This document shows positions 1 to 64,000 of a DNA stretch of 64,000 bases, piece by piece; within the stretch, counting starts at the first letter, position 1, and each line of letters opens with the position of its first letter. The translations under genes and the position numbers were made by a program. The DNA is from Thermoproteota archaeon (GTDB lineage: Archaea; Thermoproteota; Nitrososphaeria; Nitrososphaerales; Nitrosopumilaceae): NCBI GenBank assembly GCA_003352285.1, contig QQVN01000002.1, positions 186,001 to 250,000 of the forward strand. The letters are read 5' to 3'. The notes under the pieces are model-generated. The model had not been told where the DNA came from. It made no database searches and saw only the letters and a program-made list of their open reading frames with translations.

Positions 1-2
1 TT

Positions 3-650
3 CACTTTCCAAAGGATTTTGTCGAATTTTGGAGTCCCAGCTATGTAGGTAAAGTAAACGGAATTGAGCTGTTCAAGTCATCAATTACCATTGATGACTA
101 TACTGAGGAGGATGAGCGAATTGTTCATTTTGTCTTACTTGGGGATCATTTGAAATACGTAAAAAATGAGATGCAAAAAAACAAGCAAGAGATTCCTGAT
201 AAGATGATCTTTTCATTAACGAAAAGCGAAAAATCTGCTTTCCCTATGATTGCAATGACAAAAAATGAAGAGCTTCAAGTTGATCTGTCTTGGGATCCAC
301 CAGAGATAAGTCCCGATCAAAAAACGAAATTTGTGTTTACCATACGTGATGGAAGAACTGGTGAGCCAATGAGGCAATCAACATATGATTTTGTAATTAT
401 TCAAAATGGAAACGAGATTCATAGAAACAGCGGAAACGCCGCAGTTGGTGGCGCATTTGAAGACTATACATTCTCAGAAGACCAGACAGGTCCAACAATA
501 ATTCGATTTGAAAACATTCGAAATACTGGATATGAAACAGAATTTGGAGTCGTTGTTGTTCCTGAATTTGGAGAAATTGCAGGACTAGTTTTGTTGGCGT
601 CTTTGTTGCCAATTCTATTAGTTGGTAGAAGGCTGAAACGATTATTCTGA
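3..650 (+). CDS. Extracytoplasmic protein with PEFG-CTERM tail, 5' end outside window
   Basis: The frame is open from the window edge, so the true start lies upstream; the TTG at 150 falls inside the domain and is not a credible start. About 215 residues are visible. They contain an Ig-like beta domain (DLSWDPP, then YDFVIIQNG, then IIRFEN) that recurs in the C-terminal half of the cupredoxin at 8776-9777. The C-terminus is VPEFG, a hydrophobic helix and an Arg/Lys-rich end. That is the layout of PEFG-CTERM sorting signals known from ammonia-oxidising archaea. I infer a surface protein cleaved or anchored by an archaeosortase; its role is unknown. It is convergent with, and slightly overlaps, the next gene. 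Confidence 0.85.
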   Translation, partial: HFPKDFVEFWSPSYVGKVNGIELFKSSITIDDYTEEDERIVHFVLLGDHLKYVKNEMQKNKQEIPDKMIFSLTKSEKSAFPMIAMTKNEELQVDLSWDPPEISPDQKTKFVFTIRDGRTGEPMRQSTYDFVIIQNGNEIHRNSGNAAVGGAFEDYTFSEDQTGPTIIRFENIRNTGYETEFGVVVVPEFGEIAGLVLLASLLPILLVGRRLKRLF

Positions 651-3425
651 ATCAACAAGTGAGTTTATTCTTCTCTTATCGTATACATTTTTGACAAAGA
701 AGAGTGATGTTGCAATTACCCCCATTGCAATTAGTGGTGAAGCAATTTCAGAATATCTCAATGAAAATTCTGATTCATCAATTCGTACTGTACTGGTATT
801 TGGAAGCTCTGTTAGCTCTACTTTTCCAAGCTTGTATGGCTTTTGTTCTACAAACCAGATGTCTTGATTACTATCAGATGTGGTAAACTGTATCCAAGAC
901 TCTGATGTTGGAATGGGAACCTCGATGAATTGTTTGGTGTCTGGATTAAACACTCCTAGCTTGTCTACTGTATGCTCTGCAAACCAAGCGTTTTGGTATC
1001 TATCAAATACAACACCATTTGGAAATGCATTAGAATCTGGAACCGAATATTTTGAAAAAGTCTCTAGATCTGGGTTAAACTTTGTAATGTATCCTCCAGC
1101 TTGGTGTTCTGCAATCCAGATGTTTCCCTGTGCATCAAATGTCAATGTTTCAGGTGTAGAGAGAGGCGTCCTTGGCTTTATTTCTCTAATCTCACCAGTC
1201 TCTGGAATGATGTATCCTATCTGTCCTGAAACCTGCTGTGAGAACCACACCTTTCCCTTGGCATCAGATGCTAGAGCAAAAGGTGCTGAATCTGCAGTAG
1301 GAAGGCCAAACTCCTCAAAGTTTTTCGTTTCCTGATCATATCGTAACAAGACATTCTTGTTTACAATTGAAATCCAGATGTCATTATTCAAATCTGCAGC
1401 CAAAGCAATTGGAAATGAATCCTGTGTAAGTGGTTTTAATTTTGGCAGCTCAACTAATGATACCTGTTGTGATTTTGGATCAATGAAACCAATTTGACTT
1501 CCTGGAATGTCAGTAAACCAAATCTTTCCATCATTATCAACTGCTAATGTAATTGATGACTTGCCATCAAATTCAAACTTTTCAAACTCTTGTGTTTCTA
1601 TTGCAAACTTCCAAACTCTTGGCGCTGATGAATCACTAATCCAAATGTTTCCTGCCCCATCAAAGACTGGATACAACGGAGCTCCTGGCTCTGGAAATTG
1701 ATATTCTATAACATCTGCTTTGAGATCAGCTAATCTCGGTTTCACAAATGGATTCATGATTACACTTTCGTTTGCACTTTCAGTACGCTTTGCTTCAATC
1801 TCAACCTGCCAAGTGCCTGAGAATCCAAACGTGATATCTCCCCTGAATTTTTCTCCAGATTCATTTTGACTGATCTTTTCTGTGGGGATCTCAATTGGTG
1901 ATACTCCCCGTTGAGGATTAGATACTTTGATCTTTACCTCGTCAAGATCTACAACAGCTTTTCCTGAAACATCTGATACTGTGACCCATATCGTATTGGA
2001 ACCTGTAACAAATGGTAAAATTTCCACATCAAATCTTATCGTATCAGAGAATTCTGATGAGATTAAACCAAAATTAATTTGCTCTGCAGAAACAGTTTGA
2101 ATCTCACCTGCTGGTAGCGTTCCATTAGTAAGCAAAGCAACAACTCCCAAAAGTGCAATGCCTAAGACAGCTTCTGCCTTTAGGTACTTGCTTAATTTTT
2201 TGTGAACCTTGACAGTTTTTGATTTAATCTTAGATTCGGCATCCTTCATTACTCCAAATTGGTAATATCCGCCCATGGCAATCATGGCTGCTGCAAGCAG
2301 TATCTTTGCCATGATTAGCTTGCCATAGGTTGATTCTGTAATGATTCCAATGTTGCTCTCAAGCAACCACAGCAAGGTGGGGCCTGAAACAATCACTATT
2401 CCAACTGAAATTACAATCATTATTGAGAATCTTGGTATGGCAAGAACTGACATTATCTCTCGTTTCGTTTCCTCTAGTCTTCCAAAAGTTGGAAGCAGAA
2501 CAAAGACAAAGAAGATTATTCCTCCAATCCATGCGGCTGAAACCAAATTATGAACATAATCTAATACAACAGCAGGCATCTGTTCACTTGCCATTCCATG
2601 TCCTAACATTGTTGTAGTTGCAATCAGTGCCAAGGACAATATCAAAAGCGGTATCTGTTTTTTGAAAGAAAGTGCTCCCATCCTGTCCATTGCAAACCAA
2701 ATTCCAAGTAGGATGACTGTGATGCCCATTCTAATTATCCATGTAAAACCAAATGATGTCTCCAATACATCAAATGCAGAGGCCTCAAGTCTTAGCGACT
2801 GGACAATTAACATCAAAATGTTTGATGCAAAAACTATGGAAAGACCAAAACCCGTAACTGATAAAAATTTTCCATGAAAAAACTCTTGGACCTTGCTCAT
2901 GTCGTCTTTTATCAAATCTTTTCTTTGTGTTCCCCACACAAACATTGAAGCTATTGCTGCCCCTAGGACTATTGTTTGTCCAACTAATCCTGGAAACCTA
3001 GCACCTGCTTCAGGAAAGAAAATTAATTCAGCTGGTGATGATGCACCTGCTGACTCGTCAATAACTACATCACCTACTCCAAAGATTATGGCATCTGATA
3101 CGAGGTGTCCATCAACCTTTGATAGAACTTTACTGGTTACTGTGTATGTTCCATCCTCAAGAGGAGGAGTTGTAACAATTAATGAATAATCTCCTTCAAA
3201 ATATTTTGTATCTTTATTGTCGATTTGATTTCCATTACTGTCTAACACTTTGAGTACACTAAAGTTTAGCTCTATTCCTTCTGAATAGTAAACAATGACT
3301 TCAGATGTTCCTGCAGCAACATTTGAAAATCTTGCTGGATTTGTTTCCTCTGTGAATGGATGAGCATACGCTAGTGGAAGACTAGTTACTGAAATTAGTA
3401 AAAGAATCATCAAAAACTTGTTCAT
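642..3425 (-). CDS. CopC-CopD copper resistance protein fused to a streptogramin-lyase-like beta-propeller
   Basis: The 927-residue protein has three parts. A signal peptide (about 1-21) is followed by a CopC-like beta domain (about 22-120), with the His right after the cleavage site and the typical DGHLVSDAIIFGV ending. Next come multiple membrane helices of CopD type (about 135-435). The C-terminal part has an Ig-like segment and then a beta-propeller of Vgb/SMP-30 type (about 575-880), recognisable by repeated GxIWxS/GxVWFSE strands. A final helix near residue 900 anchors the end. Known CopC/CopD proteins bind periplasmic copper and move it across the membrane; the propeller's function here is unknown. 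It sits among several cupredoxin genes, which supports a copper role. The ATG start gives a proper signal peptide. Confidence 0.85.
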   Translation of the reverse strand: MNKFLMILLLISVTSLPLAYAHPFTEETNPARFSNVAAGTSEVIVYYSEGIELNFSVLKVLDSNGNQIDNKDTKYFEGDYSLIVTTPPLEDGTYTVTSKVLSKVDGHLVSDAIIFGVGDVVIDESAGASSPAELIFFPEAGARFPGLVGQTIVLGAAIASMFVWGTQRKDLIKDDMSKVQEFFHGKFLSVTGFGLSIVFASNILMLIVQSLRLEASAFDVLETSFGFTWIIRMGITVILLGIWFAMDRMGALSFKKQIPLLILSLALIATTTMLGHGMASEQMPAVVLDYVHNLVSAAWIGGIIFFVFVLLPTFGRLEETKREIMSVLAIPRFSIMIVISVGIVIVSGPTLLWLLESNIGIITESTYGKLIMAKILLAAAMIAMGGYYQFGVMKDAESKIKSKTVKVHKKLSKYLKAEAVLGIALLGVVALLTNGTLPAGEIQTVSAEQINFGLISSEFSDTIRFDVEILPFVTGSNTIWVTVSDVSGKAVVDLDEVKIKVSNPQRGVSPIEIPTEKISQNESGEKFRGDITFGFSGTWQVEIEAKRTESANESVIMNPFVKPRLADLKADVIEYQFPEPGAPLYPVFDGAGNIWISDSSAPRVWKFAIETQEFEKFEFDGKSSITLAVDNDGKIWFTDIPGSQIGFIDPKSQQVSLVELPKLKPLTQDSFPIALAADLNNDIWISIVNKNVLLRYDQETKNFEEFGLPTADSAPFALASDAKGKVWFSQQVSGQIGYIIPETGEIREIKPRTPLSTPETLTFDAQGNIWIAEHQAGGYITKFNPDLETFSKYSVPDSNAFPNGVVFDRYQNAWFAEHTVDKLGVFNPDTKQFIEVPIPTSESWIQFTTSDSNQDIWFVEQKPYKLGKVELTELPNTSTVRIDESEFSLRYSEIASPLIAMGVIATSLFFVKNVYDKRRINSLVDSE

Positions 3426-3529
3426 TTATTATTCCATTGGCTGCTGCTAATTTAAACAATTTACATGATATTCGATGTTTGTACCAAGATACGGGAAATC
3501 TTAAAATCGATTGAGCATCGAATTAAAGT

Positions 3530-4156
3530 ATGAATCATCTTGTTTTGCTATTTGCAGTTCTGATTATAGGCATGGGAGTTACGCCTGCTTTTGCCCATAC
3601 TACAGTTCATGTGGAACAGTATGAAATTGAAGTTGGTTGGGGCATTGAACCACCAGTAGTAGGAATAAGAAACGACTTTGTTTTCCAAATCTCTGAATCT
3701 GGAGCTAATGAAGGAGTAAAGTCGGGTGTAATCAATGCATTTAGAAATCTAGAGGCAACTGCAAAGTTTGGCGGCATAACAAAAGTTCTTGATATTAATT
3801 CTGACCCTAGACCTGGTCATTATTACTCACCTGTAATTCCAACCAAAGTTGGCTCCATCTTAATTGACATCAAGGGAGAAATCAACGGCGTACCAATTGA
3901 TGTTGAAATCCCCGTAGAGGATGTAGAGACAACAGCTGTTCTTGACTTTCCACCGTCTACTGGTTCATCTAATCAAGACATTACATCTATGAAAAATGCA
4001 ATATCATCACTACAAAAAGAAATTAACTCTTTGAAAACTGGCTCTGGAGCTAACTTGGATAATGTTGGACCTGCATATGACTTTGCAATATTTGGATTGT
4101 CACTTGGTGCCGCAGGTGTAGTACTAGCAGTAGTGGCAATGATAAAAAGAAAATAA
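3530..4156 (+). CDS. Secreted single-pass membrane protein of unknown function
   Basis: The 208-residue protein has a signal peptide ending near FAHTT and a mature beta-rich domain with GIEPPVVGIRNDFVFQI and a VDIEIPVED-like ending. A short coiled-coil-like stretch (about 150-165) and a C-terminal helix followed by KRK come after it. The N-terminal sequence begins HTTVHVEQYEIEVGW, and the overall shape resembles archaeal DUF-type surface proteins next to copper genes. I do not recognise the family with certainty. It is divergent from the CopC-CopD fusion, so the two may share the roughly 100-bp intergenic promoter region. The ATG at 3530 directly precedes the signal peptide. Confidence 0.8.
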   Translation: MNHLVLLFAVLIIGMGVTPAFAHTTVHVEQYEIEVGWGIEPPVVGIRNDFVFQISESGANEGVKSGVINAFRNLEATAKFGGITKVLDINSDPRPGHYYSPVIPTKVGSILIDIKGEINGVPIDVEIPVEDVETTAVLDFPPSTGSSNQDITSMKNAISSLQKEINSLKTGSGANLDNVGPAYDFAIFGLSLGAAGVVLAVVAMIKRK

Positions 4157-4170
4157 GAAAGAGAAAATTC

Positions 4171-5070
4171 CTATAGTCTTGGAATAACTCTAGATTTTGC
4201 AGTTACTGCGATGATGCTGATTATGGCAACACTGAGTATCAACATTGTAATTGCTCCAAACTCTGGAACAACTTTTGTAAATACTACTTTTTCACCGATT
4301 GGGCCAGTTCTTGTACTAAGCTCGCCTACTCCAAGTCCTTGTAGTGTAATTTCAACATCTACTGGATCTGCAGTCTTTAGTGGAGCTGTAGTGTGAGATC
4401 CTGTTCCCTCATGATGATGTGCACCTTTGTCATCTAATACGACTGCACCTGCTTGTGTTACTTTGATATCGTGGTTTAGATGTTCCACTGTCATACCATT
4501 AGGATCTTTTACCTCAAGAGAAATTTCTAGTCCTGCACCTGCTGCTGGTTTGTCAGCCCAGATCATTACTGAATATCCGCTTGCGGTCATTCCCATAGCT
4601 GAGGCATCGCCTTCCATGTGCATCATTCCATCACCGTGATCATCACCGTGATCATCTTCCATTTCTTCGGCTTGTACATGTACAATGCCTACCATCCATG
4701 GATGTACTTGACAAAAGTATGGGTAATCACCTGCAACTTCAAACTTGTGAGAGAATGAATTACCTGCTGTAAAGAAGCCACTATCAAATCCATTTGGATA
4801 ATCAACTCCAACTAGATCCTTGTCTTCATTTAGATCTCCAGCAGTTACTGTGTGACCTGCGTCATCATTTACCCATGTTACTTCGCCACCAACATCTACG
4901 GTTACTTCATATGGAATGTAACATTCGTTTGTTTCTTCACAACCTGGTACACTAGAACCCATACCCATTTCAACTGTAGCAGTTGCATGGTCAGCAAATG
5001 CTGATGGGACTGTTGCGCCAGCCATAATTGCAAAGAGAACGAAGATTGAGCTAATAGCTATTGTCTTCAT
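4171..5070 (-). CDS. Plastocyanin-type blue copper protein with PEFG-CTERM tail
   Basis: A signal peptide ends near AFADHA. The cupredoxin domain (about 30-135) shows all four type 1 copper ligands: His in DAGHTVTAGD, then Cys, His and Met in CQVHPWMVG. A His/Asp/Glu-rich linker (repeated DDHGD) follows, which could bind extra metal, and then a second beta domain of about 110 residues. The end is VVPEFG plus a hydrophobic helix and basic tail, a PEFG-CTERM signal. Ammonia oxidisers are known to use such plastocyanins for periplasmic electron transfer in place of cytochrome c. I infer a surface-anchored electron carrier or copper-binding protein; the electron-transfer partner cannot be read from the sequence. 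Confidence 0.92.
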   Translation of the reverse strand: MKTIAISSIFVLFAIMAGATVPSAFADHATATVEMGMGSSVPGCEETNECYIPYEVTVDVGGEVTWVNDDAGHTVTAGDLNEDKDLVGVDYPNGFDSGFFTAGNSFSHKFEVAGDYPYFCQVHPWMVGIVHVQAEEMEDDHGDDHGDGMMHMEGDASAMGMTASGYSVMIWADKPAAGAGLEISLEVKDPNGMTVEHLNHDIKVTQAGAVVLDDKGAHHHEGTGSHTTAPLKTADPVDVEITLQGLGVGELSTRTGPIGEKVVFTKVVPEFGAITMLILSVAIISIIAVTAKSRVIPRL

Positions 5071-5131
5071 TGCTTCAATACCCCTTCCAGTAACATAAAA
5101 ACCTCTCCTAGGATTATTACAAGTGGCTTGG

Positions 5132-5953
5132 CTATTTTCTTCTAAACTGGTACACTTTTAGAACTGCAAAAGTTGGTAGTCCTATATAGATTCCAGCATT
5201 TAGCATAATGATTCCAATTCCATAACCTAACATCTCTTCTTCAGAATCAACATCAACATAATTCAAAATTGAAAGCGTTGATACCAATGGAGTAATTGCA
5301 AGCTTTACTGTTTCTTTGAATATTGGATTTTCTCGCTCATAGTCAGCTATTGTTGGTGAAAATGAATAGTACAACTGGTTGAATCCTGTCATGAATGCAG
5401 TACCTGAATGAGTAGATAATACTACATTATCTCTAATCTCTCGTAGCTGTTGCACCTGTGGAGCAAGCTCAGATCCAAATGCCGCAGTAGCGATAAGACA
5501 CCCTCCGCCTTCTTTTCCATCAGAAATTGGCGGCATAGATTGTGATGCTTCTTCACCAACGGCAACTGCAAAAGTTACAGTCTCTAATGGAATTGGCTGA
5601 AACAAAATTCCTTCAACTTCGATCACTGCGTCATAAGTTCCCTTTTGTCCAAATTCCACTGGGATTGTTACGGAACCAGTAGATGTATGTGTTAGTGGTA
5701 TTGGCCCAAACATGGTAACGCCATCTTTGAGAACTGTTAATCTGTAATCAATATGCTCTTGAACAGTATTTGTAGTTGGATTTAGGAAATCAATGCTTAG
5801 CTTTGTGATATCTCCTGGATTAGGACTTGCAGGAGAAGTTGAGAAATCAACATTTAATGTTCCTTGATCGGTTGGAAGTACCTGCGAGTTTAATTGTGCA
5901 AATGCTGGAGATATAAGAAAAGATGCAAACAAAATTGCTAGTAGAATTTTCAC
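5132..5953 (-). CDS. CFI-box-CTERM secreted protein with Ig-like domain
   Basis: The 273-residue protein starts with GTG. A TATA-like ATTATAT lies about 28 nt upstream, consistent with a leaderless mRNA. A signal peptide (about 1-19) is followed by an Ig-like domain (about 30-135) related in layout to other surface proteins here. The segment GGGCLIATAAFGSELAPQV (about 150-168) matches the CFI-box-CTERM motif, a conserved Cys-containing C-terminal region of unknown function found in many archaeal and bacterial surface proteins. A membrane helix lies near 238-262. The Cys suggests lipidation or a covalent link, but this is inference. The neighbours are copper and envelope genes. Confidence 0.82.
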   Translation of the reverse strand: MKILLAILFASFLISPAFAQLNSQVLPTDQGTLNVDFSTSPASPNPGDITKLSIDFLNPTTNTVQEHIDYRLTVLKDGVTMFGPIPLTHTSTGSVTIPVEFGQKGTYDAVIEVEGILFQPIPLETVTFAVAVGEEASQSMPPISDGKEGGGCLIATAAFGSELAPQVQQLREIRDNVVLSTHSGTAFMTGFNQLYYSFSPTIADYERENPIFKETVKLAITPLVSTLSILNYVDVDSEEEMLGYGIGIIMLNAGIYIGLPTFAVLKVYQFRRK

Positions 5954-6059
5954 AAGTCATTTTACTCTATACCAGATATAATAATTTGCCATGATGTCAG
6001 TGTTAAAAGTGATAAATTCGTCGTATACTTAAATAAGGAATTTCGACTAATTACTCTAG

Positions 6060-7724
6060 TTGTCATCAAAATTACCATTGTTTATTGCACTAGCTGCAAT
6101 TATCGCAGTTCCAATTATAGCAGATGAAGCATTTGCTCATGGACTAGGAGGAGACATGGCACCGCCAATTAACTTTGGTGGAATGAAAGTTACAGTTAGT
6201 ACTGAACTTAGTCCAGCCGATATTACTGTAGGTGAAGTCAATGAAGCAAACATGAAAGTTCGATTCTTTGACACCCTTACTGACACTACATTTGAAAAAG
6301 TCACCTATCGTGTAGAAGTTTGGCGAAGCGGTGATCTATTAGCACGAAACTTGTTTTATGATCTTGATGGAATTCTGAATGTCAAGATTCAACCAGTTCA
6401 AGGATGTACTGAGAATGATCTCTGGAGATGTACAACCTACTATGGTTCACAACATGTTAGTGCACCTGGAGCATTGTTTGTAGAAAACGAAGGACGACCA
6501 ACCGTAAAGGGTCCAATTTTTGATAAAGGCGGACTGTATAACATTCGAGTAGACATTGAAGGAGCAACCAGTCCAAAAACACAACTATCACAAATTCTAA
6601 GTTATGATACATTTGTTAGTGTTGCACAGGAACAGGACTTTGTGATAAATGCATATGCACAAGAAGTTCCAGTAATTGTAAAAACATACTATGATCACGT
6701 TGATAATTTCTCTTTTGACACCAAAGATGATTCTATTTCATTTGATATGCCATTTGACTGGGATCCAGAATATGTTAATCTAGTCCAAGTTGTTCACGAG
6801 GAAATTAGAGTGCCAAAGAGCTTCTCTCCATATTCAGAAGGTAAACAATTCAAAGGATTTGTTAATGGTGTAGAAGTTGATAACCGCGTCTTACTGTTAG
6901 ATCCATATTCGTACGAAGATTCCAACGTTGTTCATTTTCTAGTAACTGGTGCAGAGCTTGAACGAATCAATAACAAATTAGGACCTACTAACCAAAAAAG
7001 TGGCATTATGAAATTTGAGCTAGTTCCTCAAAGTGAAGTACAAAAGAACTCTGTAGAGTTTTATCTAGTCAAAAAAGATTCTGGAGCTAAATCTGGAACC
7101 AATGTTAACATATCTTGGGATAGCAGATATGGAGTTAATGATGAAATTCCATTTGAGTTTACATTCTTTGATGAAAAAGGAAATCTGCTAAAGGATGTTC
7201 GTTATGCATACTATGTAATTGATTCTAAAAATAAAGTTGTAACATCCGGAGGAACTGATTCTCAACAAGCTAATGGTATAGTAGCTTCTGAGGGAATTGA
7301 TATCCAAAAAATCAAGCTGCCAAAGCAGGACAGCTATAGAATTGATGTTGCTCTGTTAGGCTTGGGAATAAACTTTGAACAAAAATATGCTGGAATAGGA
7401 TCTGGATTAATTGAAGTCGGTCCTAGCACAGGAATGTCTGCCCCAAAAACATCTGCAGTATCTATTCCTGATTGGGTTAGAAACAATGCAGGATGGTGGG
7501 CTGATGGACAGATTGGAGACTCTGACTTTGCATCAGGCATTGAATACATGATCAAAGAAAAAATTATCAAGGTTCCCACAACTCAAAGCAAAGGAAATGG
7601 AGAATCTGTGATTCCTGATTGGGTTAGAAACAATGCGGGCTGGTGGTCAGAAGGCTTGATCTCTGATGAAGATTTTGCAAACGGTCTACAATTCTTGATT
7701 GCAAACGGTATAATTTCAGTTTAG
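6060..7724 (+). CDS. Secreted multidomain protein with two C-terminal [12 protein letters not shown] repeats
   Basis: TTG start; a TATA-like TTAAAT at 6029-6034 places the start about 31 nt downstream. A signal peptide ends at AFAHG. Residues about 30-450 form several Ig-like beta domains (for example KVTYRVEVW and NISWDSRYG). The C-terminus has two near-identical copies of a helical repeat of about 38 residues, each beginning [12 protein letters not shown] and ending GI(I/E)..I: about 470-508 and 516-554. The same repeat type occurs once at the N-terminus of the cupredoxin at 12031-12558. The repeat is common in secreted proteins of this lineage, probably as a binding module. The function of the whole protein is unknown. 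Confidence 0.85.
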
Positions 7725-7739
7725 AAAAAAGGTGATACT

Positions 7740-7946
7740 ATGCGAGACATTAATGATATCATGCCAAAGATTCCTAACATGAAATGGGGCGCTTTACTCA
7801 ACAAAGCTCCTACAAATGATAAAGTCGAGCAGATGAACAAAATCTTTCCTCACAATGGAAAGTGGCATACAGTGTTTGAGGAAGAAGATCAAGTAGTAAT
7901 TGATGGAAAAAGAATCTGGAAAAAAGAACCAGAAAAGTGGACATAA
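7740..7946 (+). CDS. Small conserved-looking hypothetical protein, 68 aa
   Basis: The 68-residue basic and aromatic protein has no signal peptide or helix and contains WHTVFEEEDQVVIDGKRIWKKEPEKW. It starts 15 bp after the stop of the preceding surface-protein gene and has a ribosome-binding-like GGTGAT a few bases before the ATG, so it is probably cotranscribed. I do not recognise the family. The even codon usage and distinct RBS support a real gene. It is probably a cytosolic small protein. Confidence 0.7.
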   Translation: MRDINDIMPKIPNMKWGALLNKAPTNDKVEQMNKIFPHNGKWHTVFEEEDQVVIDGKRIWKKEPEKWT

Positions 7947-8021
7947 TAGACTGATCGGTTGCTAGCCTGTTCGAAACTGACAAATATTTTGTTAATAATA
8001 TAGAATTGTGATGATTCTCAC

Positions 8022-8372
8022 TTGGCCAAAGTAATGGTAGCTGATGATTCAGAATCAATTCGAGTATTACTGCGAGATGTTATTGCTATGGGAAAACATG
8101 AGCTGGTTGCAGAAGCAGTAGACGGTCAAGATACAATTGATAAATTTAACAAATTCAAACCCGATGTTTTACTTTTAGATCTTGCCATGCCAAAAAAAGA
8201 TGGTATTACAGTTTTGCGTGAGATAATGCCAAAAAACCCTGAACTCAAAGTAATTGTGGTTACTGCAAATGGAACTGAAAAAATTATTTCAGAATGCATG
8301 GATGCTGGAGCAACTGATTATGTTGCAAAACCATTTCAGCCAAACGAAATATTAGAAAAAATTACAAATTAA
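8022..8372 (+). CDS. Stand-alone CheY-like receiver protein
   Basis: The 116 residues are one receiver domain with no output domain. The acidic pocket is Asp8-Asp9, the phosphoacceptor is Asp53 in LLLDLAMP, the switch Thr is Thr81, and the conserved Lys is Lys103 in VAKPF. TTG start; the AATAATATAG stretch about 28 nt upstream fits a leaderless promoter. Single-domain receivers relay phosphate from histidine kinases to a motor, phosphotransferase or kinase. No kinase is adjacent, so the partner is unknown. The stop abuts the stop of the convergent phosphoribosyltransferase gene without a gap. Confidence 0.93.
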   Translation: MAKVMVADDSESIRVLLRDVIAMGKHELVAEAVDGQDTIDKFNKFKPDVLLLDLAMPKKDGITVLREIMPKNPELKVIVVTANGTEKIISECMDAGATDYVAKPFQPNEILEKITN

Positions 8373-8771
8373 TTATTTATGTTCAAATCTATCCCACGGA
8401 AAAACAATGTATTCATCACCTTCTGTCATCTTTGCATAAATTAGCTGCTTTGGAAGCTTTTTTCCTTTTCGTGCAAAGATAGTTGCATAAATCATTCCCT
8501 CCAAATCCTCAGCTTTTGGTGAAATCTTTTCAAAAGTATTTCCTGTATCATAGATATCATCTACAAATAATGAATCCCTTGGAATGACATTGCCATCAAC
8601 AAGAATTTTTTTAATTCCTAGTCTGTCTGCAAGTAATCTAGCAGGAACTAAACCTCCCCTGCTGATAGTCGAAATACTCTGAAAACTAATTCCTAAATTC
8701 TTGATTGAATTTTCTAGCATAGAACAGTAAGATTCTATGTCTTCCCATGTTACGTTTTTTTTCTGTATCAT
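8373..8771 (-). CDS. Phosphoribosyltransferase-family protein
   Basis: A type I PRTase fold of about 132 residues. It shows a beta strand with SRGGLVPARLLADRLG and the PRPP loop FVDDIYDTGNTF, in which two acidic residues precede a Thr/Gly-rich turn. The family usually transfers phosphoribosyl to purine bases, but many such proteins (xanthine/hypoxanthine-like) have unknown substrates. I chose the ATG at 8771, which leaves 4 bp after the upstream stop. A longer ATG start at 8819 would add 16 charged residues and overlap the upstream cupredoxin by 44 bp. Cotranscription with that cupredoxin is likely. Confidence 0.85.
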   Translation of the reverse strand: MIQKKNVTWEDIESYCSMLENSIKNLGISFQSISTISRGGLVPARLLADRLGIKKILVDGNVIPRDSLFVDDIYDTGNTFEKISPKAEDLEGMIYATIFARKGKKLPKQLIYAKMTEGDEYIVFPWDRFEHK

Positions 8772-8775
8772 ATGA

Positions 8776-9777
8776 CTAAACCGCACTTGATTTTCTAAAT
8801 GATCTTTTTCCTTTTCCATACATCATGTAAAGTACTGCAATAATTGCCAACGCACCAGGAATGGTAATTATTAAGATCAGTATCTCATATTGTAATTCTA
8901 CCCTCTTTGCAGGCTGAACAACTATCTCATGATGCTCTTGTTTTTGGGTATTATCATAAACCATGGCAGTAAAAACTATGGTTCTCATTGACAGATCAGC
9001 TGCGGGACCTCTTGCAGCACTTTCAATACCTGAGCTTCCGGCACTTTGTATGTTTTCAAATCTTATCTCAATTTGGCCTGGCTTGTCAAAAATATAATTT
9101 CTATAATCTCCTCCAACTGAGGTCACTCCCTCATCACGAAATATTTCTACTCCGCTTTGAAGTAAAATGAAATCATATTTCATCTTATCAAGATTAGAAT
9201 TTGTTGCAGGATCATAGGTGTGATAAATGAATGCAACTTTTTCATGGGTTAGAATTACATCAGGCTCCCAGGTTAGATCAAGCTCTACTAGACCATCATG
9301 AGTATAACCAATTATTGGAAATTCGTCAATCTTTTGACCGTTTGCATCATGAGGATAATCTGGAATAGATTCTCCAACAAAAACAACTCCTTCCATCCAA
9401 GGATGGATTGTACAATAATAATTGAATAATCCTGAATTTGAAAAAGTAAAAGACCATGATTCATCCTTTAGAAATCTTCCACTATCAAATACTCCAGATG
9501 GTTCACCAAACTTTGTTCCACTCATCCAGCCAAATCTTCCTGTCCCTTGACCACTTGTTACAGTGTGGCCCTCCCTATCATCATTAATCCAGGTTACAGT
9601 ATCGTCAACATTGATTTTGGCTACTGGTGGCTCAAACCAATTTTCAACAGGTGTATCAAATGTTGGATCGTATGCACCAAAAGGAATACTAACAAAATAC
9701 TCTTCTGCTGATGCAAAGCTTACTAGATTAACTACGGCAAAAGAAAAAAGTAAAATTGCAAACAAGAACATCTTCAT
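8776..9777 (-). CDS. Membrane-anchored plastocyanin-type copper protein
   Basis: The 333-residue protein has a signal peptide ending near SFASAEE. Its cupredoxin domain (about 25-135) has His in REGHTVTSG and Cys-His-Met in CTIHPWMEG, a complete type 1 copper site. An Ig-like domain follows (about 165-265, DLTWEPD, YDFILLQSG, EIRFENI), closely related to the protein at the left window edge. A C-terminal membrane helix (about 295-318) and a basic tail end the protein. I infer an outside-facing electron carrier held in the cytoplasmic membrane. A TATA-like ATTTATG lies upstream of the ATG. It has no PEFG motif, unlike the cupredoxin at 4171-5070. Confidence 0.92.
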   Translation of the reverse strand: MKMFLFAILLFSFAVVNLVSFASAEEYFVSIPFGAYDPTFDTPVENWFEPPVAKINVDDTVTWINDDREGHTVTSGQGTGRFGWMSGTKFGEPSGVFDSGRFLKDESWSFTFSNSGLFNYYCTIHPWMEGVVFVGESIPDYPHDANGQKIDEFPIIGYTHDGLVELDLTWEPDVILTHEKVAFIYHTYDPATNSNLDKMKYDFILLQSGVEIFRDEGVTSVGGDYRNYIFDKPGQIEIRFENIQSAGSSGIESAARGPAADLSMRTIVFTAMVYDNTQKQEHHEIVVQPAKRVELQYEILILIITIPGALAIIAVLYMMYGKGKRSFRKSSAV

Positions 9778-9839
9778 TATTTGAAATCGAATCTATTCTT
9801 TACATAAATCATGCTCATGTTTTTAGTTCTGATTATTAG

Positions 9840-9857
9840 TATTGATAATTATCAATA
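9840..9857. promoter_or_regulatory. Perfect 18-bp palindrome upstream of P-II gene
   Basis: TATTGATAATTATCAATA reads identically on both strands. It lies in the 134-bp gap between the divergent cupredoxin and P-II genes, about 25 bp upstream of the P-II promoter box. A symmetric site of this size suits a dimeric regulator. Which of the two genes it serves is not clear. Confidence 0.5.
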
Positions 9858-9865
9858 TCAGATTC

Positions 9866-9889
9866 GATAATCAAATATTCACTTTAAAG
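9866..9889 (+). promoter_or_regulatory. GATAATC box plus TATA element of P-II gene
   Basis: GATAATC at 9866-9872 precedes TTTAAA (from 9883) by 17 bp. The TATA-like element is about 29 nt before the ATG at 9912, so the mRNA is probably leaderless. The same box-to-TATA spacing recurs at about a dozen promoters in this window. Confidence 0.5.
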
Positions 9890-9911
9890 AAGATTAATCT
9901 CTAAACTCATT

Positions 9912-10235
9912 ATGAAAAAGATTGAAGCCATTGTTCGCAGCGAGGTTGCAAAAAATGTTGCTAACGAACTACACAGAAATAACATTGATGGAGTAACCTT
10001 GATTCAATCCTTGGGAAAGGGCTCTGGGGAGCGTCCTTGGATAGGAGGAGAGCATGGTCACAGAATTGAATTTAATGCTGTAGATGTAATTATTACCATA
10101 GTGGATGATTCCAAAGTCGACTCTACGATATCTCTTATCTCAAAAATAGCACACACCGGAGAAAGAGGCGATGGCGTAATTTTTGTATCTAACATAGAAG
10201 ATGCCTACAGCATAACTACAAAAAAGAAGATTTAG
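9912..10235 (+). CDS. P-II family signalling protein
   Basis: The 107 residues make a complete P-II fold. It starts MKKIEAIVR, has a T-loop region (about 36-55) and shows the B-loop nucleotide motif TGERGDGVIFV (82-92). The Tyr of the T-loop that bacteria uridylylate is absent (EHGHRIEF instead), so covalent control of that kind is unlikely. P-II trimers bind ATP/ADP and 2-oxoglutarate and act on transporters or enzymes. This copy is not next to amt, so its partner is unknown; it may report nitrogen or energy status to another target. It has a leaderless start. Confidence 0.93.
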   Translation: MKKIEAIVRSEVAKNVANELHRNNIDGVTLIQSLGKGSGERPWIGGEHGHRIEFNAVDVIITIVDDSKVDSTISLISKIAHTGERGDGVIFVSNIEDAYSITTKKKI

Positions 10236-11984
10236 TTATTTCTTGCTAACTATGTATGCAATAAACCCATACTCTTCATCCATTAATCCACCACTCACTT
10301 TCTTAAACGAATATTCTTCAAGGGATTTTGCATTTTCATAAAAATCGTCTCCCACGATTAATCCATTTGCAGGTGCTGCTCTGTTTATTTTGGCACAACG
10401 ATTAACAGTTGAACCAAAAATGTCATTAACTGAGGATGTTGACATCTTTGCAATCCGTACAGGACCAAATGTGGCACTAATTCTGTAGTCAAATGTAGGA
10501 AGATCTGCCTTTTTCATATCTTCTTTGATTTTATCACTTGACTTTCCCAAAGATAGGCAGCATTCTATTGTCTGTTTGAATACGTTTTTCTTATCATTTG
10601 GAAGTTTTGGAAAATAAAATAACAGTGCATCTCCGATATTTTTTACAACGATGCCGCCAAAATTCCTAACAATTGTTGCAGTTGAATTTAGAAATATCCT
10701 ATAAAATTCACTTGTATCTTCATCTGATAACTTTGAAGTTATTTTTGTAGAATTCATAATGTCTACCATACATACACAATAATTTTCACTGTAATCTGAA
10801 AATTGTAAAAGAATATCTTCTTGTTGTCTGATTACGCTTTCTTTATCTTTAATTTCCAAGAGGGAATCTTGTAGTTTTTTTGCCATTGCATCAAATGTAA
10901 CAGAAAGATTTCCAATCTCATCATTTGTCTTAATGTTGGTCCTTACTCCAAAGTTACCCTCTGAAATTTCATTAGCCGCATTTTGTAATTTCTTTAGTGG
11001 CTTTGAGATACTTTTTGATAAGACAAAAGCAACACCTGCCATTATCACTGTAATTACTATACCAGTCAGGAAAATTCTATCTTGAAGAATTAAAATTGGT
11101 TCTATTACCTCTTCGGAGTCAATTTCTGCTAGTAATACAAATCCTAGATCTTTTGCACAATAAGACGAACCGTAAATGTCTATTCCACGATAATCTTTGT
11201 AGAGTCCAACAGTGTTTTCCCCATTTTCAAAGCAATCCTTTACCGGCAATGTCTCTACTTTTTGATTGAATATCGCATTCTCGATAAATCTTGATTCTGA
11301 AAGCATCAAGTAGTCATCATTTACTAGATATGTTTCACCAGTAATGCCTAATCCACCTCTGTTTAGTAAAATTTCGTCAATTTGTGTAGTACGCATTTTT
11401 GTTACCAAGACACCTATGGGTTCCGAAATGCTTGTTGTTCCTGCTACATAGATTGGAACAGAGACAATCATTTTTTTATCATTATTTGAGGTAGGTTCAA
11501 AATCTACAAACGACTGAGTTCTTCCATTGAGGAATGACTCCTCATTTGAATAATCATCTGTTGGTAATTTTGTTGTTGAAAAATATACAATTCCATTCTT
11601 TCCAATAATTTTTACATCTTCAAGACCAATTGAAAATCCTACAATGTTTTGGAATTCTTTAATCTCTCCGAGGAATAATTCTTCACTTTGTTTAATTTTT
11701 TGCTTATAATTCACATTATCGTTATTGATCTCTTGAACTAAATTCTGAATCAGCCTGTCTCTTGATAAGACCTTGATCTCTTTAACTCTGGTATCAAGGA
11801 TATCAGCTACAGCATCTCCGCGAATTGAAGATTCACTAATTAATTGCTCCCCTATTCTCTCAATTAGAATTTGTTCTGCATAATTAAAACTCAGAAATGC
11901 CGTAACAAATAATGCAGTTACTGAGACAAGCAGTACCAATAATATTAACTTCTTATCTATGCTAAAGGGAACTTTTGTAATCAA
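10236..11984 (-). CDS. Membrane receptor-type adenylate/guanylate cyclase (class III)
   Basis: The 582-residue protein starts with TTG. It has an N-terminal membrane helix (about 13-33), a large outside sensor of Cache type (about 35-300), a second helix (about 303-323), a HAMP linker (about 325-378) and a class III cyclase domain (about 400-582). Metal-binding Asp408 and Asp452 are present. Lys448 and Asp521 (DIFGSTVN) are the pair expected for adenine. The transition-state Asn is Asn528, but the expected Arg four residues later is Lys532. The protein should make cAMP, or have altered activity, in response to an outside ligand. It is convergent with the P-II gene with no gap. Confidence 0.9.
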   Translation of the reverse strand: MITKVPFSIDKKLILLVLLVSVTALFVTAFLSFNYAEQILIERIGEQLISESSIRGDAVADILDTRVKEIKVLSRDRLIQNLVQEINNDNVNYKQKIKQSEELFLGEIKEFQNIVGFSIGLEDVKIIGKNGIVYFSTTKLPTDDYSNEESFLNGRTQSFVDFEPTSNNDKKMIVSVPIYVAGTTSISEPIGVLVTKMRTTQIDEILLNRGGLGITGETYLVNDDYLMLSESRFIENAIFNQKVETLPVKDCFENGENTVGLYKDYRGIDIYGSSYCAKDLGFVLLAEIDSEEVIEPILILQDRIFLTGIVITVIMAGVAFVLSKSISKPLKKLQNAANEISEGNFGVRTNIKTNDEIGNLSVTFDAMAKKLQDSLLEIKDKESVIRQQEDILLQFSDYSENYCVCMVDIMNSTKITSKLSDEDTSEFYRIFLNSTATIVRNFGGIVVKNIGDALLFYFPKLPNDKKNVFKQTIECCLSLGKSSDKIKEDMKKADLPTFDYRISATFGPVRIAKMSTSSVNDIFGSTVNRCAKINRAAPANGLIVGDDFYENAKSLEEYSFKKVSGGLMDEEYGFIAYIVSKK

Positions 11985-12030
11985 CTAGTATTCGTTTTAA
12001 ACCGAGTCTTATAATAGCAACTATGAAAAA

Positions 12031-12558
12031 TTATCTTACAGTTACAATTCCCACACGCCATGGATGTAAGGTACAAAAGTAATTGTAGACTCCTTCCTTG
12101 TCAAATTTGTGGGCAAATCTGTCTCCTGTATTTAGCATATCGCTGTTAAAGAGGCCTATGATTTTTCCTGAAGCATCTTGGCTTTGTACTGTATGCCCTA
12201 CTACATCATCATTAATCCATACTACAGTAGTTCCGACTTCAACTTCTAAATTCAAAGGTATGTAAAATCCAGCATTACCCATTTTTGAGTTACCATTTGG
12301 GATGATAACATTTGCTACTTTGGTTTTCTTTGTAGTATCAACTTTTTCTACTTTCGTTTCTTCGATTACAATAATTTCATGTTCTATTAGGTATTTTATG
12401 GCATTGAGAAAATCATCTTCTGTAGTTTTTCCCTCCCCATACCATAATGCAGCCTGTTTTACCCAGTTAGGAATTTTTTCAGCTGAAACAACATGAATTC
12501 CTGGCACTGCAATCATGGCAATTATTAAAATAATTATTACATACCCTCGTTGTTTCAT
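12031..12558 (-). CDS. Cupredoxin with N-terminal NxxWW-type repeat; axial Met replaced by Arg
   Basis: The 175-residue protein has a signal peptide ending near VVSAEK and one helical repeat of the IPxWV..A.WW.G family (about 28-67, KIPNWVKQAALWYGEG). A cupredoxin domain fills about 80-175. His (VVGHTV), Cys and His (CTLHPWRVG) are present, but the position of the usual axial Met is Arg, which would change redox potential or metal binding. TTTTAAAC lies about 29 nt before the ATG, giving a leaderless start. I infer a secreted copper or electron-transfer protein. The repeat links it to the protein at 6060-7724. Confidence 0.88.
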   Translation of the reverse strand: MKQRGYVIIILIIAMIAVPGIHVVSAEKIPNWVKQAALWYGEGKTTEDDFLNAIKYLIEHEIIVIEETKVEKVDTTKKTKVANVIIPNGNSKMGNAGFYIPLNLEVEVGTTVVWINDDVVGHTVQSQDASGKIIGLFNSDMLNTGDRFAHKFDKEGVYNYFCTLHPWRVGIVTVR

Positions 12559-12619
12559 ACAATATATTCATGAATTATCGTTTAAAACATACAGTACAAG
12601 TATCAACATTGAGAATTAG

Positions 12620-13090
12620 TCAAATCAGGTCCTTCCAAATTCCTTGAAATCCATCACTTGGTACAACCGTTAGAATCTTTATCTGTCCTAATTTTTCAAG
12701 GTACTGTCTCTTATCATAATAGTTGTATGTTCCTTCTTCTACTGGATATATCGCCAAAGTTTGATTTTCACCTGGCGCCAAAAGATCTGTTTGAATTTCA
12801 AGACCTTCAATGTATAACCTATGATGTTTATCGCCTTGGTTGATTACAGTAAGCAAATATGCAAAACTTGTTCTGGAAATAAGCTCTGGATTTTCTCCCT
12901 GAATCCCTTTAATTCCAACTATTTTGACACCTTCTTCGGTATCTTGAAAGGCAACTGTTTGCTTTACTGTCTCTTGCCAAAAAATTTGTACATGTCTAAT
13001 GTTTCCTGAACCAATAAAACCAACTATACCAGCTAGAGCTACTACTCCGACTATCAAAACTATGATTATGAATCGTTTGTCTTTTTCCAA
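12620..13090 (-). CDS. Membrane-anchored cupredoxin-like protein without copper ligands
   Basis: The 156-residue protein starts with TTG, with an N-terminal helix (about 7-26). The outside domain reads like a cupredoxin: LTVINQGDKHHRLYIEG, LLAPGENQTLAIYPVEEGTYNYY, and a closing QIKILTVVP strand. At the usual Cys position there is Asp (NYYDKRQYLEKLG), and the second His and Met are also absent. The fold is therefore predicted without a normal type 1 copper site. It could be a subunit or a binding protein within a redox complex. It lies immediately upstream of the cupredoxin at 12031-12558 on the same strand. Confidence 0.75.
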   Translation of the reverse strand: MEKDKRFIIIVLIVGVVALAGIVGFIGSGNIRHVQIFWQETVKQTVAFQDTEEGVKIVGIKGIQGENPELISRTSFAYLLTVINQGDKHHRLYIEGLEIQTDLLAPGENQTLAIYPVEEGTYNYYDKRQYLEKLGQIKILTVVPSDGFQGIWKDLI

Positions 13091-13103
13091 TTATTCTTAG
13101 TGA

Positions 13104-13529
13104 TTATTTTACTACTAAAACTGGCACCTTTGATTCATGCATGACATGATTAGACACACTACCAAGGAATTTTTCTTTGACTCCGCTTAGTCCTCTGGCA
13201 CCAATTACTATCATGTCGTATTTTCCCTTCTGAGCAAATTTAGTAATCAACTCTCCAGTATTTCCTCCACCGCCCGTTTGATACTTGAATTTTGCACCTG
13301 CATTTTCGCATTTCCTCATTGCCGGACCAATTGCCTTTACCGCTCTATCTTGTGCCTCATCCTTCATTTTTTTGGTGTATTTTATGCCTGCAGCAAAGGG
13401 TAAATGAAATACATAGTAACCGGTAATCTCTGCATTACTTGCATTAGCAATCTCTATTGCTCTATCTAATCCTCTCATAGAGTTCTTTGAGCCATCAAGT
13501 GGAACTAAAATTTTGGTGAATTTTGCCAT
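13104..13529 (-). CDS. UspA-type universal stress protein
   Basis: The 141-residue single UspA domain starts with the ILVPLDGSKNS motif. Its ATP-binding signature GARG-(9)-GS is complete near residues 110-124 (GARGLSGVKEKFLGS). Such proteins bind ATP, dimerise and help survival under stress or starvation, with unclear molecular targets. It is one of seven UspA genes in the window. Upstream, TTTATTATG lies about 31 nt before the ATG, with GAAAATT 15 bp further out, a weaker version of the shared promoter box. Confidence 0.93.
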   Translation of the reverse strand: MAKFTKILVPLDGSKNSMRGLDRAIEIANASNAEITGYYVFHLPFAAGIKYTKKMKDEAQDRAVKAIGPAMRKCENAGAKFKYQTGGGGNTGELITKFAQKGKYDMIVIGARGLSGVKEKFLGSVSNHVMHESKVPVLVVK

Positions 13530-13608
13530 GTTGAAGTATCTTTAATCTTTACATAATAAACTTGGGATAATTTTCAATATTGATAATACAAGTACAATGA
13601 ATTCAAAT

Positions 13609-14502
13609 CTACAAGTACTCCTTTACTATTTTGGCAGATTTTTTCAATGAATCTAGCTCAAAATCTGATAATTTGATTTCATTAATACCATCTACTCCAT
13701 TTTTACTAATTTTTACCGGTATCCCAATACAGACATCTGATATTCCATACTGACCTTCCAGTAACACTGATGCTGGAATTGAAATTTGTTTATCTTTACT
13801 TATAGATTCTAAAACATCGTAGGTATTCTTTGCAATTCCAAAAACAGATCTTGCTTTATAGTCTCTTAGCTTTTTCCAGTAGCCAATTAACTTTAAGGTA
13901 ATGGATTTTTTTTGTTCTTCACTTAGAAGATCTTCTACTGGAGTGTCTTTACACATTGCACGAGAAAAAACTGGTACCATAGAATCCCCATGTTCTCCTA
14001 AAACTATAGCATCCTTAATCTCTGATTGATTTGCTTTTAATTCCTCAGCAAGCAGTAATTGAAATCTACTTGAGTCAAGACTGGATGCAACTCCTAGAAC
14101 TTTGTTCTTTGGAAATTTTGATTCTCTAAGAAAAACATATGTCAGAACATCAAGAGGATTTGATACAACGACAACTTTGGAATTTGGAGCAAATTTTACT
14201 ACCTCTGATGAAATTTCTTGCAACATTTTTACCTGCTGGCCGATCATCTCGGTTCTACTTTTAAGATAAGTACCACTACTTGCAGTTATTACCACAATCT
14301 CGGAATTTCTTATTTTTGAAAAATCACTAGTTCCAGAAATTGTTATTGAAGAATTTTTTGGAATGGCATTTGAGATATCCATCGCCTCACCTATAGCCTC
14401 ACTCTCAGTTTTATTGACCAAGACTATATCATCAAGTGTATTGCTGGCACAAAGAAATGCAAGGGCAGATCCGACCCGACCACTACCAATTATAGAAATC
14501 AT
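13609..14502 (-). CDS. Malate/lactate dehydrogenase family protein
   Basis: About 297 residues. The NAD-binding GSGRVGSALAF is at the very N-terminus, the acidic residues in EAMDISNAI follow, then NPLDVLTYVF and the catalytic His in LGEHGDSMVPV. The residue that separates malate from lactate specificity is not the standard Arg or Gln in my hand alignment, so the substrate is not certain; malate dehydrogenase of the citric-acid/3HP-4HB carbon network is most likely. I chose the ATG at 14502: a TATATA element lies 27 nt upstream. An ATG at 14571 would add 23 residues before the Rossmann strand and is upstream of that TATA. Confidence 0.88.
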   Translation of the reverse strand: MISIIGSGRVGSALAFLCASNTLDDIVLVNKTESEAIGEAMDISNAIPKNSSITISGTSDFSKIRNSEIVVITASSGTYLKSRTEMIGQQVKMLQEISSEVVKFAPNSKVVVVSNPLDVLTYVFLRESKFPKNKVLGVASSLDSSRFQLLLAEELKANQSEIKDAIVLGEHGDSMVPVFSRAMCKDTPVEDLLSEEQKKSITLKLIGYWKKLRDYKARSVFGIAKNTYDVLESISKDKQISIPASVLLEGQYGISDVCIGIPVKISKNGVDGINEIKLSDFELDSLKKSAKIVKEYL

Positions 14503-14618
14503 GCCCAATTTTCCTTCCTGTACTATATAATGCTCATACCAAAATATCGATTTAGGAATCTTGCACTGCATTGCAATGCAGTCTCACTCGATATATCCAA
14601 TTTTGAGTATTACCATGT

Positions 14619-14957
14619 ATGCAAACATTAGTTGTAGGCACAAAAATAGAGCAAGACGAAAGAAAGGATGCTATCCTGACTGTAATGTCTGACAAGTACT
14701 GCAGAGCAATCCTAGAATCAACCATGGATAAACCAAAATCTGCAATGGAGATTAGCGCTGATGCAAAAATTCCAATAAGCACAGTCTATAGAAGATTACA
14801 GACCCTTCATGATAACCGACTATTGGGAATATCTGGCTCTATTAGTGATGATGGAAAAAAATACTTTCTTTACAAAAGCAAAGTAAAAGCAATCACGACC
14901 CATTTTAATGGGAATTATGTAGAAATAGAAGTCGTTCCTAACAAACCACAAAATTAG
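14619..14957 (+). CDS. Winged-helix transcriptional regulator
   Basis: The 112-residue protein has an ArsR/MarR-like winged helix: a recognition-helix region DAKIPISTVYRRLQTLHDNRLL (about 48-69) followed by a wing with SDDGKKYFLYKSK. There are no Cys pairs for metal sensing and no extra domain. It is a small repressor or activator in the cytoplasm, ligand unknown. It is divergent from the malate dehydrogenase gene with about 115 bp between them, so control of that gene or of itself is plausible. GATATATCC lies upstream of the ATG. Confidence 0.87.
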   Translation: MQTLVVGTKIEQDERKDAILTVMSDKYCRAILESTMDKPKSAMEISADAKIPISTVYRRLQTLHDNRLLGISGSISDDGKKYFLYKSKVKAITTHFNGNYVEIEVVPNKPQN

Positions 14958-14994
14958 GAACTTCAAAATATTTTCCTTTTTGGCAATCAGACCT

Positions 14995-15016
14995 GATAAT
15001 CAGAACGCGTTTTAAA
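14995..15016 (+). promoter_or_regulatory. GATAATC box plus TATA element of four-CBS gene
   Basis: GATAATC at 14995-15001 precedes TTTAAA (15011-15016) by 16 bp. The TATA-like element lies 29 nt before the ATG at 15040, which decides the start codon of the following gene. Confidence 0.5.
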
Positions 15017-15039
15017 TTGAAATGATGAAAACCTATACC

Positions 15040-15888
15040 ATGGAGCAAAAGTATACTTCACCAGTTCTTACTGTAGATCCAAACGATTCCATTTTCCAAA
15101 CATTACAAAAAATGCAGCTGAATTTTATCAAGCGTGTCGTAGTTGCTGTTGATAACAAGCCAGTTGGAATTGTCACTGAACGTGATATCAATCATTATCT
15201 TGAGAATGACAAGACTGCAAAAGCATTGGATGAAATTCCTATCAAAAATGTGATGGAGAAAAATATTATATCAATTACTGACGGTCAAGATGATCGTTTT
15301 AACCAGTGCTCCACTAGAATGGAGACATTCAAAATTGGTTCTGTAATTATGGTTAACCAAGATGGAGAATTAATTGGCATCGTAAGCAAGACCGACATTA
15401 CAAAAGCATTTTCCGTAGTATACGGAGGAAAATACAAAGTCAAAGACTACATGAATGAAAAAGTCATCACATGCAGAAAATCTGACTCTCTAAAATTTGC
15501 ATTAAGCATGATGAATAATAATCATATTTCACGGCTGGTAGTTACTAATGAAGATGGGACTCCGTTAGGACTTATTTCTACAAATACATTTCTTACGCAT
15601 AGCGATTACTTTTCTAAAGGCCAAACACGTTCACGAGACTACCTTCTTTCTGTAAATAATCAGGATTTGCGCGTTGAGGATCTTCTTGATGATGAATTGC
15701 TAACCGTAGAGCCTGAGGAAGATTTAGCTACAGCAGCAGGAATGATGATTAAAAACAAAGTAGGAGGAATTCCTGTGGTAAGCGACAAAAAATTAGTTGG
15801 AATAGTAACTAAGGATGACATTGTCAAAGCATTTTCTGTAGTTGGTTCTCATGAGTACCTCCGTTCAAAATACAAGGAATTTTACTAG
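15040..15888 (+). CDS. Four-CBS-domain protein
   Basis: About 282 residues made of four CBS domains, readable from repeated ends such as PVGIVTERDINHYL, LIGIVSKTDITKAF, PLGLISTNTF and LVGIVTKDDIVKAF. Pairs of CBS domains bind adenosine nucleotides and report energy charge. No catalytic domain is attached, so it probably regulates a partner protein. The start at 15040 is chosen from the promoter 29 nt upstream; the ATGs at 15022 and 15025 lie too close to the TATA element for a leaderless message. Neighbours are a UspA gene and a phosphoribosyltransferase gene. Confidence 0.9.
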   Translation: MEQKYTSPVLTVDPNDSIFQTLQKMQLNFIKRVVVAVDNKPVGIVTERDINHYLENDKTAKALDEIPIKNVMEKNIISITDGQDDRFNQCSTRMETFKIGSVIMVNQDGELIGIVSKTDITKAFSVVYGGKYKVKDYMNEKVITCRKSDSLKFALSMMNNNHISRLVVTNEDGTPLGLISTNTFLTHSDYFSKGQTRSRDYLLSVNNQDLRVEDLLDDELLTVEPEEDLATAAGMMIKNKVGGIPVVSDKKLVGIVTKDDIVKAFSVVGSHEYLRSKYKEFY

Positions 15889-15902
15889 CTAACCCCAGAT
15901 AT

Positions 15903-15926
15903 GAGAATCTTGTTTTGGTCTTAAAT
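15903..15926 (+). promoter_or_regulatory. GAGAATC box plus TATA element of UspA gene
   Basis: GAGAATC at 15903-15909 precedes TTAAAT (15921-15926) by 18 bp; the ATG follows 28 nt after the TATA-like element. The stretch GAGAATCTTGTTTTGG is nearly repeated in front of the UspA gene at 25571. Confidence 0.55.
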
Positions 15927-15948
15927 TCAAAAGAATGTTAGAAAAACC

Positions 15949-16374
15949 ATGGTAACTAAAATCAAAAAAATCCTTGTTCCCCTTGATGGGTCAAAAAATG
16001 CTATACGAGGATTAGATGACGCAATTTACTTGGCAAGACAATGTCATGCAAAAATTACCGGCCTATACATTTTACCAGTACCTGCAGTTTATGCTCTACA
16101 CCCAATAGGATTTATCAAAACTGAATTGAATAAGGAGGCAAAGAAATTTCTTAACGACGCAAAAAAACGATGCGCAAAAAAAGGAATCCTATTTGATTCC
16201 AAAATAATTGGAGGAGATCCTGGATATGACATAGTTAGATTCTCTAATAGTAAAAAATATGATCTGATAGTTATTGGAGCCAGGGGACAAAGCCATCTTA
16301 AACAAGTCTTCCTAGGCAGTGTATCAAATTACGTATTGCACAAATCCAAGATGCCTGTTCTTATTGTCAAATGA
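15949..16374 (+). CDS. UspA-type universal stress protein
   Basis: The 141-residue single UspA domain opens with ILVPLDGSKNAIRGLDDAIYLARQC and has the ATP motif GARG-(9)-GS (GARGQSHLKQVFLGS). It is closely similar to the copies at 25571-25999 and 26946-27374, which suggests recent duplication within this region. Its stop overlaps the start of the phosphoribosyltransferase gene by 4 bp (ATGA), so the two are translated from one message. It is a cytoplasmic nucleotide-binding stress protein; the target is unknown. Confidence 0.93.
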   Translation: MVTKIKKILVPLDGSKNAIRGLDDAIYLARQCHAKITGLYILPVPAVYALHPIGFIKTELNKEAKKFLNDAKKRCAKKGILFDSKIIGGDPGYDIVRFSNSKKYDLIVIGARGQSHLKQVFLGSVSNYVLHKSKMPVLIVK

Positions 16375-16988
16375 TTGAGGACAGAACTGTGGCAGGCAAA
16401 ATGCTTGCGGAAAAATTAAACAAAATTGTTTCTAATCCAATTGTTTTAGCGGTTCCTAGAGGTGGAGTGATTGTAGGACATGAAATAGCAATAAAACTTG
16501 GATGTCCACTCGATGTTATAATAGCCAAGAAAATCACTCCTCCAGATAATCCAGAATATGCAATTGGAGCTATAGTTCATGATGGTACATTATACAAAGG
16601 ACCCAACTGGGAGTATTATTCCAGCACAAATGATTTTGCAAAAGAAATAGAGAATAAAAAAATCGAGGTTATTCGCCGATTAGAAATTTATCGAGGAAAT
16701 GCAGATTATGCTCTTGATAAAAAAACTGTAATTTTGGTTGATGATGGAATAGCTACAGGCGCTACAATTTTTGCCATTCTGAATTGGCTTAAAAAAATGA
16801 GGCCTAGAGAAATAATACTGGCTATTCCGGTGATACCGCAAAGCACATTTGAAGTGTTACAGAATCATACTCAAAGAATCATATTTTTAGAAAAACCAGT
16901 TGATTTTGTAGCGGTAGGCCAGTTTTTCAATAACTTTGAGCAAGTTTCTGATAATGAAGTAAAAATCATACTCTCCAAATATCGTTAA
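16371..16988 (+). CDS. Phosphoribosyltransferase-family protein linked to UspA
   Basis: The 205-residue protein has a type I PRTase fold. The strand VPRGGVIVGHEIAIKLGCPLDVIIAKKI is followed by the PRPP loop VILVDDGIATGATIFAIL with the two Asp residues and the ATGAT turn. It resembles the stress-associated PRTases often paired with dienelactone-hydrolase or Usp genes, whose substrate is unknown. The 4-bp overlap with the UspA gene supports a joint function. Length and motifs look intact. Confidence 0.9.
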   Translation: MIEDRTVAGKMLAEKLNKIVSNPIVLAVPRGGVIVGHEIAIKLGCPLDVIIAKKITPPDNPEYAIGAIVHDGTLYKGPNWEYYSSTNDFAKEIENKKIEVIRRLEIYRGNADYALDKKTVILVDDGIATGATIFAILNWLKKMRPREIILAIPVIPQSTFEVLQNHTQRIIFLEKPVDFVAVGQFFNNFEQVSDNEVKIILSKYR

Positions 16989-17005
16989 TTCTATATCTAG
17001 AAGTT

Positions 17006-17028
17006 GAGAATTAGAAACTCTCATAAAT
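17006..17028 (+). promoter_or_regulatory. GAGAATT box plus TATA element of divergent P-II gene
   Basis: GAGAATT at 17006-17012 precedes ATAAAT (17023-17028) by 17 bp, and the TTG start at 17052 follows about 29 nt later. Confidence 0.5.
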
Positions 17029-17051
17029 AATCAACCAGTCACAAACTTGCA

Positions 17052-17624
17052 TTGAAGAAGATTGAGGCTATAATTAAACGAGCAAATTTCCCTATTATTA
17101 GTGGTGAATTAGAAAGAATTGGTATTACAATTATTGATAGACGAAACCTTGAGGACAGTAAGATCTCAAAACCTAGGAGTGGTTCTAGAGCAGGCTTTAC
17201 TAGCTTAATGGCAGTCCCATTATCAAAAGTCGAGTTAGTTGTTTCTGATAAGCAAGCAAGAAAGGTTGTTGAAATTATATCAAAAAAATCCGGACTATCA
17301 AGTGACTCTGAGGGAAAGATCTTCATCTCTGAGATGACCGAAGTTGTAGATATGCAGACAATGGAGGGCAAAAAAGACCTTGAAGAAAGTACATCAGAAA
17401 GAAAAGAAAAATCCAAACGCAGTAGGCTAATCCCATTACAAAAATACACATTATTGAAACTAGAAAAAATCTATGAAGAAAATGCTGAGCTTCTAAAAAC
17501 AGATTATAGAATAAGATCATTTAGTGATTTTGTTAATTTTTGCATAATGGGTTATCTACCTACATTAGAAAAACAGCTAAAACATCCAACAATTATTTAC
17601 AATGATAAATTTGGACAAATCTAG
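17052..17624 (+). CDS. Divergent P-II-like protein with C-terminal helical extension
   Basis: The 190-residue protein starts with TTG. Residues 1-100 follow the P-II pattern: MKKIEAIIKR, GITIIDRR, a T-loop-like Ser/Arg-rich stretch, LSKVELVVSDKQARKVVEII, and GKIFISEM. The B-loop TGxxGDG is degraded to SSDSEG, so nucleotide binding may be changed or lost. A charged linker (about 115-130) leads to a helical C-terminal domain of about 60 residues (LQKYTLLKLEKIYEENAELL, IRSFSDFVNFCIMGYL) resembling a short DNA- or protein-binding helical unit. Canonical P-II proteins stop near 112 residues, so this is a fusion. It may turn P-II sensing into a new output; function unknown. Confidence 0.82.
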   Translation: MKKIEAIIKRANFPIISGELERIGITIIDRRNLEDSKISKPRSGSRAGFTSLMAVPLSKVELVVSDKQARKVVEIISKKSGLSSDSEGKIFISEMTEVVDMQTMEGKKDLEESTSERKEKSKRSRLIPLQKYTLLKLEKIYEENAELLKTDYRIRSFSDFVNFCIMGYLPTLEKQLKHPTIIYNDKFGQI

Positions 17625-17626
17625 AC

Positions 17627-17719
17627 TTAGCTATATGGCAAGAAAAGATACAATCCAATCAAAGTCATTCCAACTATGGCCAATCCAAGCTTTGCAAGAA
17701 AAAACTTTGAGACCTTCAT
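17627..17719 (-). CDS. Possible 30-residue single-helix membrane microprotein
   Basis: ATG to TAA encodes 30 residues: a short basic N-terminus (MKVSKFFLAKLG) and one hydrophobic helix ending LPYS. It is divergent from another tiny single-helix frame 22 bp away. No clear RBS or strong TATA is seen, so support is only composition and topology. If real, it would sit in the cytoplasmic membrane near the P-II/Amt genes. Confidence 0.32.
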   Translation of the reverse strand: MKVSKFFLAKLGLAIVGMTLIGLYLFLPYS

Positions 17720-17741
17720 ATGTCAGAATAAATGATTCACT

Positions 17742-17852
17742 ATGGTAAAAATCAAACCATTAGAACCTAAAGATTATCTGAAACTTATTGCTATTGCCGG
17801 AATTATAGTTGGACCAATATTATTTGGGTTGTATATACAACAAAATCCCTAG
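17742..17852 (+). CDS. Possible 36-residue single-helix membrane microprotein
   Basis: ATG to TAG encodes 36 residues: a charged N-terminus (MVKIKPLEPKDYLK) followed by one hydrophobic helix and a short QQNP end. The stop is 1 bp from the stop of the convergent GlnK-like gene. Its helix resembles that of the divergent frame at 17627-17719 (both contain ..IVG....GLY). Evidence is topology only. Confidence 0.35.
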   Translation: MVKIKPLEPKDYLKLIAIAGIIVGPILFGLYIQQNP

Positions 17853-17853
17853 T

Positions 17854-18183
17854 CTAGATTACTGATTCTCCCTCATCCCCGCTACCAATATCGATTGCAC
17901 GAAGAATCGGAGAAACAAAGATCTTGCCAACTTTGGCATTTTTCTTGATTAATTCTATTACTGTATCTTCCTTTGATTCAGGAATTATTAGCTCAATTAC
18001 ATACTTTTCAGTAAACTGTGGTACAAACACTTCAGTTCCCTTTGATGCGTGAATTTCTGGACCTGGATTCTTTCCACGTCCTTTCATCTTGGATACTGTA
18101 AGGCCTCCAACTGGAACTTTCTTTAACGCCTCACTTATTGCCATCACATCGTTATTTCCAAGCAGGACTTGTATTCTGAGCAT
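17854..18183 (-). CDS. P-II protein paired with Amt (GlnK-like)
   Basis: About 109 residues with the P-II fold: MLRIQVLLGNNDV, a T-loop region around SKMKGRGKNPGPEIHASKG, and the C-terminal GKIFVSPILRAIDIGSGDEGE that is typical of GlnK. The B-loop is shortened (NAKVGK instead of TGxxGDGK). It is divergent from amt with about 100 bp between them, the classic transporter-regulator pair, so it probably blocks ammonium uptake when nitrogen is ample. I chose the ATG at 18183: a GTATATTT element lies about 29 nt upstream. A TTG at 18207 would start right at that TATA and is unlikely. Confidence 0.9.
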   Translation of the reverse strand: MLRIQVLLGNNDVMAISEALKKVPVGGLTVSKMKGRGKNPGPEIHASKGTEVFVPQFTEKYVIELIIPESKEDTVIELIKKNAKVGKIFVSPILRAIDIGSGDEGESVI

Positions 18184-18220
18184 ATCAGGTTTTTTCAAAA
18201 ATCCCAAATATACTTTCAGT

Positions 18221-18263
18221 ATTTGATAATCATTTGATAATCATTTTTAGCTATCATTATAAA
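18221..18263. promoter_or_regulatory. Tandem 11-bp repeat and TATA element between glnK-like gene and amt
   Basis: ATTTGATAATC occurs twice head to tail (18221-18231, 18232-18242). The 11-bp period is about one helical turn, so a regulator could bind both copies on one face. TATAAA at 18258-18263 is about 27 nt before the amt ATG at 18285, a leaderless arrangement. The repeat could serve both divergent genes. Confidence 0.55.
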
Positions 18264-18284
18264 TTTTCAATAATCTGAATCATC

Positions 18285-19592
18285 ATGGCAATTGATACGG
18301 GGGATACAGCGTGGATGCTTGTTGCCGGTTCTTTAGTACTTTTGATGATTCCAGCATTAGGAATGTTCGAATCTGGATTAATGAGAAAGAAAAACACTGT
18401 ATCTGTTTTTATGCAGATCTTCTTTGGTTTAGCTCTTCTTAGTGTAATGTGGTTTGCATTTGGATTTAGTCTATCATTTGGTCCTGATACCATGGGCGTA
18501 GTTGGAAATCTTGATTGGACCTTCCTCAGAGGAATAGCATCTGATGGGCCATTGGAACAATATGCTCCAACAATTCCTGGCATGCTATTTGTTAAATTTC
18601 AGTTAATGTTTGCAGCGATTACTCCGCTTCTATTAACCGGTGTTATTGCTGAGAGAATGAAGTTTAGTTCTTTTATCATCTTTATTGCCGCATGGTCGAT
18701 GCTGATCTATTATCCTCTTGTCCATTGGGTATGGGGTGGCGGATGGTTAGCACAGATGGGTGTTGTTGACTTTGCAGGAGGAATTGTTATTCACACAAGT
18801 GTAGGTATGGGTGCTCTTGCTGCAGCATTAGTTCTTGGAAGGAGAAGGCATTATGGTCCTTCGATAATGGTTCCACATAGTATTCCACTTGCTGTAATTG
18901 GTTCTTCATTATTGTGGCTTGGCTGGTTTGGGTTTAATGCTGGAAGTGCACTTGCTTCAGGTGGACTGGCAGGTAACACTGTAATTGTAACTCATTTAGC
19001 TTCTTCAGTATCTGCCCTCATTTGGGTGGGACTATCTTGGATGAGAACTGGAAAACCAAGCGTAATTGCGGCCGTAAACGGTGCGATTGCTGGCTTGGCA
19101 GGAATTACACCCGCCTCGGGATTCGTTAGCGTTGAGCACTCTTTTGTAATTGGTATTGCAATCGGAATTGCATCCTATTCTGGAGTTGTTCTATTCAAAG
19201 AAAAATTAAAGATTGATGATGCACTAGATGTAAGCTCTGTTCACGGAGTTGCTGGAATAATTGGTTCTTTAGCAATTGGTATCTTTGCAAGTTCTATGAT
19301 AAATCCAAGCGGACCAGACGGCTTCTTGTTTGGAAACCCTGATCAAATGTTACCTCAAGCAATAGGTGTTGGAGTTGCAGCTGCACTTGGGTTTGGAGGT
19401 ACCTGGATAATCATGCAAGTGATAAAACACCTTATTGGAATTCGAGTCACGCCAGAAGTCGAAGATGCTGGACTAGACATCAGTGAACATGCAGAGTCTG
19501 CGTATTCTGATGAGGAGGAATTTAGATTAGACATGGATGATTATGTTAAAGACAAAGAAGAATCTGATGAATTCTTCTTTAAAAAACGATAA
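18285..19592 (+). CDS. amt: Ammonium transporter, Amt/MEP/Rh family
   Basis: The 435-residue protein has about eleven membrane helices. Amt hallmarks are visible: the pore His in FAGGIVIHTSVGMGALAAAL, the second His in DVSSVHGVAGIIGSLAIGIF, and GFNAGSAL. There is no signal peptide; the first helix begins at about residue 10. The cytoplasmic C-terminus is long and very acidic (about 400-435, many Asp/Glu), ending FFFKKR, and may contact the P-II protein encoded divergently next door. It supplies ammonium for assimilation and possibly oxidation. The start is set by the leaderless promoter. Confidence 0.96.
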   Translation: MAIDTGDTAWMLVAGSLVLLMIPALGMFESGLMRKKNTVSVFMQIFFGLALLSVMWFAFGFSLSFGPDTMGVVGNLDWTFLRGIASDGPLEQYAPTIPGMLFVKFQLMFAAITPLLLTGVIAERMKFSSFIIFIAAWSMLIYYPLVHWVWGGGWLAQMGVVDFAGGIVIHTSVGMGALAAALVLGRRRHYGPSIMVPHSIPLAVIGSSLLWLGWFGFNAGSALASGGLAGNTVIVTHLASSVSALIWVGLSWMRTGKPSVIAAVNGAIAGLAGITPASGFVSVEHSFVIGIAIGIASYSGVVLFKEKLKIDDALDVSSVHGVAGIIGSLAIGIFASSMINPSGPDGFLFGNPDQMLPQAIGVGVAAALGFGGTWIIMQVIKHLIGIRVTPEVEDAGLDISEHAESAYSDEEEFRLDMDDYVKDKEESDEFFFKKR

Positions 19593-19657
19593 CTCTTGAT
19601 TATCAGTTTTGGAATTTAATCAACAATTAAAGTAGTGTTTGGTATTATCTAATCCAA

Positions 19658-20200
19658 ATGTCGTTTCAAATGTTAAATGATCCCGTATCGCGATTTACTC
19701 ACCTTCATATGATCTCTGTTTCCCACGATGTCTCTGTCACTGATGCTGCTAAAGAGTTGGATAAGCAGAAGACCGACAGTATACTAGTCCATGAAAATAA
19801 TGATCTTATAGGAATTGTTACACTCAAAGATATCCTGACAAAGGTTGTGGCTAAAGGAAAAAACCCAAATGAAATTAAAGTTGGCGACATTGCAAATAAA
19901 CCTCTTCTAAAAATTCACAAAGATTCCAAAGTCAAGGATGCTCTCAAATTAATGAAACAGCATGATATTCGAAGACTAATTGTTACAAATGATGAACGAC
20001 CAATCGGTATTATTTCAAGAAAAGTGGTGATTGGAAATATGGGTGAATATTCAGTTGATATGCCAGAACTTGAGATTCCTGAAAAGGTAACATGTCCTTA
20101 CTGCTCATCTGAATTCTCAGAGAAAAAAGCCCTATCAAAGCACATTGATGACATACATATTGGAAAAGGCCTGCTAGAAGGAAATCTGTCCAAAGCATAA
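19658..20200 (+). CDS. CBS-pair protein with C-terminal C2H2 zinc finger
   Basis: The 180 residues hold two CBS domains (about 15-75, LIGIVTLKDILTKV; about 80-135, PIGIISRKVVI) and then a single C2H2-like finger (CPYCSSEFSEKKALSKHIDDIH, about 148-169). CBS pairs bind adenosine nucleotides; the finger could bind DNA, RNA or a protein. The combination suggests an energy-responsive regulator. It lies directly downstream of amt but is separated by about 65 bp with its own promoter-like AT stretch, so cotranscription is uncertain. Confidence 0.88.
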   Translation: MSFQMLNDPVSRFTHLHMISVSHDVSVTDAAKELDKQKTDSILVHENNDLIGIVTLKDILTKVVAKGKNPNEIKVGDIANKPLLKIHKDSKVKDALKLMKQHDIRRLIVTNDERPIGIISRKVVIGNMGEYSVDMPELEIPEKVTCPYCSSEFSEKKALSKHIDDIHIGKGLLEGNLSKA

Positions 20201-20232
20201 ACCTGATATCACACAGTTTCTAAAAATTTAAT

Positions 20233-20817
20233 GTGAAATCTACGGTTAATAGACAACCTCACACTACAGATAAAGAAAAAACACGCAGTATCACATATCG
20301 ATTACCCGCCAAAATCGTTGAAGGATTAGAGACTGAAGCTACTCAAAAGAATATTTCACAAAATGTATTAGTAAAACAGATTCTTGAAAAATATCTTCAA
20401 TGGGATAGATTTGGTGACAAAATTGGTATGATACCAATTCCAAAAGGAATTCTTGATTCTTTGGGGAAAGAGATGGAAGGAGAAGATATTGAAGAAATTA
20501 TTGAGGTAATTCTGCCAATGATCAAAGATACTGTCTTGTTTATGAAAGGAGGATACGATCTAAAGCGGTGTATAGAAACATTAGAAGATTACATGAAGAT
20601 GTCTGGTATGAAATCAGATCACAGAATAGAAGGAAACATTCATCATTTTATTATTCAGCATAATCTTGGGATCAAATGGTCACTATTCACAGAAGCATTA
20701 CTCAAGGAAATATTCCATTCGTTTGTACCTGATAAAAATCTCAACTTTAAAACAACATCAAATACTGTCGTTGCATCAATTCCATTAGGATCTGATTTTA
20801 ACGAACATGATTACTAG
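20233..20817 (+). CDS. Ribbon-helix-helix regulator with unknown C-terminal domain
   Basis: GTG start; 194 residues. Residues about 17-58 form a ribbon-helix-helix DNA-binding unit: the strand RSITYRLPAKIV followed by two helices (EGLETEATQKN, SQNVLVKQILEKYLQWD). The remaining ~135 residues are mostly helical with no motif I recognise. RHH proteins bind DNA as dimers. The C-terminal domain may hold a ligand or form an oligomer. It is on the same strand as, and 32 bp after, the CBS-zinc finger gene, so the two may be cotranscribed. Confidence 0.8.
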   Translation: MKSTVNRQPHTTDKEKTRSITYRLPAKIVEGLETEATQKNISQNVLVKQILEKYLQWDRFGDKIGMIPIPKGILDSLGKEMEGEDIEEIIEVILPMIKDTVLFMKGGYDLKRCIETLEDYMKMSGMKSDHRIEGNIHHFIIQHNLGIKWSLFTEALLKEIFHSFVPDKNLNFKTTSNTVVASIPLGSDFNEHDY

Positions 20818-20859
20818 ATATTTTTAGCATTACAAATCTAATGTATAATCAAAAAAAAA

Positions 20860-21333
20860 TTATTGGACTGATATTGATGTCTTTTTTGGTTTTGATGTTG
20901 GAGTCACTTTAGGAATTATTACATCTAAAACTCCATCTGTAAGCTTTGCTTTAGCACTTCCAGCAATTACTTTTTCTGTTAATGGAATTGTTCTGTAAAA
21001 TGAAACCTGCTTTCGTTCTTTTGTAAGATAATTCTTTTTTTTCTCCTCAGATTCTTCCTTGTGCTCTGCAGAAATTTCTACAGAATTATCAGTAACGTTT
21101 AGTTCTATTTCATTTTTCTTAACTCCAGGAACATCCAACTTTATACGAAATTGTTTTCCTTCATCAATTACGTCACAGGTTGATTCAGGCATCTTTGGCA
21201 TTGGAGGAAATGATGCGAAAGATCTCTCTAAATCCCTGCGTAAGTTGTCAAAAGCTCTGTCAATATCTGTCCAGCCTGTTCGCCAAAAGGGCGAAATCTG
21301 TGCCTGTTTTTTTGCTTTTTGAACTTTGGTCAT
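20860..21333 (-). CDS. Hsp20 small heat shock protein
   Basis: About 157 residues. The N-terminus is variable (QISPFWRTGWTDIDRAFDNLRRDLERSF). The alpha-crystallin domain (about 55-145) has FRIKLDVPGVKKNEIELNVTDNSVEISAEHKE and ends in the GVLDVIIPKV strand. A basic/Pro tail KPKKTSISVQ follows. It holds unfolding proteins in an ATP-independent way. I chose the ATG at 21333, 29 nt after a TATA-like element; an ATG at 21354 would add seven residues inside the leader. Confidence 0.93.
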   Translation of the reverse strand: MTKVQKAKKQAQISPFWRTGWTDIDRAFDNLRRDLERSFASFPPMPKMPESTCDVIDEGKQFRIKLDVPGVKKNEIELNVTDNSVEISAEHKEESEEKKKNYLTKERKQVSFYRTIPLTEKVIAGSAKAKLTDGVLDVIIPKVTPTSKPKKTSISVQ

Positions 21334-21355
21334 TACCCTAAATTTCGTTTTCATA

Positions 21356-21379
21356 AATAATTAGATAATGGAGATTTTC
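21356..21379 (-). promoter_or_regulatory. GAAAATC box plus TATA element of Hsp20 gene
   Basis: On the minus strand GAAAATC (21379-21373) precedes AATTATT (from 21362) by 17 bp; the ATG at 21333 follows 29 nt later. Confidence 0.42.
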
Positions 21380-21462
21380 TGTTTTGATAATAACCTGCTG
21401 GTAATTTAAAAAATGAGAACAAAATGCTTAATGTTTAATAAAAGTTCGAGTAACTAATAGAC

Positions 21463-21735
21463 ATGGCGATTGATAAAGAAATTGTTTCACACATGGAGAA
21501 TCATATTGAAACCATGATCAGTAATATGGGAATTTACATACCTTGTATCAAAATTGCATTTCCTTACACTACAAATTTAGCTGACGCTTGTTTCAGTGTA
21601 ATAATGGGCAGTGCACTAACAGTATTCATTAATCAATATGCAATGCGAATGAAATATCCATCATCAGATGATTTTACAGAATTTGGAAAGATTACAGAAA
21701 AATTTCGTGAGGAAGTAAACAGTTTTTTCAAATAA
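21463..21735 (+). CDS. Hypothetical helical protein, 90 aa
   Basis: The 90-residue, mostly helical protein has two Cys and a hydrophobic middle (about 40-60) that could be a short membrane helix or a buried core. It carries no motif I know. The ATG is preceded by TTTAATAAAAG about 29 nt upstream, supporting a leaderless transcript. It lies between two convergent/divergent Hsp20 genes and its stop abuts the stop of the second one. A stress role is only inferred from position. Confidence 0.75.
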   Translation: MAIDKEIVSHMENHIETMISNMGIYIPCIKIAFPYTTNLADACFSVIMGSALTVFINQYAMRMKYPSSDDFTEFGKITEKFREEVNSFFK

Positions 21736-22137
21736 CTATTCTATTCTGATTTTATTTCCTTTTGATGTTTTTGGAATAATTATGACTAATCTACCATTAT
21801 CAAATTTTGCAGAAATTTTTGCCTCATCAATATTGTCGGGCAAATTAACACTTTTTTTAAAATAATTAAATTCGTATTTTTCATGAAAATTTGATATGTA
21901 GTATTTTTCTTTTAATTTTGCCTCTACGATTATTTTATTTCCAGAATCCAAAGTTATTGATATGTGTTCTTTTTCTACCAATGGCAGATCAAATTCTAGT
22001 ATCCATTTTGATTCGTATTCTCTAAGACATGATAGTGGTGACAGGATCTGCTGTTCTATATCATCACTTGAAATGACATTTAGTCCCAAATGAACCAATT
22101 TTTTGAAATTATTTGTATCATCATCCAAATTTATCAT
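21736..22137 (-). CDS. Second Hsp20-like protein, divergent
   Basis: The 133-residue protein has an alpha-crystallin-like domain: KWILEFDLPLVEKEHISITLDSGNKIIVEAKLKE, then NLPDNIDEAKISAKFDNGRLVIIIPKT. It is more divergent than the copy at 20860-21333 and lacks the long basic tail. Its start overlaps the stop of the PAC2 gene by 4 bp, so it is the last gene of a three-gene operon (CBS-HPF-like, PAC2, Hsp20). It is likely a chaperone linked to protein or ribosome protection. Confidence 0.87.
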   Translation of the reverse strand: MINLDDDTNNFKKLVHLGLNVISSDDIEQQILSPLSCLREYESKWILEFDLPLVEKEHISITLDSGNKIIVEAKLKEKYYISNFHEKYEFNYFKKSVNLPDNIDEAKISAKFDNGRLVIIIPKTSKGNKIRIE

Positions 22138-22862
22138 CTGTATATTTGTGGAACCTTTGGTTTTGGATGTTTTTCTTGTTTCTGTTGTAATGCATTAAGA
22201 GTTTCTTGCATCAGATTTCTATGTTGAATTCTAAGAGTCTCCATCTTGTTTTTTATATCCTCAGTATCTAGTTTGATCTTTAACACTTTGCTTAGAGTTG
22301 TAATTGCGTTTATTGCAGCATTTGGATCTGGAAAAAATGGATGACATTCTGCATAAATTACTAGTGTTGGTACGCCTAATTTTCTAAATTTACTGAGCAA
22401 TTTAGCCTCAGTACCATAAATTGAGCCTGCCAAAAACTTTGAAATTTGATTTTCATATAGTGTCTTTTCTAGTGATTTGTCGGTGATTAATCCATAAACT
22501 TTTGGAGATGCAGGGGGATTGTTTAACGCTTCTAAACCGCTAACCATTACTATCATGTCTATTTTTTGCTCTTTTGAATAATTCACAACCATTTCAGCAA
22601 AATCTGATGCAAGATCTGGCTCAAATGGAATGTCCGATAAAATCACAAACAAATTTTCTTTATTGTAAATTCTTATGGGTTCTAATATCTCTCCATTTTC
22701 CACAAACAATGTGGGTAAAAGATCTGGATGATCTATCTCGCCTATCTGATTCATTTTTAATGTATGAACAACATATGATGTGGCAAAAGTACCAATCAAT
22801 CCACTACTAGGAAATCCGACAAGAAGAATTTTTTTATTTTTTTTATTTATTTTCTGTGTCAT
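22134..22862 (-). CDS. PAC2 (proteasome assembly chaperone) family protein
   Basis: The 242-residue protein has the archaeal PAC2-like pattern: KILLVGFPSSGLIGTFATSYVVHTLKMNQIGEIDHPDLLPTLFVENG, a MIVMVSGLEAL strand, SIYGTEAKLLSKFRKLGVPTLVIYAECHPFFPDPNAA, and a C-terminal helix. In eukaryotes PAC2 helps proteasome assembly; archaeal relatives often sit with proteasome or stress genes, and their role is not settled. It overlaps the upstream CBS-HPF-like gene and the downstream Hsp20 gene by 4 bp each, a tightly coupled operon. Confidence 0.88.
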   Translation of the reverse strand: MTQKINKKNKKILLVGFPSSGLIGTFATSYVVHTLKMNQIGEIDHPDLLPTLFVENGEILEPIRIYNKENLFVILSDIPFEPDLASDFAEMVVNYSKEQKIDMIVMVSGLEALNNPPASPKVYGLITDKSLEKTLYENQISKFLAGSIYGTEAKLLSKFRKLGVPTLVIYAECHPFFPDPNAAINAITTLSKVLKIKLDTEDIKNKMETLRIQHRNLMQETLNALQQKQEKHPKPKVPQIYR

Positions 22863-24025
22863 ACTTGCGTTATTGGAGCGTCTAGTTTTCTAATACTAGT
22901 CTTGTAACGTCGTTTTGCACGTTTTGAAAGATTTCGAAGAAGTTTTTGACTTTGCTCCTCAATTACATTGCTAAGATCCCAACCTGTCCCTTCTTGCCTG
23001 AAGGTATTATGAGGCGTTATGATTCTGATTGAGACCTCATAAAATTTTCTCTGACCATTTTTTCTTGTTTGTTTTATTGTAACACGTGCTTCTTGTATTT
23101 CTGTATAGACTTTTTGTATTCTCTTTAGAGCCTTAACAAATTTTGAATGAATCAGATCATCATTTTTTAGATCTTCAGGCAAGCCTACTATGTATAATGG
23201 AATTTCACTTTCCATCTTTACCGCAAGAAGACTTACTATATCACGAACAGTAATTATTCCATGAGTTTCTTCCCAAAGATTTACCAAGCAGCAAGTCGTA
23301 CCTGATTTCTGCATTAGCTGTATGACGTGGTTCAAGTCGTCTTTTGGTGAACATTGAGGGATTCTGGAACTGCCGATATTGCCTATTTTTGATTGTAAAT
23401 TGCGAATTTTTTTCATTCCAATTGAACCCTTGGTAAGCTTCTCTGGGGGGATTATGGCCTTGACCAAATGTGATGATGTTAAAACTTGCTTGATTACTCC
23501 TTTGTGTAATACAGGAAGATGATCAATCCTTTTACTAGTCATAATCTTTCTTGCTGCACTAAGTGATTCATTCGAATCAATCGTGATTGGGTTGCTAGTA
23601 AAGACCACACTGGCATTAATCCATTTGTTATCTTTTTTAGAGATTAATTCTAGAATTTTATCACCTGAAACAACTCCGATAATTTCTTGTTTTGAAACAA
23701 CTGGTACCGATCTTACTCGATAATGTGTTAGAATATTGGCTGCTTTCTGAACAGTGTCATTTATTGATAAAGAAGGAATTACTGTTAGGAAAGGTCTAAT
23801 ATTCATATCCAAGATGTCTTTTCCAAGCAATAATGATCGCACATTTGTTGACAAAACAGAATCGTTTTCAATGCAAAATACATCATATGCGTCATTTTCT
23901 GAAATTTTGTTGATTACCTTAGATACGGTATCTGATGATTCAATTATTATCGCAGGCTGAATTAGTGATTTAATCGGATAATTGTATATCTCTTTAAAAT
24001 GATCATATATTGTATCTGCTAGCAT
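22859..24025 (-). CDS. CBS-domain protein with C-terminal hibernation-factor-like domain
   Basis: About 388 residues. CBS units fill the first ~275 residues (IIGVVSGDKILELI; KQVLTSSHLVKAII; ETHGIITVRDIVSLL). The last ~110 residues read like the HPF/RaiA (S30AE) fold: SKFVKALKRIQKVYTEIQEARVTIKQ, KFYEVSIRIITPHNTFRQEG, then a basic helix LLRNLSKRAKRRYK. This would link adenosine-nucleotide sensing to ribosome binding; it is inference from pattern. I chose the ATG at 24025, preceded by the promoter box and a TTTTAATTTAAAA element; a start at 24121 would add 32 unrelated residues. It is the first gene of the operon. Confidence 0.8.
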   Translation of the reverse strand: MLADTIYDHFKEIYNYPIKSLIQPAIIIESSDTVSKVINKISENDAYDVFCIENDSVLSTNVRSLLLGKDILDMNIRPFLTVIPSLSINDTVQKAANILTHYRVRSVPVVSKQEIIGVVSGDKILELISKKDNKWINASVVFTSNPITIDSNESLSAARKIMTSKRIDHLPVLHKGVIKQVLTSSHLVKAIIPPEKLTKGSIGMKKIRNLQSKIGNIGSSRIPQCSPKDDLNHVIQLMQKSGTTCCLVNLWEETHGIITVRDIVSLLAVKMESEIPLYIVGLPEDLKNDDLIHSKFVKALKRIQKVYTEIQEARVTIKQTRKNGQRKFYEVSIRIITPHNTFRQEGTGWDLSNVIEEQSQKLLRNLSKRAKRRYKTSIRKLDAPITQV

Positions 24026-24043
24026 TATACTACCTTGTCTGTG

Positions 24044-24073
24044 TTTTAAATTAAAACAAATGAGATGATTTTC
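24044..24073 (-). promoter_or_regulatory. GAAAATC box plus TATA element of CBS-HPF-like operon
   Basis: On the minus strand GAAAATC (24073-24067) precedes TTTTAA (from 24056) by 17 bp. The AT element continues to 24044, and the ATG follows at 24025. Confidence 0.48.
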
Positions 24074-24129
24074 ATCATTGATTTTCATCAATGATATTCT
24101 TACCCAAATATTTAACAACAAAAATTCAC

Positions 24130-25002
24130 ATGAATTTATTGCTACTAAAAAAATCAGACTTGAATCAAGTTATTATTAAAAAATCCATCACCATCACTCC
24201 AAGTACTACGCTATTAGAAGCAAGAGAAATACTACTTCGTCACAAATTAAAACGCCTTATTGTTATAAATTCTAAAAAAATCCCTGTTGGAATAATTACC
24301 GAAAAAGACATTGTAAAAACCGTTTACGCCTTAGGTGACAAGTCCATTGCATCAGTAAAGGTAGGAGGTTTTATGTCAAAAAATCTAGTTACTATCAAAA
24401 AAACTGATTCAGTCTACCAATGTGCGAAACTAATGTATCGAAATAAAATCAGCTCAATTATCGCCGTAAACCAAGATGGAACCCTTTATGGAATAATTAC
24501 GAAGACAGATCTCGCATCAATCTTTTTGACCCAAGTTGTTGAACCAATCAAGGTATCAAAGGTCATGACTCGTAAAGTCATCACTGCAATGCCTGGTGAC
24601 TCTTTACTTTATGTTGAAACACTTCTTATCAACAATAGAATATCCCGAGTTGTTGTCCAAAGGAACAACATTCCTGTAGGAATTATCACCTTTCGAGATT
24701 TTGTACCTGCAAAATTACCCCATTGGTTAGTAGAATCAGCTGACCCCAAAGAGGTTGAAAATTATCGATTACATTCTCAACTCACTGAATTGAGGGTAAA
24801 CCAAATGAGTCATCTTTTACAGTTTAAGGCAGTAGACATCATGTCATCAAATCCCGTAACTATCGATGATGATGAGGATGTAGGTGTGGCAGTCATGTTG
24901 ATGATTAGAAATAATATCAGTGGAATTCCTGTTGTGAAAAAGAAAAAATTAGTTGGAATTATCACTAAAGCAGATATTGTTAAAGCTATAGCACAACACT
25001 AA
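24130..25002 (+). CDS. Four-CBS-domain protein
   Basis: About 290 residues with four CBS domains, seen from PVGIITEKDIVKTV, LYGIITKTDLASIF, PVGIITFRDFVPAKL and LVGIITKADIVKAI. It resembles the protein at 15040-15888 in length and layout, so the two are likely paralogues. The start ATG at 24130 follows an AAATATTT element by about 25 nt; an earlier ATG at 24091 lies within the promoter region. It is divergent from the CBS-HPF-like operon and convergent with a UspA gene. It likely senses adenosine nucleotides for an unknown partner. Confidence 0.9.
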   Translation: MNLLLLKKSDLNQVIIKKSITITPSTTLLEAREILLRHKLKRLIVINSKKIPVGIITEKDIVKTVYALGDKSIASVKVGGFMSKNLVTIKKTDSVYQCAKLMYRNKISSIIAVNQDGTLYGIITKTDLASIFLTQVVEPIKVSKVMTRKVITAMPGDSLLYVETLLINNRISRVVVQRNNIPVGIITFRDFVPAKLPHWLVESADPKEVENYRLHSQLTELRVNQMSHLLQFKAVDIMSSNPVTIDDDEDVGVAVMLMIRNNISGIPVVKKKKLVGIITKADIVKAIAQH

Positions 25003-25430
25003 TTTTTTATTATCAAAACTGAACATGGAGAATTATTTACAAGCTTATTTGAAATACTTCCCAAAAACAAACGAAGTGTTTTTCCTAAACCCCTACTTCC
25101 CATTACAATCAGATTTGTATTATCTTTTTTTGCAAATTTAATAATTTCATCTGCAACGTTTCCTTCTTTAATCAGATGTTTTGCATCAATTCCGTTTTGA
25201 ACTGTCAGAGATAATGATTTCTTGATTATTTTGTCTGCAAACTTTCTAACCATGGACAAATACTCTTTTTTATCAAGAAAGCTTATTGTATATGATTTAT
25301 CAACAACGTAAATCAAAGTAACTTCAGAATGATAATTTTTTGCCAATTCACATGCATGAAGCAATGCTTTTTCAGCAAATTTGGAACCATCAACTGGAAC
25401 AAGAATTTTTGTATATTGTAACCGTTTCAT
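24999..25430 (-). CDS. UspA-type universal stress protein
   Basis: The 143-residue UspA domain begins MKRLQYTKILVPVDGSKFAEKALLHACELAKN. Its ATP motif is complete: GSRG-(9)-GS (GSRGLGKTLRLFLGS). It is more divergent from the other copies (VPVDGSKFA rather than VPLDGSKNS) and so is probably an older paralogue. GATATAAG lies about 35 nt before the ATG. Its stop overlaps the end of the CBS gene by 4 bp on the other strand. Confidence 0.92.
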   Translation of the reverse strand: MKRLQYTKILVPVDGSKFAEKALLHACELAKNYHSEVTLIYVVDKSYTISFLDKKEYLSMVRKFADKIIKKSLSLTVQNGIDAKHLIKEGNVADEIIKFAKKDNTNLIVMGSRGLGKTLRLFLGSISNKLVNNSPCSVLIIKN

Positions 25431-25524
25431 ATAGTTAGTTAACTTATGATCACTTTAATCTTATATCATTTCCCAGACTTGATAATTAGAATTGTCAATA
25501 TGCCTGAAACTAATTATTAATATT

Positions 25525-25548
25525 GAGAATCTTGTTTGGATATTAAAT
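25525..25548 (+). promoter_or_regulatory. GAGAATC box plus TATA element of UspA pair
   Basis: GAGAATC at 25525-25531 precedes TTAAAT (25543-25548) by 18 bp; the ATG at 25571 follows 28 nt later. The 16-bp stretch around the box is almost the same as that before the UspA gene at 15949. Confidence 0.55.
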
Positions 25549-25570
25549 TCTTAAATTAATTATTCATATC

Positions 25571-25999
25571 ATGATTAAAAAAAATTTCAAGAAGATCCTA
25601 GTTCCTCTTGATGGTTCCAAAAACTCTCTTCGTGGATTAGATCATGCCATTTACTTGGCTAGACAATGTCAAGCAACTTTAACTGGCATTTACATAATGC
25701 CGATTTATCCAAGAAGTTTCTCAGATTCTATCATGCCTTATCAAATAGTCCTAAAAAAAGAGGCTACAAAATTCATGAATAAGGCAAAAACCATATCAGC
25801 CAAAAAAGGAATTGCCTTTAGCTCAAAGATAGACTATGGAAGTCCTAGTATTGACATACCTAATTTTGCAAAAGATAAGAAATTTGATCTAATCGTAATT
25901 GGCTCCAGAGGATATTCTGGAATTAAGGAAACATTTCTTGGAAGTGTCGCAAACGGTATAGTTCACAAATCAAAAGTTCCTGTTTTGGTTGTAAAGTGA
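25571..25999 (+). CDS. UspA-type universal stress protein
   Basis: The 142-residue UspA domain starts KILVPLDGSKNSLRGLDHAIYLARQCQATLTG and has the ATP motif GSRG-(9)-GS (GSRGYSGIKETFLGS). It is very close to the copies at 15949 and 26946. The next UspA gene begins 6 bp after its stop, so the two form a pair. Nearly the same promoter precedes the 15949 copy, so duplication probably included the control region. Confidence 0.93.
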   Translation: MIKKNFKKILVPLDGSKNSLRGLDHAIYLARQCQATLTGIYIMPIYPRSFSDSIMPYQIVLKKEATKFMNKAKTISAKKGIAFSSKIDYGSPSIDIPNFAKDKKFDLIVIGSRGYSGIKETFLGSVANGIVHKSKVPVLVVK

Positions 26000-26005
26000 A
26001 TAGGG

Positions 26006-26446
26006 TTGGAAATAAAGCACATCCTGGTACCATTTGATGATTCTGACAGATCTTTTAACGCATTTAATTTTGCTTTGGATCTTGCAAAAAAATACCACTC
26101 TAGTCTTTCAGTTGTCACTGTCATGTATAGCAGTGTCCTTGGAAGCTCATTTCTGGATATACCTGCTCATGAAACTTACATTGAGAAAACCAGACTCAAA
26201 AGACTTTCTCATGTTTTTAACAGACTGAAACTTGCAGCGGAAAAATTCCAAATTCCATTTATTTCAGAAATAATCTTGTCTTCGTCTGTAGCTGAGTCAT
26301 TATTGTCATTTGCTAATTCATACAAAGTTGACTTAATAGTTCTCGGAACTAGGGGTAGAACAGGCTCTCCATTAAGATTACAGTTAGGGAGTGTTGCTAC
26401 TTTGATATCTCATAATGCGACATGTCCAGTATTATTAGTAAAATAA
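26006..26446 (+). CDS. UspA-type universal stress protein
   Basis: TTG start; 146 residues beginning MEIKHILVPFDDSDRSFNAFNFALDLAKKY. Its ATP motif is GTRG-(9)-GS (GTRGRTGSPLRLQLGS). It belongs to a different UspA subgroup from its immediate upstream neighbour (VPFDDSD rather than VPLDGSKNS), so the pair could form a mixed dimer. No separate promoter is visible in the 6-bp gap. Confidence 0.92.
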   Translation: MEIKHILVPFDDSDRSFNAFNFALDLAKKYHSSLSVVTVMYSSVLGSSFLDIPAHETYIEKTRLKRLSHVFNRLKLAAEKFQIPFISEIILSSSVAESLLSFANSYKVDLIVLGTRGRTGSPLRLQLGSVATLISHNATCPVLLVK

Positions 26447-26452
26447 TTTTGT

Positions 26453-26893
26453 TTACTGAGATTTTTCCATTCGTAAAAGAATTTGATCACAAATTCTTCT
26501 CATTTCAGAATCAGAACCTGCACTACAAATCTTTACAAGATCGCTTGTCGTGATTATACCTACAATTGTGTCGTTTTCAGTAGCAACCACTTTGTGAATA
26601 TTTTTTGTTTTCATTATTTCAGCTGCTTCCCAAACTGTTTCATCCGAATCAATAGTGATTAATGGTGAAGACATAACTTCTTTTACTAAATCTGAACCGG
26701 CTTTGTTATTAGCAACTATTCGCTTTACAAAATCTCTCTCAGTAATGATGCCTATTGGAGAATTATTCTCTGTAATGATTGCACAACCCACATCTGATTT
26801 ACTCATTAATTCTGCTGTTTCTTTAATGCTCTTATTATGATCAATGGATACTATCTTCTTATTCATTACATCTTTAACGAATGTATGTGCCAT
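26453..26893 (-). CDS. CBS-pair protein
   Basis: The 146 residues form two CBS domains: about 1-65, ending PIGIITERDFVKRIV, and about 70-130, ending IVGIITTSDLVKIC. A helical tail with MRRICDQILLRM follows. Its closest relative in the window is the CBS pair at 27874-28338 (same order, similar tail). ACTTTATAG lies about 28 nt before the ATG, so the message is probably leaderless. It is a cytoplasmic nucleotide sensor; the partner is unknown. Confidence 0.92.
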   Translation of the reverse strand: MAHTFVKDVMNKKIVSIDHNKSIKETAELMSKSDVGCAIITENNSPIGIITERDFVKRIVANNKAGSDLVKEVMSSPLITIDSDETVWEAAEIMKTKNIHKVVATENDTIVGIITTSDLVKICSAGSDSEMRRICDQILLRMEKSQ

Positions 26894-26945
26894 AATTCCT
26901 ACTTGTCCCTCCTATCTATAAAGTAATATTCAAAGATGACAATAT

Positions 26946-27374
26946 TCATTTTACAACCAAAACCGGCACTGATGATTTGTGAAGTACATAATTAGACGTG
27001 CTTCCTAAAAAGAAACCCTTTACTGTTCCTACACCTCTAGAACCAATTACGATTAGATCAAACTTTCCTTTTTTTGCATAATTGACAATTTTTTTACCTT
27101 CATCCCCATAGAGAACCTTATCTTCAAACAAAATTCCATTTTGTGCAGCACGTTTTTTTGACTTTTGCATAAATTGTGATGCATGCTTTAGCAGGTATCT
27201 CTCTACATAAGAAATCTGATCATTTGTTTTCGGTTCTTGAATTGGTGTAACGTACAATCCAGTAATTGTTGCTTGGCATTGTCTAGCCAAGTAAATGGCA
27301 TGATCTAATCCACGAAGAGAGTTTTTGGAACCATCAAGAGGAACTAAAATCTTACTAACTGACATACTAAACAC
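26946..27374 (-). CDS. UspA-type universal stress protein
   Basis: The 142-residue UspA domain (SKILVPLDGSKNSLRGLDHAIYLARQC, GSRGVGTVKGFFLGS) starts with GTG. The start lies 26 nt after the TATA-like element; an ATG three codons later is an alternative. It is close to the copies at 15949 and 25571. It lies upstream of a CBS-pair gene and downstream of a P-II gene on the same strand, with its own promoter. Confidence 0.92.
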   Translation of the reverse strand: MFSMSVSKILVPLDGSKNSLRGLDHAIYLARQCQATITGLYVTPIQEPKTNDQISYVERYLLKHASQFMQKSKKRAAQNGILFEDKVLYGDEGKKIVNYAKKGKFDLIVIGSRGVGTVKGFFLGSTSNYVLHKSSVPVLVVK

Positions 27375-27394
27375 AAACCATGAGACTTTTTTGA

Positions 27395-27418
27395 ATTTAA
27401 GAGATGAACAAGATTATC
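27395..27418 (-). promoter_or_regulatory. GATAATC box plus TATA element of UspA gene
   Basis: On the minus strand GATAATC (27418-27412) precedes TTAAAT (from 27400) by 18 bp; GATAATCTTGTT matches the other UspA promoters. Confidence 0.55.
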
Positions 27419-27447
27419 AAAAATAGTAATAAAGAAATTTTCTGGAG

Positions 27448-27762
27448 CTAAATTGCTTTAGCTCCTCTCTGTTTTGTACAAATATCTAGAGCGTCTTCAA
27501 CATTTGTGACAAAAACTTTACCATCTCCCTTAGTTCCAGTACACGCAACTTTTGAAATTGATTCTAAAATTGGTTCAACTTTGGAGTCATCAACTACCAC
27601 TACTATTCTTTCTCTAGCAAAATACTGTCCTACCAATGGTGGGTCAGCACTACCTTGTCCTTGAGCATGAGATACTGTTATTCCCCCTACTCCTACTTTT
27701 TTGATAGCTTTTACCACATTATCTAGCATTGCTGGCGTAATCAGGGTTTCAATTCTTTTCAT
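27448..27762 (-). CDS. P-II family signalling protein
   Basis: The 104 residues have MKRIETLITPAMLDNVVKAIKKVGVGGITVSHAQGQG, a T-loop region with PPLVGQYFARER, and a complete B-loop TGTKGDGKVFVTNVEDA. Nucleotide and 2-oxoglutarate binding therefore look possible. It is the most canonical of the P-II copies apart from T-loop length. I chose the ATG at 27762, 29 nt after TTTTAAAA; an ATG at 27771 is also in frame. There is no adjacent transporter, so its target is unknown. Confidence 0.93.
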   Translation of the reverse strand: MKRIETLITPAMLDNVVKAIKKVGVGGITVSHAQGQGSADPPLVGQYFARERIVVVVDDSKVEPILESISKVACTGTKGDGKVFVTNVEDALDICTKQRGAKAI

Positions 27763-27783
27763 ATTGACCATACGGTATTTTGA

Positions 27784-27807
27784 TTTTAAAAGGCTCTACA
27801 GATTATC
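27784..27807 (-). promoter_or_regulatory. GATAATC box plus TATA element of P-II gene
   Basis: On the minus strand GATAATC (27807-27801) precedes TTTTAAAA (27791-27784) by 16-17 bp. Confidence 0.5.
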
Positions 27808-27873
27808 GGTATTGATTTTCAGTTCTGATATTGCACTTTACTTCTCAAATAACAGAAAATTGATCACTAATTA

Positions 27874-28338
27874 TTGAATTCTGATCCCAACAAGATTACT
27901 GTCAAGGATATAATGACAAAATCTGTCATATCTGTTGATGCTGAATTAAATGTAAACGAAGCTGCAAAAATGATGGAAGACACCAAAGTTGGCGCAATAA
28001 TTGTCATGGAGAATAACTCCCCAGTTGGTATTATTACAGATAGAGATTTTGCAACCAAAATTGTTGCCCATGCATATCCCATAACTACTCCTGTAAAACA
28101 GATAATGTCCACACCCTTAATCACAATAGGTCCAGAAGAATCTGTTTGGTCCATTTCAGGACTGATGAATTCTCGAAATATTCGAAAAATTCCTGTTGTA
28201 GATGATGATAAGGTGGTTGGAATTGTTACTGCTACTGACTTGGTAAAACAATTTGCAACATGTACTGAAGAAGATATGAGAAAGATGTATTATCATTCTA
28301 TCTCTGAAGTATTCAGTAGATACAGTCCTTATAGCTAA
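27874..28338 (+). CDS. CBS-pair protein
   Basis: TTG start; 154 residues with two CBS domains (PVGIITDRDFATKIVAHAY; VVGIVTATDLVKQF) and a helical tail containing MRKMYYHSISEVFSRY. The layout matches the CBS pair at 26453-26893. It is divergent from a P-II gene. It is likely an adenosine-nucleotide sensor without its own enzyme domain. The tail may mediate dimerisation or partner binding. Confidence 0.92.
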   Translation: MNSDPNKITVKDIMTKSVISVDAELNVNEAAKMMEDTKVGAIIVMENNSPVGIITDRDFATKIVAHAYPITTPVKQIMSTPLITIGPEESVWSISGLMNSRNIRKIPVVDDDKVVGIVTATDLVKQFATCTEEDMRKMYYHSISEVFSRYSPYS

Positions 28339-28352
28339 ATATTCTCATTATT

Positions 28353-28375
28353 GAAAATTAGTTTTACGCATAAAT
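28353..28375 (+). promoter_or_regulatory. GAAAATT box plus TATA element of GRGTG-repeat gene
   Basis: GAAAATT at 28353-28359 precedes ATAAAT (28370-28375) by 17 bp; the ATG at 28399 follows 29 nt later. Confidence 0.5.
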
Positions 28376-28398
28376 AGGAAGAATGAGCATAATATTGC

Positions 28399-28671
28399 AT
28401 GAAAGTGAAAAAGACCTCAGGACGAGGAACAGGAACTAGAGAAGAAGAAATTAAAGAACAGAATTGGGCTGGAGATGCATACAGAAAGGAACAGTCTGAA
28501 AAACTAAAGAAAACTGGCAAAAATATTACGTTAAGTAGTGGACGTGGTGTTGGAACTAGAAAATTAAAAGACCTGCCTGATCCAAAACCCAGACCATCAA
28601 CTGAAGGCATGACTAGAGTAACAGGCCGTGGCACGGGAAGTAGAAAAAGTCGTAATAAGGGAAGCAATTAG
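28399..28671 (+). CDS. Small basic protein with three GRG(T/V)G(T/S)R repeats
   Basis: The 90-residue, strongly basic and polar protein has no predicted core. The motif GRGTGTR / GRGVGTR / GRGTGSR occurs three times (about residues 8-14, 48-54 and 76-82), with Lys/Arg-rich spacers. The repeats resemble RG-rich or AT-hook-like nucleic-acid binding elements, but no known domain matches. It has a leaderless promoter of the shared type, so it is probably co-regulated with Usp and P-II genes. It may be a nucleoid or RNA-binding protein; unproven. Confidence 0.8.
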   Translation: MKVKKTSGRGTGTREEEIKEQNWAGDAYRKEQSEKLKKTGKNITLSSGRGVGTRKLKDLPDPKPRPSTEGMTRVTGRGTGSRKSRNKGSN

Positions 28672-28682
28672 ATTTTTTTCAA

Positions 28683-29162
28683 TTAATTATTTTTCTCTGA
28701 ATCAAAAAATATTCTAGACGGTTCTATATCTGATGATATTGACAAATTTGAAAATTCTTCTGGAATTAATGAATAGATTACCTTTGGTTCGAACATTATC
28801 AAGCTGGAAGAATGATCTTTCATTTTTTTAGCTTTTTCGGATTTAATTCTATTTAGGGACACATCAAAGATATTTTTTTTAATTTCTGAACATTTTGGTT
28901 CATCTGTCAAAATGGATACTCTTCCATGAATCTGATATCCTGCATACTCTTCTTTATCATAGACAGCTAAAGTTGCATTAGGATTTACCGTATAGTTTCT
29001 AAATGACTTGTGCTTGAAAAAATCAAGCCAGTATATCGCATCATCTTCTACAATGAAGAATGTTCTAGGCGTAATATTGACAAATTTTGCTCCACCTGAT
29101 GTACCAATTGCCACAATTCCTTGAGATTCGAGCATTTTCTTAACCTCATCTGGAATCTTCAT
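28683..29162 (-). CDS. Pyridoxamine 5'-phosphate oxidase-like FMN-binding protein
   Basis: The 159-residue protein has the split-barrel flavin-binding pattern: VAIGTSGGAKFVNITPRTFFIVEDDAIYWLDFFKHKSFRNYTVNPNATLAVYD, then GYQIHGRVSILTD. Family members bind FMN or F420 and reduce or oxidise diverse substrates; the exact one cannot be read. The promoter carries the shared box, suggesting a stress or redox role. It lies 60 bp from the next gene on the same strand. Confidence 0.85.
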   Translation of the reverse strand: MKIPDEVKKMLESQGIVAIGTSGGAKFVNITPRTFFIVEDDAIYWLDFFKHKSFRNYTVNPNATLAVYDKEEYAGYQIHGRVSILTDEPKCSEIKKNIFDVSLNRIKSEKAKKMKDHSSSLIMFEPKVIYSLIPEEFSNLSISSDIEPSRIFFDSEKNN

Positions 29163-29186
29163 ACTTGAAAAAAGGGATTTTTAGTA

Positions 29187-29209
29187 TATTATGGGGATAC
29201 ACAATTTTC
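29187..29209 (-). promoter_or_regulatory. GAAAATT box plus TATA element of PNPOx-like gene
   Basis: On the minus strand GAAAATT (29209-29203) precedes ATAATA (29192-29187) by 17 bp; the ATG at 29162 follows 30 nt later. Confidence 0.48.
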
Positions 29210-29222
29210 AATTTTGATATCT

Positions 29223-30056
29223 TCATTCAGATGACTTTGCACTAATGACATGCTGAGTCATTCTTTGCAGTCTTTTTAATCGCTCTAACGAAATACCTGT
29301 ATTTCTAGAAAATTTTCCCAAATCCAAAGTCAATAGATCTTTTGCAATCATAATGTGATTTTTAGAGAATTCTTCTAATTCCCTTGCTTGAAGTTTAAGG
29401 ATTGTGATTGGATACAACCCTTCTTTTTCAATAATCTTTTCTAATCCATTATCTAAGGGGTATCTCCAACAAAGTATTTTTTGCCCAACACATTGAGCGT
29501 ATTGTAAAGCATCTGATGAAATTTTTGTATTTGACACTAGCATCTCTTTTTGTATTTCTTCTTTCAAATCAAGAAATCTTGCATGGGTGTACAATGATTC
29601 TTTAATTCCAGTAAAAATCCCCGGTGAATTATGATACTTGCATTCTATCATACACTTATCACCATTATCCAATGTTGTTATGATATCTATTTCATGAATA
29701 ACACACTGACCTTGAATTTTTTCTCTGATAGATTCTGGATGATGACCATAATATTGTAAAACTCCTTTTATGAATACTTCAAATGGGAAACCAGCCGGAC
29801 CCATCAACATGATTGATTCCTTTAAGCGATACCTATGTTGAATAGCATGATCTTTGTCTGCCAAAGCCAACTGCCTTAACACTAACTTGTAAACTTCTTT
29901 GGTCGATATTCCCTCGTATAATTGAGCCTGAACTTTTCTTGCAACTTTTTCTGCAAATTGCTTACTCGCTCCGGCTCTGACACATGTAGCTTCAACCTTA
30001 CTTCGTTCAAATGGGACATGCTTTCCACTGGCTTTTCTTATGAAAATTTTTTTCAA
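29223..30056 (-). CDS. ATP-cone protein fused to a PD-(D/E)XK nuclease-like domain
   Basis: TTG start; 277 residues. Residues about 1-85 form an ATP-cone (FIRKASGKHVPFERSKVEATCVRAGAS, then YEGISTKEVYKLVLRQLALADKDHAIQHRYRLKESI). From about 115 a restriction-endonuclease-like core follows: HEIDIITTLDNGDKCMIECKYHN, with the Asp and Glu-x-Lys residues expected for metal-dependent nuclease activity. ATP-cones usually control ribonucleotide reductases or NrdR. Here the cone would make a nuclease respond to ATP/dATP. A DNA-repair or regulatory role is inference. Confidence 0.82.
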   Translation of the reverse strand: MKKIFIRKASGKHVPFERSKVEATCVRAGASKQFAEKVARKVQAQLYEGISTKEVYKLVLRQLALADKDHAIQHRYRLKESIMLMGPAGFPFEVFIKGVLQYYGHHPESIREKIQGQCVIHEIDIITTLDNGDKCMIECKYHNSPGIFTGIKESLYTHARFLDLKEEIQKEMLVSNTKISSDALQYAQCVGQKILCWRYPLDNGLEKIIEKEGLYPITILKLQARELEEFSKNHIMIAKDLLTLDLGKFSRNTGISLERLKRLQRMTQHVISAKSSE

Positions 30057-30123
30057 GTTCTATACAGCTTGATATTAATAATTTTTAAAATAAATGCACT
30101 TGATTTTCAAATGTGATATTTAG

Positions 30124-31047
30124 CTAGATTCCCAATTCTTCTTTTATCAATAGTGTTCGATTTCTTATTGCTACAGAACTAACTGCTGCAACTCTAGAAA
30201 TTTCATTTTGACTTATTTTCTCTCCATTAAGTACGCATGCAATATAGACACATGAAGCAGCCTGTACAATTGGATTTTTACCCTCAGTGATGCCTATATC
30301 TTCACATTTTTTCAAGAAATCTACTGCCTGACGCTTTGTAGTCTCTTTCATATTCAAATTATTACAAATTTTTGTGATAAATACGGCAGTATCATACTGT
30401 TCAACATTCAATTCAAGTCTGCTGACCAACGTTCTAAAGTCTCTTGAAAGTATCCTTTTTTCTACATTTGCAGCAGCAACTATATCATCTAAGGAACGAA
30501 GTGTACTTGATTGCCTACATGCTGCATAAAGTGAAGCAGCTACTAGGGATCTCATTGTTCTACCTCTAGTTAATCTTGCAGCAACTGCTCTCCTGTAAAT
30601 CTGTGCAGTGTCTTCAACGACAGTATCTGGAATAGCCAGCTTTGTTTTTAGAGCATTAAGAATTGTAAATGCCTTACTTAGCCTCACAACTGTTTTTGAT
30701 TTGCTCCTTTGATCCCATACTCTTAATCTTGAAAATTGATTTTTTATATCTCTAGATAGATTATTACCTGCTGAATCTTTGTTGTTGCCAATCACCGTTG
30801 ATAATCCCTTGTCATGCATTGCTAATGACATTCCAGGACCAGTTCTAGTTTGATTCATAAAATCATCTTGTGATGAATATGCTTCATGCTCCACATCAGG
30901 TATATTTTGCAATAGCACTGTACCGCATTCCCCGCACACAATTTCACCCCTTTCTTGGTCCGTAATTGCCGGGTAGGTTTTGCAAGTGTCTAGTCTACAC
31001 TTTGCATCGTAATCACTAGTAAAATATTCTAACACTACTGTTATCAT
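30124..31047 (-). CDS. tfb: Transcription initiation factor TFB
   Basis: The 307-residue protein has an N-terminal zinc ribbon (CRLDTC...CGEC, with an unusual CX4C first pair) and the B-finger region SRDIKNQFSRLRVWDQR (about 95-115). Two cyclin-like repeats follow (about 115-205 and 215-305: RGRTMRSLVAASLYAACRQ; NPIVQAASCVYIACVLNG). It recruits RNA polymerase to TATA-bound TBP. This lineage usually has several TFB genes, so this copy may serve a promoter subset, possibly the nearby stress genes; that is inference. ATG start. Confidence 0.95.
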   Translation of the reverse strand: MITVVLEYFTSDYDAKCRLDTCKTYPAITDQERGEIVCGECGTVLLQNIPDVEHEAYSSQDDFMNQTRTGPGMSLAMHDKGLSTVIGNNKDSAGNNLSRDIKNQFSRLRVWDQRSKSKTVVRLSKAFTILNALKTKLAIPDTVVEDTAQIYRRAVAARLTRGRTMRSLVAASLYAACRQSSTLRSLDDIVAAANVEKRILSRDFRTLVSRLELNVEQYDTAVFITKICNNLNMKETTKRQAVDFLKKCEDIGITEGKNPIVQAASCVYIACVLNGEKISQNEISRVAAVSSVAIRNRTLLIKEELGI

Positions 31048-31118
31048 TACGTCGTTATCAAATAAAAGGAACGCGCATCTGGCAAAAATAATACGTAAAA
31101 TAGCTTTTCATCGCAATT

Positions 31119-32417
31119 TTATTTACTCTCAGAATGAATTTTTTCTAGCCTTTTGATATATGCAAAATATACTATCGTACCTAACGCAACAATTCCTACT
31201 CCCGATAAAATTACCTGTAAATCAAACTGAGTGATCATGTACAAAGTTGCTGCCAGACCAAATAATGGAAGTACTGGAAACCTTCCAATGTTAATCGGTA
31301 CACGAAACGGTCTTGGCTCATCTGGTTTCGTATAACGCAATACAATTACTGCCAAATTTATCATTGCAAATGTAATTACTATTGCAAAGACTACAATGTT
31401 GGCAACAATTACAATATCTCCAATTAATGTAAATCCTGTACTAATTACAAAGATTGCAATTACTGCCATCCATGGAGTTTTAGTTTTAGGATGGATTTTA
31501 CCAAATATTTTTGGAAGTGAACCGTCACGTGCCATTCCGTAAAGCATTCTAGCTCCCGCAACCAGTGTGATTAGAATCGTGCTAGCCGTGGCAAATAATG
31601 CTATTGCGGATAATGTCAAACTACCATTGTCCCCAAATGCCCTATTTGCAACATCTGCAAGTGGAGCAGAAGATTGCCCCAACTCCTCCCATGTCATTAC
31701 TCTTAACACAGAAATTGATACAAGAATGTAGATTACTCCTGTAATGAGAACTGCAAGGAGTATTCCTCTCGGCAGATTCTTTGCAGGTCTTTTAACTTCT
31801 TCAGCGATATTTGCCATATCCTCAAATCCAATAAATGCAAAAAAGATCAAAACAAATGCAAGAACAATTCCTGATATGCCAGTTGTCTGTAAGTAATCAA
31901 CGGGCTCTTTGACTTCATAGCTGAAACCAAGAATAATTATCAAAACTAGTCCTGCGATTGTTATGATGGCAAAAATGGTATTCATCCATGATGATTCCCT
32001 AATTCCTACAAAGCTAATGACAGATAATATTCCAAGTATTACAATTGCTCCAATAACAATTGGAATATCGACAAAGCCTACCAGGTAACCACCAAATCCC
32101 AATCCTACTGTCGCAGCTGTAATCATTGAGGTAATAGAAGTAAGCCAGCCAATTGTGAATGCAATGAAATTATTCCTAAATGCATTTTTTACAAAAACAT
32201 ATTCTGCTGCTGCTTTTGGAAATAGTGCAGCTAGTTCAGCATAGCTTAATCCTGCAAAAACTGCAACAATTGAACCAATTAGAAATGATATCCATACGGC
32301 ATTTCCTGCAAGTCCAGCAGCTTCTCCAATGAGAACATAGATGCCTGCACCAAGAATTAATCCGACACCGTACATTATTAGATGAAACAAACCCATGTTT
32401 CGGCTTAATTCTGACAT
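31119..32417 (-). CDS. APC-family amino acid/polyamine permease
   Basis: The 432-residue protein has about twelve membrane helices, and the substrate-site GLILGAGIYVLIGEAAGLAG in helix 1 and FFAFIGFEDMANIAEEVKRPAKNLPRGI in helix 6 are typical of APC transporters. It probably imports amino acids or related amines using ion gradients; the substrate is not predictable. The gene stands alone between TFB and a zincin-like gene, with TTTAATA about 29 nt before its ATG. Confidence 0.93.
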   Translation of the reverse strand: MSELSRNMGLFHLIMYGVGLILGAGIYVLIGEAAGLAGNAVWISFLIGSIVAVFAGLSYAELAALFPKAAAEYVFVKNAFRNNFIAFTIGWLTSITSMITAATVGLGFGGYLVGFVDIPIVIGAIVILGILSVISFVGIRESSWMNTIFAIITIAGLVLIIILGFSYEVKEPVDYLQTTGISGIVLAFVLIFFAFIGFEDMANIAEEVKRPAKNLPRGILLAVLITGVIYILVSISVLRVMTWEELGQSSAPLADVANRAFGDNGSLTLSAIALFATASTILITLVAGARMLYGMARDGSLPKIFGKIHPKTKTPWMAVIAIFVISTGFTLIGDIVIVANIVVFAIVITFAMINLAVIVLRYTKPDEPRPFRVPINIGRFPVLPLFGLAATLYMITQFDLQVILSGVGIVALGTIVYFAYIKRLEKIHSESK

Positions 32418-32522
32418 ATGTTACCACTCAAAATCATAATATTAAATCTAAATTGGGTGCAAATTATCAACGATGAAAATTAATTCTTATCTTCATATAC
32501 TAAAAATAAGAAATTATTCCAA

Positions 32523-32903
32523 TTGAAATGGAAGTTTTCTGAATCGGATAAAGAATGGCATCAAACTATTCTTAATGCATTTGAAAATATACTCAAAATG
32601 AAAATAAAACCTGTCTTGGTTTATGATAGAAAACATTTTGCTAATTATATCTACAAGGGAGGGAAAAAACCCAGTGGTGTGTGGGCTGAATGCATCAAAG
32701 AGTGTGGTACAATTTGGCTTAATCCTCATTTATCAACAGAACCAAAAGTTGAGACAGTTAACACAATTTATCATGAATGTCTTCACATAAAATATCCTAA
32801 AATGCATGAAAATAAAGTAAGAAAAATGGCAGATAAAGTAATACCAGTAGCTGCGTCACTAACTACAAAGAAGAAAACATTTGATATAGTTCACCAACAT
32901 TAG
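32523..32903 (+). CDS. Putative zinc metallopeptidase-like protein with HExxH motif
   Basis: TTG start; 126 residues with an HECLH motif in NTIYHECLHIKYPKMHENKV (about 89-108), which is an HExxH zinc-binding site. The preceding IWLNPHLS strand fits the substrate strand of small zincins such as the SprT/minigluzincin type. Downstream His/Glu candidates for the third ligand are HENK. The substrate is unknown and activity is not proven. CATATAC lies about 28 nt upstream. It is 9 bp from the next UspA gene and probably cotranscribed with it. Confidence 0.72.
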   Translation: MKWKFSESDKEWHQTILNAFENILKMKIKPVLVYDRKHFANYIYKGGKKPSGVWAECIKECGTIWLNPHLSTEPKVETVNTIYHECLHIKYPKMHENKVRKMADKVIPVAASLTTKKKTFDIVHQH

Positions 32904-32912
32904 AAATGTAAT

Positions 32913-33335
32913 ATGAAAAAAGTTAAGTCAATCCTAGTTCCTCTTGATGGCTCAAAAAATTCTTTCCGAGCTCTAGATTTTGCAATAACTCTAGCCAAAC
33001 CAATAAACGCATCAATTACAGGAATTCACTGTATCGATTTACAATTGGTTCTAGAATATGCTGTTATAGATCCTGTGTCAATCAGATTAGAAAAAAAAGC
33101 ACATCAATTCTTAAAAACTGCTAAAAAAAATTGTGCTAAAAACAGAATCGAATTCAAACAAAAAATTCTACGCGGTAAAACTTCCGAAAAAATTCTGCAA
33201 TTTTCAAAAAAGGGAAAATTTGATCTCATTGTTATGGGATCAAAAGGCGAAGGAATGGTTCAAGAGATGCTTTTGGGAAGCGTTTCACACGAAATTACTC
33301 ACAGATCTAAAATCCCAGTTGTAATAGTTCGATAG
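32913..33335 (+). CDS. UspA-type universal stress protein
   Basis: The 140-residue UspA domain starts SILVPLDGSKNSFRALDFAITLAKP and has the ATP motif GSKG-(9)-GS (GSKGEGMVQEMLLGS). The Arg of the usual GSRG is Lys here. It follows the zincin-like gene by 9 bp. It is the seventh UspA copy in the window and the only one outside the 13-27 kb block. Confidence 0.92.
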   Translation: MKKVKSILVPLDGSKNSFRALDFAITLAKPINASITGIHCIDLQLVLEYAVIDPVSIRLEKKAHQFLKTAKKNCAKNRIEFKQKILRGKTSEKILQFSKKGKFDLIVMGSKGEGMVQEMLLGSVSHEITHRSKIPVVIVR

Positions 33336-33381
33336 GTTTACTGGAATATTCTTATTACACAATTTCTGAAGAAAATTTAGA

Positions 33382-34143
33382 ATGCTTCCATTAAGAGATG
33401 AAAATCCTCATCCAAAATCATTCAAGCCCAAACTAACCATTCTACTAATGATACTAAATGTTGCAGTATTTTTTGTAGAGGTGGCAATTACGGGCCAAAT
33501 TTGGGAATTTTCAAATCAAAACGCTGCAATGATGTTCTTTGAATGGGGAGCTGTTCCCTCATGTGTTACAGGTGCAAGTTATATCGTTCAACCTGGAATG
33601 CAGATTCCATGTCCTGACATGCCCGAGGTATCTCTACTTAGCTCAATGTTCATGCATGGTGGTTTGATGCACTTGGGTGGTAACATGTTGTTTCTTTGGA
33701 TATTTGGTGACAACATGGAGTACAAGTTTGGCAGAGCAAAGTTTCTTGGAGTCTACTTGATGTGGGGTATCGGTGCAGGACTAGCTCACATTGCAATTGA
33801 TCCTCTAAGTCCAGTTCCAGCAGTTGGAGCATCAGGTGCAATCTCTGGAGTGTTGGGTGCATACCTTGCAATTTATCCGCGAGTTAGAATTTCGACTTTT
33901 CTAATGTTGGGATTCTTTTGGAGAATGTTACATATCGAAGCAAGATGGTTTTTGCCATTCTGGTTGATTTTTCAAAACTTGTTGCCGTTCTTTATTGGAG
34001 GCTTTGGTGTAGCCGGTGGTGGTGTTGCATACATGGCTCACATCGGTGGTTTTGCAATAGGATACGCCACAGGATATCTTTACAAAAAAACTCACAGCTC
34101 AGAATTTACCTATGGGACAAGGTATGGATATAGAGGAAACTAA
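33382..34143 (+). CDS. Rhomboid-family intramembrane serine protease
   Basis: The 253-residue protein has about six or seven membrane helices. The catalytic Ser is in VGASGAISGVLGAYL, and the partner His is in MAHIGGFAIGYATG. HGGLMHLGGNMLFLWIFGDNME matches the rhomboid L1 loop/helix region. It cleaves membrane proteins within the lipid bilayer; the substrate is unknown. The N-terminal loop carries two Cys and ~30 extra residues. It lies between a UspA and a 4-oxalocrotonate-tautomerase-like gene. Confidence 0.94.
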   Translation: MLPLRDENPHPKSFKPKLTILLMILNVAVFFVEVAITGQIWEFSNQNAAMMFFEWGAVPSCVTGASYIVQPGMQIPCPDMPEVSLLSSMFMHGGLMHLGGNMLFLWIFGDNMEYKFGRAKFLGVYLMWGIGAGLAHIAIDPLSPVPAVGASGAISGVLGAYLAIYPRVRISTFLMLGFFWRMLHIEARWFLPFWLIFQNLLPFFIGGFGVAGGGVAYMAHIGGFAIGYATGYLYKKTHSSEFTYGTRYGYRGN

Positions 34144-34184
34144 ATTCTTTAACGAATAAATCCCTAAACAATTCTACATTATCC

Positions 34185-34361
34185 ATGCCACTAATTACAG
34201 TGTCAATGTATCCAGGGCGAACACAACAACAAAAAGATGATTATGCAAAGGCAATAACCAAAGCCGCTGTAGATATTCTCAAAACCAAAGAGAGTCATGT
34301 CATTGTCGTCTTTGATGAAAATCCAAAGGAAAATTGGTTTTTGGCTGGAAACCAGCTTTAA
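34185..34361 (+). CDS. 4-oxalocrotonate tautomerase-like small enzyme
   Basis: The 58 residues begin MPLITVSMYPGRT, with the catalytic Pro2 exposed after Met removal. Helix QQKDDYAKAITKAAVDILKTK is followed by the strand HVIVVFDENPKENW, the usual pattern and length of 4-OT subunits. It tautomerises or isomerises keto-enol compounds; the true substrate is unknown. It sits 41 bp after the rhomboid gene and before the thermosome gene. The size is normal for the family, so it is complete. Confidence 0.87.
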   Translation: MPLITVSMYPGRTQQQKDDYAKAITKAAVDILKTKESHVIVVFDENPKENWFLAGNQL

Positions 34362-34392
34362 TCTTTCTTTTCATTTTGACTTTTTCAAAAAT

Positions 34393-34416
34393 GAGAATTA
34401 GGTCCTAGCAATAAAT
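34393..34416 (+). promoter_or_regulatory. GAGAATT box plus TATA element of thermosome gene
   Basis: GAGAATT at 34393-34399 precedes ATAAAT (34411-34416) by 18 bp. The ATG at 34439 is 28 nt downstream, which decides the start. Confidence 0.5.
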
Positions 34417-34438
34417 ACAATCTTAACAAAATTTGCTC

Positions 34439-36085
34439 ATGTCACAAATAGCTACAACACCAGAAGGCGTTCCAGTTATTTTACTTAAAGAGGGAACAAA
34501 ACAATCACGTGGTCGTGATGCCCAGCGAAATAATATCCGAGCAGCAAAACTGATCTCTGAGATAATTCAGACTAGTTTAGGCCCACGTGGAATGGATAAA
34601 ATGCTTGTTGATTCTCTTGGAGATATCACAATTACTAATGATGGAGCAACAATTCTCAAAGAGATTGATGTTCAACATCCAGCAGCAAAGATGATGGTGG
34701 AAGTAGCAAAAGCTACAGACAGCGAAGTAGGCGATGGCACAACATCTGCCGTAGTGCTAGCTGGTGCCCTACTTGAGAAGGCAGAATCATTAATTGATGA
34801 TGACATACATCCTGTGATTATTGCAGATGGCTACAAAAAAGCATCAAAAAAGGCATCAGAATTCCTATCTCAAATTGCAATAAATGTAGATCCAAAAGAC
34901 AAAGATGTGCTTGAAAAAATTGCAAACACGGCTATGCAGACAAAGCTTGTATCTGTTGAAGCAACAGATCTTGCAAAATTGGTGGTTGATGCCATACTCA
35001 AAGTCATTGAAGAAAAAAATGGAATATTCAAAATTAATCTAGATAATATAAAAATTGAAAAAAAGACTGGCGGTTCTGTATCTGATAGCGAACTGGTAAG
35101 TGGAATAATACTTGACAAAGAAATAGTTCATAGCGGAATGCCAAGAAGAATTGAGAATGCAAAGATTGCGTTAATTAATGATGCACTCGAGATTAAAAAG
35201 ACAGAGTTTGAAGCAAAATTAAACATCTCTAGTCCAAGTCAGATGAAATCATTCATGGAGGAGGAAAACCAGATTCTCAAAGACATGGTGTCTAAGATAA
35301 AATCTACTGGTGCAAATGTAGTGTTATGTCAAAAGGGAATAGATGAGATTATTCAACATTATATGAGTAAGGACGGAATTATTGCTGTTAGAAGAATCAA
35401 GGAGAGTGATATGACAAAGCTTGCTAAAGCTACTGGCGGAAGAATCGTAGGAAGAGTTGACGATCTAACTGATAGCGAATTGGGTATGGCAGATAATGTT
35501 GAGGAGAAAAGAGTTGAAGAAGATAATTGGGTGTTTATTGAAGGGTGTAAGAATCCAAAAGCTATTACTATTCTTGTACGAGGAGGTTCGCAGAGAGTAA
35601 TAGATGAAGCTGACCGTTCAATGCACGATGCACTGATGGTTGTAAAGGATGTGATTGAAAAACCAAAGGTTGTATATGGTGGAGGATCTCCTGAGGCATT
35701 TATCGCTTTAAAACTTAGGGAATGGGCAAAGTCACTTTCGGGAAGAGAACAACTAGCAGTTGAAAAGTTTGCAGATGCCTTGGAATCGATTCCACTTGCC
35801 CTTGCTAGAAACGCTGGAATGAATCCCATTGATACAATTACACAACTGCGTTCAAAACAAAGTACGGGAGAAAAGTTTGCCGGCGTTGATGTCATTAATG
35901 GAACTGTTGCAAATTTTGAAAAGTTAGGAATCATAGAACCAGTTAAGGTAAAAGAGCAGATAATAAAATCTGCCACAGAGACTGCCAACATGATTTTACG
36001 AATTGATAATATTGTAGCCTCCTCAAGAAGTCATTCAGCACCACCAGGAGGAATGGGTGGGATGCCTGGTATGGATACTGAATAG
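34439..36085 (+). CDS. Thermosome subunit (group II chaperonin)
   Basis: About 548 residues. Chaperonin motifs are intact: [55 protein letters not shown], and the C-terminal [10 protein letters not shown] tail. It folds proteins in an ATP-driven double ring. I chose the ATG at 34439 because the TATA-like element lies 28 nt upstream; a TTG at 34433 would add two residues. The shared promoter box suggests control with the Usp, P-II and Hsp20 genes. Confidence 0.96.
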
Positions 36086-36268
36086 ATTTTATCATTTAAC
36101 ATAAAACCAAAACTAATACACTTTCTTACACATCGGGATTTAAGAGAAGAACAAATGAAGGATCATTTCAAATTAGGATTATTCTATTGACTGTTGTTAT
36201 TTTTCTTTTTGAGAATCAATTATGATAACTAGATGATGGTAAATAAAGAATAGATCATATTACAAAAC

Positions 36269-36703
36269 ATGGTTAGCCAATACGTTTGGGTCGGCATAAT
36301 GATAGGGGCTTTCTTTGCGGGTTTTGGGATTTACCATGTAACCTTGCAGTCTAACCAACCAACTCACATGATGACCACACAACAGATGCAGCAAATGATG
36401 AATGATCCACAGATGATGAATCAGTGGCATAATCAAATGATGCAAAATCCTCAAGCAATGAACCAATGGATGAATACCATGATGCAAAATCCACAGGCTA
36501 TGCAACAAATGCATAACATGATGATGAGCAATCCACAACACATGAACCAGATGATGCAACCCATGATGAATCACATGATGGATGATCCTCAATTACAACA
36601 ACAAATGGTAAATCAAATGATGCAGCATCAGGGAATGATGAACTATATGGGAAACAACACCCAATGGCAAAACATGATGGGCAGACATATGATGATGCCT
36701 TAA
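36269..36703 (+). CDS. Membrane-anchored Met-rich protein with NPQ repeats
   Basis: The 144-residue protein has an N-terminal helix (about 5-25) and a long tail in which roughly a quarter of residues are Met, with many Gln, Asn and His. Four imperfect 14-residue repeats of the form MMxNPQxMNQxxxx span about residues 43-98. NPQ/M repeats also resemble STI1-type chaperone-binding motifs, and Met/His richness fits copper(I) binding; neither is proven. The ATG follows GTAAATAA by about 30 nt. Antisense frames over the repeats are shadows. Confidence 0.82.
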   Translation: MVSQYVWVGIMIGAFFAGFGIYHVTLQSNQPTHMMTTQQMQQMMNDPQMMNQWHNQMMQNPQAMNQWMNTMMQNPQAMQQMHNMMMSNPQHMNQMMQPMMNHMMDDPQLQQQMVNQMMQHQGMMNYMGNNTQWQNMMGRHMMMP

Positions 36704-36971
36704 TTATTTTTTCGAATTGATCCTGTTTAATTGATGACTTGATTAATTTACGAATGTCCCCTAGCAAATTGTGGCGATTTTAATTATAATGTGTTTTTGA
36801 TATGTCTAAGAATAATTAAGCGCATTATTGACCTTGGGTAAACACAAAACCAATTGCAAAAATTTTTTGGCATAGTTTGGCATAGTTTTTCCATATTTTT
36901 GTCTAAAAATGATACATCTGAATTAAAAACTGATCAAGACAGTTTTTATTTCATTTATTTTAATCAGAATC

Positions 36972-37766
36972 ATGGCAAAGATTGCACTTGTACAATTCAA
37001 GGCATCAACAAAAAAGGAAGAAAATTTAAAAAAAATTTTAAACTATATTGAAAAGGCTGCAAAACAAAAAGCAAAACTGGTTGCATTTCCTGAATTTATG
37101 ATGTTCTATACCTCTTCATCACAAACACCAAAAGATCTCGCAAATGAAGCAGAAACGATTTCTGGAAACTTTGTAAAATCAATTGCAAGGGCTGCCAAGT
37201 TAAACTCAATTCAAGTGATAGGCACCATGTATGAAAAGAGCAACAAAAAGGACAGGGTCTTTGATACCTCTTTTGTTATCGATAAAAATGGTAAAGTTGT
37301 ATCAAAATACCGAAAAATCCATCTTTATGATGCACTGGGTTTTAGAGAATCTACCAAAATGACCTCTGGTTCCAAGATTTCCAAGCCGACTTCTTCCAGT
37401 ATTGGAAAGATTGGAATGCTGATTTGCTATGATCTGCGTTTTCCAGAGATGGCTCGCAATTTGACGCTTGCAGGCTCTGAAATTCTAGTTGCACCATCTG
37501 CATGGGTAAAGGGTGAGATGAAAGAAGATCACTGGATTACTATAAACAAAACGCGAGCAATTGAAAACGGATGTTATGTAATTGCACCTGATCAAGTAGG
37601 CAACATTTACTGCGGTAGAAGTCTAGTTGTTAATCCATTTGGCAAGATTCTTGTTGACATGAAGAAACGACAGGGCATAGCATATGCAGATATCTCACTA
37701 AAAGAGATCAAAAAAACCCGTACCGTTTTACCATTATTAAAAAATCGAAGAAAAGACGTCTATTGA
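36972..37766 (+). CDS. Carbon-nitrogen hydrolase (nitrilase superfamily)
   Basis: The 264-residue protein has the Glu-Lys-Cys catalytic triad visible as FPEFMMFY (about residue 42), KYRKIHLYDALGF (about 112) and MLICYDLRFPE (about 148). The closest known groups are omega-amidase/Nit1-2-like deaminated-glutathione amidases and related amidases; I cannot pick one. It is cytoplasmic. The upstream 268-bp gap has poly-T and a repeated TTGGCATAGT. It is convergent with the zinc-finger gene that follows. Confidence 0.93.
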   Translation: MAKIALVQFKASTKKEENLKKILNYIEKAAKQKAKLVAFPEFMMFYTSSSQTPKDLANEAETISGNFVKSIARAAKLNSIQVIGTMYEKSNKKDRVFDTSFVIDKNGKVVSKYRKIHLYDALGFRESTKMTSGSKISKPTSSSIGKIGMLICYDLRFPEMARNLTLAGSEILVAPSAWVKGEMKEDHWITINKTRAIENGCYVIAPDQVGNIYCGRSLVVNPFGKILVDMKKRQGIAYADISLKEIKKTRTVLPLLKNRRKDVY

Positions 37767-37770
37767 TACA

Positions 37771-38232
37771 CTAGGCCTTTTTCTTTCCAGAACAATTAAA
37801 GTTTGCACAACGCTTTATCCATTTTTCTTTTCGCGAATATCTAAAGATGATAGTAGGCCAGCTGCAAAACTTGCATGGAATTTTTGTTGCCTTTAGCATG
37901 GCCTTTTGCAAAAGAGGTGATGATGCCTTACACCCATTGTAATAGTTTGAGCAACCCATGAATCTCTTTTTTGTTTTATAGGATCTAATTACCATTAATT
38001 GCCCCACGTGGCACTCTGGGCATTCCAGTAACCCATCCTTTGGGGAGTTTGTACCTAAAATGACATATTTCTTCTTCTTTGTGGAGTAGGATAGGTATCC
38101 GTTTTCATCAAAGTACTGGTTAATTTCGTCTTTTAATGTCAAAGTCTTTTTCTTTGTTATCCTAATGGAATGGCGGGACTTGGAGCTCTTTCTTATCTGG
38201 GTTTGACTTTGTAACATCATCTTTTGTTTCAA
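37771..38232 (-). CDS. Small protein with topoisomerase-type zinc fingers
   Basis: The 153-residue protein starts with TTG. The C-terminal ~90 residues carry two C4 zinc fingers of the topoisomerase I tail type: CPECHVGQL...FMGCSNYYNGCKAS and CKFCSWPT...CANFNCSGK. The first ~55 residues are basic. Such fingers bind single-stranded DNA in topoisomerase I; here they stand alone. It is a likely nucleic-acid-binding protein. Confidence 0.85.
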   Translation of the reverse strand: MKQKMMLQSQTQIRKSSKSRHSIRITKKKTLTLKDEINQYFDENGYLSYSTKKKKYVILGTNSPKDGLLECPECHVGQLMVIRSYKTKKRFMGCSNYYNGCKASSPLLQKAMLKATKIPCKFCSWPTIIFRYSRKEKWIKRCANFNCSGKKKA

Positions 38233-38289
38233 TTCTATACCATGTAAATGCTTGAACGATTTTTATAGGGAATGAGGTCAGCCAGATTT

Positions 38290-39444
38290 GTGGAAAAGGT
38301 TTGTGTTCTTGGTGCGGGAAGTACCAAATATGGAAAATTAGAAGACAGTATTTCTGATATCACAGTACAAGCTTCAGTTGGAGCTATTGAAAGTGCTGGC
38401 ATTGAGCCAAAAGAAATTGAAGCAGGTTACATTTCAAACGTTTTTGGAGTTGCAGACAAGCAGGTTCATCTTGGTCCAGTAGTCATGAGTAACCTAGGCA
38501 TACCTGAAAAGCCATCTTTATCAATAGAATCTGCATGTGGAAGCGGTTCAGTTTCATTTAGAGAAGCATTTGCAAATGTAGCTGCAGGATTTTATGATGC
38601 AGTTTTAGTTACCGGTGTTGAAAAAGTAACTCATACAGGAACAGAGTGGACTACAACATATTTTTCATATTGTTCTGATTTCTTTTATGAAGGACAAGCT
38701 GGTGCATCATTTCCAGGACTCTTTGCATCAATGGCAAGAGCATATCTTACAGAGTTTAAAGCAACAGAGGAAGACTTTGCAAGAGTTGCAGTAAAAAATC
38801 ATGAAAACGGTCTTTTGAATCCTAAAGCTCACTTGCGAAAAAAGATTACAATTGATGATGTATTAAGCTCTGCAGTTGTTGCAAGCCCACTAAAGCTATA
38901 TGACTGCTGTCCATTCTCTGATGGTGCAAGTTCTGTTATTCTATGTAGTGAAAAGTTTGCAAAGGAACATGGTGGTGATTATGTTAAAGTAATTGGTTCT
39001 GGTAGGGGTGGATCCCCTGCAGCACTGCAAGGTCGTGAACATATGACAACAATTCCAAGTACAAAACTTGCAGCACAAGCAGCATACAAGATGGCTGGAA
39101 TTACAGCAAAAGATGTTGACTTTGCAGAAGTACATGATTGTTTTACAATTGCAGAGATTGTTGACAGTGAAGATCTTGGATTCTTTGAAAAAGGTAAAGG
39201 AGTTGATGCAGTCAGAGAGGGAAGAACTTCTCGTAACGGTGACATTCCAATCAATCCATCAGGTGGATTAAAATCAAAAGGACATCCAATTGGAGCAACC
39301 GGCGTTGGCCAAGTCGTTGAGGTGTATGAGCAATTAACAGGAAAGGCTGGCGATAGAACAGTTAAGGATGCTAAAATTGGATTAACTCAAAACTTTGGTG
39401 CTACAGGTGCCAGTTGTGCAGTTCATATTTTCCAAAGTGTGTAA
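38290..39444 (+). CDS. Thiolase-family acetyl-CoA C-acetyltransferase
   Basis: About 384 residues. The active-site Cys is in SIESACGSGSVSF, with NPSGGLKSKGHPIGATGVGQ and NFGATGASCAV near the end supplying the His and second Cys. It belongs to the SCP2-like thiolase group used by archaea. It probably makes or splits acetoacetyl-CoA in the mevalonate or 3HP/4HB pathways. I chose the GTG at 38290, 29 nt after TTTTATA; an ATG at 38272 lies only about 10 nt from that element. It is 3 bp from the DUF35 gene. Confidence 0.92.
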   Translation: MEKVCVLGAGSTKYGKLEDSISDITVQASVGAIESAGIEPKEIEAGYISNVFGVADKQVHLGPVVMSNLGIPEKPSLSIESACGSGSVSFREAFANVAAGFYDAVLVTGVEKVTHTGTEWTTTYFSYCSDFFYEGQAGASFPGLFASMARAYLTEFKATEEDFARVAVKNHENGLLNPKAHLRKKITIDDVLSSAVVASPLKLYDCCPFSDGASSVILCSEKFAKEHGGDYVKVIGSGRGGSPAALQGREHMTTIPSTKLAAQAAYKMAGITAKDVDFAEVHDCFTIAEIVDSEDLGFFEKGKGVDAVREGRTSRNGDIPINPSGGLKSKGHPIGATGVGQVVEVYEQLTGKAGDRTVKDAKIGLTQNFGATGASCAVHIFQSV

Positions 39445-39447
39445 GAA

Positions 39448-39813
39448 ATGTCAGCTAAACAAGAATTTGTAGAGCAAGCAAAAGCAGGCAAGATTCTTGC
39501 TAGAAAATGCACAAAATGCAATCATCTCCATTTATCCACAGTATACTATTGCCAAAACTGTGGTGCAAAGGAGTTTGAAAATGCCATTCTTCCAGGACAA
39601 GGAACTGTTGCCACATATACCATAATTACAGTGCCTCCTGCTGGCTTTGAGAAATACACACCTTATGCCTGGGTTGTTCTCAAATTAGACTCCTCAGAAC
39701 TGCGAGTTTCTGGCTTTATGGCAAACATCAAAACCCCAGCAGATCTTCCAGTTGGTACCAAAGCTAAAATCACTGGATTTGATGAACGGGGAATCCTCAT
39801 AGAAAAGCAATAA
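39448..39813 (+). CDS. DUF35-family OB-fold acyl-CoA-associated protein
   Basis: The 121 residues have a zinc ribbon (CTKCNHLHLSTVYYCQNC, four Cys, about 21-38) and an OB-fold domain (TVATYTIITVPPAGFEKYTPYAWVVLKL). DUF35 proteins hold CoA or intermediates between thiolase and its partner enzymes in archaea. The gap to the thiolase gene is 3 bp, so they are cotranscribed and likely form a complex. No HMG-CoA synthase gene is adjacent in this window. Confidence 0.9.
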   Translation: MSAKQEFVEQAKAGKILARKCTKCNHLHLSTVYYCQNCGAKEFENAILPGQGTVATYTIITVPPAGFEKYTPYAWVVLKLDSSELRVSGFMANIKTPADLPVGTKAKITGFDERGILIEKQ

Positions 39814-39883
39814 AATAATTTATTGAAATTATTAAAAAAATCAGAGCAGTTTTCTAATTATTACAACTAAACGATTTTGATAC

Positions 39884-40045
39884 ATGTCAGTAGATGTAAC
39901 ATGTGGAAAATGCGGTGAAAAGATCACAAGTATGAAAATGCTCAAACCTCTAAAAGATGTCATGAATCCATACAGTGGAAAATGTCCTTCTTGTGGACAA
40001 GCACTTTCAACATCTGAATTTTCATTAGATGTACAAGAAAACTGA
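39884..40045 (+). CDS. Small zinc-ribbon protein, 53 aa
   Basis: The 53 residues have two CxxC pairs (CGKC near the N-terminus and CPSC about 27 residues later), so one zinc ribbon. No other domain is present. It lies between the DUF35 gene and the GATC array; the stop codon overlaps the first GATC of that region. Small zinc ribbons in archaea often bind RNA or proteins. Composition and the paired Cys support a real gene. Confidence 0.75.
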   Translation: MSVDVTCGKCGEKITSMKMLKPLKDVMNPYSGKCPSCGQALSTSEFSLDVQEN

Positions 40046-40072
40046 TCTAGTTTTACAAAAATTATCAATTTT

Positions 40073-40180
40073 GATCCAAAAACTGATCCAGTTTCCGAAA
40101 AATGATCTAATTAGATCCAAAATTGATCCAGTTGGATCAAAAACTGATCTTATTGGATCCAAAAATGATGCAGTCATAAA
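40073..40180. promoter_or_regulatory. Helically phased GATC array and TATA element before the NrdD-derived regulator
   Basis: GATC occurs at 40073, 40085, 40104, 40114, 40125, 40135, 40146 and 40156, with a GATG variant at 40167. From 40104 to 40167 the spacing alternates 10 and 11 bp, one helical turn. Most copies read (C/T)(T/G)GATC(C/T)A. The array ends beside a CATAAAT element at about 40174, roughly 31 nt before the regulator's ATG. This looks like a multi-site operator, most simply for autoregulation. Confidence 0.72.
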
Positions 40181-40206
40181 TCTTATTTACTCCTAACCTT
40201 GTAGAC

Positions 40207-42306
40207 ATGGATATGGAACTGAGCGAGGGGGTAGCGGAGCCAAAGAGGGGCGGCATACTGCAATCCACATCAAAACGTGTACGGATGATCTTTTCCGTTA
40301 TGGCCAGTCCAAACCGTATAGACATTTTAAGAATTTTAAATTCCAAGGGTCCTTTAACTTATTCAGAATTAAAGTCCCTTGCTGGATTCAAATCAAAAAA
40401 AGAGAGTGGTAAATTTGCATACCATCTTAGAAAATTATTGAGACAATCCCTTGTTGCATTAAACAAATCTGAGAGAAGATACACCATTACAAATTTGGGC
40501 AAATTAGTTCTAAGTCTTGCCAGACAGATTGAAGAACGCTCCATCATCGAAAGCGGCAAAATGTATGTTAGAACATCACATGAATCAATTGAGGAATTTA
40601 ATTCTCATAAAATTATACAATCCCTTGTCCGTGAGGGAAGCTTACCATTAGAGTTAGCACAAAAAATTACAGAAGAAGTTGAAAACAGAATTTACAAATA
40701 TCAAACAACATATCTTACCGGCTCTCTGATCCGTGAAATGGTTAACTCTGTTTTATTGGAACATGGTCATGAGGAATATCGCAATAAACTGGCCAGACTT
40801 GGACTGCCAGTATTTGATGTGCAAGAAATGCTCTCAAATATTGATAATGTCGATAATGGCGCAGAAGGCCTACTCTACAAGACAGGCCAAGTAGTCTTTG
40901 CTGAGCATTTACTCACAAATACCCTGCCTAAGGACGTGGCAGATTCACACTTGTCAGGAGACCTACACATTACGAATCCTGGAATTTGGTCACTCTTGCC
41001 TGATGCAATTTTTGTAAATATTAAGGAATTAATCGATGATGGCCTTAACCTTGGAGGAAAATTCCTAGATGTCTCACGAATACCATCTGCCAAAAACCTT
41101 GATGATCTAACCTCAACACTTTCCATGTTGATTTCACTCATCTCAAAAGAAGCCTCACAAGAGGTTGTAATGGATGGATTGGCGCAATTACTGACAAAAC
41201 ATGCAAAGAATTCTGGAGACATTGAGCAAAAACTTGCAGATGCGTTTGCAACTGCTTCAACTGTTTCAAAGTATAACAAAAATCCAACAATTGTTTCATT
41301 TAGAGTCCAACTTGGCTCTGATGCTAAGATAAACTCTGCAATTATCACCGCATACAAAAACTATGCAAGAATTACACCTATTCCAAAGATTGGTTTGATT
41401 ATTGATTATGAAAAAGGAAAATTGTCTGATGTCTCTGCTGATCTTGCAGAAATTGTAACACTTGGTGGCAAAGTAATCTTCTCTCAAGGATTAGTATCTA
41501 ACAAGGGAATTGCCAACGTACAAACAAAGAACTCTACTCCTCTTTCCATTAATCTTCATTCAATTTCAATTAACTTGCCACGACTTGCATTTGAGTCAAA
41601 CAAGGATGAGACGTACTTTAGAGCAAGATTAGCTCTTCTAATGAAACCTGCCTTGTCATCTATGGCATTAAGAAAGAAAGACATATCTGATCTAACTCGA
41701 CGTGGTCTTAATCCAATTCTTGCAAAGAATACACAGTACATGCAACGTGGTTCTGCTTCAATTGTATTGAATCTAGTCGGACTAAATGAAGCAGTTTTTA
41801 ACATTCTTGGTTACCAAGACAACAAAGAAGGTCGTGACATCTTACACAAAGTAATTGAAACTGCAGTTGAAGTTGCAAAGAAAAAAGGAAAAGAACTCGG
41901 TGATGATGTTAGAATATGCATGACAGAAAGTGACGGCTCTATAAGATTTTCAACACTTGATGGAGAAAAATACGGAAAGAATTCTGTACTAAAAGATCTT
42001 GACTCTGATTCTTACTCTGAAGGATTCACACTTAATGCATCTGAGGTAGATGGACTAACTGCAAAGAGTGAGCAAATCTCTGAATGCAACAAGCTTGCAA
42101 AAATGCTCAATGGAGGATTACTTGTTAGTCTTCAGATCGACGATGATGCAAAGATTGATGATATCAAAAAGGCAATAGAAAAGACTGGAGAATTAACATC
42201 CTCCTTCAAACCAGTAAAACACGTTTCAATTTGTGGCGAATGTGGCTTTAAAGATGAGAAATTAGGCGACAAATGTCCTTCCTGCAAGTCACCTTACATT
42301 ATCTGA
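40207..42306 (+). CDS. HTH plus ATP-cone plus NrdD-derived regulator next to ribonucleotide reductase
   Basis: The 699 residues hold a winged helix (about 25-105, RMIFSVMASPNRIDILRILNSK), an ATP-cone (about 115-210, MYVRTSHESIEEFNSHKIIQSLVREG), and a long domain resembling anaerobic ribonucleotide reductase (NrdD). It ends with a zinc site CGECG...CPSC that matches the NrdD C-terminus. I do not see the glycyl-radical site RVxGY, so the NrdD-like part is probably inactive. ATP-cones read ATP/dATP. The simple reading is a dNTP-responsive regulator of the B12-type reductase gene directly downstream. The first ATG after the TATA is used as start. Confidence 0.82.
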   Translation: MDMELSEGVAEPKRGGILQSTSKRVRMIFSVMASPNRIDILRILNSKGPLTYSELKSLAGFKSKKESGKFAYHLRKLLRQSLVALNKSERRYTITNLGKLVLSLARQIEERSIIESGKMYVRTSHESIEEFNSHKIIQSLVREGSLPLELAQKITEEVENRIYKYQTTYLTGSLIREMVNSVLLEHGHEEYRNKLARLGLPVFDVQEMLSNIDNVDNGAEGLLYKTGQVVFAEHLLTNTLPKDVADSHLSGDLHITNPGIWSLLPDAIFVNIKELIDDGLNLGGKFLDVSRIPSAKNLDDLTSTLSMLISLISKEASQEVVMDGLAQLLTKHAKNSGDIEQKLADAFATASTVSKYNKNPTIVSFRVQLGSDAKINSAIITAYKNYARITPIPKIGLIIDYEKGKLSDVSADLAEIVTLGGKVIFSQGLVSNKGIANVQTKNSTPLSINLHSISINLPRLAFESNKDETYFRARLALLMKPALSSMALRKKDISDLTRRGLNPILAKNTQYMQRGSASIVLNLVGLNEAVFNILGYQDNKEGRDILHKVIETAVEVAKKKGKELGDDVRICMTESDGSIRFSTLDGEKYGKNSVLKDLDSDSYSEGFTLNASEVDGLTAKSEQISECNKLAKMLNGGLLVSLQIDDDAKIDDIKKAIEKTGELTSSFKPVKHVSICGECGFKDEKLGDKCPSCKSPYII

Positions 42307-42338
42307 AATTCGTAAATTCATAATTCTTTTCGTCATTT

Positions 42339-42502
42339 TACGATCAAATTTTAGATCCTATCAAAAATTTTTCAAAGTCGAAAATCGTACCGTTATGAAG
42401 TTCATAGTACCGGTGTGAATAATTTTAAATCAAAAATCGATCCTGATGAATTTTTTTAGGCCACACAAGTTATAACCACAGTAAATCATACCACTGGAGG
42501 GG
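42339..42502. promoter_or_regulatory. nrdJ control region with GATC motifs, repeat and RBS
   Basis: GATC occurs at 42342, 42354 and 42439, in contexts like those in the array before the regulator. ATGAAGTTCAT forms a small palindrome (42395-42405) between two GTACCG copies (42387, 42407). GTTATAAC near 42469 would place the transcript start near 42495. GGAGGGGAG (42496-42504) is a strong ribosome-binding site before the TTG start, unlike the leaderless genes around it. Confidence 0.55.
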
Positions 42503-42512
42503 AGATTATAGA

Positions 42513-45161
42513 TTGGATAATTCACAAATAGAAAGTTCTATCGGAGAGATCCGCAAGCGAAATGGATCGGTTGTGGCTTTCAATAAAGATAAAATTTCAA
42601 ATGCCATTTACAAGGCATTAGCAGCCACGTCTGAAGCCGACCGTGGTTTAGCAGATCAACTCGCAGAGGGAGTACTAAGAAAATTATTTGAACAAGGATT
42701 TTCTGCTTCACGACCTCCAAGCGTTGAAGATATTCAGGACATGGTAGAGTCAACTTTGATCGAGAACGGTCACAGTGAAATCGCCAAGGCCTACATTTTG
42801 TATAGACATGAACGTAGAAAAGTTAGAGATGAGAAATTCAAGGTTCTTAACACAAAGACATTAGATCCAGTAGCAAAGAAATTTGATCTAAACTGCCTGA
42901 GAGTTTTGGCTTCAAGATATCTCCTACGAAATAACAAAAATGAGATTACCGAAAGTCCCAGTCAAATGTTTGAGCGTGTGGCCATCTTAATTGGCATTGG
43001 AGATTTAATGTACGATGCAGAACTCTTTGCAAAAGATGGTAACAAAAGACAAAACCTCGAAGAGGCAGAAGCATATCTAGATAAACTAGACAGCTTTGAT
43101 TACAAATTCAAGATAGGTGATTACTATCTTAACAAATGGCACTTTAGAGCCATGATTAACCACTACATAACTTTGGCAAACAAAGGTCAGATGAAGCTAA
43201 GCTTCAAAGATCTTCTGACAATGTTAGCTGCAAAGAAACTAGACAGATATGCAGACAGAATCAAAGAATACTATGATCTGATGGTTTCACAAGACTTTCT
43301 GCCAAATTCACCAACAATGATGAACGCTGGTGGACGTTTGGGACAACTATCTGCATGCTTTGTCTTAGACATGCCAGACGATATGGAAAGAATCATGAAA
43401 TCAACATCTGATGCAGCACTAATCTTCAAATCTGGAGGTGGAGTTGGAATCAACTACTCTGATCTTAGACAAGAAGGTGACATTGTAGCATCAACATCTG
43501 GTGTTGCTTCAGGTCCTGTATCCTTCATGAATATTATCAATACAGTCACAGAAGTGGTAAAACAAGGTGGAAAACGCCGTGGTGCCAACATGGGAATTAT
43601 CGAAGCATGGCATCCTGATGTTGAAAAATTCATCACAAACAAGACTCAGCCAGGCGTGCTTGAGAATTTCAATGTAAGTGTTGGAATCTGGGAAGATTTC
43701 TGGCATTCACTTGTAAATACCACAGACGGAAAGTACATGCTTAGAAGCTCACGCAACAGAGCACCAGTTAGAGAAATTAATGCACATCAACTAATTGATC
43801 TAATTGCACTGTCTGCATGGAAGAGTGCCGAACCTGGTTTGATCTTCTTTGATCAAATCAACAAATACAATGTATTTGCAAAAGCAAGAGGCGGACCAAT
43901 CCGTGCAACAAATCCTTGTGGAGAACAAAGCTTGTATCCATACGAATCATGCAACTTGGGTTCCATCAATCTGTCAAATCTTGTAAAACGCAAAGCAGAT
44001 GGTGAATACGAATTTGATTGGCAAAGATATGAAGAAACAATTCGAAAGACAACTCGATTCCTTGACAGCGTCATCGATGTCAATCTGTATCCAGTAAAAG
44101 ACATTGATACTGCATCAAAAGAATCAAGAAGAATTGGATTGGGTGTAATGGGAGTTGCAGATCTACTCTACAAACTACGAATCCCATACAACTCTAAAGA
44201 AGGATATGAAATTCAATCAAAGCTAGCAGAAGCTCTCTCATACTATTCAATGGAAGAGAGTGTTGCATTAGCAAAGTCACGTGGAGAATTCCCACTTTGC
44301 TCAAAGACAGAATATCCAGAAGGAAAGATTCCAATTGCTGGATACTATGAACGTCCAAAAGAGCAACACAGCTTTGAATGGGATGCATTAATCCAAAAGA
44401 TCCAAAAGCACGGAATTAGAAATGTACTGACAACAACTGTCGCTCCCACTGGAACACTATCAATGATTGCAGACTGTTCTAATGGAATGGAACCAATGTT
44501 TGCACTAGTGTTTGAAAAGAGAGTAACTGTTGGTCGCTTCTTTTACACAAACAAAATCATTGAGCAAGCACTCAAAGACAATGGATTGTACAGCGAAGAG
44601 ATACTTGAAAAAATTGCTGACAACTATGGCTCACTCAAAGGAATTCCAGAAATTCCAGAGTGGATGCAAAACATCTTTGTCACAGCAATGGATATTCATT
44701 GGGCTGATCATCTTATGGCCCAAGGAGTATGGCAAGAGTGGATTGGAAATGCAATCGCTAAAACAATTAACATGCCATACGATGTGACTGCAGATGACGT
44801 CAAAGCAGCATATCTCCTAGCACATGAGCTTGGCTTGAAAGGCATCACAGTTTATCGTGATGGTTCCAGACACAAACAAGTTCTTCACATGACTAGTGAA
44901 AAGGCTGAAAAAATATTCACAGTAACTCCAAGCAACTATGTCACTGACTATGTGTCAAATGCACTAGCAAACCAATACGTAAAAACCCAAGTACAAGACG
45001 CCTTGAAACTCAAAACACCAGAAGAGACGCCTGTTGAGCAGAATCTATCTGAGGAGACATCTGAGGAAAACCTTTGCCCAACATGCAAGAACAATTTGGT
45101 GTTCGTTGAGGGTTGCAGTATCTGCATAGAATGCGGATTCAGCGGCTGTACATCAGGCTAG
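42513..45161 (+). CDS. nrdJ: B12-dependent ribonucleotide reductase (class II)
   Basis: The 882-residue protein has an N-terminal ATP-cone (about 10-100, VVAFNKDKISNAIYKAL) followed by the reductase barrel. Active-site landmarks: NPCGEQSLYPYESCNLG with the radical Cys region, SACFVLDMPDD, and APTGTLSMIADCSNGMEP. The C-terminus ends in CPTC...CIECGFSGC, Cys pairs for re-reduction of the active site. It makes dNTPs with adenosylcobalamin and needs no oxygen or iron radical subunit. TTG start with a strong RBS. It is probably regulated by the upstream gene. Confidence 0.95.
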   Translation: MDNSQIESSIGEIRKRNGSVVAFNKDKISNAIYKALAATSEADRGLADQLAEGVLRKLFEQGFSASRPPSVEDIQDMVESTLIENGHSEIAKAYILYRHERRKVRDEKFKVLNTKTLDPVAKKFDLNCLRVLASRYLLRNNKNEITESPSQMFERVAILIGIGDLMYDAELFAKDGNKRQNLEEAEAYLDKLDSFDYKFKIGDYYLNKWHFRAMINHYITLANKGQMKLSFKDLLTMLAAKKLDRYADRIKEYYDLMVSQDFLPNSPTMMNAGGRLGQLSACFVLDMPDDMERIMKSTSDAALIFKSGGGVGINYSDLRQEGDIVASTSGVASGPVSFMNIINTVTEVVKQGGKRRGANMGIIEAWHPDVEKFITNKTQPGVLENFNVSVGIWEDFWHSLVNTTDGKYMLRSSRNRAPVREINAHQLIDLIALSAWKSAEPGLIFFDQINKYNVFAKARGGPIRATNPCGEQSLYPYESCNLGSINLSNLVKRKADGEYEFDWQRYEETIRKTTRFLDSVIDVNLYPVKDIDTASKESRRIGLGVMGVADLLYKLRIPYNSKEGYEIQSKLAEALSYYSMEESVALAKSRGEFPLCSKTEYPEGKIPIAGYYERPKEQHSFEWDALIQKIQKHGIRNVLTTTVAPTGTLSMIADCSNGMEPMFALVFEKRVTVGRFFYTNKIIEQALKDNGLYSEEILEKIADNYGSLKGIPEIPEWMQNIFVTAMDIHWADHLMAQGVWQEWIGNAIAKTINMPYDVTADDVKAAYLLAHELGLKGITVYRDGSRHKQVLHMTSEKAEKIFTVTPSNYVTDYVSNALANQYVKTQVQDALKLKTPEETPVEQNLSEETSEENLCPTCKNNLVFVEGCSICIECGFSGCTSG

Positions 45162-45185
45162 AAAACAAGCATTAGAAACATTACA

Positions 45186-45278
45186 GTTATCGTATGTAAC
45201 GAGGTAGTGGGGACAATACTTCCTCCATAAAAGAAGTAGAACCTCCAAGATATCGATCTCGTTATGTATAATGATAAC
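45186..45278 (+). ncRNA. Structured RNA element, copy A of a tandem pair
   Basis: Copy A folds by eye into an outer stem TAACGAG/CTCGTTA (45197-45203 with 45258-45264), an inner stem GGGG/CCTC (45209-45212 with 45242-45245), and an apical hairpin ACTTC/GAAGT (45218-45222 with 45233-45237). GTTATC/GATAAC (45186-45191 with 45273-45278) can close it further. The 5' loop GGTAGTG and a run of 21 nt at 45238-45258 are shared exactly or nearly with copy B, 83 nt downstream. No coding frame explains it. I do not recognise a known RNA family. Confidence 0.6.
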
Positions 45279-45348
45279 AGACCAGGGTAGTGAGGACAAT
45301 GTTCCTTATTATGGAAGGACAGAACCTCCAAGATATCGATCCTGGTCT
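45279..45348 (+). ncRNA. Structured RNA element, copy B of a tandem pair
   Basis: Copy B folds by eye into AGACCAGG/CCTGGTCT (45279-45286 with 45341-45348), GAGG/CCTC (45292-45295 with 45325-45328), and a bulged hairpin starting GTTCCTT and ending AAGGAC (45301-45307 with 45315-45320). Compared with copy A, the outer stem differs at several positions but stays paired, and G-U becomes A-U in the inner stem. The loop sequences do not change. This is the pattern of a conserved RNA structure. It lies between nrdJ and the gene at 45457. Confidence 0.6.
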
Positions 45349-45456
45349 CTAACCCATCATATCAACTGACTGTAACTGTAATAAACTATCCCAATCTATA
45401 TTCTCGATTAAAAGTATCACAACTTTTTTACCTCTCTTTTTTCACAGCCAAGAACT

Positions 45457-46569
45457 GTGAATAAGATCATTATTGGCGGCATCTCTGCTGCTGTAATTAT
45501 TGGAATTGCTGCAGCATTTGCATTAATGCCATCCCAACCAAATTCCAATCAATCAACTAATGAAAAATTAGGATTGGTCATCAATACACCATTAACAACT
45601 ACAACCCTGCCAGAATTAGATGAGATCTATTCACAAGCAGCTTCCACAGGCATTGGAAGAAGTAATGTCTACATGTTTTGGGATATGATAGAACCTGAAA
45701 AGGGTCAGTTTGATTGGAAGCAGTCAGACATTATCATGAGCTTTAATAAAAAAAATAATCTCAAAGTTACTCTTTACTTTTCAATTGTAAACGGAAAAAC
45801 ACTTGGACCATTTCCTGACTGGATAGGAAAACCAAGCTTGATCACAGTATCAGAAGACAATGTGGTAAATGTTCTTGATGCAGTACTATCAAGATATGAC
45901 ATCATTGATACCCTGATTATATCTGGTGACACAGATGAGCACTTTAGATACAAAGAAGGAGAAATTCCAATCTATCGAGACCTCTTTAACAATGTCTATG
46001 ATAGAATCAAGGAAAAACACCCAGATGTAAAAATTGGAAACTCTTTTGCCTTGCATAATGTTCTCAACAAAAATATCGAAAATGTAGTAAAGGAATTGTC
46101 CATAGGCGATTTTGTTGCATTTAGCTATTTCCCAGTAGATGCATTAAATGAGATAGTAAAAACTCCATATCAAGCAAGAGCAGACCTAGACAAGGCATTT
46201 GAGCTTGCACAAAACAAGCAGGTTGCACTCTTTGAGATAAGCTGGAGTACATCTAGTCACGTAGAAGGAAACGAATTTGATCAAACACAATTTGTAAATC
46301 AAGTGTACGAATTTTTCAACGAAAATGAAAATCAAATCGAGTTTGTAACATGGTATAGGATGTATGATAGACCAGATGGTAGCTGTATAATTAATGCAGA
46401 AGAACTAGAGGGTGCAGTTTCAGTAGGTGGAGGTTCAGGTTTTGGTAGTAGTGAATTTGTTGCAGAACGACTAGGAAATTATATCTGTAGTGCAGGTCTG
46501 ATAAGTGAAGATGGAAACGAAAAACCATCATGGAATGAATTTAAAAAAGAGATCTCAGCGTTGTCTTAA
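45457..46569 (+). CDS. Membrane-anchored TIM-barrel, glycoside-hydrolase-like protein
   Basis: GTG start; 370 residues with an N-terminal helix (about 4-24) as anchor or signal. The rest reads as a TIM barrel of glycoside-hydrolase style: SNVYMFWDMIEPEKGQFDW, LIISGDTDEHFRYKEGEIPIYRDLF, and VALFEISWSTSSHVEG, where Glu near the end of strands could be catalytic. The substrate is unknown. It may act on surface glycans. The next gene, Nep1, starts 3 bp after its stop, although the functions do not match. Confidence 0.8.
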   Translation: MNKIIIGGISAAVIIGIAAAFALMPSQPNSNQSTNEKLGLVINTPLTTTTLPELDEIYSQAASTGIGRSNVYMFWDMIEPEKGQFDWKQSDIIMSFNKKNNLKVTLYFSIVNGKTLGPFPDWIGKPSLITVSEDNVVNVLDAVLSRYDIIDTLIISGDTDEHFRYKEGEIPIYRDLFNNVYDRIKEKHPDVKIGNSFALHNVLNKNIENVVKELSIGDFVAFSYFPVDALNEIVKTPYQARADLDKAFELAQNKQVALFEISWSTSSHVEGNEFDQTQFVNQVYEFFNENENQIEFVTWYRMYDRPDGSCIINAEELEGAVSVGGGSGFGSSEFVAERLGNYICSAGLISEDGNEKPSWNEFKKEISALS

Positions 46570-46571
46570 AC

Positions 46572-47237
46572 ATGCTGTCATTAATAATTGCAGAATCATC
46601 ACTTGAGCTAGTCCCACGAGAATTACAATCACATATCTCAATTAAATCTCATGCAAAAAAATTAGGAAAATATCCCTCAGAGATATTATTGGATAATTCA
46701 TGGCATTTTGCTGCAATGAAAGGACTAGAAAATGAAATTAAACGCGGCAGGCCAGATATTGTTCATCTGTGTTTGCTAGCTGCAACAAGCATTCCATTGT
46801 ACCATGAAAATGAAATTGAAATTTACGTGCATACAGTTGATAACAAAGTTATCATTCTTGGAGATAACGTAAGACTACCAAAATCTTATCACAGATTTGC
46901 AGGAATTATAGAAAAATTGTTCAAAGACAAAGTAATCAAAACAGATGATTCTGTATTGATGGAGCTAAAAAAGATGACATTTGATGAATTAATCGAAATG
47001 ATAGAGCCAAAAAGTGTAATTGCATTATCACCAGATGGAATGCCAAGCAATTACCAATCAGTAGGCAAAGAACTAGATGATTCATGTCTTATAGTCGGTG
47101 GTTTCCAAAAAGGAGCATTTTCAGATGAAATAACTCAACACATTGATAGGACCTACTCGATAGGGGAGCAATCATTTGAAGCTCATGTTGTGATTAGTAG
47201 GATCCTATACGAGTATGAAAAAACAATTTTTATGTAG
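46572..47237 (+). CDS. nep1: 16S rRNA pseudouridine N1-methyltransferase Nep1
   Basis: The 221 residues have the Nep1/Emg1 SPOUT pattern: LSLIIAESSLELVPRELQSH, ILLDNSWHFAAMKGLENEIKRGRPDIVHLCLLAATSIPLY, NVRLPKSYHRFAGIIEKLF, and a C-terminal VGGFQKGAFSDEI knot region. It methylates N1 of a pseudouridine in small-subunit rRNA and helps ribosome assembly. It is followed by tRNA-Gly and ribosome-related genes. The gap to the preceding gene is 3 bp. Confidence 0.95.
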   Translation: MLSLIIAESSLELVPRELQSHISIKSHAKKLGKYPSEILLDNSWHFAAMKGLENEIKRGRPDIVHLCLLAATSIPLYHENEIEIYVHTVDNKVIILGDNVRLPKSYHRFAGIIEKLFKDKVIKTDDSVLMELKKMTFDELIEMIEPKSVIALSPDGMPSNYQSVGKELDDSCLIVGGFQKGAFSDEITQHIDRTYSIGEQSFEAHVVISRILYEYEKTIFM

Positions 47238-47259
47238 GCTGTAGAGTTTGCTTCCTTAT

Positions 47260-47333
47260 GCAGTCATAGTATAGCCTGGTTAGTATTCGGGGTTTCCAAC
47301 CCTGTGACGCGGGTTCGAATCCCGCTGACTGCA
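47260..47333 (+). tRNA. tRNA-Gly (anticodon TCC)
   Basis: The acceptor stem GCAGTCA/TGACTGC closes a cloverleaf. The D arm contains AGCCTGGTTAGT, the anticodon stem is CGGGG/CCCTG with loop TTTCCAA (anticodon TCC), and the T arm is GCGGG-TTCGAAT-CCCGC. The discriminator base is A at 47333. CCA is not encoded. No intron is visible. It lies between Nep1 and the Rpp21 gene. Confidence 0.95.
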
Positions 47334-47384
47334 TACTAAATTTTGAATAGATCAATTTTTTAAATTATAGAATATTGTTTTTGT

Positions 47385-47693
47385 GTGAAGTTAGATCTTA
47401 GAGAAATAGCATTAAACCGTATGAGGACGTTAGTTCAAATTGCAATTGACAATGCAAAGACTGATCCAGTGCTCTCTCAAAGACAGGCATTACTTGCTAG
47501 AAAAATAAGCATGAGGCATAAAATCCGGATGCCATATGAGCTTAGAATGGCCTTTTGCAAAAAATGTAAAAGCTTTATCGCACCGGGAATAAATTCAAAG
47601 ATTCGGGTAGGAAGATCTTCAATTAAATCAGTAAGAATAACTTGCAACTTTTGTGGCCATACTTACAGAAAAATTATTCCTCCTCGATCTTGA
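47385..47693 (+). CDS. rnp4: RNase P protein component 4 (Rpp21/Rpr2)
   Basis: GTG start; 102 residues. Two N-terminal helices (LREIALNRMRTLVQIAIDNAK, LARKISMRHKIRMP) are followed by the zinc ribbon CKKCKSF..CNFCGHTYRK, the Rpp21 signature. It is a protein subunit of RNase P that helps trim tRNA 5' ends. It lies just downstream of a tRNA gene. A short transcript start may overlap the tRNA region. Confidence 0.93.
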   Translation: MKLDLREIALNRMRTLVQIAIDNAKTDPVLSQRQALLARKISMRHKIRMPYELRMAFCKKCKSFIAPGINSKIRVGRSSIKSVRITCNFCGHTYRKIIPPRS

Positions 47694-47760
47694 GTCTATT
47701 ATAACCAACTAGGCACAATCCCTCAATGATTTATAAGACCATACGAGAGTTTTTCACTCT

Positions 47761-48213
47761 ATGGCAAAGGTCTATGACGTACCAGCTGATATGTTGATTA
47801 GCAGATTAGCAGATATTCTAAAAAATGAAGATATTCCAGCACCAGAATGGGCCTCATTTGTTAAGACCGGAGCACATGCTGACAAACCTCCTCAAGACAA
47901 AGATTGGTGGCATACTAGATGTGCATCGATTTTAAGAAAAATCTACTTGCACGGACCAGTTGGTGTTAATGAACTATGTAAGGAATACGGCGGAGGAAAG
48001 CCATTGGGATATGGAGCAAGACACCACAAAGATGCAAGTGGCGCAATTATTAGAAATGCAATTCACGGATTAGAAAAATTAGGTTATCTTGATAAAGTAG
48101 AGAAGAAAGGAAGAGTTGCATCAAAACAAGGAATGCAAAAACTAGACAAGCTAGCAACTGAAATCCTCAAAGAATTATCTGCTGAAAAACCAGAATTGAA
48201 AGTTTATTCATAG
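47761..48213 (+). CDS. rps19e: Ribosomal protein S19e
   Basis: The 150-residue protein has the S19e pattern: VYDVPADMLISRLADILKNEDIPAPEWASFVKTGAHADKPPQDKDWWHTRCASILRKIYLHGPVGVNELCKEYGG, then HHKDASGAIIRNAIHGLEKLGYL. It is found only in archaea and eukaryotes and is required for small-subunit maturation. PDCD5 follows 7 bp later, a conserved archaeal pairing. Confidence 0.97.
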   Translation: MAKVYDVPADMLISRLADILKNEDIPAPEWASFVKTGAHADKPPQDKDWWHTRCASILRKIYLHGPVGVNELCKEYGGGKPLGYGARHHKDASGAIIRNAIHGLEKLGYLDKVEKKGRVASKQGMQKLDKLATEILKELSAEKPELKVYS

Positions 48214-48220
48214 TGATTAA

Positions 48221-48508
48221 ATGAGTTATCCAAATTCGGATGAATCTGAAAATCAAGACAATCCAAGCGAGGCAGAGATTTCAGCCCAAAAGGAAATCAT
48301 TCTAAAACAAATTCTTGACTCAGAAGCAAGACTTCGCTTAAACAATGTTAGGATGGTTAAACCAGATCTTGCAGGAATGATTGAAAACTATATCATTGGC
48401 ATGGCATCACAGGGAAAGATTAGATCCCCCATCACAGACGATCAGCTAAAACAGATACTATTATCCACCCAGCAACCCAAACGAGATTTCAAGATAAATC
48501 GTCGCTAA
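48221..48508 (+). CDS. PDCD5/TFAR19-family DNA-binding protein
   Basis: The 95-residue, mostly helical protein shows the core QILDSEARLRLNNVRMVKPDLAGMIENYIIGMASQGKIRSPITDDQLKQILL and a basic tail QPKRDFKINRR. Family members bind nucleic acid or chaperonin; the archaeal function is unclear. It is 7 bp after S19e, so the two are probably in one transcript, with a ribosome-linked role. Confidence 0.93.
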   Translation: MSYPNSDESENQDNPSEAEISAQKEIILKQILDSEARLRLNNVRMVKPDLAGMIENYIIGMASQGKIRSPITDDQLKQILLSTQQPKRDFKINRR

Positions 48509-48542
48509 GAAAATATAATTAGGGGAAAATCAGAGTAACCTC

Positions 48543-49613
48543 ATGAAAGCAGTAGTCTATGAAGAATATGCTCCTGATGATAATTATGCTAAAATTCTTA
48601 AAGTAAAAGATATTGATGATCCAAAACCAAAATCAAACGAAGTAGTTTTAAAACTAAAGGCAGCAGCTCTCAATTATAACGATATTTGGGGAATGAGAGG
48701 CGTACCTATTGCAATCCCATTACCACATATTTCTGGTTCTGATGCAGCAGGTGACGTAGTTGCTGTTGGAGAAGATGTTACAAATTTCAAGGTCGGAGAT
48801 AGAGTAGTTTCTCACTCAAATCTTGCATGTAGAGTATGTGAATTATGTACCTCTGGTAGAGAGTATGACTGTACCAAAAGACAAGTCTGGGGATTCCAGA
48901 CAGGTCCATTATGGGGAGCATACAGTGAACTAGTTCATTTACCAGAGACAAACGTTTCAAAAATTCCTGAAGGTGTGTCATATGAAGATGCAGCAGCAGC
49001 TTCCATGACAATTCTAACATCATGGCACATGTTAGTAGGCAGAGCAAAAATCACACCAGGACAAACTGTTCTTATCATGGGTGGTGGTTCTGGAGTAGGA
49101 AGTTTTGGTATTCAAATTGCTAAACTTTACAACTGTACTGTAATTGCAACTGCAAGTCCAGATAAACTGGACAAGTGTAGAGAATTAGGAGCAGATTATG
49201 CAGTAGATCACAGAAAAGATGACTGGAACAAAGAAGTCTATAAAATTACTAAAGAGATTGCATCAAAAACTGGTGTAAGACCAGGAATTGATCTTACCTT
49301 TGATCACATTGGTCAGACTCACTTTAACAAACAATTGACTCTACTAAACTATGGTGGTACCCTAGTTTCTTGTGGAGCAACAACCGGTTATGATGCTCAA
49401 ATTGATCTTAGACACATATTCTTCAAAGGAATCAATGTCTTAGGTTCAACTCAAGGAACAAAAGCAGAGATGGAGCAAGGATTGTACTGGATGGGTAAGG
49501 GCAAGATTAAAGCTGAAATCGATTCAATATACACATTTGAGCAAGCTGCAGAGGCACATACCAAAATGCTTCAAGGTAAATTCTTTGGCAAAATCTTAAT
49601 GAAACCAGAGTAG
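48543..49613 (+). CDS. Zinc-type MDR alcohol dehydrogenase/enoyl reductase-like protein
   Basis: The 356-residue protein is a medium-chain reductase. Structural zinc Cys residues are visible in CRVCELCTSGREYDC (about 97-111), and the NAD(P) site GGGSGVGSFGIQIA is at about 180-193. The usual catalytic-zinc GHE is GSDAAG, so alcohol oxidation may not be its job; some such proteins reduce enoyl- or acryloyl-CoA. I cannot decide the substrate. It is cytoplasmic, alone in its transcription unit or with Sua5 20 bp downstream. Confidence 0.88.
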   Translation: MKAVVYEEYAPDDNYAKILKVKDIDDPKPKSNEVVLKLKAAALNYNDIWGMRGVPIAIPLPHISGSDAAGDVVAVGEDVTNFKVGDRVVSHSNLACRVCELCTSGREYDCTKRQVWGFQTGPLWGAYSELVHLPETNVSKIPEGVSYEDAAAASMTILTSWHMLVGRAKITPGQTVLIMGGGSGVGSFGIQIAKLYNCTVIATASPDKLDKCRELGADYAVDHRKDDWNKEVYKITKEIASKTGVRPGIDLTFDHIGQTHFNKQLTLLNYGGTLVSCGATTGYDAQIDLRHIFFKGINVLGSTQGTKAEMEQGLYWMGKGKIKAEIDSIYTFEQAAEAHTKMLQGKFFGKILMKPE

Positions 49614-49632
49614 TAAAAATAAAAACTAATTC

Positions 49633-50673
49633 TTGTCAAAAACAAAAATAATTAAAATAAATCCAAAGAATCCTCAGATAAACAAAATTCGTCAAGCTGC
49701 ATTAATTATCAAAAACGGTGGAACGGTTGCTTTTCCAACTGAAACTGTTTATGGTCTTGGCGCAAATGCACTAAATACAAAGGCAGTAAAAAAAATTTTC
49801 AAAGCAAAAAAAAGACCTGCTGATAATCCGTTAATTGTTCACATAAACAAGTATGATGATCTGCAAATCCTAACTGACAAAATCCCACCATTAACCAAAA
49901 AAATTACGCGCAAATATTGGCCAGGACCTCTAACAATCCTTGTAAAAAAATCAAAAAATGTACCTGATACTACCACTGGTGGCCAAAAAACAGTAGCAGT
50001 ACGTATTCCCTCAAACAAAATTGCACGATTATTGATAAAAGAATCTGGTGTTCCAGTTGCAGCCCCATCTGCCAATTTATTTGGAAAACCTAGTCCAACT
50101 TCTGCTAAACACGTAATAGATGATCTTTATGGAAGAGTTGATGCCATAATCGATGGAGGTACTACAGACATTGGTCTAGAGTCTACGGTTCTAGACATTA
50201 CAAAAAAAGTTCCAATCTTGTTAAGGCCTGGAAAAATTACAAAAGAGAATCTTCAAGGAATAATAAAAATAAAACTAGATCAAAGCCTTACTGGAAAACG
50301 TACAAAGATTTCAAAGCCAAGATCTCCTGGAATGAAATACAAGCATTATACTCCTAACGCACGAGTAATTTTATTAAAAAACTCTATCAAAAATATTGAT
50401 CAAAGAATTTTAGAGCTTGTCAAAAGGTACCAAAATAAGAAAAAAAGAGTTGGTATAGTTACCACACAGAAAAACAAGAAATACAAATCAAATCTAACTC
50501 TTTTTCTTGGGACAGATCCCAAAGAAATTGCAAAAAATTTGTTTTCTGTATTTCGAAAGTTTGATAGCCAAAAAATTGACATCCTCATAATACAAGAGAT
50601 TGCTGATAATGACTTGGGTTTTGCTATAATGAATAGATTAAACAAGGCAGCATACCAAGTAATCACAAAATAA
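49633..50673 (+). CDS. sua5: Sua5/YrdC-type threonylcarbamoyl-AMP synthase
   Basis: TTG start; 346 residues. The YrdC core (about 1-215) contains KNGGTVAFPTETVYGLGANA, KRPADNPLIVHI, and PVAAPSANLFGKPSPTSA. The C-terminal Sua5 domain (about 220-346) follows SPGMKYKHYTPNARVILL. It makes threonylcarbamoyl-AMP for the t6A modification of tRNA. Length and both domains are intact. The gap to the upstream MDR gene is 19 bp. Confidence 0.95.
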   Translation: MSKTKIIKINPKNPQINKIRQAALIIKNGGTVAFPTETVYGLGANALNTKAVKKIFKAKKRPADNPLIVHINKYDDLQILTDKIPPLTKKITRKYWPGPLTILVKKSKNVPDTTTGGQKTVAVRIPSNKIARLLIKESGVPVAAPSANLFGKPSPTSAKHVIDDLYGRVDAIIDGGTTDIGLESTVLDITKKVPILLRPGKITKENLQGIIKIKLDQSLTGKRTKISKPRSPGMKYKHYTPNARVILLKNSIKNIDQRILELVKRYQNKKKRVGIVTTQKNKKYKSNLTLFLGTDPKEIAKNLFSVFRKFDSQKIDILIIQEIADNDLGFAIMNRLNKAAYQVITK

Positions 50674-50724
50674 CCAACTACAATCACCAAAATCTTAATG
50701 TGGCTAAATGATTAGAGTTACATT

Positions 50725-51585
50725 ATGTCTAGGCTCTTTCGCAGTCTTATCTTTGTTCCAGGAAACAACGAACGCTTTTTGGAAAAAGCAAAATCAATGA
50801 CTGCTGATATTGTCTGCTTTGATCTTGAGGACTCTGTTCCTGAAAATGAAAAGAATAATGCTCGAAATTTGATCAAAAATGCCCTAAAATCAAGGTCTGA
50901 ATACAAACCTGCAGTATATGTCAGAACGAATTCTCCTATATCTGGAAAAATTCCAAAAGATCTTGATTCTGTAATCCAAAAAGGGATTGATGGAATCGTA
51001 ATCCCAAAGGTAAACAACACAAAAGAACTCAAAAAAATTGAAAAAATTCTTTTGAAAATAGAAAAAAAACGTAAGATAACACCCATCCAAATTATACCAT
51101 CCATTGAAAGTGCAGAAGGCGTGGTTAATTGCTATGAAATATCTTCTGCCTCAAAACGTGTCTGTGCCATAGTCTTTGGAGTGTTTGATCTACTAAATGA
51201 TATGGGAATAGAATATACAAAACAACCTGAGGGAGCAAAATATGCCAGATCAAAAGTTTCACTTGATGCAAAAGCTGCTGGCATAGCATCAATTGATGCC
51301 ATATGGCAGGATCTTAAAGACAAAGAAGGACTAGTTGAGGACTGTAAAATTGGAAAAAGTTTGGGATATTCTGGAAAAAGCTTAATCCATCCAGATCAAA
51401 TTGAAATTACTCATGAAATATTCTATCCAAGCAAACCAGAAATTGATTGGGCAGAAAAAGTTTGTCAGGTATATCTTGAATCGACTAAGAAAGGAAAAGG
51501 AGCGACAACAGTTGAGGGAAAAATGATAGATGAGGTTCACTATAAGCAAGCTAAAGCTTTACTTGAATTAATTAAAAAGCAATAA
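50725..51585 (+). CDS. HpcH/HpaI-family CoA ester lyase (citrate lyase beta-like)
   Basis: The 286-residue protein begins RSLIFVPGNNERFLEKAKSMTADIVCFDLEDSVP, the metal-binding and substrate region of the citrate lyase beta/malyl-CoA lyase family. IQIIPSIESAEGVVNCYEI and GKSLIHPDQIEITHEIF follow. It probably cleaves or forms malyl- or citramalyl-CoA-type esters. The physiological substrate in this lineage is not known. It converges with the Lrp-like gene. Confidence 0.9.
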   Translation: MSRLFRSLIFVPGNNERFLEKAKSMTADIVCFDLEDSVPENEKNNARNLIKNALKSRSEYKPAVYVRTNSPISGKIPKDLDSVIQKGIDGIVIPKVNNTKELKKIEKILLKIEKKRKITPIQIIPSIESAEGVVNCYEISSASKRVCAIVFGVFDLLNDMGIEYTKQPEGAKYARSKVSLDAKAAGIASIDAIWQDLKDKEGLVEDCKIGKSLGYSGKSLIHPDQIEITHEIFYPSKPEIDWAEKVCQVYLESTKKGKGATTVEGKMIDEVHYKQAKALLELIKKQ

Positions 51586-51587
51586 TT

Positions 51588-51839
51588 CTATACTTCCATT
51601 AGCAATAATGTTGATTTTACATTTGAGATTTTTCTCATTTGCCAAGAAATTGCCTTTTTAATTAGTTCAGCCTTTCTTGAAACAAGTTTTGCAATAATGT
51701 TGTATGCACCAAATGTCTCCTGAACTTCTTTCACATAATCAACATGTCTTATCTCTTCAATTACTGATTCCTCTGTGCCCTTATCACAAGTAATTAGTAC
51801 ATATGCACTAACAGTTTTTTCACTCTTCACGTTGACCAC
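51588..51839 (-). CDS. Lrp/AsnC ligand-binding-domain protein without HTH
   Basis: GTG start; 83 residues forming one RAM-type ligand-binding domain (SAYVLITCDKGTEESVIEEIRHVDYVKEVQETFGAYNIIAKLV) with no DNA-binding helix-turn-helix. Such stand-alone domains oligomerise and may bind amino acids or a partner regulator. Its start overlaps the end of the 72-residue gene upstream by 13 bp, so they are cotranscribed. Confidence 0.88.
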   Translation of the reverse strand: MVNVKSEKTVSAYVLITCDKGTEESVIEEIRHVDYVKEVQETFGAYNIIAKLVSRKAELIKKAISWQMRKISNVKSTLLLMEV

Positions 51840-52045
51840 AACTTTGATACGATATAGCTTCGCAGTCTAAGCAATTTCTCAAAGAGTTTTTGATCATAGT
51901 GGGATTCAGAAATTATTTTACCAATCTTTTCGTTGATTAATTCCAGTTCGCCATATGAAACTCTCTCCAGTTCTCTAGAGTATTTTGGATTCTGAGCGAG
52001 TTCTATGATGTCATTTGTTGAAAATCTTGCAAATACTAATGCCAT
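51827..52045 (-). CDS. Hypothetical helical protein, 72 aa
   Basis: The 72-residue helical protein MALVFARFSTNDIIEL ... FEKLLRLRSYIVSKLWST carries no motif I recognise. It overlaps the downstream Lrp-like gene by 13 bp, so the two are likely translated together. It may bind or regulate the Lrp-type domain. The ATG is preceded by an AT-rich promoter region. Confidence 0.75.
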   Translation of the reverse strand: MALVFARFSTNDIIELAQNPKYSRELERVSYGELELINEKIGKIISESHYDQKLFEKLLRLRSYIVSKLWST

Positions 52046-52153
52046 ACATAAAATAGGCGATCATTATATTTGAAGGGTAATTGATATTCTCAATAAACTC
52101 ATTTGAAAAAGTATTATTAAATTAAACAAATTTTCACTTTTTAATCAAATTAC

Positions 52154-52162
52154 CTTAAATAT
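52154..52162 (+). promoter_or_regulatory. TATA-like element of RNA gene
   Basis: CTTAAATAT lies 28 bp upstream of the first base of the outer RNA stem at 52183, the spacing expected between a TATA box and the transcript start. Confidence 0.45.
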
Positions 52163-52182
52163 CATTTTCACGTAATTATATT

Positions 52183-52316
52183 GACGAGGACAACAATGAT
52201 AGTTCTTCTATCAATGTTCAGTGCTGTGTCAAGGTAATTGTCTAGGAAGGCCTAGAAAAAGCAAAGCACTAACTCTATCCGTGGTTCCTCCTGGGATAGA
52301 GAACAATTCCTCGTCG
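52183..52316 (+). ncRNA. Four-way-junction structured RNA, family unknown
   Basis: GACGAGGA pairs with TCCTCGTC (52183-52190 with 52308-52315). Inside are three hairpins: TGATAG/CTATCA with loop TTCTT (near 52198-52214), AGTGCT/AGCACT (52220-52225 with 52265-52270) capped by TCTAGG/CCTAGA, and TCTATCC/GGATAGA (52274-52280 with 52294-52300). A TATA-like element sits 28 bp before the stem, and a T-rich stretch (TTGTTTTATTTTATTA) follows from about 52328. No reading frame fits. It looks like an independent RNA gene; I do not recognise it as tRNA, SRP RNA or RNase P RNA. Confidence 0.62.
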
Positions 52317-52358
52317 TCCTATCTCAATTGTTTTATTTTATTATAGAGTATTGATAGT

Positions 52359-52694
52359 GTGAGCTCAACATCAATCTATCAGGCAATTCATGATGCACAT
52401 TTGGATAATAGATTAGAAGAAATTTTACTAAAACTATTAGAGCATAATTCGTCTCCTAATGCCCAAGAACCCATAAGACAGTTTTTGGCAAACTATGAAT
52501 TGATGAATGAAAATTTCTGGTCTTCATACAAAAAGGCAAATACAATTGAAGATGCTTTGGAAAGATATTATCAGTTTACAAAAAATCAATGTATTTTGGT
52601 AGAAACACTCATGGTAAATTTACGATTTACAATTGATAAGGATAATTCTAGAAAGGATCTTGCAGTGATGTTAAAGGATGGATTTACATTTTAG
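52359..52694 (+). CDS. Hypothetical helical protein, 111 aa
   Basis: GTG start; 111 residues, helical throughout, with no recognised motif and no signal. It sits between the RNA gene and a small zinc-ribbon frame on the other strand. Its start is about 40 bp after the end of the RNA stem. The function is unknown. Confidence 0.72.
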   Translation: MSSTSIYQAIHDAHLDNRLEEILLKLLEHNSSPNAQEPIRQFLANYELMNENFWSSYKKANTIEDALERYYQFTKNQCILVETLMVNLRFTIDKDNSRKDLAVMLKDGFTF

Positions 52695-52814
52695 TTATGA
52701 CAATTGCTCCATGCAATGATTACATTTTTGAGCCTTTATTCTGTCTCCGCCATCTGTCATCCATAATCTAACACTCTTCATACATCTTGGACATGAAATT
52801 ACACTGTATAGCAT
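52695..52814 (-). CDS. Small zinc-ribbon protein, 39 aa
   Basis: ATG to TAA encodes 39 residues with two Cys pairs CPRC and CNHC about 20 residues apart, matching a single zinc ribbon. The stop directly abuts the stop of the convergent 111-residue gene. An AT-rich element lies roughly 26 nt before the ATG. The spacing of the Cys pairs is the main support. Confidence 0.5.
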   Translation of the reverse strand: MLYSVISCPRCMKSVRLWMTDGGDRIKAQKCNHCMEQLS

Positions 52815-52922
52815 AGTGTATCGGTAATAATACGTAAAAATAATTTAAAGACTTGACGATGTCCATTTGAACTCACAGATTTTAAAGATACTAATAAAGC
52901 AGATAATCCTCTCAAATTATAG

Positions 52923-53645
52923 ATGGTTGATCTTTTAGATCCAATTAATGCTATTACCAGAATGTTTGAGGCAGAGAAATTTGATGATGTAGTCATTTAC
53001 TGCAAAAAAATTTTAGATAAAAACCCAAAAGATATGACTGGTTTACAAAACATTACTACTGCGTTTCTTCATTTAGGACAATATCAAGATGCATTAGACT
53101 ATTCAAGTAAAGTATTGGAGATGAATCCAACCGATACATATGCCTTAAAAAATAAAATTTTTGCCTTAGAACGCCTACGTAAATTTGATGATGTTTTAAA
53201 ATCCTGTCAACAAATGCTTGATATTGATAAAAATGACACTTGGACTCTTAATAGCATGGGATTATCATTAAATGAACTTGATCAACATGCAGAAGCTATA
53301 GAATTTTACGAAAAGACTCTTCAGCTTGAACCAAATAATATCACAGCCTTAATGAATAAAGCAGTATCACTTAGCTATCTCAATAAATTTGAGCAATCAA
53401 TTGAATGCTATGACAAAGTACAACAAATTGATCCTACAATAAAGCAGGCAAAAAAAGCAAAATCAGCTCTTTATGTAAAATTGGGAAAAGAAGATGAATC
53501 ATTTTTAGCAGCACAAGGAGTCTTGGTTAAAGATATGAAAAAAATTCTTCAGGATGCTAAAAACAACAAGTGTACAGTCTTTCATCAGTTTTGTTTGAAC
53601 GAATTCAATGATATGGAAGAAAAAAAACTCCGATCACAATCTTAA
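52923..53645 (+). CDS. Tetratricopeptide (TPR) repeat protein
   Basis: The 240-residue protein is made of about five TPR units (for example LGQYQDALDYSSKVLEMNPTDTYALKNK, LDQHAEAIEFYEKTLQLEPNNITALMNKA, NKFEQSIECYDKVQQIDP). It ends with a helical region containing KDMKKILQDAKNN. TPRs mediate protein-protein contacts. No signal peptide is present. It lies 31 bp upstream of the riboflavin synthase gene; a functional link is not shown. Confidence 0.9.
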   Translation: MVDLLDPINAITRMFEAEKFDDVVIYCKKILDKNPKDMTGLQNITTAFLHLGQYQDALDYSSKVLEMNPTDTYALKNKIFALERLRKFDDVLKSCQQMLDIDKNDTWTLNSMGLSLNELDQHAEAIEFYEKTLQLEPNNITALMNKAVSLSYLNKFEQSIECYDKVQQIDPTIKQAKKAKSALYVKLGKEDESFLAAQGVLVKDMKKILQDAKNNKCTVFHQFCLNEFNDMEEKKLRSQS

Positions 53646-53676
53646 TAATTTCATAGATTTCATTAGAATCTGAATA

Positions 53677-54258
53677 ATGTTCACTGGAATCATTGAAGGA
53701 ATAGGTAAAGTTGAGAAAATTGAAAAGAGTAAGAATAGAAGCGCTGTAAAAATGACAGTTGATCTTGGAACAAAATCCAGAGGTCTAAAGATTGGTCAAA
53801 GCGTTGCATTAAACGGAGTGTGTTTGACTGTTACTAAAATTGCAAAAAATAAGGCAAATTTTGAGATGATTGACGAGACAACAAAAAAAACAGATTTAGG
53901 AAATCTAAAACCAGGCAGCATCATAAACATAGAGAGAAGTCTCAAGGCAAATGATCGACTAGAAGGACATTTTGTATTGGGTCATGTAGATGGAGTTGGC
54001 ATAATTAAAAAAATTCTCAAAAAACCAAAGGAAGTTCAAGTCTGGTTTGAAATCCCAAAAAAATTGTCAAAATATGTTGTAAAAAAGGGCTCTATTGCTA
54101 TAGATGGAATTAGTTTGACGGTAGTTGATGTAAAAAAGAATCTAGCATCAGTCTGTCTGATACCTCATACCATCGATGTTACAAACTTTCATACAAAAAA
54201 GATAGGCGACAAGGTTAATATTGAAACTGACATTCTTGGAAAATACATTCTAAAATAA
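53677..54258 (+). CDS. ribC: Riboflavin synthase (alpha-subunit type)
   Basis: The 193 residues show the two-barrel pattern: MFTGIIEGIGKV, GQSVALNGVCLTVTKI, then LEGHFVLGHVDGVGII, GSIAIDGISLTVVDV and a helix with VNIETDILGKYI. It forms riboflavin from two molecules of dimethyl-ribityllumazine. Use of the bacterial/eukaryal-type synthase instead of the archaeal RibC is notable and suggests transfer in the past. It is first in the riboflavin gene block. Confidence 0.95.
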   Translation: MFTGIIEGIGKVEKIEKSKNRSAVKMTVDLGTKSRGLKIGQSVALNGVCLTVTKIAKNKANFEMIDETTKKTDLGNLKPGSIINIERSLKANDRLEGHFVLGHVDGVGIIKKILKKPKEVQVWFEIPKKLSKYVVKKGSIAIDGISLTVVDVKKNLASVCLIPHTIDVTNFHTKKIGDKVNIETDILGKYILK

Positions 54259-54336
54259 GGCTAATTTATTACAAATTTAGTGGTAATTACCAATTTTTTA
54301 GTAAACTTTATAATCTGAAACCAAAGGATTTTTCAT

Positions 54337-55005
54337 ATGTCACTAGATGCAGCCATCCATTCACTAAAGCAAGGCGAATTTGTTCTCTTACATGATTCTG
54401 CGGGTAGAGAAAATGAAATTGACATGGTAGTTGCTGCTGAGCTAATCACTCCTGAACATGTTGCAAGAATGCGACAGCATGCAGGCGGCCTACTATGTCT
54501 TGCCATTGACAATGGATTTGGAAAATCACTTGGATTAAGATACATGCATGACATTTTATCAGATACATTTGAAGAGAACTCTAAAGATATGATAATGGGG
54601 CTTGCTCCATACGGAGATCATCCTACATTTTCTATATCTATTAACCATTATCAAACCTATACTGGAATTACCGATAATGACAGAGCCTTGACCATAAAAG
54701 AACTCTCAAAATTACATGATATTGAAAGTCCTAAAAACAAATTTGTTTCTTCTTTTAAGACTCCTGGCCATGTTCCACTATTGATTGCATCAAATGATCT
54801 TTTACTCAAAAGACAGGGACACACTGAGATGTCAATTTATCTAACACAGCTAGCAGGTCTTAAACCCGTTACTGCAATTTGTGAAATGATGGATGCAGAT
54901 ACCTATTCAGCACTATCTGTTGAAAAAGCATCCAAATATGCCAAACAAAATGGTATTCCTTTACTTGATGGAAAGGAACTAGTAGAATACGCTAAGGTGC
55001 ATTAA
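54337..55005 (+). CDS. ribB: 3,4-dihydroxy-2-butanone 4-phosphate synthase
   Basis: The 222 residues begin with the acidic loop HDSAGRENEIDMVVAAELI and have DRALTIKEL and FKTPGHVPLLIASNDLLLKRQGHTEMSIYLTQLAG, the RibB active-site motifs. It turns ribulose 5-phosphate into the four-carbon unit of lumazine. ATG with TTTATA about 28 nt upstream, so it starts a leaderless transcript. RibH follows 3 bp after its stop. Confidence 0.96.
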   Translation: MSLDAAIHSLKQGEFVLLHDSAGRENEIDMVVAAELITPEHVARMRQHAGGLLCLAIDNGFGKSLGLRYMHDILSDTFEENSKDMIMGLAPYGDHPTFSISINHYQTYTGITDNDRALTIKELSKLHDIESPKNKFVSSFKTPGHVPLLIASNDLLLKRQGHTEMSIYLTQLAGLKPVTAICEMMDADTYSALSVEKASKYAKQNGIPLLDGKELVEYAKVH

Positions 55006-55007
55006 TT

Positions 55008-55424
55008 TTGAACATTGCCATTGTCGTTGCGGAGTTTAATGAAAAAATTACATCAAGAATGTTTCAAGTTGCAAAAGAAAAAGCAGAGGTATTAAAACTA
55101 AACATAAAGTATACCTCTACTGTTCCTGGAGCGTATGATATGCCAATTGTCGTAGATGCATTATTACAAAAAAAAGATGTCGATGCAGTAGTGACACTTG
55201 GAGCAATAATAAAAGGTCAAACTAAACATGATGAAGTAATTGCAAATTCAACTGCAAAATCTTTAACTGAATTATCCGTCAAATACAAAAAGCCTGTATC
55301 ATTGGGTATTACGGGACCTGGAATGCAGGAAAGACACGCTCTTGCAAGAATTCGTCCCGTGGCCGAAAGGGCAGTTGAGGCAGTTTCTAAACTCTCTAAT
55401 GAATTAAATAAAATCCAGAAATGA
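55008..55424 (+). CDS. ribH: 6,7-dimethyl-8-ribityllumazine synthase
   Basis: TTG start; 138 residues with the lumazine-synthase pattern: NIAIVVAEFNEKITSRM, TVPGAYDMPIVVDALL, DAVVTLGAIIKGQTKHDEVIANS, and RHALARIRPVAERAVEAV. It joins the butanone phosphate and the pyrimidine to lumazine. It overlaps the next gene (GTP cyclohydrolase III) by 4 bp. Confidence 0.95.
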   Translation: MNIAIVVAEFNEKITSRMFQVAKEKAEVLKLNIKYTSTVPGAYDMPIVVDALLQKKDVDAVVTLGAIIKGQTKHDEVIANSTAKSLTELSVKYKKPVSLGITGPGMQERHALARIRPVAERAVEAVSKLSNELNKIQK

Positions 55425-56167
55425 TTCAGCTTACCATTCTCAAAATTACTGGATATGGCCCTTGGACCCTGACTTTAGGCAGTGATAGAGAGCATGAATT
55501 ACAGATGCTTCAGGCCTCACTGTATAAAGAAATTCAGTCTCAATTTTCTAAAAAAAACTGTATTACATTTCTAAATCGCTCTGATGAATTCTTTGTTGTA
55601 TCAAATGGGCTGAAACTAGAGGACCATATAGAAATTCAAAAAAACTTGGAGTCAAAATTTGATATCCGTCTTTCAATGTCCATTGGGCATGCCGAAAATC
55701 CATTTGATGCCAATCTAAAGGCTTACGAGGGGAAAAAAACAAAAAAAATTCTAAATCAAGAACACAACATCTATGGGATTCTAAACGGTTCGTCTGAATC
55801 AAAAGTTACAATAATGCATCTTGATGTTGAAGACTTGACTTCGCAAAGAAAAACAATGTCTCCGTATGAAATATCATCTAAGATCTTCAAACTTTATTCT
55901 ACCATGTCTGAATTTTTCATAAATTACAAATCATTGACATTCTTTATGGGTGGTGATAATTTTATGGTTGTAAGCTCAAATGATGCAAAATCTGCAGCAA
56001 GAAATTTCCTGGACATGATAAAAAAAGATGGAATAACCTTAAACTGTGGAATCGGAACTGCTAAAACATCTCGTGAAGCAGTCAAGCTTGCAACAAAATC
56101 ACTTGATACTATTAGAGAGATAAGAGATTCCGGAAAAGAAAAGCCTGAAATTTATGAATTGTCATGA
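55421..56167 (+). CDS. GTP cyclohydrolase III (archaeal type)
   Basis: The 248 residues match archaeal GCH III: LTILKITGYGPWTLTLGSDREHELQMLQASLYKEIQ and a repeat half with SKVTIMHLDVEDLTSQRKTMSPYEISSKI...GGDNFMVVSSND. Family members turn GTP into a formylamino-pyrimidine, the first step of archaeal riboflavin and F420 synthesis. The gene overlaps both neighbours by 4 bp (ribH and the amidohydrolase), so it belongs to one translationally coupled set. Confidence 0.93.
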   Translation: MIQLTILKITGYGPWTLTLGSDREHELQMLQASLYKEIQSQFSKKNCITFLNRSDEFFVVSNGLKLEDHIEIQKNLESKFDIRLSMSIGHAENPFDANLKAYEGKKTKKILNQEHNIYGILNGSSESKVTIMHLDVEDLTSQRKTMSPYEISSKIFKLYSTMSEFFINYKSLTFFMGGDNFMVVSSNDAKSAARNFLDMIKKDGITLNCGIGTAKTSREAVKLATKSLDTIREIRDSGKEKPEIYELS

Positions 56168-57354
56168 TTTTAAAAAATCTCAGTGTTTTGTTGGGTAAAG
56201 AATTACATTACAAATCATCTTGTAGTATTCAAATTTCAAAACAAAAATTTCATAGAATCCAAGATAGTATCAAACCAAGCTCAAATGAAAGTGTAATTGA
56301 TTGCGAGGGATTAATGGCAATCCCTGGATTTATCAATTCACATACACACATTGGTGATTCAATTGCAAAAGATTTTACTCTCAACAAAACAGTCGATGAA
56401 AAAATCCATCCATTGTTTGGCGCAAAACCAAAAATTCTAAAAAAATCGAACCCTGCCCATCTTTCAGCATTTATAGAAAATACCTGCAAAAGTATGATAA
56501 AAAATGGAATTACAACATTTGTTGATTTTAGGGAAGGTGGTCTTGACGGGATAGAATTAATTCGTAAGGCAACATCAAAAATTCCAATTCGAGCAATTAT
56601 TCTAGGAAGAATTGAGCATTACAGCTCGCCAGCACAAATAAGAAAAAACTCTCTTTTTCCAAGAGAGAAATCTTCAGAGTTGACAAAAATTCTTGCAAAA
56701 TGTGATGGTTTGGGTATAAGCGGTGCTAATGAAAATAGTGATTCTGTACTAGGATACTATTCTAAAACGAGTAAGCTAAGGGCAATCCATGCTGCCGAAA
56801 CAAAGCAGAGTGTAGATACTTCAAAAAAGACTACAAAAAAATCCGAAGTACTACGTGCACTGAAATTAAAACCACATTTTCTAGTTCATATGACATATGC
56901 ATCCAATAGCGATCTTAACTTGGCAGCAAAAAAAACTCGGGGTATTGTAATTTGCCCAAGAGCAAACGCTGCACTAGCAGAAGGCATTCCCAATATTTTT
57001 CCAATGCTTAGATCACAATGTACAATTGCAATAGGAACTGATAATGTAATGATCAATTCCCCTGATATGTTTAGAGAGATGGATTATCTTTGGAAAGCTA
57101 CAATGGGATTAAACAAAAAAAGAATTGATCCCAGATTAATTCTTAAAATGGCAACAACCAACGCTTCATCAATTTTACATAAGAATATTGGAATTATAGA
57201 ACGTGGAAGGTTAGCAGATCTTGTTTTGATTGATAAACATGCAATTGATTTAGAACCAATGCATAATCCTTACGCATCGCTTGTTCACCGTGCATCTGAA
57301 TCAACAATTCGCACAGTTCTGATAGGAGGAAATGTAGTACATGGTAAGATCTAG
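56164..57354 (+). CDS. Amidohydrolase/deaminase-superfamily protein embedded in riboflavin operon
   Basis: The 396 residues have the metal site of the cytosine-deaminase/TrzA type: NSHTHIGDS (HxH), IHAAET, LVHMTYAS, and IGTDNVMINSPDM with the catalytic Asp. It overlaps GTP cyclohydrolase III by 4 bp and the diaminopyrimidine reductase by 14 bp. Two riboflavin steps lack a gene here: formamide hydrolysis and pyrimidine deamination. This protein is a natural candidate for the deaminase; that is inference from position and family. Confidence 0.88.
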   Translation: MILKNLSVLLGKELHYKSSCSIQISKQKFHRIQDSIKPSSNESVIDCEGLMAIPGFINSHTHIGDSIAKDFTLNKTVDEKIHPLFGAKPKILKKSNPAHLSAFIENTCKSMIKNGITTFVDFREGGLDGIELIRKATSKIPIRAIILGRIEHYSSPAQIRKNSLFPREKSSELTKILAKCDGLGISGANENSDSVLGYYSKTSKLRAIHAAETKQSVDTSKKTTKKSEVLRALKLKPHFLVHMTYASNSDLNLAAKKTRGIVICPRANAALAEGIPNIFPMLRSQCTIAIGTDNVMINSPDMFREMDYLWKATMGLNKKRIDPRLILKMATTNASSILHKNIGIIERGRLADLVLIDKHAIDLEPMHNPYASLVHRASESTIRTVLIGGNVVHGKI

Positions 57355-57997
57355 ACCAAAAATAATTCTTAGCGCAGCTATGACAATTGATGGTAAGATT
57401 GCATCTAAAAGTGGAGATTCCAAACTTTCTTCTAAAAAAGATAAAATCCGTGTACACAAACTTCGTTCAAAAACCGATGCAATACTAATTGGAAAAAATA
57501 CTTTATTGCGTGACGATCCGTTATTGACCGTTAGATATCATAAAGGGAAAAACCCAATTAGAATAATTCTGGACTCAAAAGGTGAAATTCCACCCAATTC
57601 AAAAATTATCAAGACTTGCAAAAAAATTCCTACCATCATTGCTGTATCACAAAATATATCTCAAAAAAACTTGAATCGGTTAAAGAAATTACCTCTACAA
57701 ATAATCTTTGCAGGTACTAAGAGAATCAGCATTCAAAAATTATTAAAAATCCTTTTCAAACAAAAGATACAGACTATATTATTAGAAGGAGGAAGTAAAA
57801 CTAATTGGGAATTTATCAGTAAAGGATTTGTTGATGAGATTATTATCACCATCGCACCAATTGTAGTTGGCGGTCAAACCAGTACCTCTCTGGTTGGGGG
57901 AGAAGGTTTTTTGAATATGCAAAAATCCAAGAAATTTAAATTAAAAAATATAAGTAAATTCAAAAATGAGTTTGTAGTTCATTACAGTAAACTGTAA
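57341..57997 (+). CDS. 2,5-diamino-6-ribitylamino-pyrimidinone phosphate reductase (RibD-C type)
   Basis: The 218 residues are a stand-alone RibD C-terminal reductase: RPKIILSAAMTIDGKIASKSGDSKLSS, DAILIGKNTLLRDDPLLTVR, and TILLEGGSKTNWEFISKGFVDEI. Archaea use this reductase without the deaminase half. It starts inside the amidohydrolase gene (14 bp overlap) and ends the riboflavin block. Confidence 0.94.
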   Translation: MVRSRPKIILSAAMTIDGKIASKSGDSKLSSKKDKIRVHKLRSKTDAILIGKNTLLRDDPLLTVRYHKGKNPIRIILDSKGEIPPNSKIIKTCKKIPTIIAVSQNISQKNLNRLKKLPLQIIFAGTKRISIQKLLKILFKQKIQTILLEGGSKTNWEFISKGFVDEIIITIAPIVVGGQTSTSLVGGEGFLNMQKSKKFKLKNISKFKNEFVVHYSKL

Positions 57998-58032
57998 GTT
58001 ATTATACTAATAGTACAGTAAAATTTTAGATC

Positions 58033-58284
58033 TTGGCAACAAAAAAGAAATCAAAATCAACTAGTAGAAAATCAAAATCAACTAGTAGAAAATCAAAAGC
58101 TACAAAATCAAAATCCAAGAGCAAATCAAAGTCTAAGAAAAAAGCCTTTGGCGGTTATGCAATTAACTTTGGTGGACGAAAAGAAACGGTTGAGCAAGTC
58201 TTTGGTAAAAAACCAATTGCACCAAGTGAAATGACAAAGAAAATTTGGGCATTTGTTAAATCAAAGAAACTTTCAAACAAGTAG
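58033..58284 (+). CDS. Lys/Ser-rich chromatin-like protein with SWIB-like C-terminus
   Basis: TTG start; 83 residues. Residues about 1-38 are Lys and Ser with Thr/Arg and encode STSRKSK twice from a perfect 21-bp tandem repeat (58048-58068, 58069-58089). The rest contains GGYAINFGGRKETVEQVFG and PSEMTKKIWAFVKSKKLSNK, which resembles the end of the SWIB fold. The histone-H1-like tail could bind DNA. It is a candidate chromatin protein. The function is unproven. Confidence 0.78.
   Translation: MATKKKSKSTSRKSKSTSRKSKATKSKSKSKSKSKKKAFGGYAINFGGRKETVEQVFGKKPIAPSEMTKKIWAFVKSKKLSNK
58048..58089 (+). repeat. Perfect 21-bp tandem repeat inside Lys/Ser-rich gene
   Basis: A 21-bp unit starting AAATCAAAATCAACTAG occurs twice without change, at 58048-58068 and 58069-58089. 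It keeps the reading frame, so copy number could change the tail length without frameshift. Confidence 0.8.
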
Positions 58285-58345
58285 CTATTACCTTCTTTTT
58301 CATTTTCTAATTAACAATTATTAAACTCCGTAATTACACGTGTGT

Positions 58346-58897
58346 ATGTCGACCACTTCCTTACGAAAAGATCACGATCTCATTGAGAAAGTCATTAAAT
58401 CAATGGATACTACAGTTCAACTCTTAGAAAGTGGTAAATCTATTCCTGAATCAATTCTTTTACCCGTAATAGATTTTTCAAAAAATTTTACTGATGTATG
58501 CCATCATAGCAAAGAAGAAAATTCATTTTTCCCTGCATTAGGTAAAGCAGGCATGCCAACTAACATGGGTCCTATTGCTGTTATGCTTATGGAACACGAA
58601 AAGTCACGAAAAATTGCATCAAATATGGAACAATCAACCAAAACTTATCTTTCAACTGGAGATGCAACAAAGTTAATCTCAGATATGAAAGAATATGTTG
58701 AACATATTACCGAACACCTCTGGAAAGAAAATAATCGTCTTTTCATGATGGCAGAAGCAAGATTGCAATATGTTGCAAAACAAATTGATACCGAATTACA
58801 TGAGATAGAAGCAAAGAAACTCAAAGAAACTGGTAAGACCAGAGCCGATTATGAAAAAATTGCAGAAGATATTGCTAAACAGATTTCTGAGCAATAA
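58346..58897 (+). CDS. Hemerythrin HHE-domain protein
   Basis: About 183 residues with the hemerythrin-like helical bundle: LRKDHDLIEKVI, FTDVCHHSKEENSFFPALG, MLMEHEKSRKIA, and YVEHITEHLWKENNRLF, providing His and Glu for a di-iron site. Such proteins bind or sense oxygen, nitric oxide or iron. I chose the ATG at 58346; a TATTAAAC element lies about 28 nt upstream. A GTG at 58340 would add two residues. Confidence 0.91.
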   Translation: MSTTSLRKDHDLIEKVIKSMDTTVQLLESGKSIPESILLPVIDFSKNFTDVCHHSKEENSFFPALGKAGMPTNMGPIAVMLMEHEKSRKIASNMEQSTKTYLSTGDATKLISDMKEYVEHITEHLWKENNRLFMMAEARLQYVAKQIDTELHEIEAKKLKETGKTRADYEKIAEDIAKQISEQ

Positions 58898-58898
58898 A

Positions 58899-60146
58899 CT
58901 AAATTCTTTTGGCCCATCCTCGCTGCACCAATGATTCTATATTTTCCAATTTAATGCAAGCAGGGGTGTTGTTACTTTTCTTTAACACTAATTCATAATC
59001 TGGAGGACACTGAATATTTTGTATTAATACTCCTTTTCGATGTTGCTCTAATGGTGGCCGATTACTTCTTTCTGATTTGAAACTATCTTGAATTGATTCT
59101 GTAGTGTAATTATCTTTGATTCCAGTTCTTCCATCCAGAGTAAATTTTTCAATATTTTGTCCCACATACCCAGACGCTAAAGTACTGCCATCTCTATACT
59201 CGAATTCAATCTCCTCTCCTATGTGTATAATTTTCCCATCAATAGTTCTGGGTATTTTGAGTACAGTATAGAACAAGCCAGTATTTTCACCAGTTTCCCT
59301 TAATACAGAAGGTCTTGGCTCAAACGCATCAATTGCTTTTCTGTCACCTAGACTGATTCTAATTTTATCTGATCTAAAAGAAATCAATCCTAATGAATAA
59401 CTCTCAGCCTTTTCACTGTCTAGATTCAAATCATTATCTGATAAAACAAGTGTAAACGGATGACCTATTCGAAAGGAAGTTGAACTAGATTCTATGGATG
59501 GGTTTGCAAGGCCAAATGTTGCCGAATCAGTCACTCTTCTTGAATTTCCAGAATAATCAACAGGATCAGAATATTCTACTTTAATGACATCCCCCTGTAA
59601 TATGCAGTGCTGTGATGAACCTACTGTGTCATCGAATCTAACTTCTGAGGAACCATCGCCTTCTTTAATTCCTGAAAATGTGATAATTGTTGGACATTTA
59701 GAACTCTGAGGACCATCAGTATTTCTTAATCTAATTTCAAACTCAAAAATTCCCGATTGTGGTGAAATCTCTTGGATTGGCCCAAACTGCCTGACCTTTG
59801 CTTTCTCTTCCGGAGTACTTGCAAGAGGGTGAGAATCTATTTTTCCATTATTGCTTTTTTCTCCCCCCGCGTATCCTAAAACAACTGATTCTCCTCTCAC
59901 AACTGATATCTTGATTGGTCCTACTCCTGGCTCTCCTGTGACATCTTGTGCAATGGTATCAATTCCATTGGGTGAGATGTTGAAATCCTGATCAATAACT
60001 CTAATGGAAATTTTTAACTCTGAGCCGTCATTTGGAATTGGATAAACATTCTGATCAAATTGAATTTCTGAGGCGTAAACGTTTTGAACTAAACAAAAAA
60101 TTAGGACAAAAAGAAAAAAACTTGGAACTGTAATAACTTTATTCAA
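58899..60146 (-). CDS. Secreted S-layer-like protein with C-terminal cell-surface motif
   Basis: The 415 residues have a signal peptide (about 1-25) and two or more beta domains. The segment FRIGHPFTLVLSDNDLNLDSEKAESYSL (about 230-257) resembles repeats in S-layer-like proteins of this lineage. The C-terminus CPPDYELVLKKSNNTPACIKLENIESLVQRGWAKRI has two Cys and recurs in many of its surface proteins, probably binding the cell surface. It is exported. The function is structural or adhesive, by inference. Confidence 0.83.
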   Translation of the reverse strand: MNKVITVPSFFLFVLIFCLVQNVYASEIQFDQNVYPIPNDGSELKISIRVIDQDFNISPNGIDTIAQDVTGEPGVGPIKISVVRGESVVLGYAGGEKSNNGKIDSHPLASTPEEKAKVRQFGPIQEISPQSGIFEFEIRLRNTDGPQSSKCPTIITFSGIKEGDGSSEVRFDDTVGSSQHCILQGDVIKVEYSDPVDYSGNSRRVTDSATFGLANPSIESSSTSFRIGHPFTLVLSDNDLNLDSEKAESYSLGLISFRSDKIRISLGDRKAIDAFEPRPSVLRETGENTGLFYTVLKIPRTIDGKIIHIGEEIEFEYRDGSTLASGYVGQNIEKFTLDGRTGIKDNYTTESIQDSFKSERSNRPPLEQHRKGVLIQNIQCPPDYELVLKKSNNTPACIKLENIESLVQRGWAKRI

Positions 60147-60209
60147 TAATCTATCTATGGGTTTTTTCTAATTAGTTTTTTCTACAATATTGAATGTTTT
60201 TTGTCTGAT

Positions 60210-60725
60210 TTAGAAAGTTTGTTGCATGTCTTTTTTAATTTCATCAATTTTCTTTGCAAACGCTTTCTTTGCCTTGTCATTCTTCTTTAAATTAAGAACT
60301 TTGCCACAGGATGGACATTTGAACATTCCTTCAAGTGCATCTTCAAATGTTACTCTCGGACAATCTTCATTACCACAATGATAAAATTCTGAAGAGTTTT
60401 CGTAATCTAATCTTTGTTGTAGTCTCTCTGTAATCTTTTTCTTTTGATTTTCGATAAAATTTTCTACTTCTTCTCTTCTTGATCGCCATCTGTACACAAA
60501 CCATCCCTTTCTTTCATCCTTGACCCTAATTCCCGTAATCAAAGATTTTCCAAACAAATCATACAGTACTTTTCTTACCATGTTGATTCTCAGACCTGTT
60601 GAGCTTGCAATCTCTTCATCTGTAGCATCTTCTGCTTTTAGTAGAGACCTTGCAACTTTGAGATATTCATCTCCCCCAATCATTTGGGCAATTCTTACAA
60701 ATGGATCTTCGTACTTGTCAATCAA
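60210..60725 (-). CDS. tfe: Transcription factor TFE (alpha)
   Basis: TTG start; 171 residues. A winged helix (about 1-95, ATDEEIASSTGLRINMVRKVLYDLFGKSLITGIRVKDERKGWFVYRWR) is followed by a zinc ribbon (CGNEDCPRV...CPSCGKVL) and a helical end. It assists promoter opening by RNA polymerase, the relative of TFIIE alpha. The length is slightly shorter than many archaeal TFE proteins. The gene precedes Trm56 and HflX on the same strand. Confidence 0.94.
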   Translation of the reverse strand: MIDKYEDPFVRIAQMIGGDEYLKVARSLLKAEDATDEEIASSTGLRINMVRKVLYDLFGKSLITGIRVKDERKGWFVYRWRSRREEVENFIENQKKKITERLQQRLDYENSSEFYHCGNEDCPRVTFEDALEGMFKCPSCGKVLNLKKNDKAKKAFAKKIDEIKKDMQQTF

Positions 60726-60750
60726 CGATTATTTTCTTCTCCATCTATTA

Positions 60751-61284
60751 TTAATCCCTTGTTTTATTCACGATAACCCTTTTGCCTTCATTTGTTGGAA
60801 TGATCTCTCTTTTGGCATTGGAAAATTTTACATCAAATTGTTTCCCTTTTTGTATTCTGTCTAATAATACTGCCAGTGCACTAATCTCTGAATGTGGTTG
60901 GTTGCCAATTGAAACGTTGTAATCAGATAATTCATAAATTTCTCTGGGTACTTTTTCAGCACCGACTACGATTAGTATGTTTGATTCATTTTGAATCTTA
61001 TCGTCAATTTGGTTTATTTCAGTCCCATACATAGTTAAATGGATAATTTTCACAGAATTCTTCTTTTTTTCTTTTAGTACACTTTTCCAATTTTCAATAA
61101 ACTCAACTACAAAATCTCCTCCCCAAGTTTCGTTAATTTTCTCTAATGTTTCTTTAATCTCTGGATTCACTTCGTTCATGAAGATTTTTGATGCTCCAAA
61201 TGCTCTGGAGACCAAAGCAACATGAGTAGTCACTCTGTCGTCTCTGACTACTCTTTGACCTATTCTAAGAACTTCGATTGTCAT
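60751..61284 (-). CDS. trm56: tRNA (cytidine-56-2'-O)-methyltransferase
   Basis: The 177 residues begin [32 protein letters not shown] and have [24 protein letters not shown], and [43 protein letters not shown], the Trm56 SPOUT pattern. It methylates C56 in tRNA, an archaea-only modification. It overlaps HflX by 20 bp and precedes TFE by 25 bp, so the three are in one operon. Confidence 0.94.
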
Positions 61285-62398
61285 AAAATTTTTCCAACTC
61301 TTCTTTGTATGGATTTTTTATAATTGTTGGAGTTTGCTGACCGTCTAATACTTCCTTGATCAACTCTTTTAATTTTTGAATATTTTCACCAGACTTTGCT
61401 GAAACTGGAATCCATTTTTTACTTTCTTCCAATCCAATGCTTTTAATTTTTTCATTTATCTCACTCATATCTACCAAATCTGCTTTGTTCATTGCAAAAA
61501 TTATTCTATCGGGTTGTACCCCAAGCTCACTCAAAGTTTTATGGCAACTGGCAAATTTTTTTCTCAAGTTAACCCCAGAATCACTAATATCGATCACCAC
61601 CACTACAACATCTGTAAAAAGTAGTTCTTCTAGTGTTGATCTAAATGCTTCAATCATATATGCCGGAAGTTTACTGATAAAACCTACTGTATCTGAAATT
61701 AAAAATGGCACTTGATCAATTGTAACTCTTCTTATGGTTGTTGATAATGTGGTAAATAATTCACTGCTTTGTTCTTTTGTCTCTCCAGTCAAGGCATTAA
61801 ACAATGTAGTTTTTCCCGCAGATGTATATCCTGCAAGAGAAATTGTTTTGAATCCCTGTCTTTTTCTTGAAACTCTGTGAAGCTCCCTTTGTTTTCCCGC
61901 CTTTTCTAATTTTGATTTTACAGTCTGCATTCTATGCTTAATATCATTATGATATGTTTCAACTTCATATTGACCAATTCCCATAAATCCTGGCTGTTCA
62001 CCAATTTTTGCAAGTCTTACTTTTTCTTTGGCTCTGGACATTTCGTATCTCATTTGTGCTAATTTTACTTGCAAATGTGACTCTGAACTGGAAGCACGGC
62101 GCTCAAAAATTTCCAAAATTAGGGTTTCCCTGTCTAGGATATTTCTTCGTAATTTTGATGCAAGGTTATAATTCTGACTCGGTTTTAGAACTTCATCAAA
62201 AACTATGACATCGGGATTTAATTTCTGAGCAATAGTGTCTAGCCTTTCAACAATTTCTTCGCTTATTCCATATTTTTGGCGTTGGAGAAATTTCTGCTGT
62301 ATAATATGCAAGATCTGATATCCTGCAGAATCACACAAAGCTACCGCTTCGTTTTTGATATCATCTTTATCATACGTAATTAGGATAGCTGATTGCAT
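61265..62398 (-). CDS. hflX: HflX-family GTPase
   Basis: The 377 residues have an N-terminal nucleotide-binding-like region (about 1-165) and a GTPase domain: P-loop [14 protein letters not shown], switch-[16 protein letters not shown] for guanine recognition, and SAKSG. HflX binds ribosomes and can split stalled ones. It starts the operon with Trm56 and TFE. Its domains are complete. Confidence 0.95.
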
Positions 62399-62446
62399 GT
62401 GTGGATAGAGTTCATGTCCTTTATCGTATGTTAAAGGTTCGTTTCA

Positions 62447-62581
62447 CTAGGTTTGCTTATTAACTGACGGAATCAAACTCTGATATCTCTTCAAGATGTC
62501 AAGGTACTTTGCTATTTTTTGGTCTTCCAATGTATCGGATATTTCTTCCCCTTTGTTTTTGTAAACTATTGTTTGCTTCAT
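62447..62581 (-). CDS. Small hypothetical protein, 44 aa
   Basis: ATG to TAG encodes 44 residues, charged and helical (MKQTIVYKNKGEEISDTLEDQ...), with no known motif. It is 48 bp upstream of hflX on the same strand. Size and a balanced composition suggest a real small gene, but there is no motif support. Confidence 0.5.
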   Translation of the reverse strand: MKQTIVYKNKGEEISDTLEDQKIAKYLDILKRYQSLIPSVNKQT

Positions 62582-62676
62582 GAAATACCAATATTTCCAG
62601 AATATATCAAATTACCAATCCTTTTGCGGTATGGTATTTCTAAATTTTTCTGCATGAATATTATCTCAATAACAAG

Positions 62677-62735
62677 TAGGACGTTGGGCTTCTAAAAAAA
62701 TTAAGAAGCCCAACATTAGCAGGGGAAAAATGTCC
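62677..62735. repeat. Inverted repeat / hairpin in 387-bp intergenic region
   Basis: GTTGGGCTTCT (62683-62693) pairs perfectly with AGAAGCCCAAC (62704-62714) across a 10-base A-rich loop. TAGGAC (62677-62682) can pair with GTCCTA (62730-62735) as an outer stem with an asymmetric loop. No coding frame covers it. The remainder of this gap holds the 44-residue gene and promoter-like AT sequence. Confidence 0.65.
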
Positions 62736-62785
62736 TAATAAAATTAAGATATCGTTTTATATCAGAATACCAACCCAAATGCGGT

Positions 62786-63634
62786 ATGCCTCAGGATCAA
62801 GGTACGAGATATGGAAATTTACTATCATACAAATACTATATTCGACCAACTGCTCACCGGCTGTATGGTTCATCATATACTTCAAAAATAAAACATCACG
62901 AGAATGTACAAAAATTATTACAAATTTTATTCATAAATGGAACATGTACCACATGGGACATGGCAAAAATTCGATTTCATAATGATATTTCAACAATTAG
63001 AACAAAAGAAAAAGAGTTTCGTCGATTACTGATAGGTCGCACTGATAGGGGAAAACATTCGGCAGGAATTTTAGAGCTTGGCCTCGTAGTAAAAGATGGA
63101 AAGAGCTACAAAAAAACTCCATCAGATCAATACAGACTATCTTTACACGGAATTTTATTCTGCCTGGATGTTCTTAATCTAAGTAATGCAGATATTGATA
63201 AAATGGCAATCCAATATTCAGCGGTTTTGCCCAAAATATTTGGAAAGTGGGAATATCTTAAATCAATTATAGGCGACGATGTATACAAGCTTCAAATCTT
63301 ATCAAAGGGTTTGCTACTTGATAATCCAAATCTGATTCAAGATTCAAAAATTCCTCTCTATGAACTGATGTCATTTATTCACATAAAATATAGAAGAAAC
63401 TTTGAATCTATTTCAGAAGAGGATTTGGCAAATCAAATCTCATATTGGTTTTACACATATCTTTTATACACTAGAAAACAAAAAAAGACAAAAATCCATC
63501 CAGGAGTTCAAAAATTACATAGGGTATTTGAAAGAGACGAAGAAATTCAGAAATGGTTTTTAGAATTCTTCAATGAAGCACAAAAATACTATTCTCAAAG
63601 AGCAAACGCTCTTTCTAGTTCTGGAATCGCCTAA
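62786..63634 (+). CDS. Putative winged-helix regulator of unknown role
   Basis: The 282 residues have an N-terminal helical region that looks like a winged helix (TCTTWDMAKIRFHNDISTIRTKEKEFRRLLIG, about 52-83, followed by LELGLVVKDGKSYKKTPSDQYRLSLHG). A long helical domain without known motifs follows. It is not a standard family I can name. It lies alone with its own upstream region that includes the hairpin. ATG start. Confidence 0.72.
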   Translation: MPQDQGTRYGNLLSYKYYIRPTAHRLYGSSYTSKIKHHENVQKLLQILFINGTCTTWDMAKIRFHNDISTIRTKEKEFRRLLIGRTDRGKHSAGILELGLVVKDGKSYKKTPSDQYRLSLHGILFCLDVLNLSNADIDKMAIQYSAVLPKIFGKWEYLKSIIGDDVYKLQILSKGLLLDNPNLIQDSKIPLYELMSFIHIKYRRNFESISEEDLANQISYWFYTYLLYTRKQKKTKIHPGVQKLHRVFERDEEIQKWFLEFFNEAQKYYSQRANALSSSGIA

Positions 63635-64000
63635 TCATTTTGCATGTTTTTTAATCATTTTTTCAAGCTGTTCAAACTCAATTGGCTTGTTAATTAAATC
63701 TCTTAATGACATGCTCTTTGCTTTTTTGAACTTATCATCATTAATTGCATAACTGGAAGTAAATACCACCCTTGCATCAGAATCTGATTTAATAATTCTG
63801 AAAAAAGTCTCAAATCCATCAATTCCCGGCATTTTAATGTCTAAAAATACGATATCAGGCTTTATTTGACGATATTTCTCAACGGCATCTTCCCCATCAA
63901 CCGCAGGAATAACATTGTAACCCTCATCCATCAGCATTAATTGAGTTGCTTCAAGAAAATCAGAATCATCATCTGCAAGTAAAATAGTCTTGTCCTTACT
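63635..64000 (-). CDS. CheY-like receiver protein, 5' end outside window
   Basis: The frame runs past the window edge; the ATG at 63937 is inside the domain, because the preceding codons encode an acidic pocket (LLADDDSDF). The phosphoacceptor Asp is in IVFLDIKMPG, the Thr/Ser switch is in VFTSSYA, and the conserved Lys is in LINKPIEF. So this is a receiver domain, possibly followed by nothing. It is convergent with the HTH gene at 62786-63634. Confidence 0.9.
   Translation of the reverse strand, partial: SKDKTILLADDDSDFLEATQLMLMDEGYNVIPAVDGEDAVEKYRQIKPDIVFLDIKMPGIDGFETFFRIIKSDSDARVVFTSSYAINDDKFKKAKSMSLRDLINKPIEFEQLEKMIKKHAK

Follow-up and report, generated by a model that had tools for sequence, protein, structure and literature searches.

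A conserved, helically phased GATC array upstream of a candidate ribonucleotide reductase regulator in Nitrosopumilaceae

A phased array of GATC sites is present upstream of a candidate regulator gene of ribonucleotide reductase (RNR) in a 64,000-nucleotide stretch of DNA from a Nitrosopumilaceae archaeon (hereafter, the window), and this array is real and conserved. We propose, with confidence about evenly divided for and against, that the array may constitute an operator for a cooperative oligomer, that binding to it would depend on GATC methylation and would set the expression of the regulator and of RNR, and that the regulator itself is the simplest candidate for the reader. In this proposal, the GATCs of the operator would all face the same side of the helix immediately before the regulator core promoter, and a sparser set of GATCs would be its counterpart in front of the neighbouring RNR gene. 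Successive GATCs, two per 21-bp palindromic unit, would be occupied cooperatively by an oligomeric DNA-binding protein, and the hemimethylated state left by replication would shift how strongly the DNA-precursor genes are expressed. The protein most simply assigned to this role is the regulator, which joins an NrdD-like part to a winged helix–turn–helix (HTH) and an ATP-cone.

The six phased GATCs start at positions 40104, 40114, 40125, 40135, 40146 and 40156 (array span, 40104–40159) with steps of 10, 11, 10, 11 and 10 bp, and the GATG at 40167 lies 11 bp after the start of the last of them (Table 1). The alternating 10/11-bp steps and the GATG, which had been described in a sequence-only reading of this DNA, are therefore borne out by the positions. 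Two more GATCs had been placed upstream of the array, and they are indeed found at 40073 and 40085, although their phasing (12 and 19 bp) is poorer than that of the main array. The TGA stop codon of the upstream zinc-ribbon open reading frame (ORF) shares bases with another GATC, at 40044. The six GATCs correspond to three 21-bp repeats, each containing a 16-bp near-palindrome, and TRF reports the region as a 21/41-bp tandem repeat with a score of 135, the highest of the whole window. At its downstream side, the array stops 12 bp short of the TTATTTA box (40183–40189), in agreement with the earlier statement that it ends at the TATA box.

Table 1. Coordinates of the GATC array and neighbouring features in the window
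Feature	Position	Strand	Remarks
Two outlying GATCs	40073..40088	.	Starts 40073 and 40085, 12 bp apart
Palindromic unit 1, TGATCTAATTAGATCC	40103..40118	.	GATC at 40104 and 40114
Palindromic unit 2, TGATCCAGTTGGATCA	40124..40139	.	GATC at 40125 and 40135; one 21-bp unit here is missing from sister genome L031
Palindromic unit 3, TGATCTTATTGGATCC	40145..40160	.	GATC at 40146 and 40156
GATG, degenerate promoter-proximal site (–6)	40167..40170	.	From comparison with 47 relatives
Core promoter block, GTCATAAATCTTATTTA, probable BRE/TATA	40173..40189	+	About once per genome; kept across the family
Candidate regulator	40207..42306	+	Winged HTH, ATP-cone, NrdD-like fold, C-terminal zinc site, no glycyl-radical loop
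Regulator–RNR intergenic region	42307..42512	+	Three GATCs (42342, 42354, 42439); family-wide GATC enrichment and phasing
Adenosylcobalamin-dependent ribonucleotide reductase, NrdJ type	42513..45161	+	Own ATP-cone; probable target

The eight GATCs in the region 40069–40206 were reached in 0 of 20,000 dinucleotide-preserving shuffles, and no run of 10/11-bp-spaced GATCs in 20,000 shuffles of the region exceeded three, the spacings within this one window being non-independent because of tandem duplication. Across the window, GATC occurs 241 times against 251 expected, hence there is no general excess, and the pair 43841/43851 is the only other one with 10/11-bp spacing. Within 454 kb of the own genome, the non-coding gaps that rank next in GATC density contain three each, and a genome-wide scan for three GATCs with gaps of at most 18 bp returned 20 matches, six of which belong to the regulator array; no denser GATC cluster was found in this genome. 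No second array like that of the regulator was found in the own-genome scans; the one other GATC triple with 10/11-bp spacing lies within a coding ORF and was rejected. A search for a genome-wide regulon through the looser motif TGATCHAAAA..GATC was dropped, as the motif was too unspecific.

The regulator was matched in 40 of the 41 genomes searched, and 80 further loci were added for comparison. Across 47 dissimilar regulator upstream regions from Nitrosopumilaceae, 172 GATCs were observed against 37.7 expected, with peaks at positions –26 and –6 from the core promoter block. GATC is the top 4-mer in both gaps of the RNR locus, with observed-to-expected ratios of 7.2 upstream of the regulator and 3.4 in the regulator–RNR gap, as compared with ~1.2 in other tandem intergenic regions. 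After correction for composition, the enrichment over control gaps of the own genome is 14-fold and 5.4-fold, respectively; it is confined to these two gaps, and other intergenic DNA is without it. The distances between GATC pairs in the family peak at 10/11, 20/21, ~31, 40–42, 52 and 60 bp, a periodicity matched by 0 of 1000 random placements, by 0 of 2000 with one locus per genus and by 3 of 2000 with the window's genus left out, figures that are not strict probabilities because random placement does not model shared ancestry. In some genera, the GATC pair is found at –10/–30 instead of –6/–26, so that the sites keep their 20-bp spacing even where they are displaced with respect to the promoter. 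By comparison, the sister genome L031 has exactly one 21-bp unit fewer, and its GATCs are kept while the bases between them have changed. Phasing that is kept while the flanks change, the comparison by which the sequence-only reading had chosen to be judged, is thus what the relatives display. The array is missing at the regulator promoter in the Nitrosopumilaceae genomes G003, G005, G017, G020 and G023, all of which carry Dam and the regulator.

These comparisons bear on the explanation that the array is a non-functional tandem duplication of a GATC-containing segment, with the phasing as a by-product of the 21-bp unit. Such an origin would suit the tandem-repeat structure of the array and the different number of units in sister genomes. 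However, the helical spacing is maintained in other genera although the sequence separating the sites is unrelated, the enrichment is limited to two gaps of one locus, and the sites stand at a fixed distance from the core promoter. The conservation argues strongly against a non-functional duplication, which we regard as very improbable.

What the sites have in common is the exact GATC. When the GATCs were masked, the six one-mismatch classes were near or below background, with a maximum of 2.2-fold, and the information in the flanks was at most 0.27 bits at any position of the RNR-locus regions. At position –6, GATC is found in 13 of 47 relatives, and a one-mismatch form occupies this position in 15 of the 34 others, as compared with 3.5% at unphased positions; these forms fit either a tolerant protein site or ancestry. 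The exact GATC as the common element, its link to Dam and the occurrence of the same sites at the RNR promoter region are absent from the sequence-only reading.

GATC is the recognition sequence of characterised Dam-family methyltransferases. A Dam-family gene is present in the own genome (G000:C5, L208:9316–10191, minus strand), where it scores 287.8 bits against TIGR00571 (cut-off, 114.85), and the closest solved relative of its product is DpnM (E = 5.8e-60). By-eye inspection of the ORF list around it (L208 7500–12500) revealed no recognisable restriction gene. The gene family was detected in 128 of 136 Nitrosopumilaceae genomes and in 20 of 20 genera, and the eight genomes without a match are drafts (30–150 contigs, 90–95% complete). 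In a published survey, this orphan methyltransferase group was assigned GATC m6A in 27 of 29 Nitrososphaerota (PMC10609329); from this survey and from the homologues, we infer that the methyltransferase of the own genome is specific for GATC. Since what the sites share is precisely the target sequence of this Dam-type methyltransferase, protein binding to the array may depend on methylation, and a response of the predicted operator to Dam methylation is held with moderate confidence.

The exactness of GATC and the family-wide Dam-type gene would also suit control by methylation alone, in which the GATC cluster would be acted on by a hypothetical SeqA-like protein or by methylation as such, newly replicated DNA of the RNR locus would thereby be marked, and the regulator would not be the reader. 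In vitro, Escherichia coli SeqA binds only where two GATCs are separated by two to three turns of the helix (PMC5145175), and such spacing is seen here. The E. coli Dam/SeqA clusters further resemble the present array in their sites on one face, their whole-turn phasing and the Dam-family methyltransferase in the organism group (PMC5145175), whereas the present array, known from its sequence, lies at an archaeal promoter instead of a replication origin. Against control by methylation alone, a SeqA homologue (PF03925) was absent from the 21 genomes searched, with a positive E. coli control. Outside the family, G031, G034 and G040 carry a Dam-type gene and have no clear array, so that the presence of Dam by itself is not predictive of the array, and the single such array in the own-genome scans points in the same direction. 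We therefore consider this explanation improbable, and return to an oligomeric protein that would read the GATCs in a methylation-dependent manner. A literature search found no papers tying GATC methylation to RNR in Nitrosopumilus.

The candidate regulator, whose ORF has an alternative possible start at 40213, contains the winged HTH at residues ~25–105, followed by the ATP-cone at residues 119–191 (PF03477; score 34.6 bits, cut-off 25.8). In a structure comparison, entire NrdD chains were matched by its AlphaFold model, whose mean pLDDT is 73.8 with low values in the HTH; the best match had E = 5.5e-23 and a TM score of ~0.56. The HTH/ATP-cone/NrdD-derived gene that had been read downstream of the array is thus confirmed, with a full NrdD-like fold that lacks the glycyl-radical end. 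The only invariant cysteines are C676, C679, C690 and C693 of the zinc site, just beyond which the chain ends, and neither the catalytic cysteines nor the C-terminal glycyl-radical site of active NrdD was found. Because there is no glycyl-radical loop and no invariant cysteine beyond the zinc site, the regulator is probably not an active reductase. Class III RNR NrdD shares with it the whole-chain fold, the ATP-cone and the four-cysteine zinc site, but the regulator adds an N-terminal winged HTH and stops after the zinc site. The gene is immediately followed by that of RNR in the window, and the same order was seen wherever it could be read in the family, as well as in several other families; from its domains and its location, its product may be regarded as a credible RNR regulator. 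The HTH and the ATP-cone are its most conserved parts, and the HTH is 96–100% identical in most of the family as compared with 55–80% for the NrdD-like part, an unusually steep contrast. A near-constant HTH beside a diverging remainder would suit a fixed operator.

In this regard, plain autoregulation has to be considered, in which a winged HTH dimer would bind GATC half-sites 10–11 bp apart, the dimers would stack, and ATP or dATP in the ATP-cone would set the oligomer, with no role for methylation. Consistent with such a mode, the sites are found at the promoter of the regulator gene itself as well as in the adjoining RNR gap, the 16-bp palindromes suit a dimer, the best-conserved parts of the protein are those that would bind DNA and nucleotide, and no NrdR was found above the family cut-off in the 41 genomes searched. 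The bacterial counterpart NrdR likewise depends on helix phase, and NrdR boxes form a pair usually 15–16 bp apart (PMC12051234). However, the recognition helix of the regulator, SKKESGKFAYHLRK, is nearly invariant also in related families without the GATC array, as in G026, where the HTH is 98% identical and the regulator and RNR promoter gaps contain zero GATCs. Because the helix is near-invariant in these families, the HTH is expected to have another, older operator. In addition, an exact GATC with no tolerated variants and near-empty flanks would be unusual for a winged HTH site. Plain autoregulation is accordingly viewed as rather unlikely, though less so than control by methylation alone. 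As for NrdR, it is likewise a nucleotide-sensing ATP-cone regulator of RNR genes with a helix-phased site pair (PMC12051234), but it has a zinc ribbon in place of the winged HTH and no NrdD-like part, and its paired boxes differ from the GATC palindromes in a 21-bp repeat. The NCBIfam models matched by the regulator do not include TIGR00244, the NrdR family.

The sequence-only reading had proposed cooperative binding of an oligomeric regulator, most simply the product of the downstream gene. The conserved phasing, the sites at the regulator and RNR promoters and the domain architecture together speak for cooperative binding by an oligomer in an RNR-specific circuit, and a reader of this kind has the best support among the mechanisms considered for the array. 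The second part stands less firmly, as the near-invariant recognition helix of array-less families (G026) counts against it; the regulator itself as the reader is plausible, with lower confidence. Binding and its cooperativity, the methylation of these sites, the direction of regulation and the identity of the reader are predictions drawn from sequence comparison.

Because GATC is also the target of a methylating enzyme found throughout the family, the GATC clusters may tie the supply of DNA precursors to replication. More tentatively, one could envisage an archaeal Dam circuit in which phased GATCs at the promoters of RNR and of a regulator, a converted NrdD with an added DNA-binding domain, couple precursor synthesis to fork passage and nucleotide status independently of SeqA and NrdR. 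If confirmed, this would assign a concrete function to the orphan GATC methyltransferase carried by nearly all ammonia-oxidising archaea and reveal how DNA precursors are controlled without NrdR in very abundant marine microbes. NrdD would then also be an example of an enzyme converted to a transcription factor for the very pathway from which it derives.

Several further observations were made in the course of the analysis. The gap 42307–42512 is strongly conserved across Nitrosopumilaceae and carries, well before the RNR TATA box, a TATGAAsTTCATA palindrome beside a CGGTGT block; the two elements are possibly a second operator. Inverted repeats of the form TGTnAA-N4-8-TTGA, considered as a different operator for the RNR gap, occur in 40 of 67 RNR gaps and in 0 of 47 regulator upstream regions, with ~30 occurrences per strand in 360 kb. 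A known RNA element or riboswitch between the regulator and RNR was rejected, as a search of 39700–42700 against Rfam returned nothing with an E of 1 or less. G030, the sole searched relative without a regulator match (1/41), carries a perfect 21-bp tandem repeat, GATCAAATGTTAGCAAAGCAG, at C2:413975–414062 and C8:10–118. Elsewhere in the window, a 144-aa ORF at 36269–36703 has a very high content of Met, Gln, Asn and His and contains 42-bp internal repeats.

Follow-up and report, generated by a model that had tools for sequence, protein, structure and literature searches.

The window, a stretch of 64,000 nucleotides from a Nitrosopumilaceae genome (G000, contig C2, positions 186001-250000), contains two copies of a structured RNA directly behind nrdJ. 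The product of nrdJ is a ribonucleotide reductase by its Pfam domains, as had been proposed; the adenosylcobalamin-dependent (class II) label comes from the preliminary description alone. The next gene, referred to here as GH, has matches in 204 of 250 genomes of the family. The features of the locus are as follows.

42513..45161, + strand: nrdJ, an ORF of 882 aa with the Pfam domains Ribonuc_red_lgC, ATP-cone and Ribonuc_red_lgN and a C-terminal zinc ribbon.
45155..45404, + strand: ~250 bp that are extra relative to the nearest relative, G001, in the G000/G001 alignment from nrdJ to GH; the ends are ambiguous by a few bases.
45162..45185, + strand: A-rich leader AAAACAAGCATTAGAAACATTACA, common to type 2 RNAs elsewhere.
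45186..45278, + strand: 5' domain around copy 1, from the MFE of 45165-45360 and the clamp motif count against shuffles.
45186-45191/45273-45278, + strand: clamp stem GTTATC/GATAAC, which closes the 5' domain and encloses copy 1.
45195..45267, + strand: RNA rod copy 1 (model R1 match of 92.2 bits; pair counts), with the stems P1 45196-45205/45256-45265, P2 45209-45212/45242-45245 and P3 45217-45224/45231-45238.
45278..45350, + strand: RNA rod copy 2 (model R1 match of 92.5 bits; pair counts), with the stems P1 45279-45288/45339-45348, P2 45292-45295/45325-45328 and P3 45300-45307/45314-45321.
45351..45417, + strand: AU-rich trailer; trailer comparisons between type 1 and type 2 were not significant.
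45418..45432, + strand: conserved CACAACTTTTTTACC upstream of GH, found by comparing intergenic regions and present in empty and filled sites.
45457..46569, + strand: GH, a gene for a GH42-like membrane-anchored protein (Pfam PF02449, E 3e-4, just below the cut-off), the conserved neighbour 3' of nrdJ.

The two copies are ~73 nt long, lie 83 nt apart and share one architecture. GGTAGTG is found at 45203-45209 and 45286-45292 and the 21-nt run AGAACCTCCAAGATATCGATC at 45238-45258 and 45321-45341, both with the same spacing of 83 nt. The outer stems differ on both strands yet pair in each copy (TAACGAG/CTCGTTA versus GACCAGG/CCTGGTC), and a G-U pair of the inner stem changes to A-U between the copies. 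On all these points the preliminary description was correct. The interval that it delimited, 45186-45348, is too small in view of the clamp and the extra DNA at ~45155-45404. No third match to the 21-mer with up to 3 mismatches is present in the window, and 100 dinucleotide shuffles gave 0. Neither copy occurs elsewhere in the genome of the window, and the 20-base core of the 21-mer has no match in the genome contig collection.

This RNA, designated type 1, was observed in one further genome, G032, out of 250 from the family and 220 from the class. It occupies the same position there as a single copy, and its P1 is weak, with mostly G-U pairs. In the common fold P1-P2-P3, 93.9% of the cells are paired, against 42-61% with the partners slid. 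Double-sided changes affect 8 of 22 pairs, where shuffling gives 4.3 ± 1.3 (8 is reached in 3 of 500 shuffles), in an alignment of three sequences that includes G032 and takes the other two from one genome, that of the window. The folding z-scores are -3.66 for copy 1, -3.08 for copy 2 and -4.77 for 45165-45360. The single-sequence MFE of copy 2 has its inner part refolded, so the common fold rests on comparison. Selected RNA structure, suspected earlier from constant loops and changing stems, is supported by the covariation and by the better fold of the forward strand described below. With a homologue in G032 and paired changes, the element is neither confined to the strain of the window nor changing at random.

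None of the Rfam 15 covariance models matches the element, consistent with the earlier remark that it belongs to no recognised family. A scan with E up to 1 and permissive filters, which comprised window positions 40000-50000 and eight related loci and covered types 1, 2, 3 and 5 (types are listed below), gave a tRNA-Gly as the sole real match. Exact patterns of types 1, 2 and 3 were not found in viral contigs, and no description of these RNAs was found in a literature search. Some matches proved to be due to chance. The BLAST match in G294 and the match at L002 are antisense to genes, fibrillarin-like in G294 and apparently for an ABC transporter at L002; the R1 match in G118 (30.7 bits) has a broken P3 and overlaps the coding sequence of an opposite-strand gene.

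The space between nrdJ and GH is bimodal in length. Among 110 Nitrosopumilaceae nrdJ-GH intergenic regions, 19 have ~150-400 extra bases and 91 are short (~45-100 nt; four measured at 160-166 nt have a late-starting GH match and are counted as short). In another 20 regions, drawn from other genera, three sites are clearly filled and one, which is GC-rich, is uncertain. The uncertain site (L236, G023:C1:986966-987726) is a GC-rich region behind nrdJ in a GC-rich genome, with a z-score of -0.98. At least seven different RNA types occupy the filled slots. The types below were assigned by eye, and types 4, 5 and 8 are represented by one sequence each.

Type 1: the window and G032.
Type 2: 8 genomes.
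Type 3: 7 genomes, with two loci in G050.
Type 4: G255:C19 (L069).
Type 5: G255:C15 (L052).
Type 6: G072 and G288.
Type 7: G275 and G273.
Type 8: G038.

The G255 assembly has two nrdJ-GH junctions with different inserts, type 4 at L069 and type 5 at L052. The trailer of type 4, not its core, is common with type 3 (z 7.0 against G195). In searches of 250 family genomes with stricter filters, by which weak matches can be lost, models R1, R2 and R3 have matches in 2, 8 and 7 genomes, all just after the nrdJ stop codon.

On the GH side of the slot, CACAACTTTTTTAC (45418-45432 in the window and the same place elsewhere) is strongly conserved across genera, whether the site is filled or empty. This segment is likely to be the promoter of GH, producing a leaderless transcript.

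Covarying pairs across homologues, which the preliminary description had named as one check of its proposal, were found in types 1, 2 and 3. In type 2, 9 pairs show 21 double-change cells against 8.7 ± 2.3 expected (0 of 500 shuffles). The signal in type 3 is weaker but significant, with 6 double changes against 2.4, and the two sequences of type 6 show an exchange of U-A to C-G in P1. As read from the aligned rows, the 3' internal loop of type 2 can form a fourth small stem, leading to a three-way junction. This stem is UCUG/CAGA in G047 and G074, UCUC/GAGA in G192 and UCC/GGA in G190, G151 and G249; it is missing in G209 and G250. A chance repeat followed by drift, with no function, would account for the small number of genomes that carry the RNA and for the decay of some copies; the covariation in three types and the 21 identical bases kept between copies with changed stems make it very unlikely.

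The alignments of types 1-3 fold ~4-10 kcal/mol better on the forward (nrdJ) strand than as the reverse complement. G-U and A-C cells stand at 62:16 on the forward strand and at 18:13 on the reverse strand folded by the same rules, a control included because a fold chosen with RNA rules partly builds G-U in. Full inserts have forward z-scores mostly of about -2.3 to -6.4, with near-background values in G249, G250, one G050 locus and G023, and several reverse strands fold well too. Some copies look decayed: G249 is without one P1 strand, and G250 and G032 are poorly paired. Computational analysis shows that types 1-3 are paired, covarying structures on the nrdJ strand, restricted to the position directly after nrdJ.

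Some of the types share a frame. The leader of the window resembles that of type 2 in four of five type 2 rows (z 6.5-9.8, 0 of 300 shuffles); the remaining row, G047, is not significant. Types 1, 2, 7 and 8 have a UUAUC...GAUAA (or GAUGA) stem that starts 8-38 nt after the stop codon, where about 2% is expected for each. This stem is a small hairpin in types 2 and 7; in type 1 it surrounds copy 1 and in type 8 another rod. Some type 3 RNAs have a related stem that closes their first domain. Model R1 does not detect type 2, nor does R2 detect type 1, which leaves leader, clamp and topology as the grounds for a shared ancestry of the types. These similarities suggest common descent of the frame, that is, leader and clamp, but do not show it for the cores.

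The slot changes state frequently. Changes between filled and empty number 14 on a tree of the nrdJ 3' part (109 rows, 363 columns, quick search), and 13 on the GH tree and 13 on the nrdJ tree for 68 shared genomes. The flanking genes are inherited vertically while the state of the slot flips often. Close relatives differ: G032 has type 1, G047 has type 2 and G015 is empty. The flanks of filled/empty pairs are overall 92-96% identical in nrdJ and mostly 85-99% identical in GH. For G000/G001 the values are 96% in nrdJ and 93-99% in GH, and for G195/G196 they are 95.6% in nrdJ and 90-99% in GH except for its first 100 nt (82%). Low identity at the start of GH is seen in several filled/empty pairs, and also in two empty genomes (79%); it is a weak hint that an exchanged tract may end at the start of GH. 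A transfer of the RNA together with GH was considered and rejected, as the numbers of changes required on the GH and nrdJ trees are equal and G050 has an RNA without GH.

The comparison of G192 with G045 shows a clean gain or loss of 201 bp with AAC on both sides; the insert ends are ambiguous in other pairs. Such an insertion is what mobile or selfish palindromic DNA would leave, if a MITE-like or IS200/IS605-end-like element inserted behind nrdJ and its hairpins were recognised as single-stranded DNA. Patchy presence, decaying copies and stem-loops with variable stems also agree with this origin. We nevertheless regard it as unlikely. Types 1-3 are found at one site, about once per genome in 250 genomes, unlike dispersed MITEs, and always in the same orientation. 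The forward RNA folds better and favours G-U over A-C, and the insert has no transposase or integrase.

The tandem arrangement is peculiar to the genome of the window. The single copy of G032 resembles copy 1 in its 5' flank and copy 2 in its body and 3' flank. This is as expected if a tandem pair had lost its middle via recombination between the copies; the reverse route, a duplication in the lineage of the window, may also have been taken. The nearest relative, G001, whose nrdJ is 96% identical, has an empty slot. The tandem as a functional unit is not supported, being single in G032, absent in G001 and replaced elsewhere in the slot by unrelated-looking RNAs. The functions proposed for it fare no better. 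For a double sensor, that is, a tandem riboswitch responding to a metabolite, a pair of copies in which the loops are constant and the stems vary would be suitable. It is extremely improbable, since the tandem occurs in one genome, is absent from the sister genome and is replaced by other RNAs elsewhere, and since its position is not that of a 5' UTR near a start codon: 107 nt separate the end of copy 2 from GH, and the likely promoter of GH lies in this interval. The proposal of a guide RNA pair gains no support. A search of the genome for near-perfect antisense matches to the constant segment found none; targets of CCTCCAAGATATCGATC there are 3-mismatch matches only, close to the control level. 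As to C/D or H/ACA guides, there is no Rfam match near the gathering score, and convincing boxes (RUGAUGA/CUGA, or a terminal ACA with a k-turn) were not seen by eye. The reading of the tandem as a processing site likewise remains without support.

Taken together, the RNA of the window is probably the tandem form of an accessory structured RNA from the 3' region of nrdJ, horizontally exchanged and belonging to a highly diverged set of RNAs in one slot of Nitrosopumilaceae. Judged by position and strand, the RNA would most simply come from the nrdJ 3' UTR. The RNA would be transcribed as this 3' UTR, or from a start just behind nrdJ, and then cut or trimmed to a stable RNA. Recombination, with anchors in the 3' end of nrdJ and in the conserved sequence before the next gene, would exchange it between strains. 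The most likely mechanism would be a stable RNA that acts in trans or protects the mRNA, with variable modules binding a protein or RNA partner. Because some copies are decayed and relatives are empty, the RNA is dispensable, and the decayed-looking copies do not suit an important function. A more specific version, in which the slot is a site for exchange, is possible and is offered tentatively: leader and UUAUC...GAUAA clamp would be the scaffold for replaceable modules, and the whole an allelic RNA cassette circulating in ammonia-oxidising archaea, for example in defence, immunity to it or competition.

The insert could also be an ordinary, fast-evolving structure of the nrdJ 3' UTR, a terminator or mRNA stabiliser that is repeatedly lost and gives no separate RNA product. 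The insert always follows the nrdJ stop codon closely and on the nrdJ strand, which is compatible with this, as is the fact that most genomes do without it. This is rather unlikely: a terminator hairpin would be far smaller than these structures, the loops hold the conserved letters, the T-rich tract before GH is present in empty sites also, and several types replace one another among close relatives.

Small RNAs derived from bacterial 3' UTRs are structured and immediately follow a coding gene, with which they share the strand. The RNAs behind nrdJ are similar in position and structure, a likeness seen here from sequence alone. In hotspots of gene exchange, accessory DNA of different origin is found at one site between conserved, vertically inherited flanks, and recombination exchanges the tract. 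The nrdJ slot likewise has varied accessory DNA at one site between vertical flanks, but in place of genes it carries 150-400 bp that are non-coding and RNA-like. Ammonia-oxidising archaea are among the commonest marine microbes, and to our knowledge their ncRNAs are almost uncharted.

In Weinberg et al. 2010 (PMC2864571), lineage-specific candidate structured RNAs were found by comparative genomics, and one reported motif was thought to act from 3' UTRs. The RNAs of the slot resemble those motifs as covarying intergenic RNAs with no known function. They differ from those motifs, which are single families, in that one slot holds several mutually replacing RNAs; the types scanned have no Rfam match. 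Tan1, an abundant ncRNA of 229 nt in marine group II Euryarchaeota, was found in environmental transcriptomes (PMC5069720). It is also a structured, marine archaeal ncRNA whose role is not known, a likeness by description; it belongs to another phylum and was seen as a transcript.

It would be unusual for one chromosomal slot to hold different covarying RNAs that take each other's place among close relatives. Beyond the two copies first described, it is this wider pattern of interchangeable structured RNAs in one slot that merits following up. Natural filled/empty strain pairs (for example G195/G196 and G000/G001) allow direct testing of the effect of an RNA.

Two nrdJ 3' ends are present in G050, at G050:C6:30000-41563 (L170) and G050:C87:22000-25629 (L171), each followed by a type 3 RNA. 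The genes downstream differ, a pyruvoyl-type arginine decarboxylase-like gene on the other strand versus GH. The pair may represent a second nrdJ or a mixed MAG.

Follow-up and report, generated by a model that had tools for sequence, protein, structure and literature searches.

Which protein removes the ring amino group in archaeal riboflavin synthesis? Bacteria and fungi (RibD/Rib2) carry out the equivalent deamination with a cytidine-deaminase fold. The question is raised by a riboflavin operon of an ammonia-oxidizing archaeon, located in the 64-kb stretch of Nitrosopumilaceae DNA that was analyzed here (hereafter, the window), in which an amidohydrolase, herein called AH, is encoded among the riboflavin genes.

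The window contains six riboflavin genes, all on the + strand and mostly with little or no spacing, in the order ribE-ribB-ribH-arfA-AH-arfC. The first three encode a bacterial-type riboflavin synthase, RibE (53677..54258; PF00677, E 3.6e-49; TIGR00187, 219.7 bits, cut-off 156.6), RibB (54337..55005; PF00926, E 1.2e-57; TIGR00506, above cut-off) and 6,7-dimethyl-8-ribityllumazine synthase, RibH (55008..55424; PF00885, E 2.9e-33; TIGR00114, 132.7 bits, cut-off 84.6). These are followed by GTP cyclohydrolase III, ArfA (55421..56167; GCH_III, PF05165, E 2.8e-48), AH, the candidate riboflavin pyrimidine deaminase (56164..57354; PF01979 and NF005552), and the 218-residue 2,5-diamino-6-ribosylamino-pyrimidinone 5'-phosphate reductase, ArfC (57341..57997; PF01872 and TIGR01508). 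The AH open reading frame encodes 396 residues from an ATG start and is free of internal stops. Its overlaps with the cyclohydrolase and reductase genes, noted in a preliminary description of this DNA, are real and measure 4 bp on the arfA side and 14 bp on the arfC side. ArfC matches RibD_C (PF01872, E 5.3e-52) over residues 6–212 and scores 189 bits against the archaeal reductase model TIGR01508 (cut-off 186.45), and the PF00383 deaminase domain is not among the Pfam matches of either ArfC or AH. Because ArfC matches RibD_C only, the operon lacks the deaminase half of bacterial RibD.

The Pfam matches of AH are PF01979 (Amidohydro_1, E 1.6e-39) and PF07969 only. Against the NCBIfam equivalog NF005552 (PRK07213) it scores 331 bits over residues 2–387 (cut-off 294); the name of this model, “chlorohydrolase”, is a legacy label, and there is no sign here of a chlorinated substrate. 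Deaminases of the amidohydrolase superfamily harbor an HxH/HxxE/H/D metal site in which the glutamate of the HxxE motif is the general acid/base. All six residues are present in AH (H60-x-H62, H209, E212, H242 and D293), and none of them varies across 22 diverse homologues or across the 52 members of a larger AH set, which bears out the intact deaminase-type site of the preliminary description. On the + strand, the HxHxxD codons (56341..56358; invariant in 22/22 and 52/52) encode the metal ligands H60 and H62 together with D65, the H209-x-x-E212 codons (56788..56799; 52/52) encode a metal ligand (H209) and the residue that serves this deaminase clan as general acid/base (E212), and the catalytic/metal-site histidine, H242, is encoded at 56887..56889 and is likewise invariant. 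The metal-site residue D293 and the adjacent N294 are encoded at 57040..57045 (+; 52/52).

Beyond the metal site, four residues set this family apart. D65, K88 (56425..56427, +), E124 (56533..56535, +; here in a D-F-R-E motif) and N294 are found in all 52 AH proteins, and each is found at the aligned position in none of 25 other archaeal amidohydrolases drawn from the same genome sample as the AH orthologues. N294 is part of a family-specific GTDN motif, which is mostly GTDG in the other amidohydrolases, while K88 is a possible substrate contact. As AH shares only 20–26% sequence identity with distant Thermoproteota members, the ten invariant positions stand out. A maximum-likelihood tree placed the 52 AH proteins on one side and the 25 other amidohydrolases on the other (support 97/91), and this split was kept in 99% of 200 bootstrap trees, with two of the rows showing very long branches. 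For distant orthologues from five loci and for four haloarchaeal copies, NF005552 was the best model, albeit below its cut-off.

The place of AH in the operon is widely conserved. Named genome contigs were scanned for AH alone and the best 80 loci kept, all of which their record titles place in Nitrososphaeria or near relatives. arfA lies directly upstream of AH in 79 of these best 80 loci, the exception being a contig edge, and arfC lies directly downstream in 78, the exceptions being a contig edge and one locus (L039) in which two genes are inserted between AH and arfC. The whole RibE-RibB-RibH-ArfA-AH-ArfC run is kept in most of the 80. Among more distant Thermoproteota the order varies. 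In family f36, which we take to be Sulfolobaceae-like, AH directly follows arfA in 13 of 13 genomes with ArfA and arfC is not adjacent; two of these loci, read fully, have the order RibB-RibC-RibH-ArfA-AH. AH adjoins arfC in eight genomes of families f31, f32, f44, f48, f50 and f64, ends an ArfC-ArfA-RibB-RibC-RibH-AH run in f33, is divergent from RibB-RibC-RibH-ArfA in an f21 genome, and is found as RibB-x-RibH-AH in the f27 genome G424 and as RibH-AH in the f38 genomes G442, G445 and G451. Overall, 31 of the 58 AH genomes outside Nitrososphaeria in the phylum sample described below have a riboflavin gene within about 4.5 kb of AH and 27 do not. The motifs are also retained in AH homologues encoded on haloarchaeal plasmids (32–33% identity), and riboflavin genes were not found near these copies. 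The position of AH in the riboflavin operon is not chance, and the conservation of gene order, which had been proposed as a check within Nitrosopumilales, extends far beyond that group.

Co-occurrence was examined in two samples, with tallies for which Fisher p-values ignore shared ancestry. For the class sample, 250 Nitrososphaeria genomes were searched with NF005552, RibD_C and GCH_III, and AH and ArfC were called at E < 1e-40 with NF005552 and RibD_C, respectively. AH and ArfC occurred together in 185 genomes, whereas 3 had AH alone, 1 had ArfC alone and 61 lacked both; the corresponding numbers were 186, 2 (AH only), 5 (ArfA only) and 57 for AH and ArfA, and 184, 7 (ArfA only), 2 (ArfC only) and 57 for ArfA and ArfC. 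AH is thus present in 186 of the 191 ArfA genomes, and its link to each pathway gene is as tight as that between ArfA and ArfC. In the 63 class genomes outside families f1–f3, the AH set and the ArfC set are the same 11 genomes.

The phylum sample comprised 250 Thermoproteota genomes of at least 85% completeness (sample totals: GCH_III, 191 in the class and 100 in the phylum; NF005552, 181; PF00383, 144). GCH_III was above cut-off in 100 of these 250 genomes and AH was found in all 100, a result that carries an ascertainment bias in that ArfA-free genomes were classed by NF005552 alone and a deeper 22-member AH profile, A3, was run on ArfA genomes only. NF005552 recovered AH in 78 of the 100, with the loci of a few of these inspected. 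The other 22, of which 15 belong to f27, gave weak or partial NF005552 matches at best and were recovered only via A3. This profile was run on 24 ArfA genomes, namely the 22 apparent exceptions and, as checks, two genomes with good NF005552 matches (G325 and G360). All 24 gave an A3 match, mostly at full length, with E values of 1e-62 to 1e-72 in the 15 of 15 f27 genomes; in G442, G445 and G451 the match covers only part of the profile, yet AH stands beside RibH. D65, K88, E124 and N294 are kept in all 24 proteins. Thus, the apparent exceptions are diverged AH members and not absences.

Genomes with part of the gene set were also found in this sample. Three (G265, G331 and G336) have AH and ArfC, in each case encoded side by side, with no ArfA match, and one (G318) has ArfA and AH with no ArfC match. 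In another 14 genomes an ArfC-like gene occurs without either AH or ArfA; around 12 of these 14 genes (G378 and G439 were left out), AH and a riboflavin operon were not found. A creatininase-family gene is located near one ArfC-like gene of this kind (L183), and the other neighbors checked at such loci belong to unrelated families.

The predicted model of AH is a TIM-barrel with a mean pLDDT of 93.8. Its closest folds in the PDB are adenosine/SAH deaminases, an isocytosine-specific deaminase, triazine hydrolases and guanine deaminases, with Z scores of about 40–43 (43.1 for both 1p1m and 4f0r), and TM0936 ranks first in a profile search of PDB sequences with AH. The SAH/MTA deaminase TM0936 (1p1m), guanine deaminase (2i9u, 6ohb) and the isocytosine-specific deaminase Vcz (7ww2) share the TIM-barrel of AH, and superimpositions of the model onto these deaminases result in rmsds of 2.4–3.0 Å over about 360–384 residues. 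Guanine and isocytosine deaminases take the 2-amino group off a 2-amino-4-oxo ring, the chemistry that the riboflavin intermediate requires. However, AH shares 15–22% sequence identity with the nearest solved structures, which mostly act on other substrates, and its substrate is therefore not readable from the fold.

Taken with the genomic context, these features make AH very probably the pyrimidine deaminase of archaeal riboflavin synthesis, an assignment drawn from comparative sequence data. In the proposed route, ArfA would open GTP to give a formylated pyrimidine nucleotide, a separate creatininase-family hydrolase would remove the formyl group, and ArfC would convert the ribose to ribityl. 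AH would then take the C2 amino group off 2,5-diamino-6-ribitylamino-4(3H)-pyrimidinone 5'-phosphate to yield 5-amino-6-ribitylamino-uracil 5'-phosphate and ammonia, after which a phosphatase, RibB, RibH and RibE would complete riboflavin. By analogy with the superfamily, one metal ion bound by H60, H62, H209 and D293 would activate water, with E212 and H242 shuttling protons; the resulting hydroxide would attack C2 of the 2-amino-4-oxo ring and ammonia would leave, as in guanine and isocytosine deaminases, which share this fold. The signature residues D65, K88, E124 and N294 may set specificity for the riboflavin intermediate. The preliminary description had put AH forward for either the missing deaminase or the missing formamide step, and comparative support is strong for the former, while the latter has a separate candidate in the creatininase family.

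That second step nevertheless provides a rival assignment, in which AH would have the ArfB function and hydrolyze the formamide, taking formate off the ArfA product, instead of acting as the deaminase. AH adjoins arfA in most genomes, as might suit such a role, and a classical ArfB is not obvious: the single creatininase-family protein of the source genome (PF02633, E 1.4e-47), encoded outside the window, is akin to MftE/creatininase models and matches the ArfB equivalog NF033501 only weakly (42 bits; cut-off 180). However, according to one study, the enzymes known for the formamide step are archaeal ArfB and the bacterial creatininase-like BrbF (PMC9478397), which act in the same archaeal route as AH but at another step and belong to another family, PF02633. 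PF02633 is not among the Pfam matches of AH, and the match in the source genome is another gene. In relatives, moreover, such a gene stands in or beside the riboflavin cluster: it directly follows arfC in four loci (L038, L039, L069 and L131), is the first gene of a Creat-ArfA-ArfC-RibB run in L187, stands next to arfA in divergent orientation in L142 and lies opposite AH in L134 and L135. The metal site of AH is also of the mononuclear deaminase type. With creatininase-family genes filling that place in the operons of relatives, we set aside the formamidase assignment as very unlikely. Two candidate hydrolases are available for the two hydrolytic steps, each suited to one of them by its chemistry, which leaves deamination to AH and favors the deaminase over the formamide hydrolase.

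A further alternative is that a RibD-type protein encoded elsewhere is the deaminase, and that AH has some other role, such as clearing damaged intermediates. The RibD deaminase domain (PF00383), which performs the equivalent ring deamination in bacteria, has a fold unrelated to that of AH. The source genome does encode one PF00383 protein (E 5.9e-25), located outside the window. Hence the preliminary claim that neither step has another candidate is true of the window but not of the genome, which has PF02633 for the formamide step and PF00383 as a formal rival for the deaminase. In the proposed check of the genome for another RibD-type deaminase, this was the only protein with that fold. This PF00383 protein is, however, dCMP-deaminase-like (its best model, below cut-off, is ComEB/dCMP deaminase) and is encoded on a contig other than that of the riboflavin operon. 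In the phylum sample the domain is somewhat more common with ArfA (80 of 100 genomes) than without it (64 of 150), but at E ≤ 1e-3 no match was found in 20 of the 100 ArfA genomes, including three from f2 and seven from f36. Among ArfA-bearing controls, it is also absent from Methanocaldococcus jannaschii at E ≤ 1e-3 and from Sulfolobus acidocaldarius even at E ≤ 10. Given these gaps, the fold could account for the step across archaea only if other proteins took its place in individual cases. An enzyme that clears damaged intermediates would not be expected to track the presence and absence of the pathway exactly. On this distribution across ArfA genomes, the PF00383 protein was set aside as the riboflavin deaminase, and we consider the scenario as a whole highly improbable.

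There is equally little likelihood that AH, while being the deaminase, takes the not yet reduced ribosyl compound or a dephosphorylated one as its substrate, in a pathway order unlike that of the methanogens. The form of the substrate is not readable from sequence and AH sits between arfA and arfC, but gene order varies among lineages and so says little about pathway order. The reductase of this operon scores above the cut-off of the archaeal equivalog TIGR01508, and the archaeal order given in two reports is reduction followed by deamination (PMC13028884, PMC3403918).

The assignment of AH as the deaminase probably has a precedent in euryarchaea. A 2021 Haloferax survey describes three gaps in the riboflavin pathway, with candidates predicted for two of them (PMC8305020). 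Table 6 of that survey lists HVO_2483, which is 34% identical to MJ0699, as a prediction of Rodionova et al. 2017, in a row that stands between arfC and the phosphatase gap (PMC8305020). This row corresponds to the deaminase, the step that we propose for AH, and AH homologues exist in haloarchaea. NF005552 matches 10 of 14 control genomes at E ≤ 1e-3, including those of M. jannaschii and H. volcanii, and is above cut-off in 2 of the 14. MJ0699/HVO_2483 likely belongs to the AH family, and the idea of a deaminase is therefore probably not new for euryarchaea. A full-text literature search, with most subscription journals outside its scope, turned up no paper in which an archaeal riboflavin deaminase had been tested, and of the papers it returned only PMC8305020 names MJ0699/HVO_2483. 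What is added here is the breadth of the linkage and co-occurrence, the four-residue signature, the recovered exceptions, the case made against the RibD-type fold from its distribution, and the split from the creatininase-family formamidase candidate.

Collectively, our analyses suggest that one amidohydrolase-fold family is probably the general riboflavin deaminase of archaea, occurring in all of the ArfA-bearing Thermoproteota examined and in haloarchaea, and that it is paired with a creatininase-fold formamidase, such that the RibA and RibD-deaminase activities of bacteria would be replaced by unrelated proteins. The deazaflavin of coenzyme F420 and riboflavin share the precursor 5-amino-6-ribitylamino-uracil. 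For the deamination gap in the archaeal riboflavin/F420 route, one protein family can now be named, with diagnostic residues and apart from the formamidase candidate, which reduces the gap to a one-enzyme assay question. If the assignment is true, it would provide a clear case of two unrelated folds carrying out the same deamination, as well as a reason to rename the family now called “chlorohydrolase”.

The riboflavin synthase of the operon (53677-54258) is of the bacterial two-domain type (RibE). In the Sulfolobaceae-like relatives, an additional RibH-like gene adjoins RibH and presumably encodes the archaeal-type RibC, matching expectation. Just 3′ of arfC, the reductase gene, lies an 83-residue ORF (58033-58284) that is rich in lysine and serine, has a histone-H1-like appearance and contains a 21-bp tandem repeat. 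It is followed by a gene for a hemerythrin-domain protein (58340-58897; PF01814, E = 3.4e-14), homologues of which are also found at 28 of the 80 relatives' loci.

Fourteen Thermoproteota genomes (those of loci L173-L184, plus G378 and G439) encode a good ArfC-like reductase and neither the GTP cyclohydrolase ArfA nor the amidohydrolase (AH) proposed as the pyrimidine deaminase; in all 12 of the loci read among them (L173-L184), no riboflavin operon surrounds the reductase gene. Homologues of AH are also borne on haloarchaeal plasmids (L119, L120, L121 and L122), among them pNRC200 of Halobacterium salinarum. These homologues keep the AH motifs, are ~50 residues shorter and lie distant from riboflavin genes.

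Creatininase-family (PF02633) genes are located within or beside the riboflavin operons of relatives, at L038:9882-10628, L039:11512-12252, L069:3536-3850, L131:4954-5700 (minus strand), L142:7346-7993 and L187:6466-7179. When four PF02633 genes, from L038, L131, L134 and L142, were compared with NCBIfam, the MftE/creatininase models outscored the curated model for the formamide hydrolase ArfB, which has a cut-off of 180 bits and either gave at most 43 bits or did not match. The PF02633 genes in or next to the operons probably constitute a so far unrecognised ArfB/BrbF-like formamidase group. The organism itself carries a creatininase-family gene on contig C5 (L002:1444-2178), directly 3′ of a gene that we take, from inspection of its sequence, to be formyltetrahydrofolate-deformylase-like. 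The product of this creatininase-family gene is a candidate for the organism's own formamidase.
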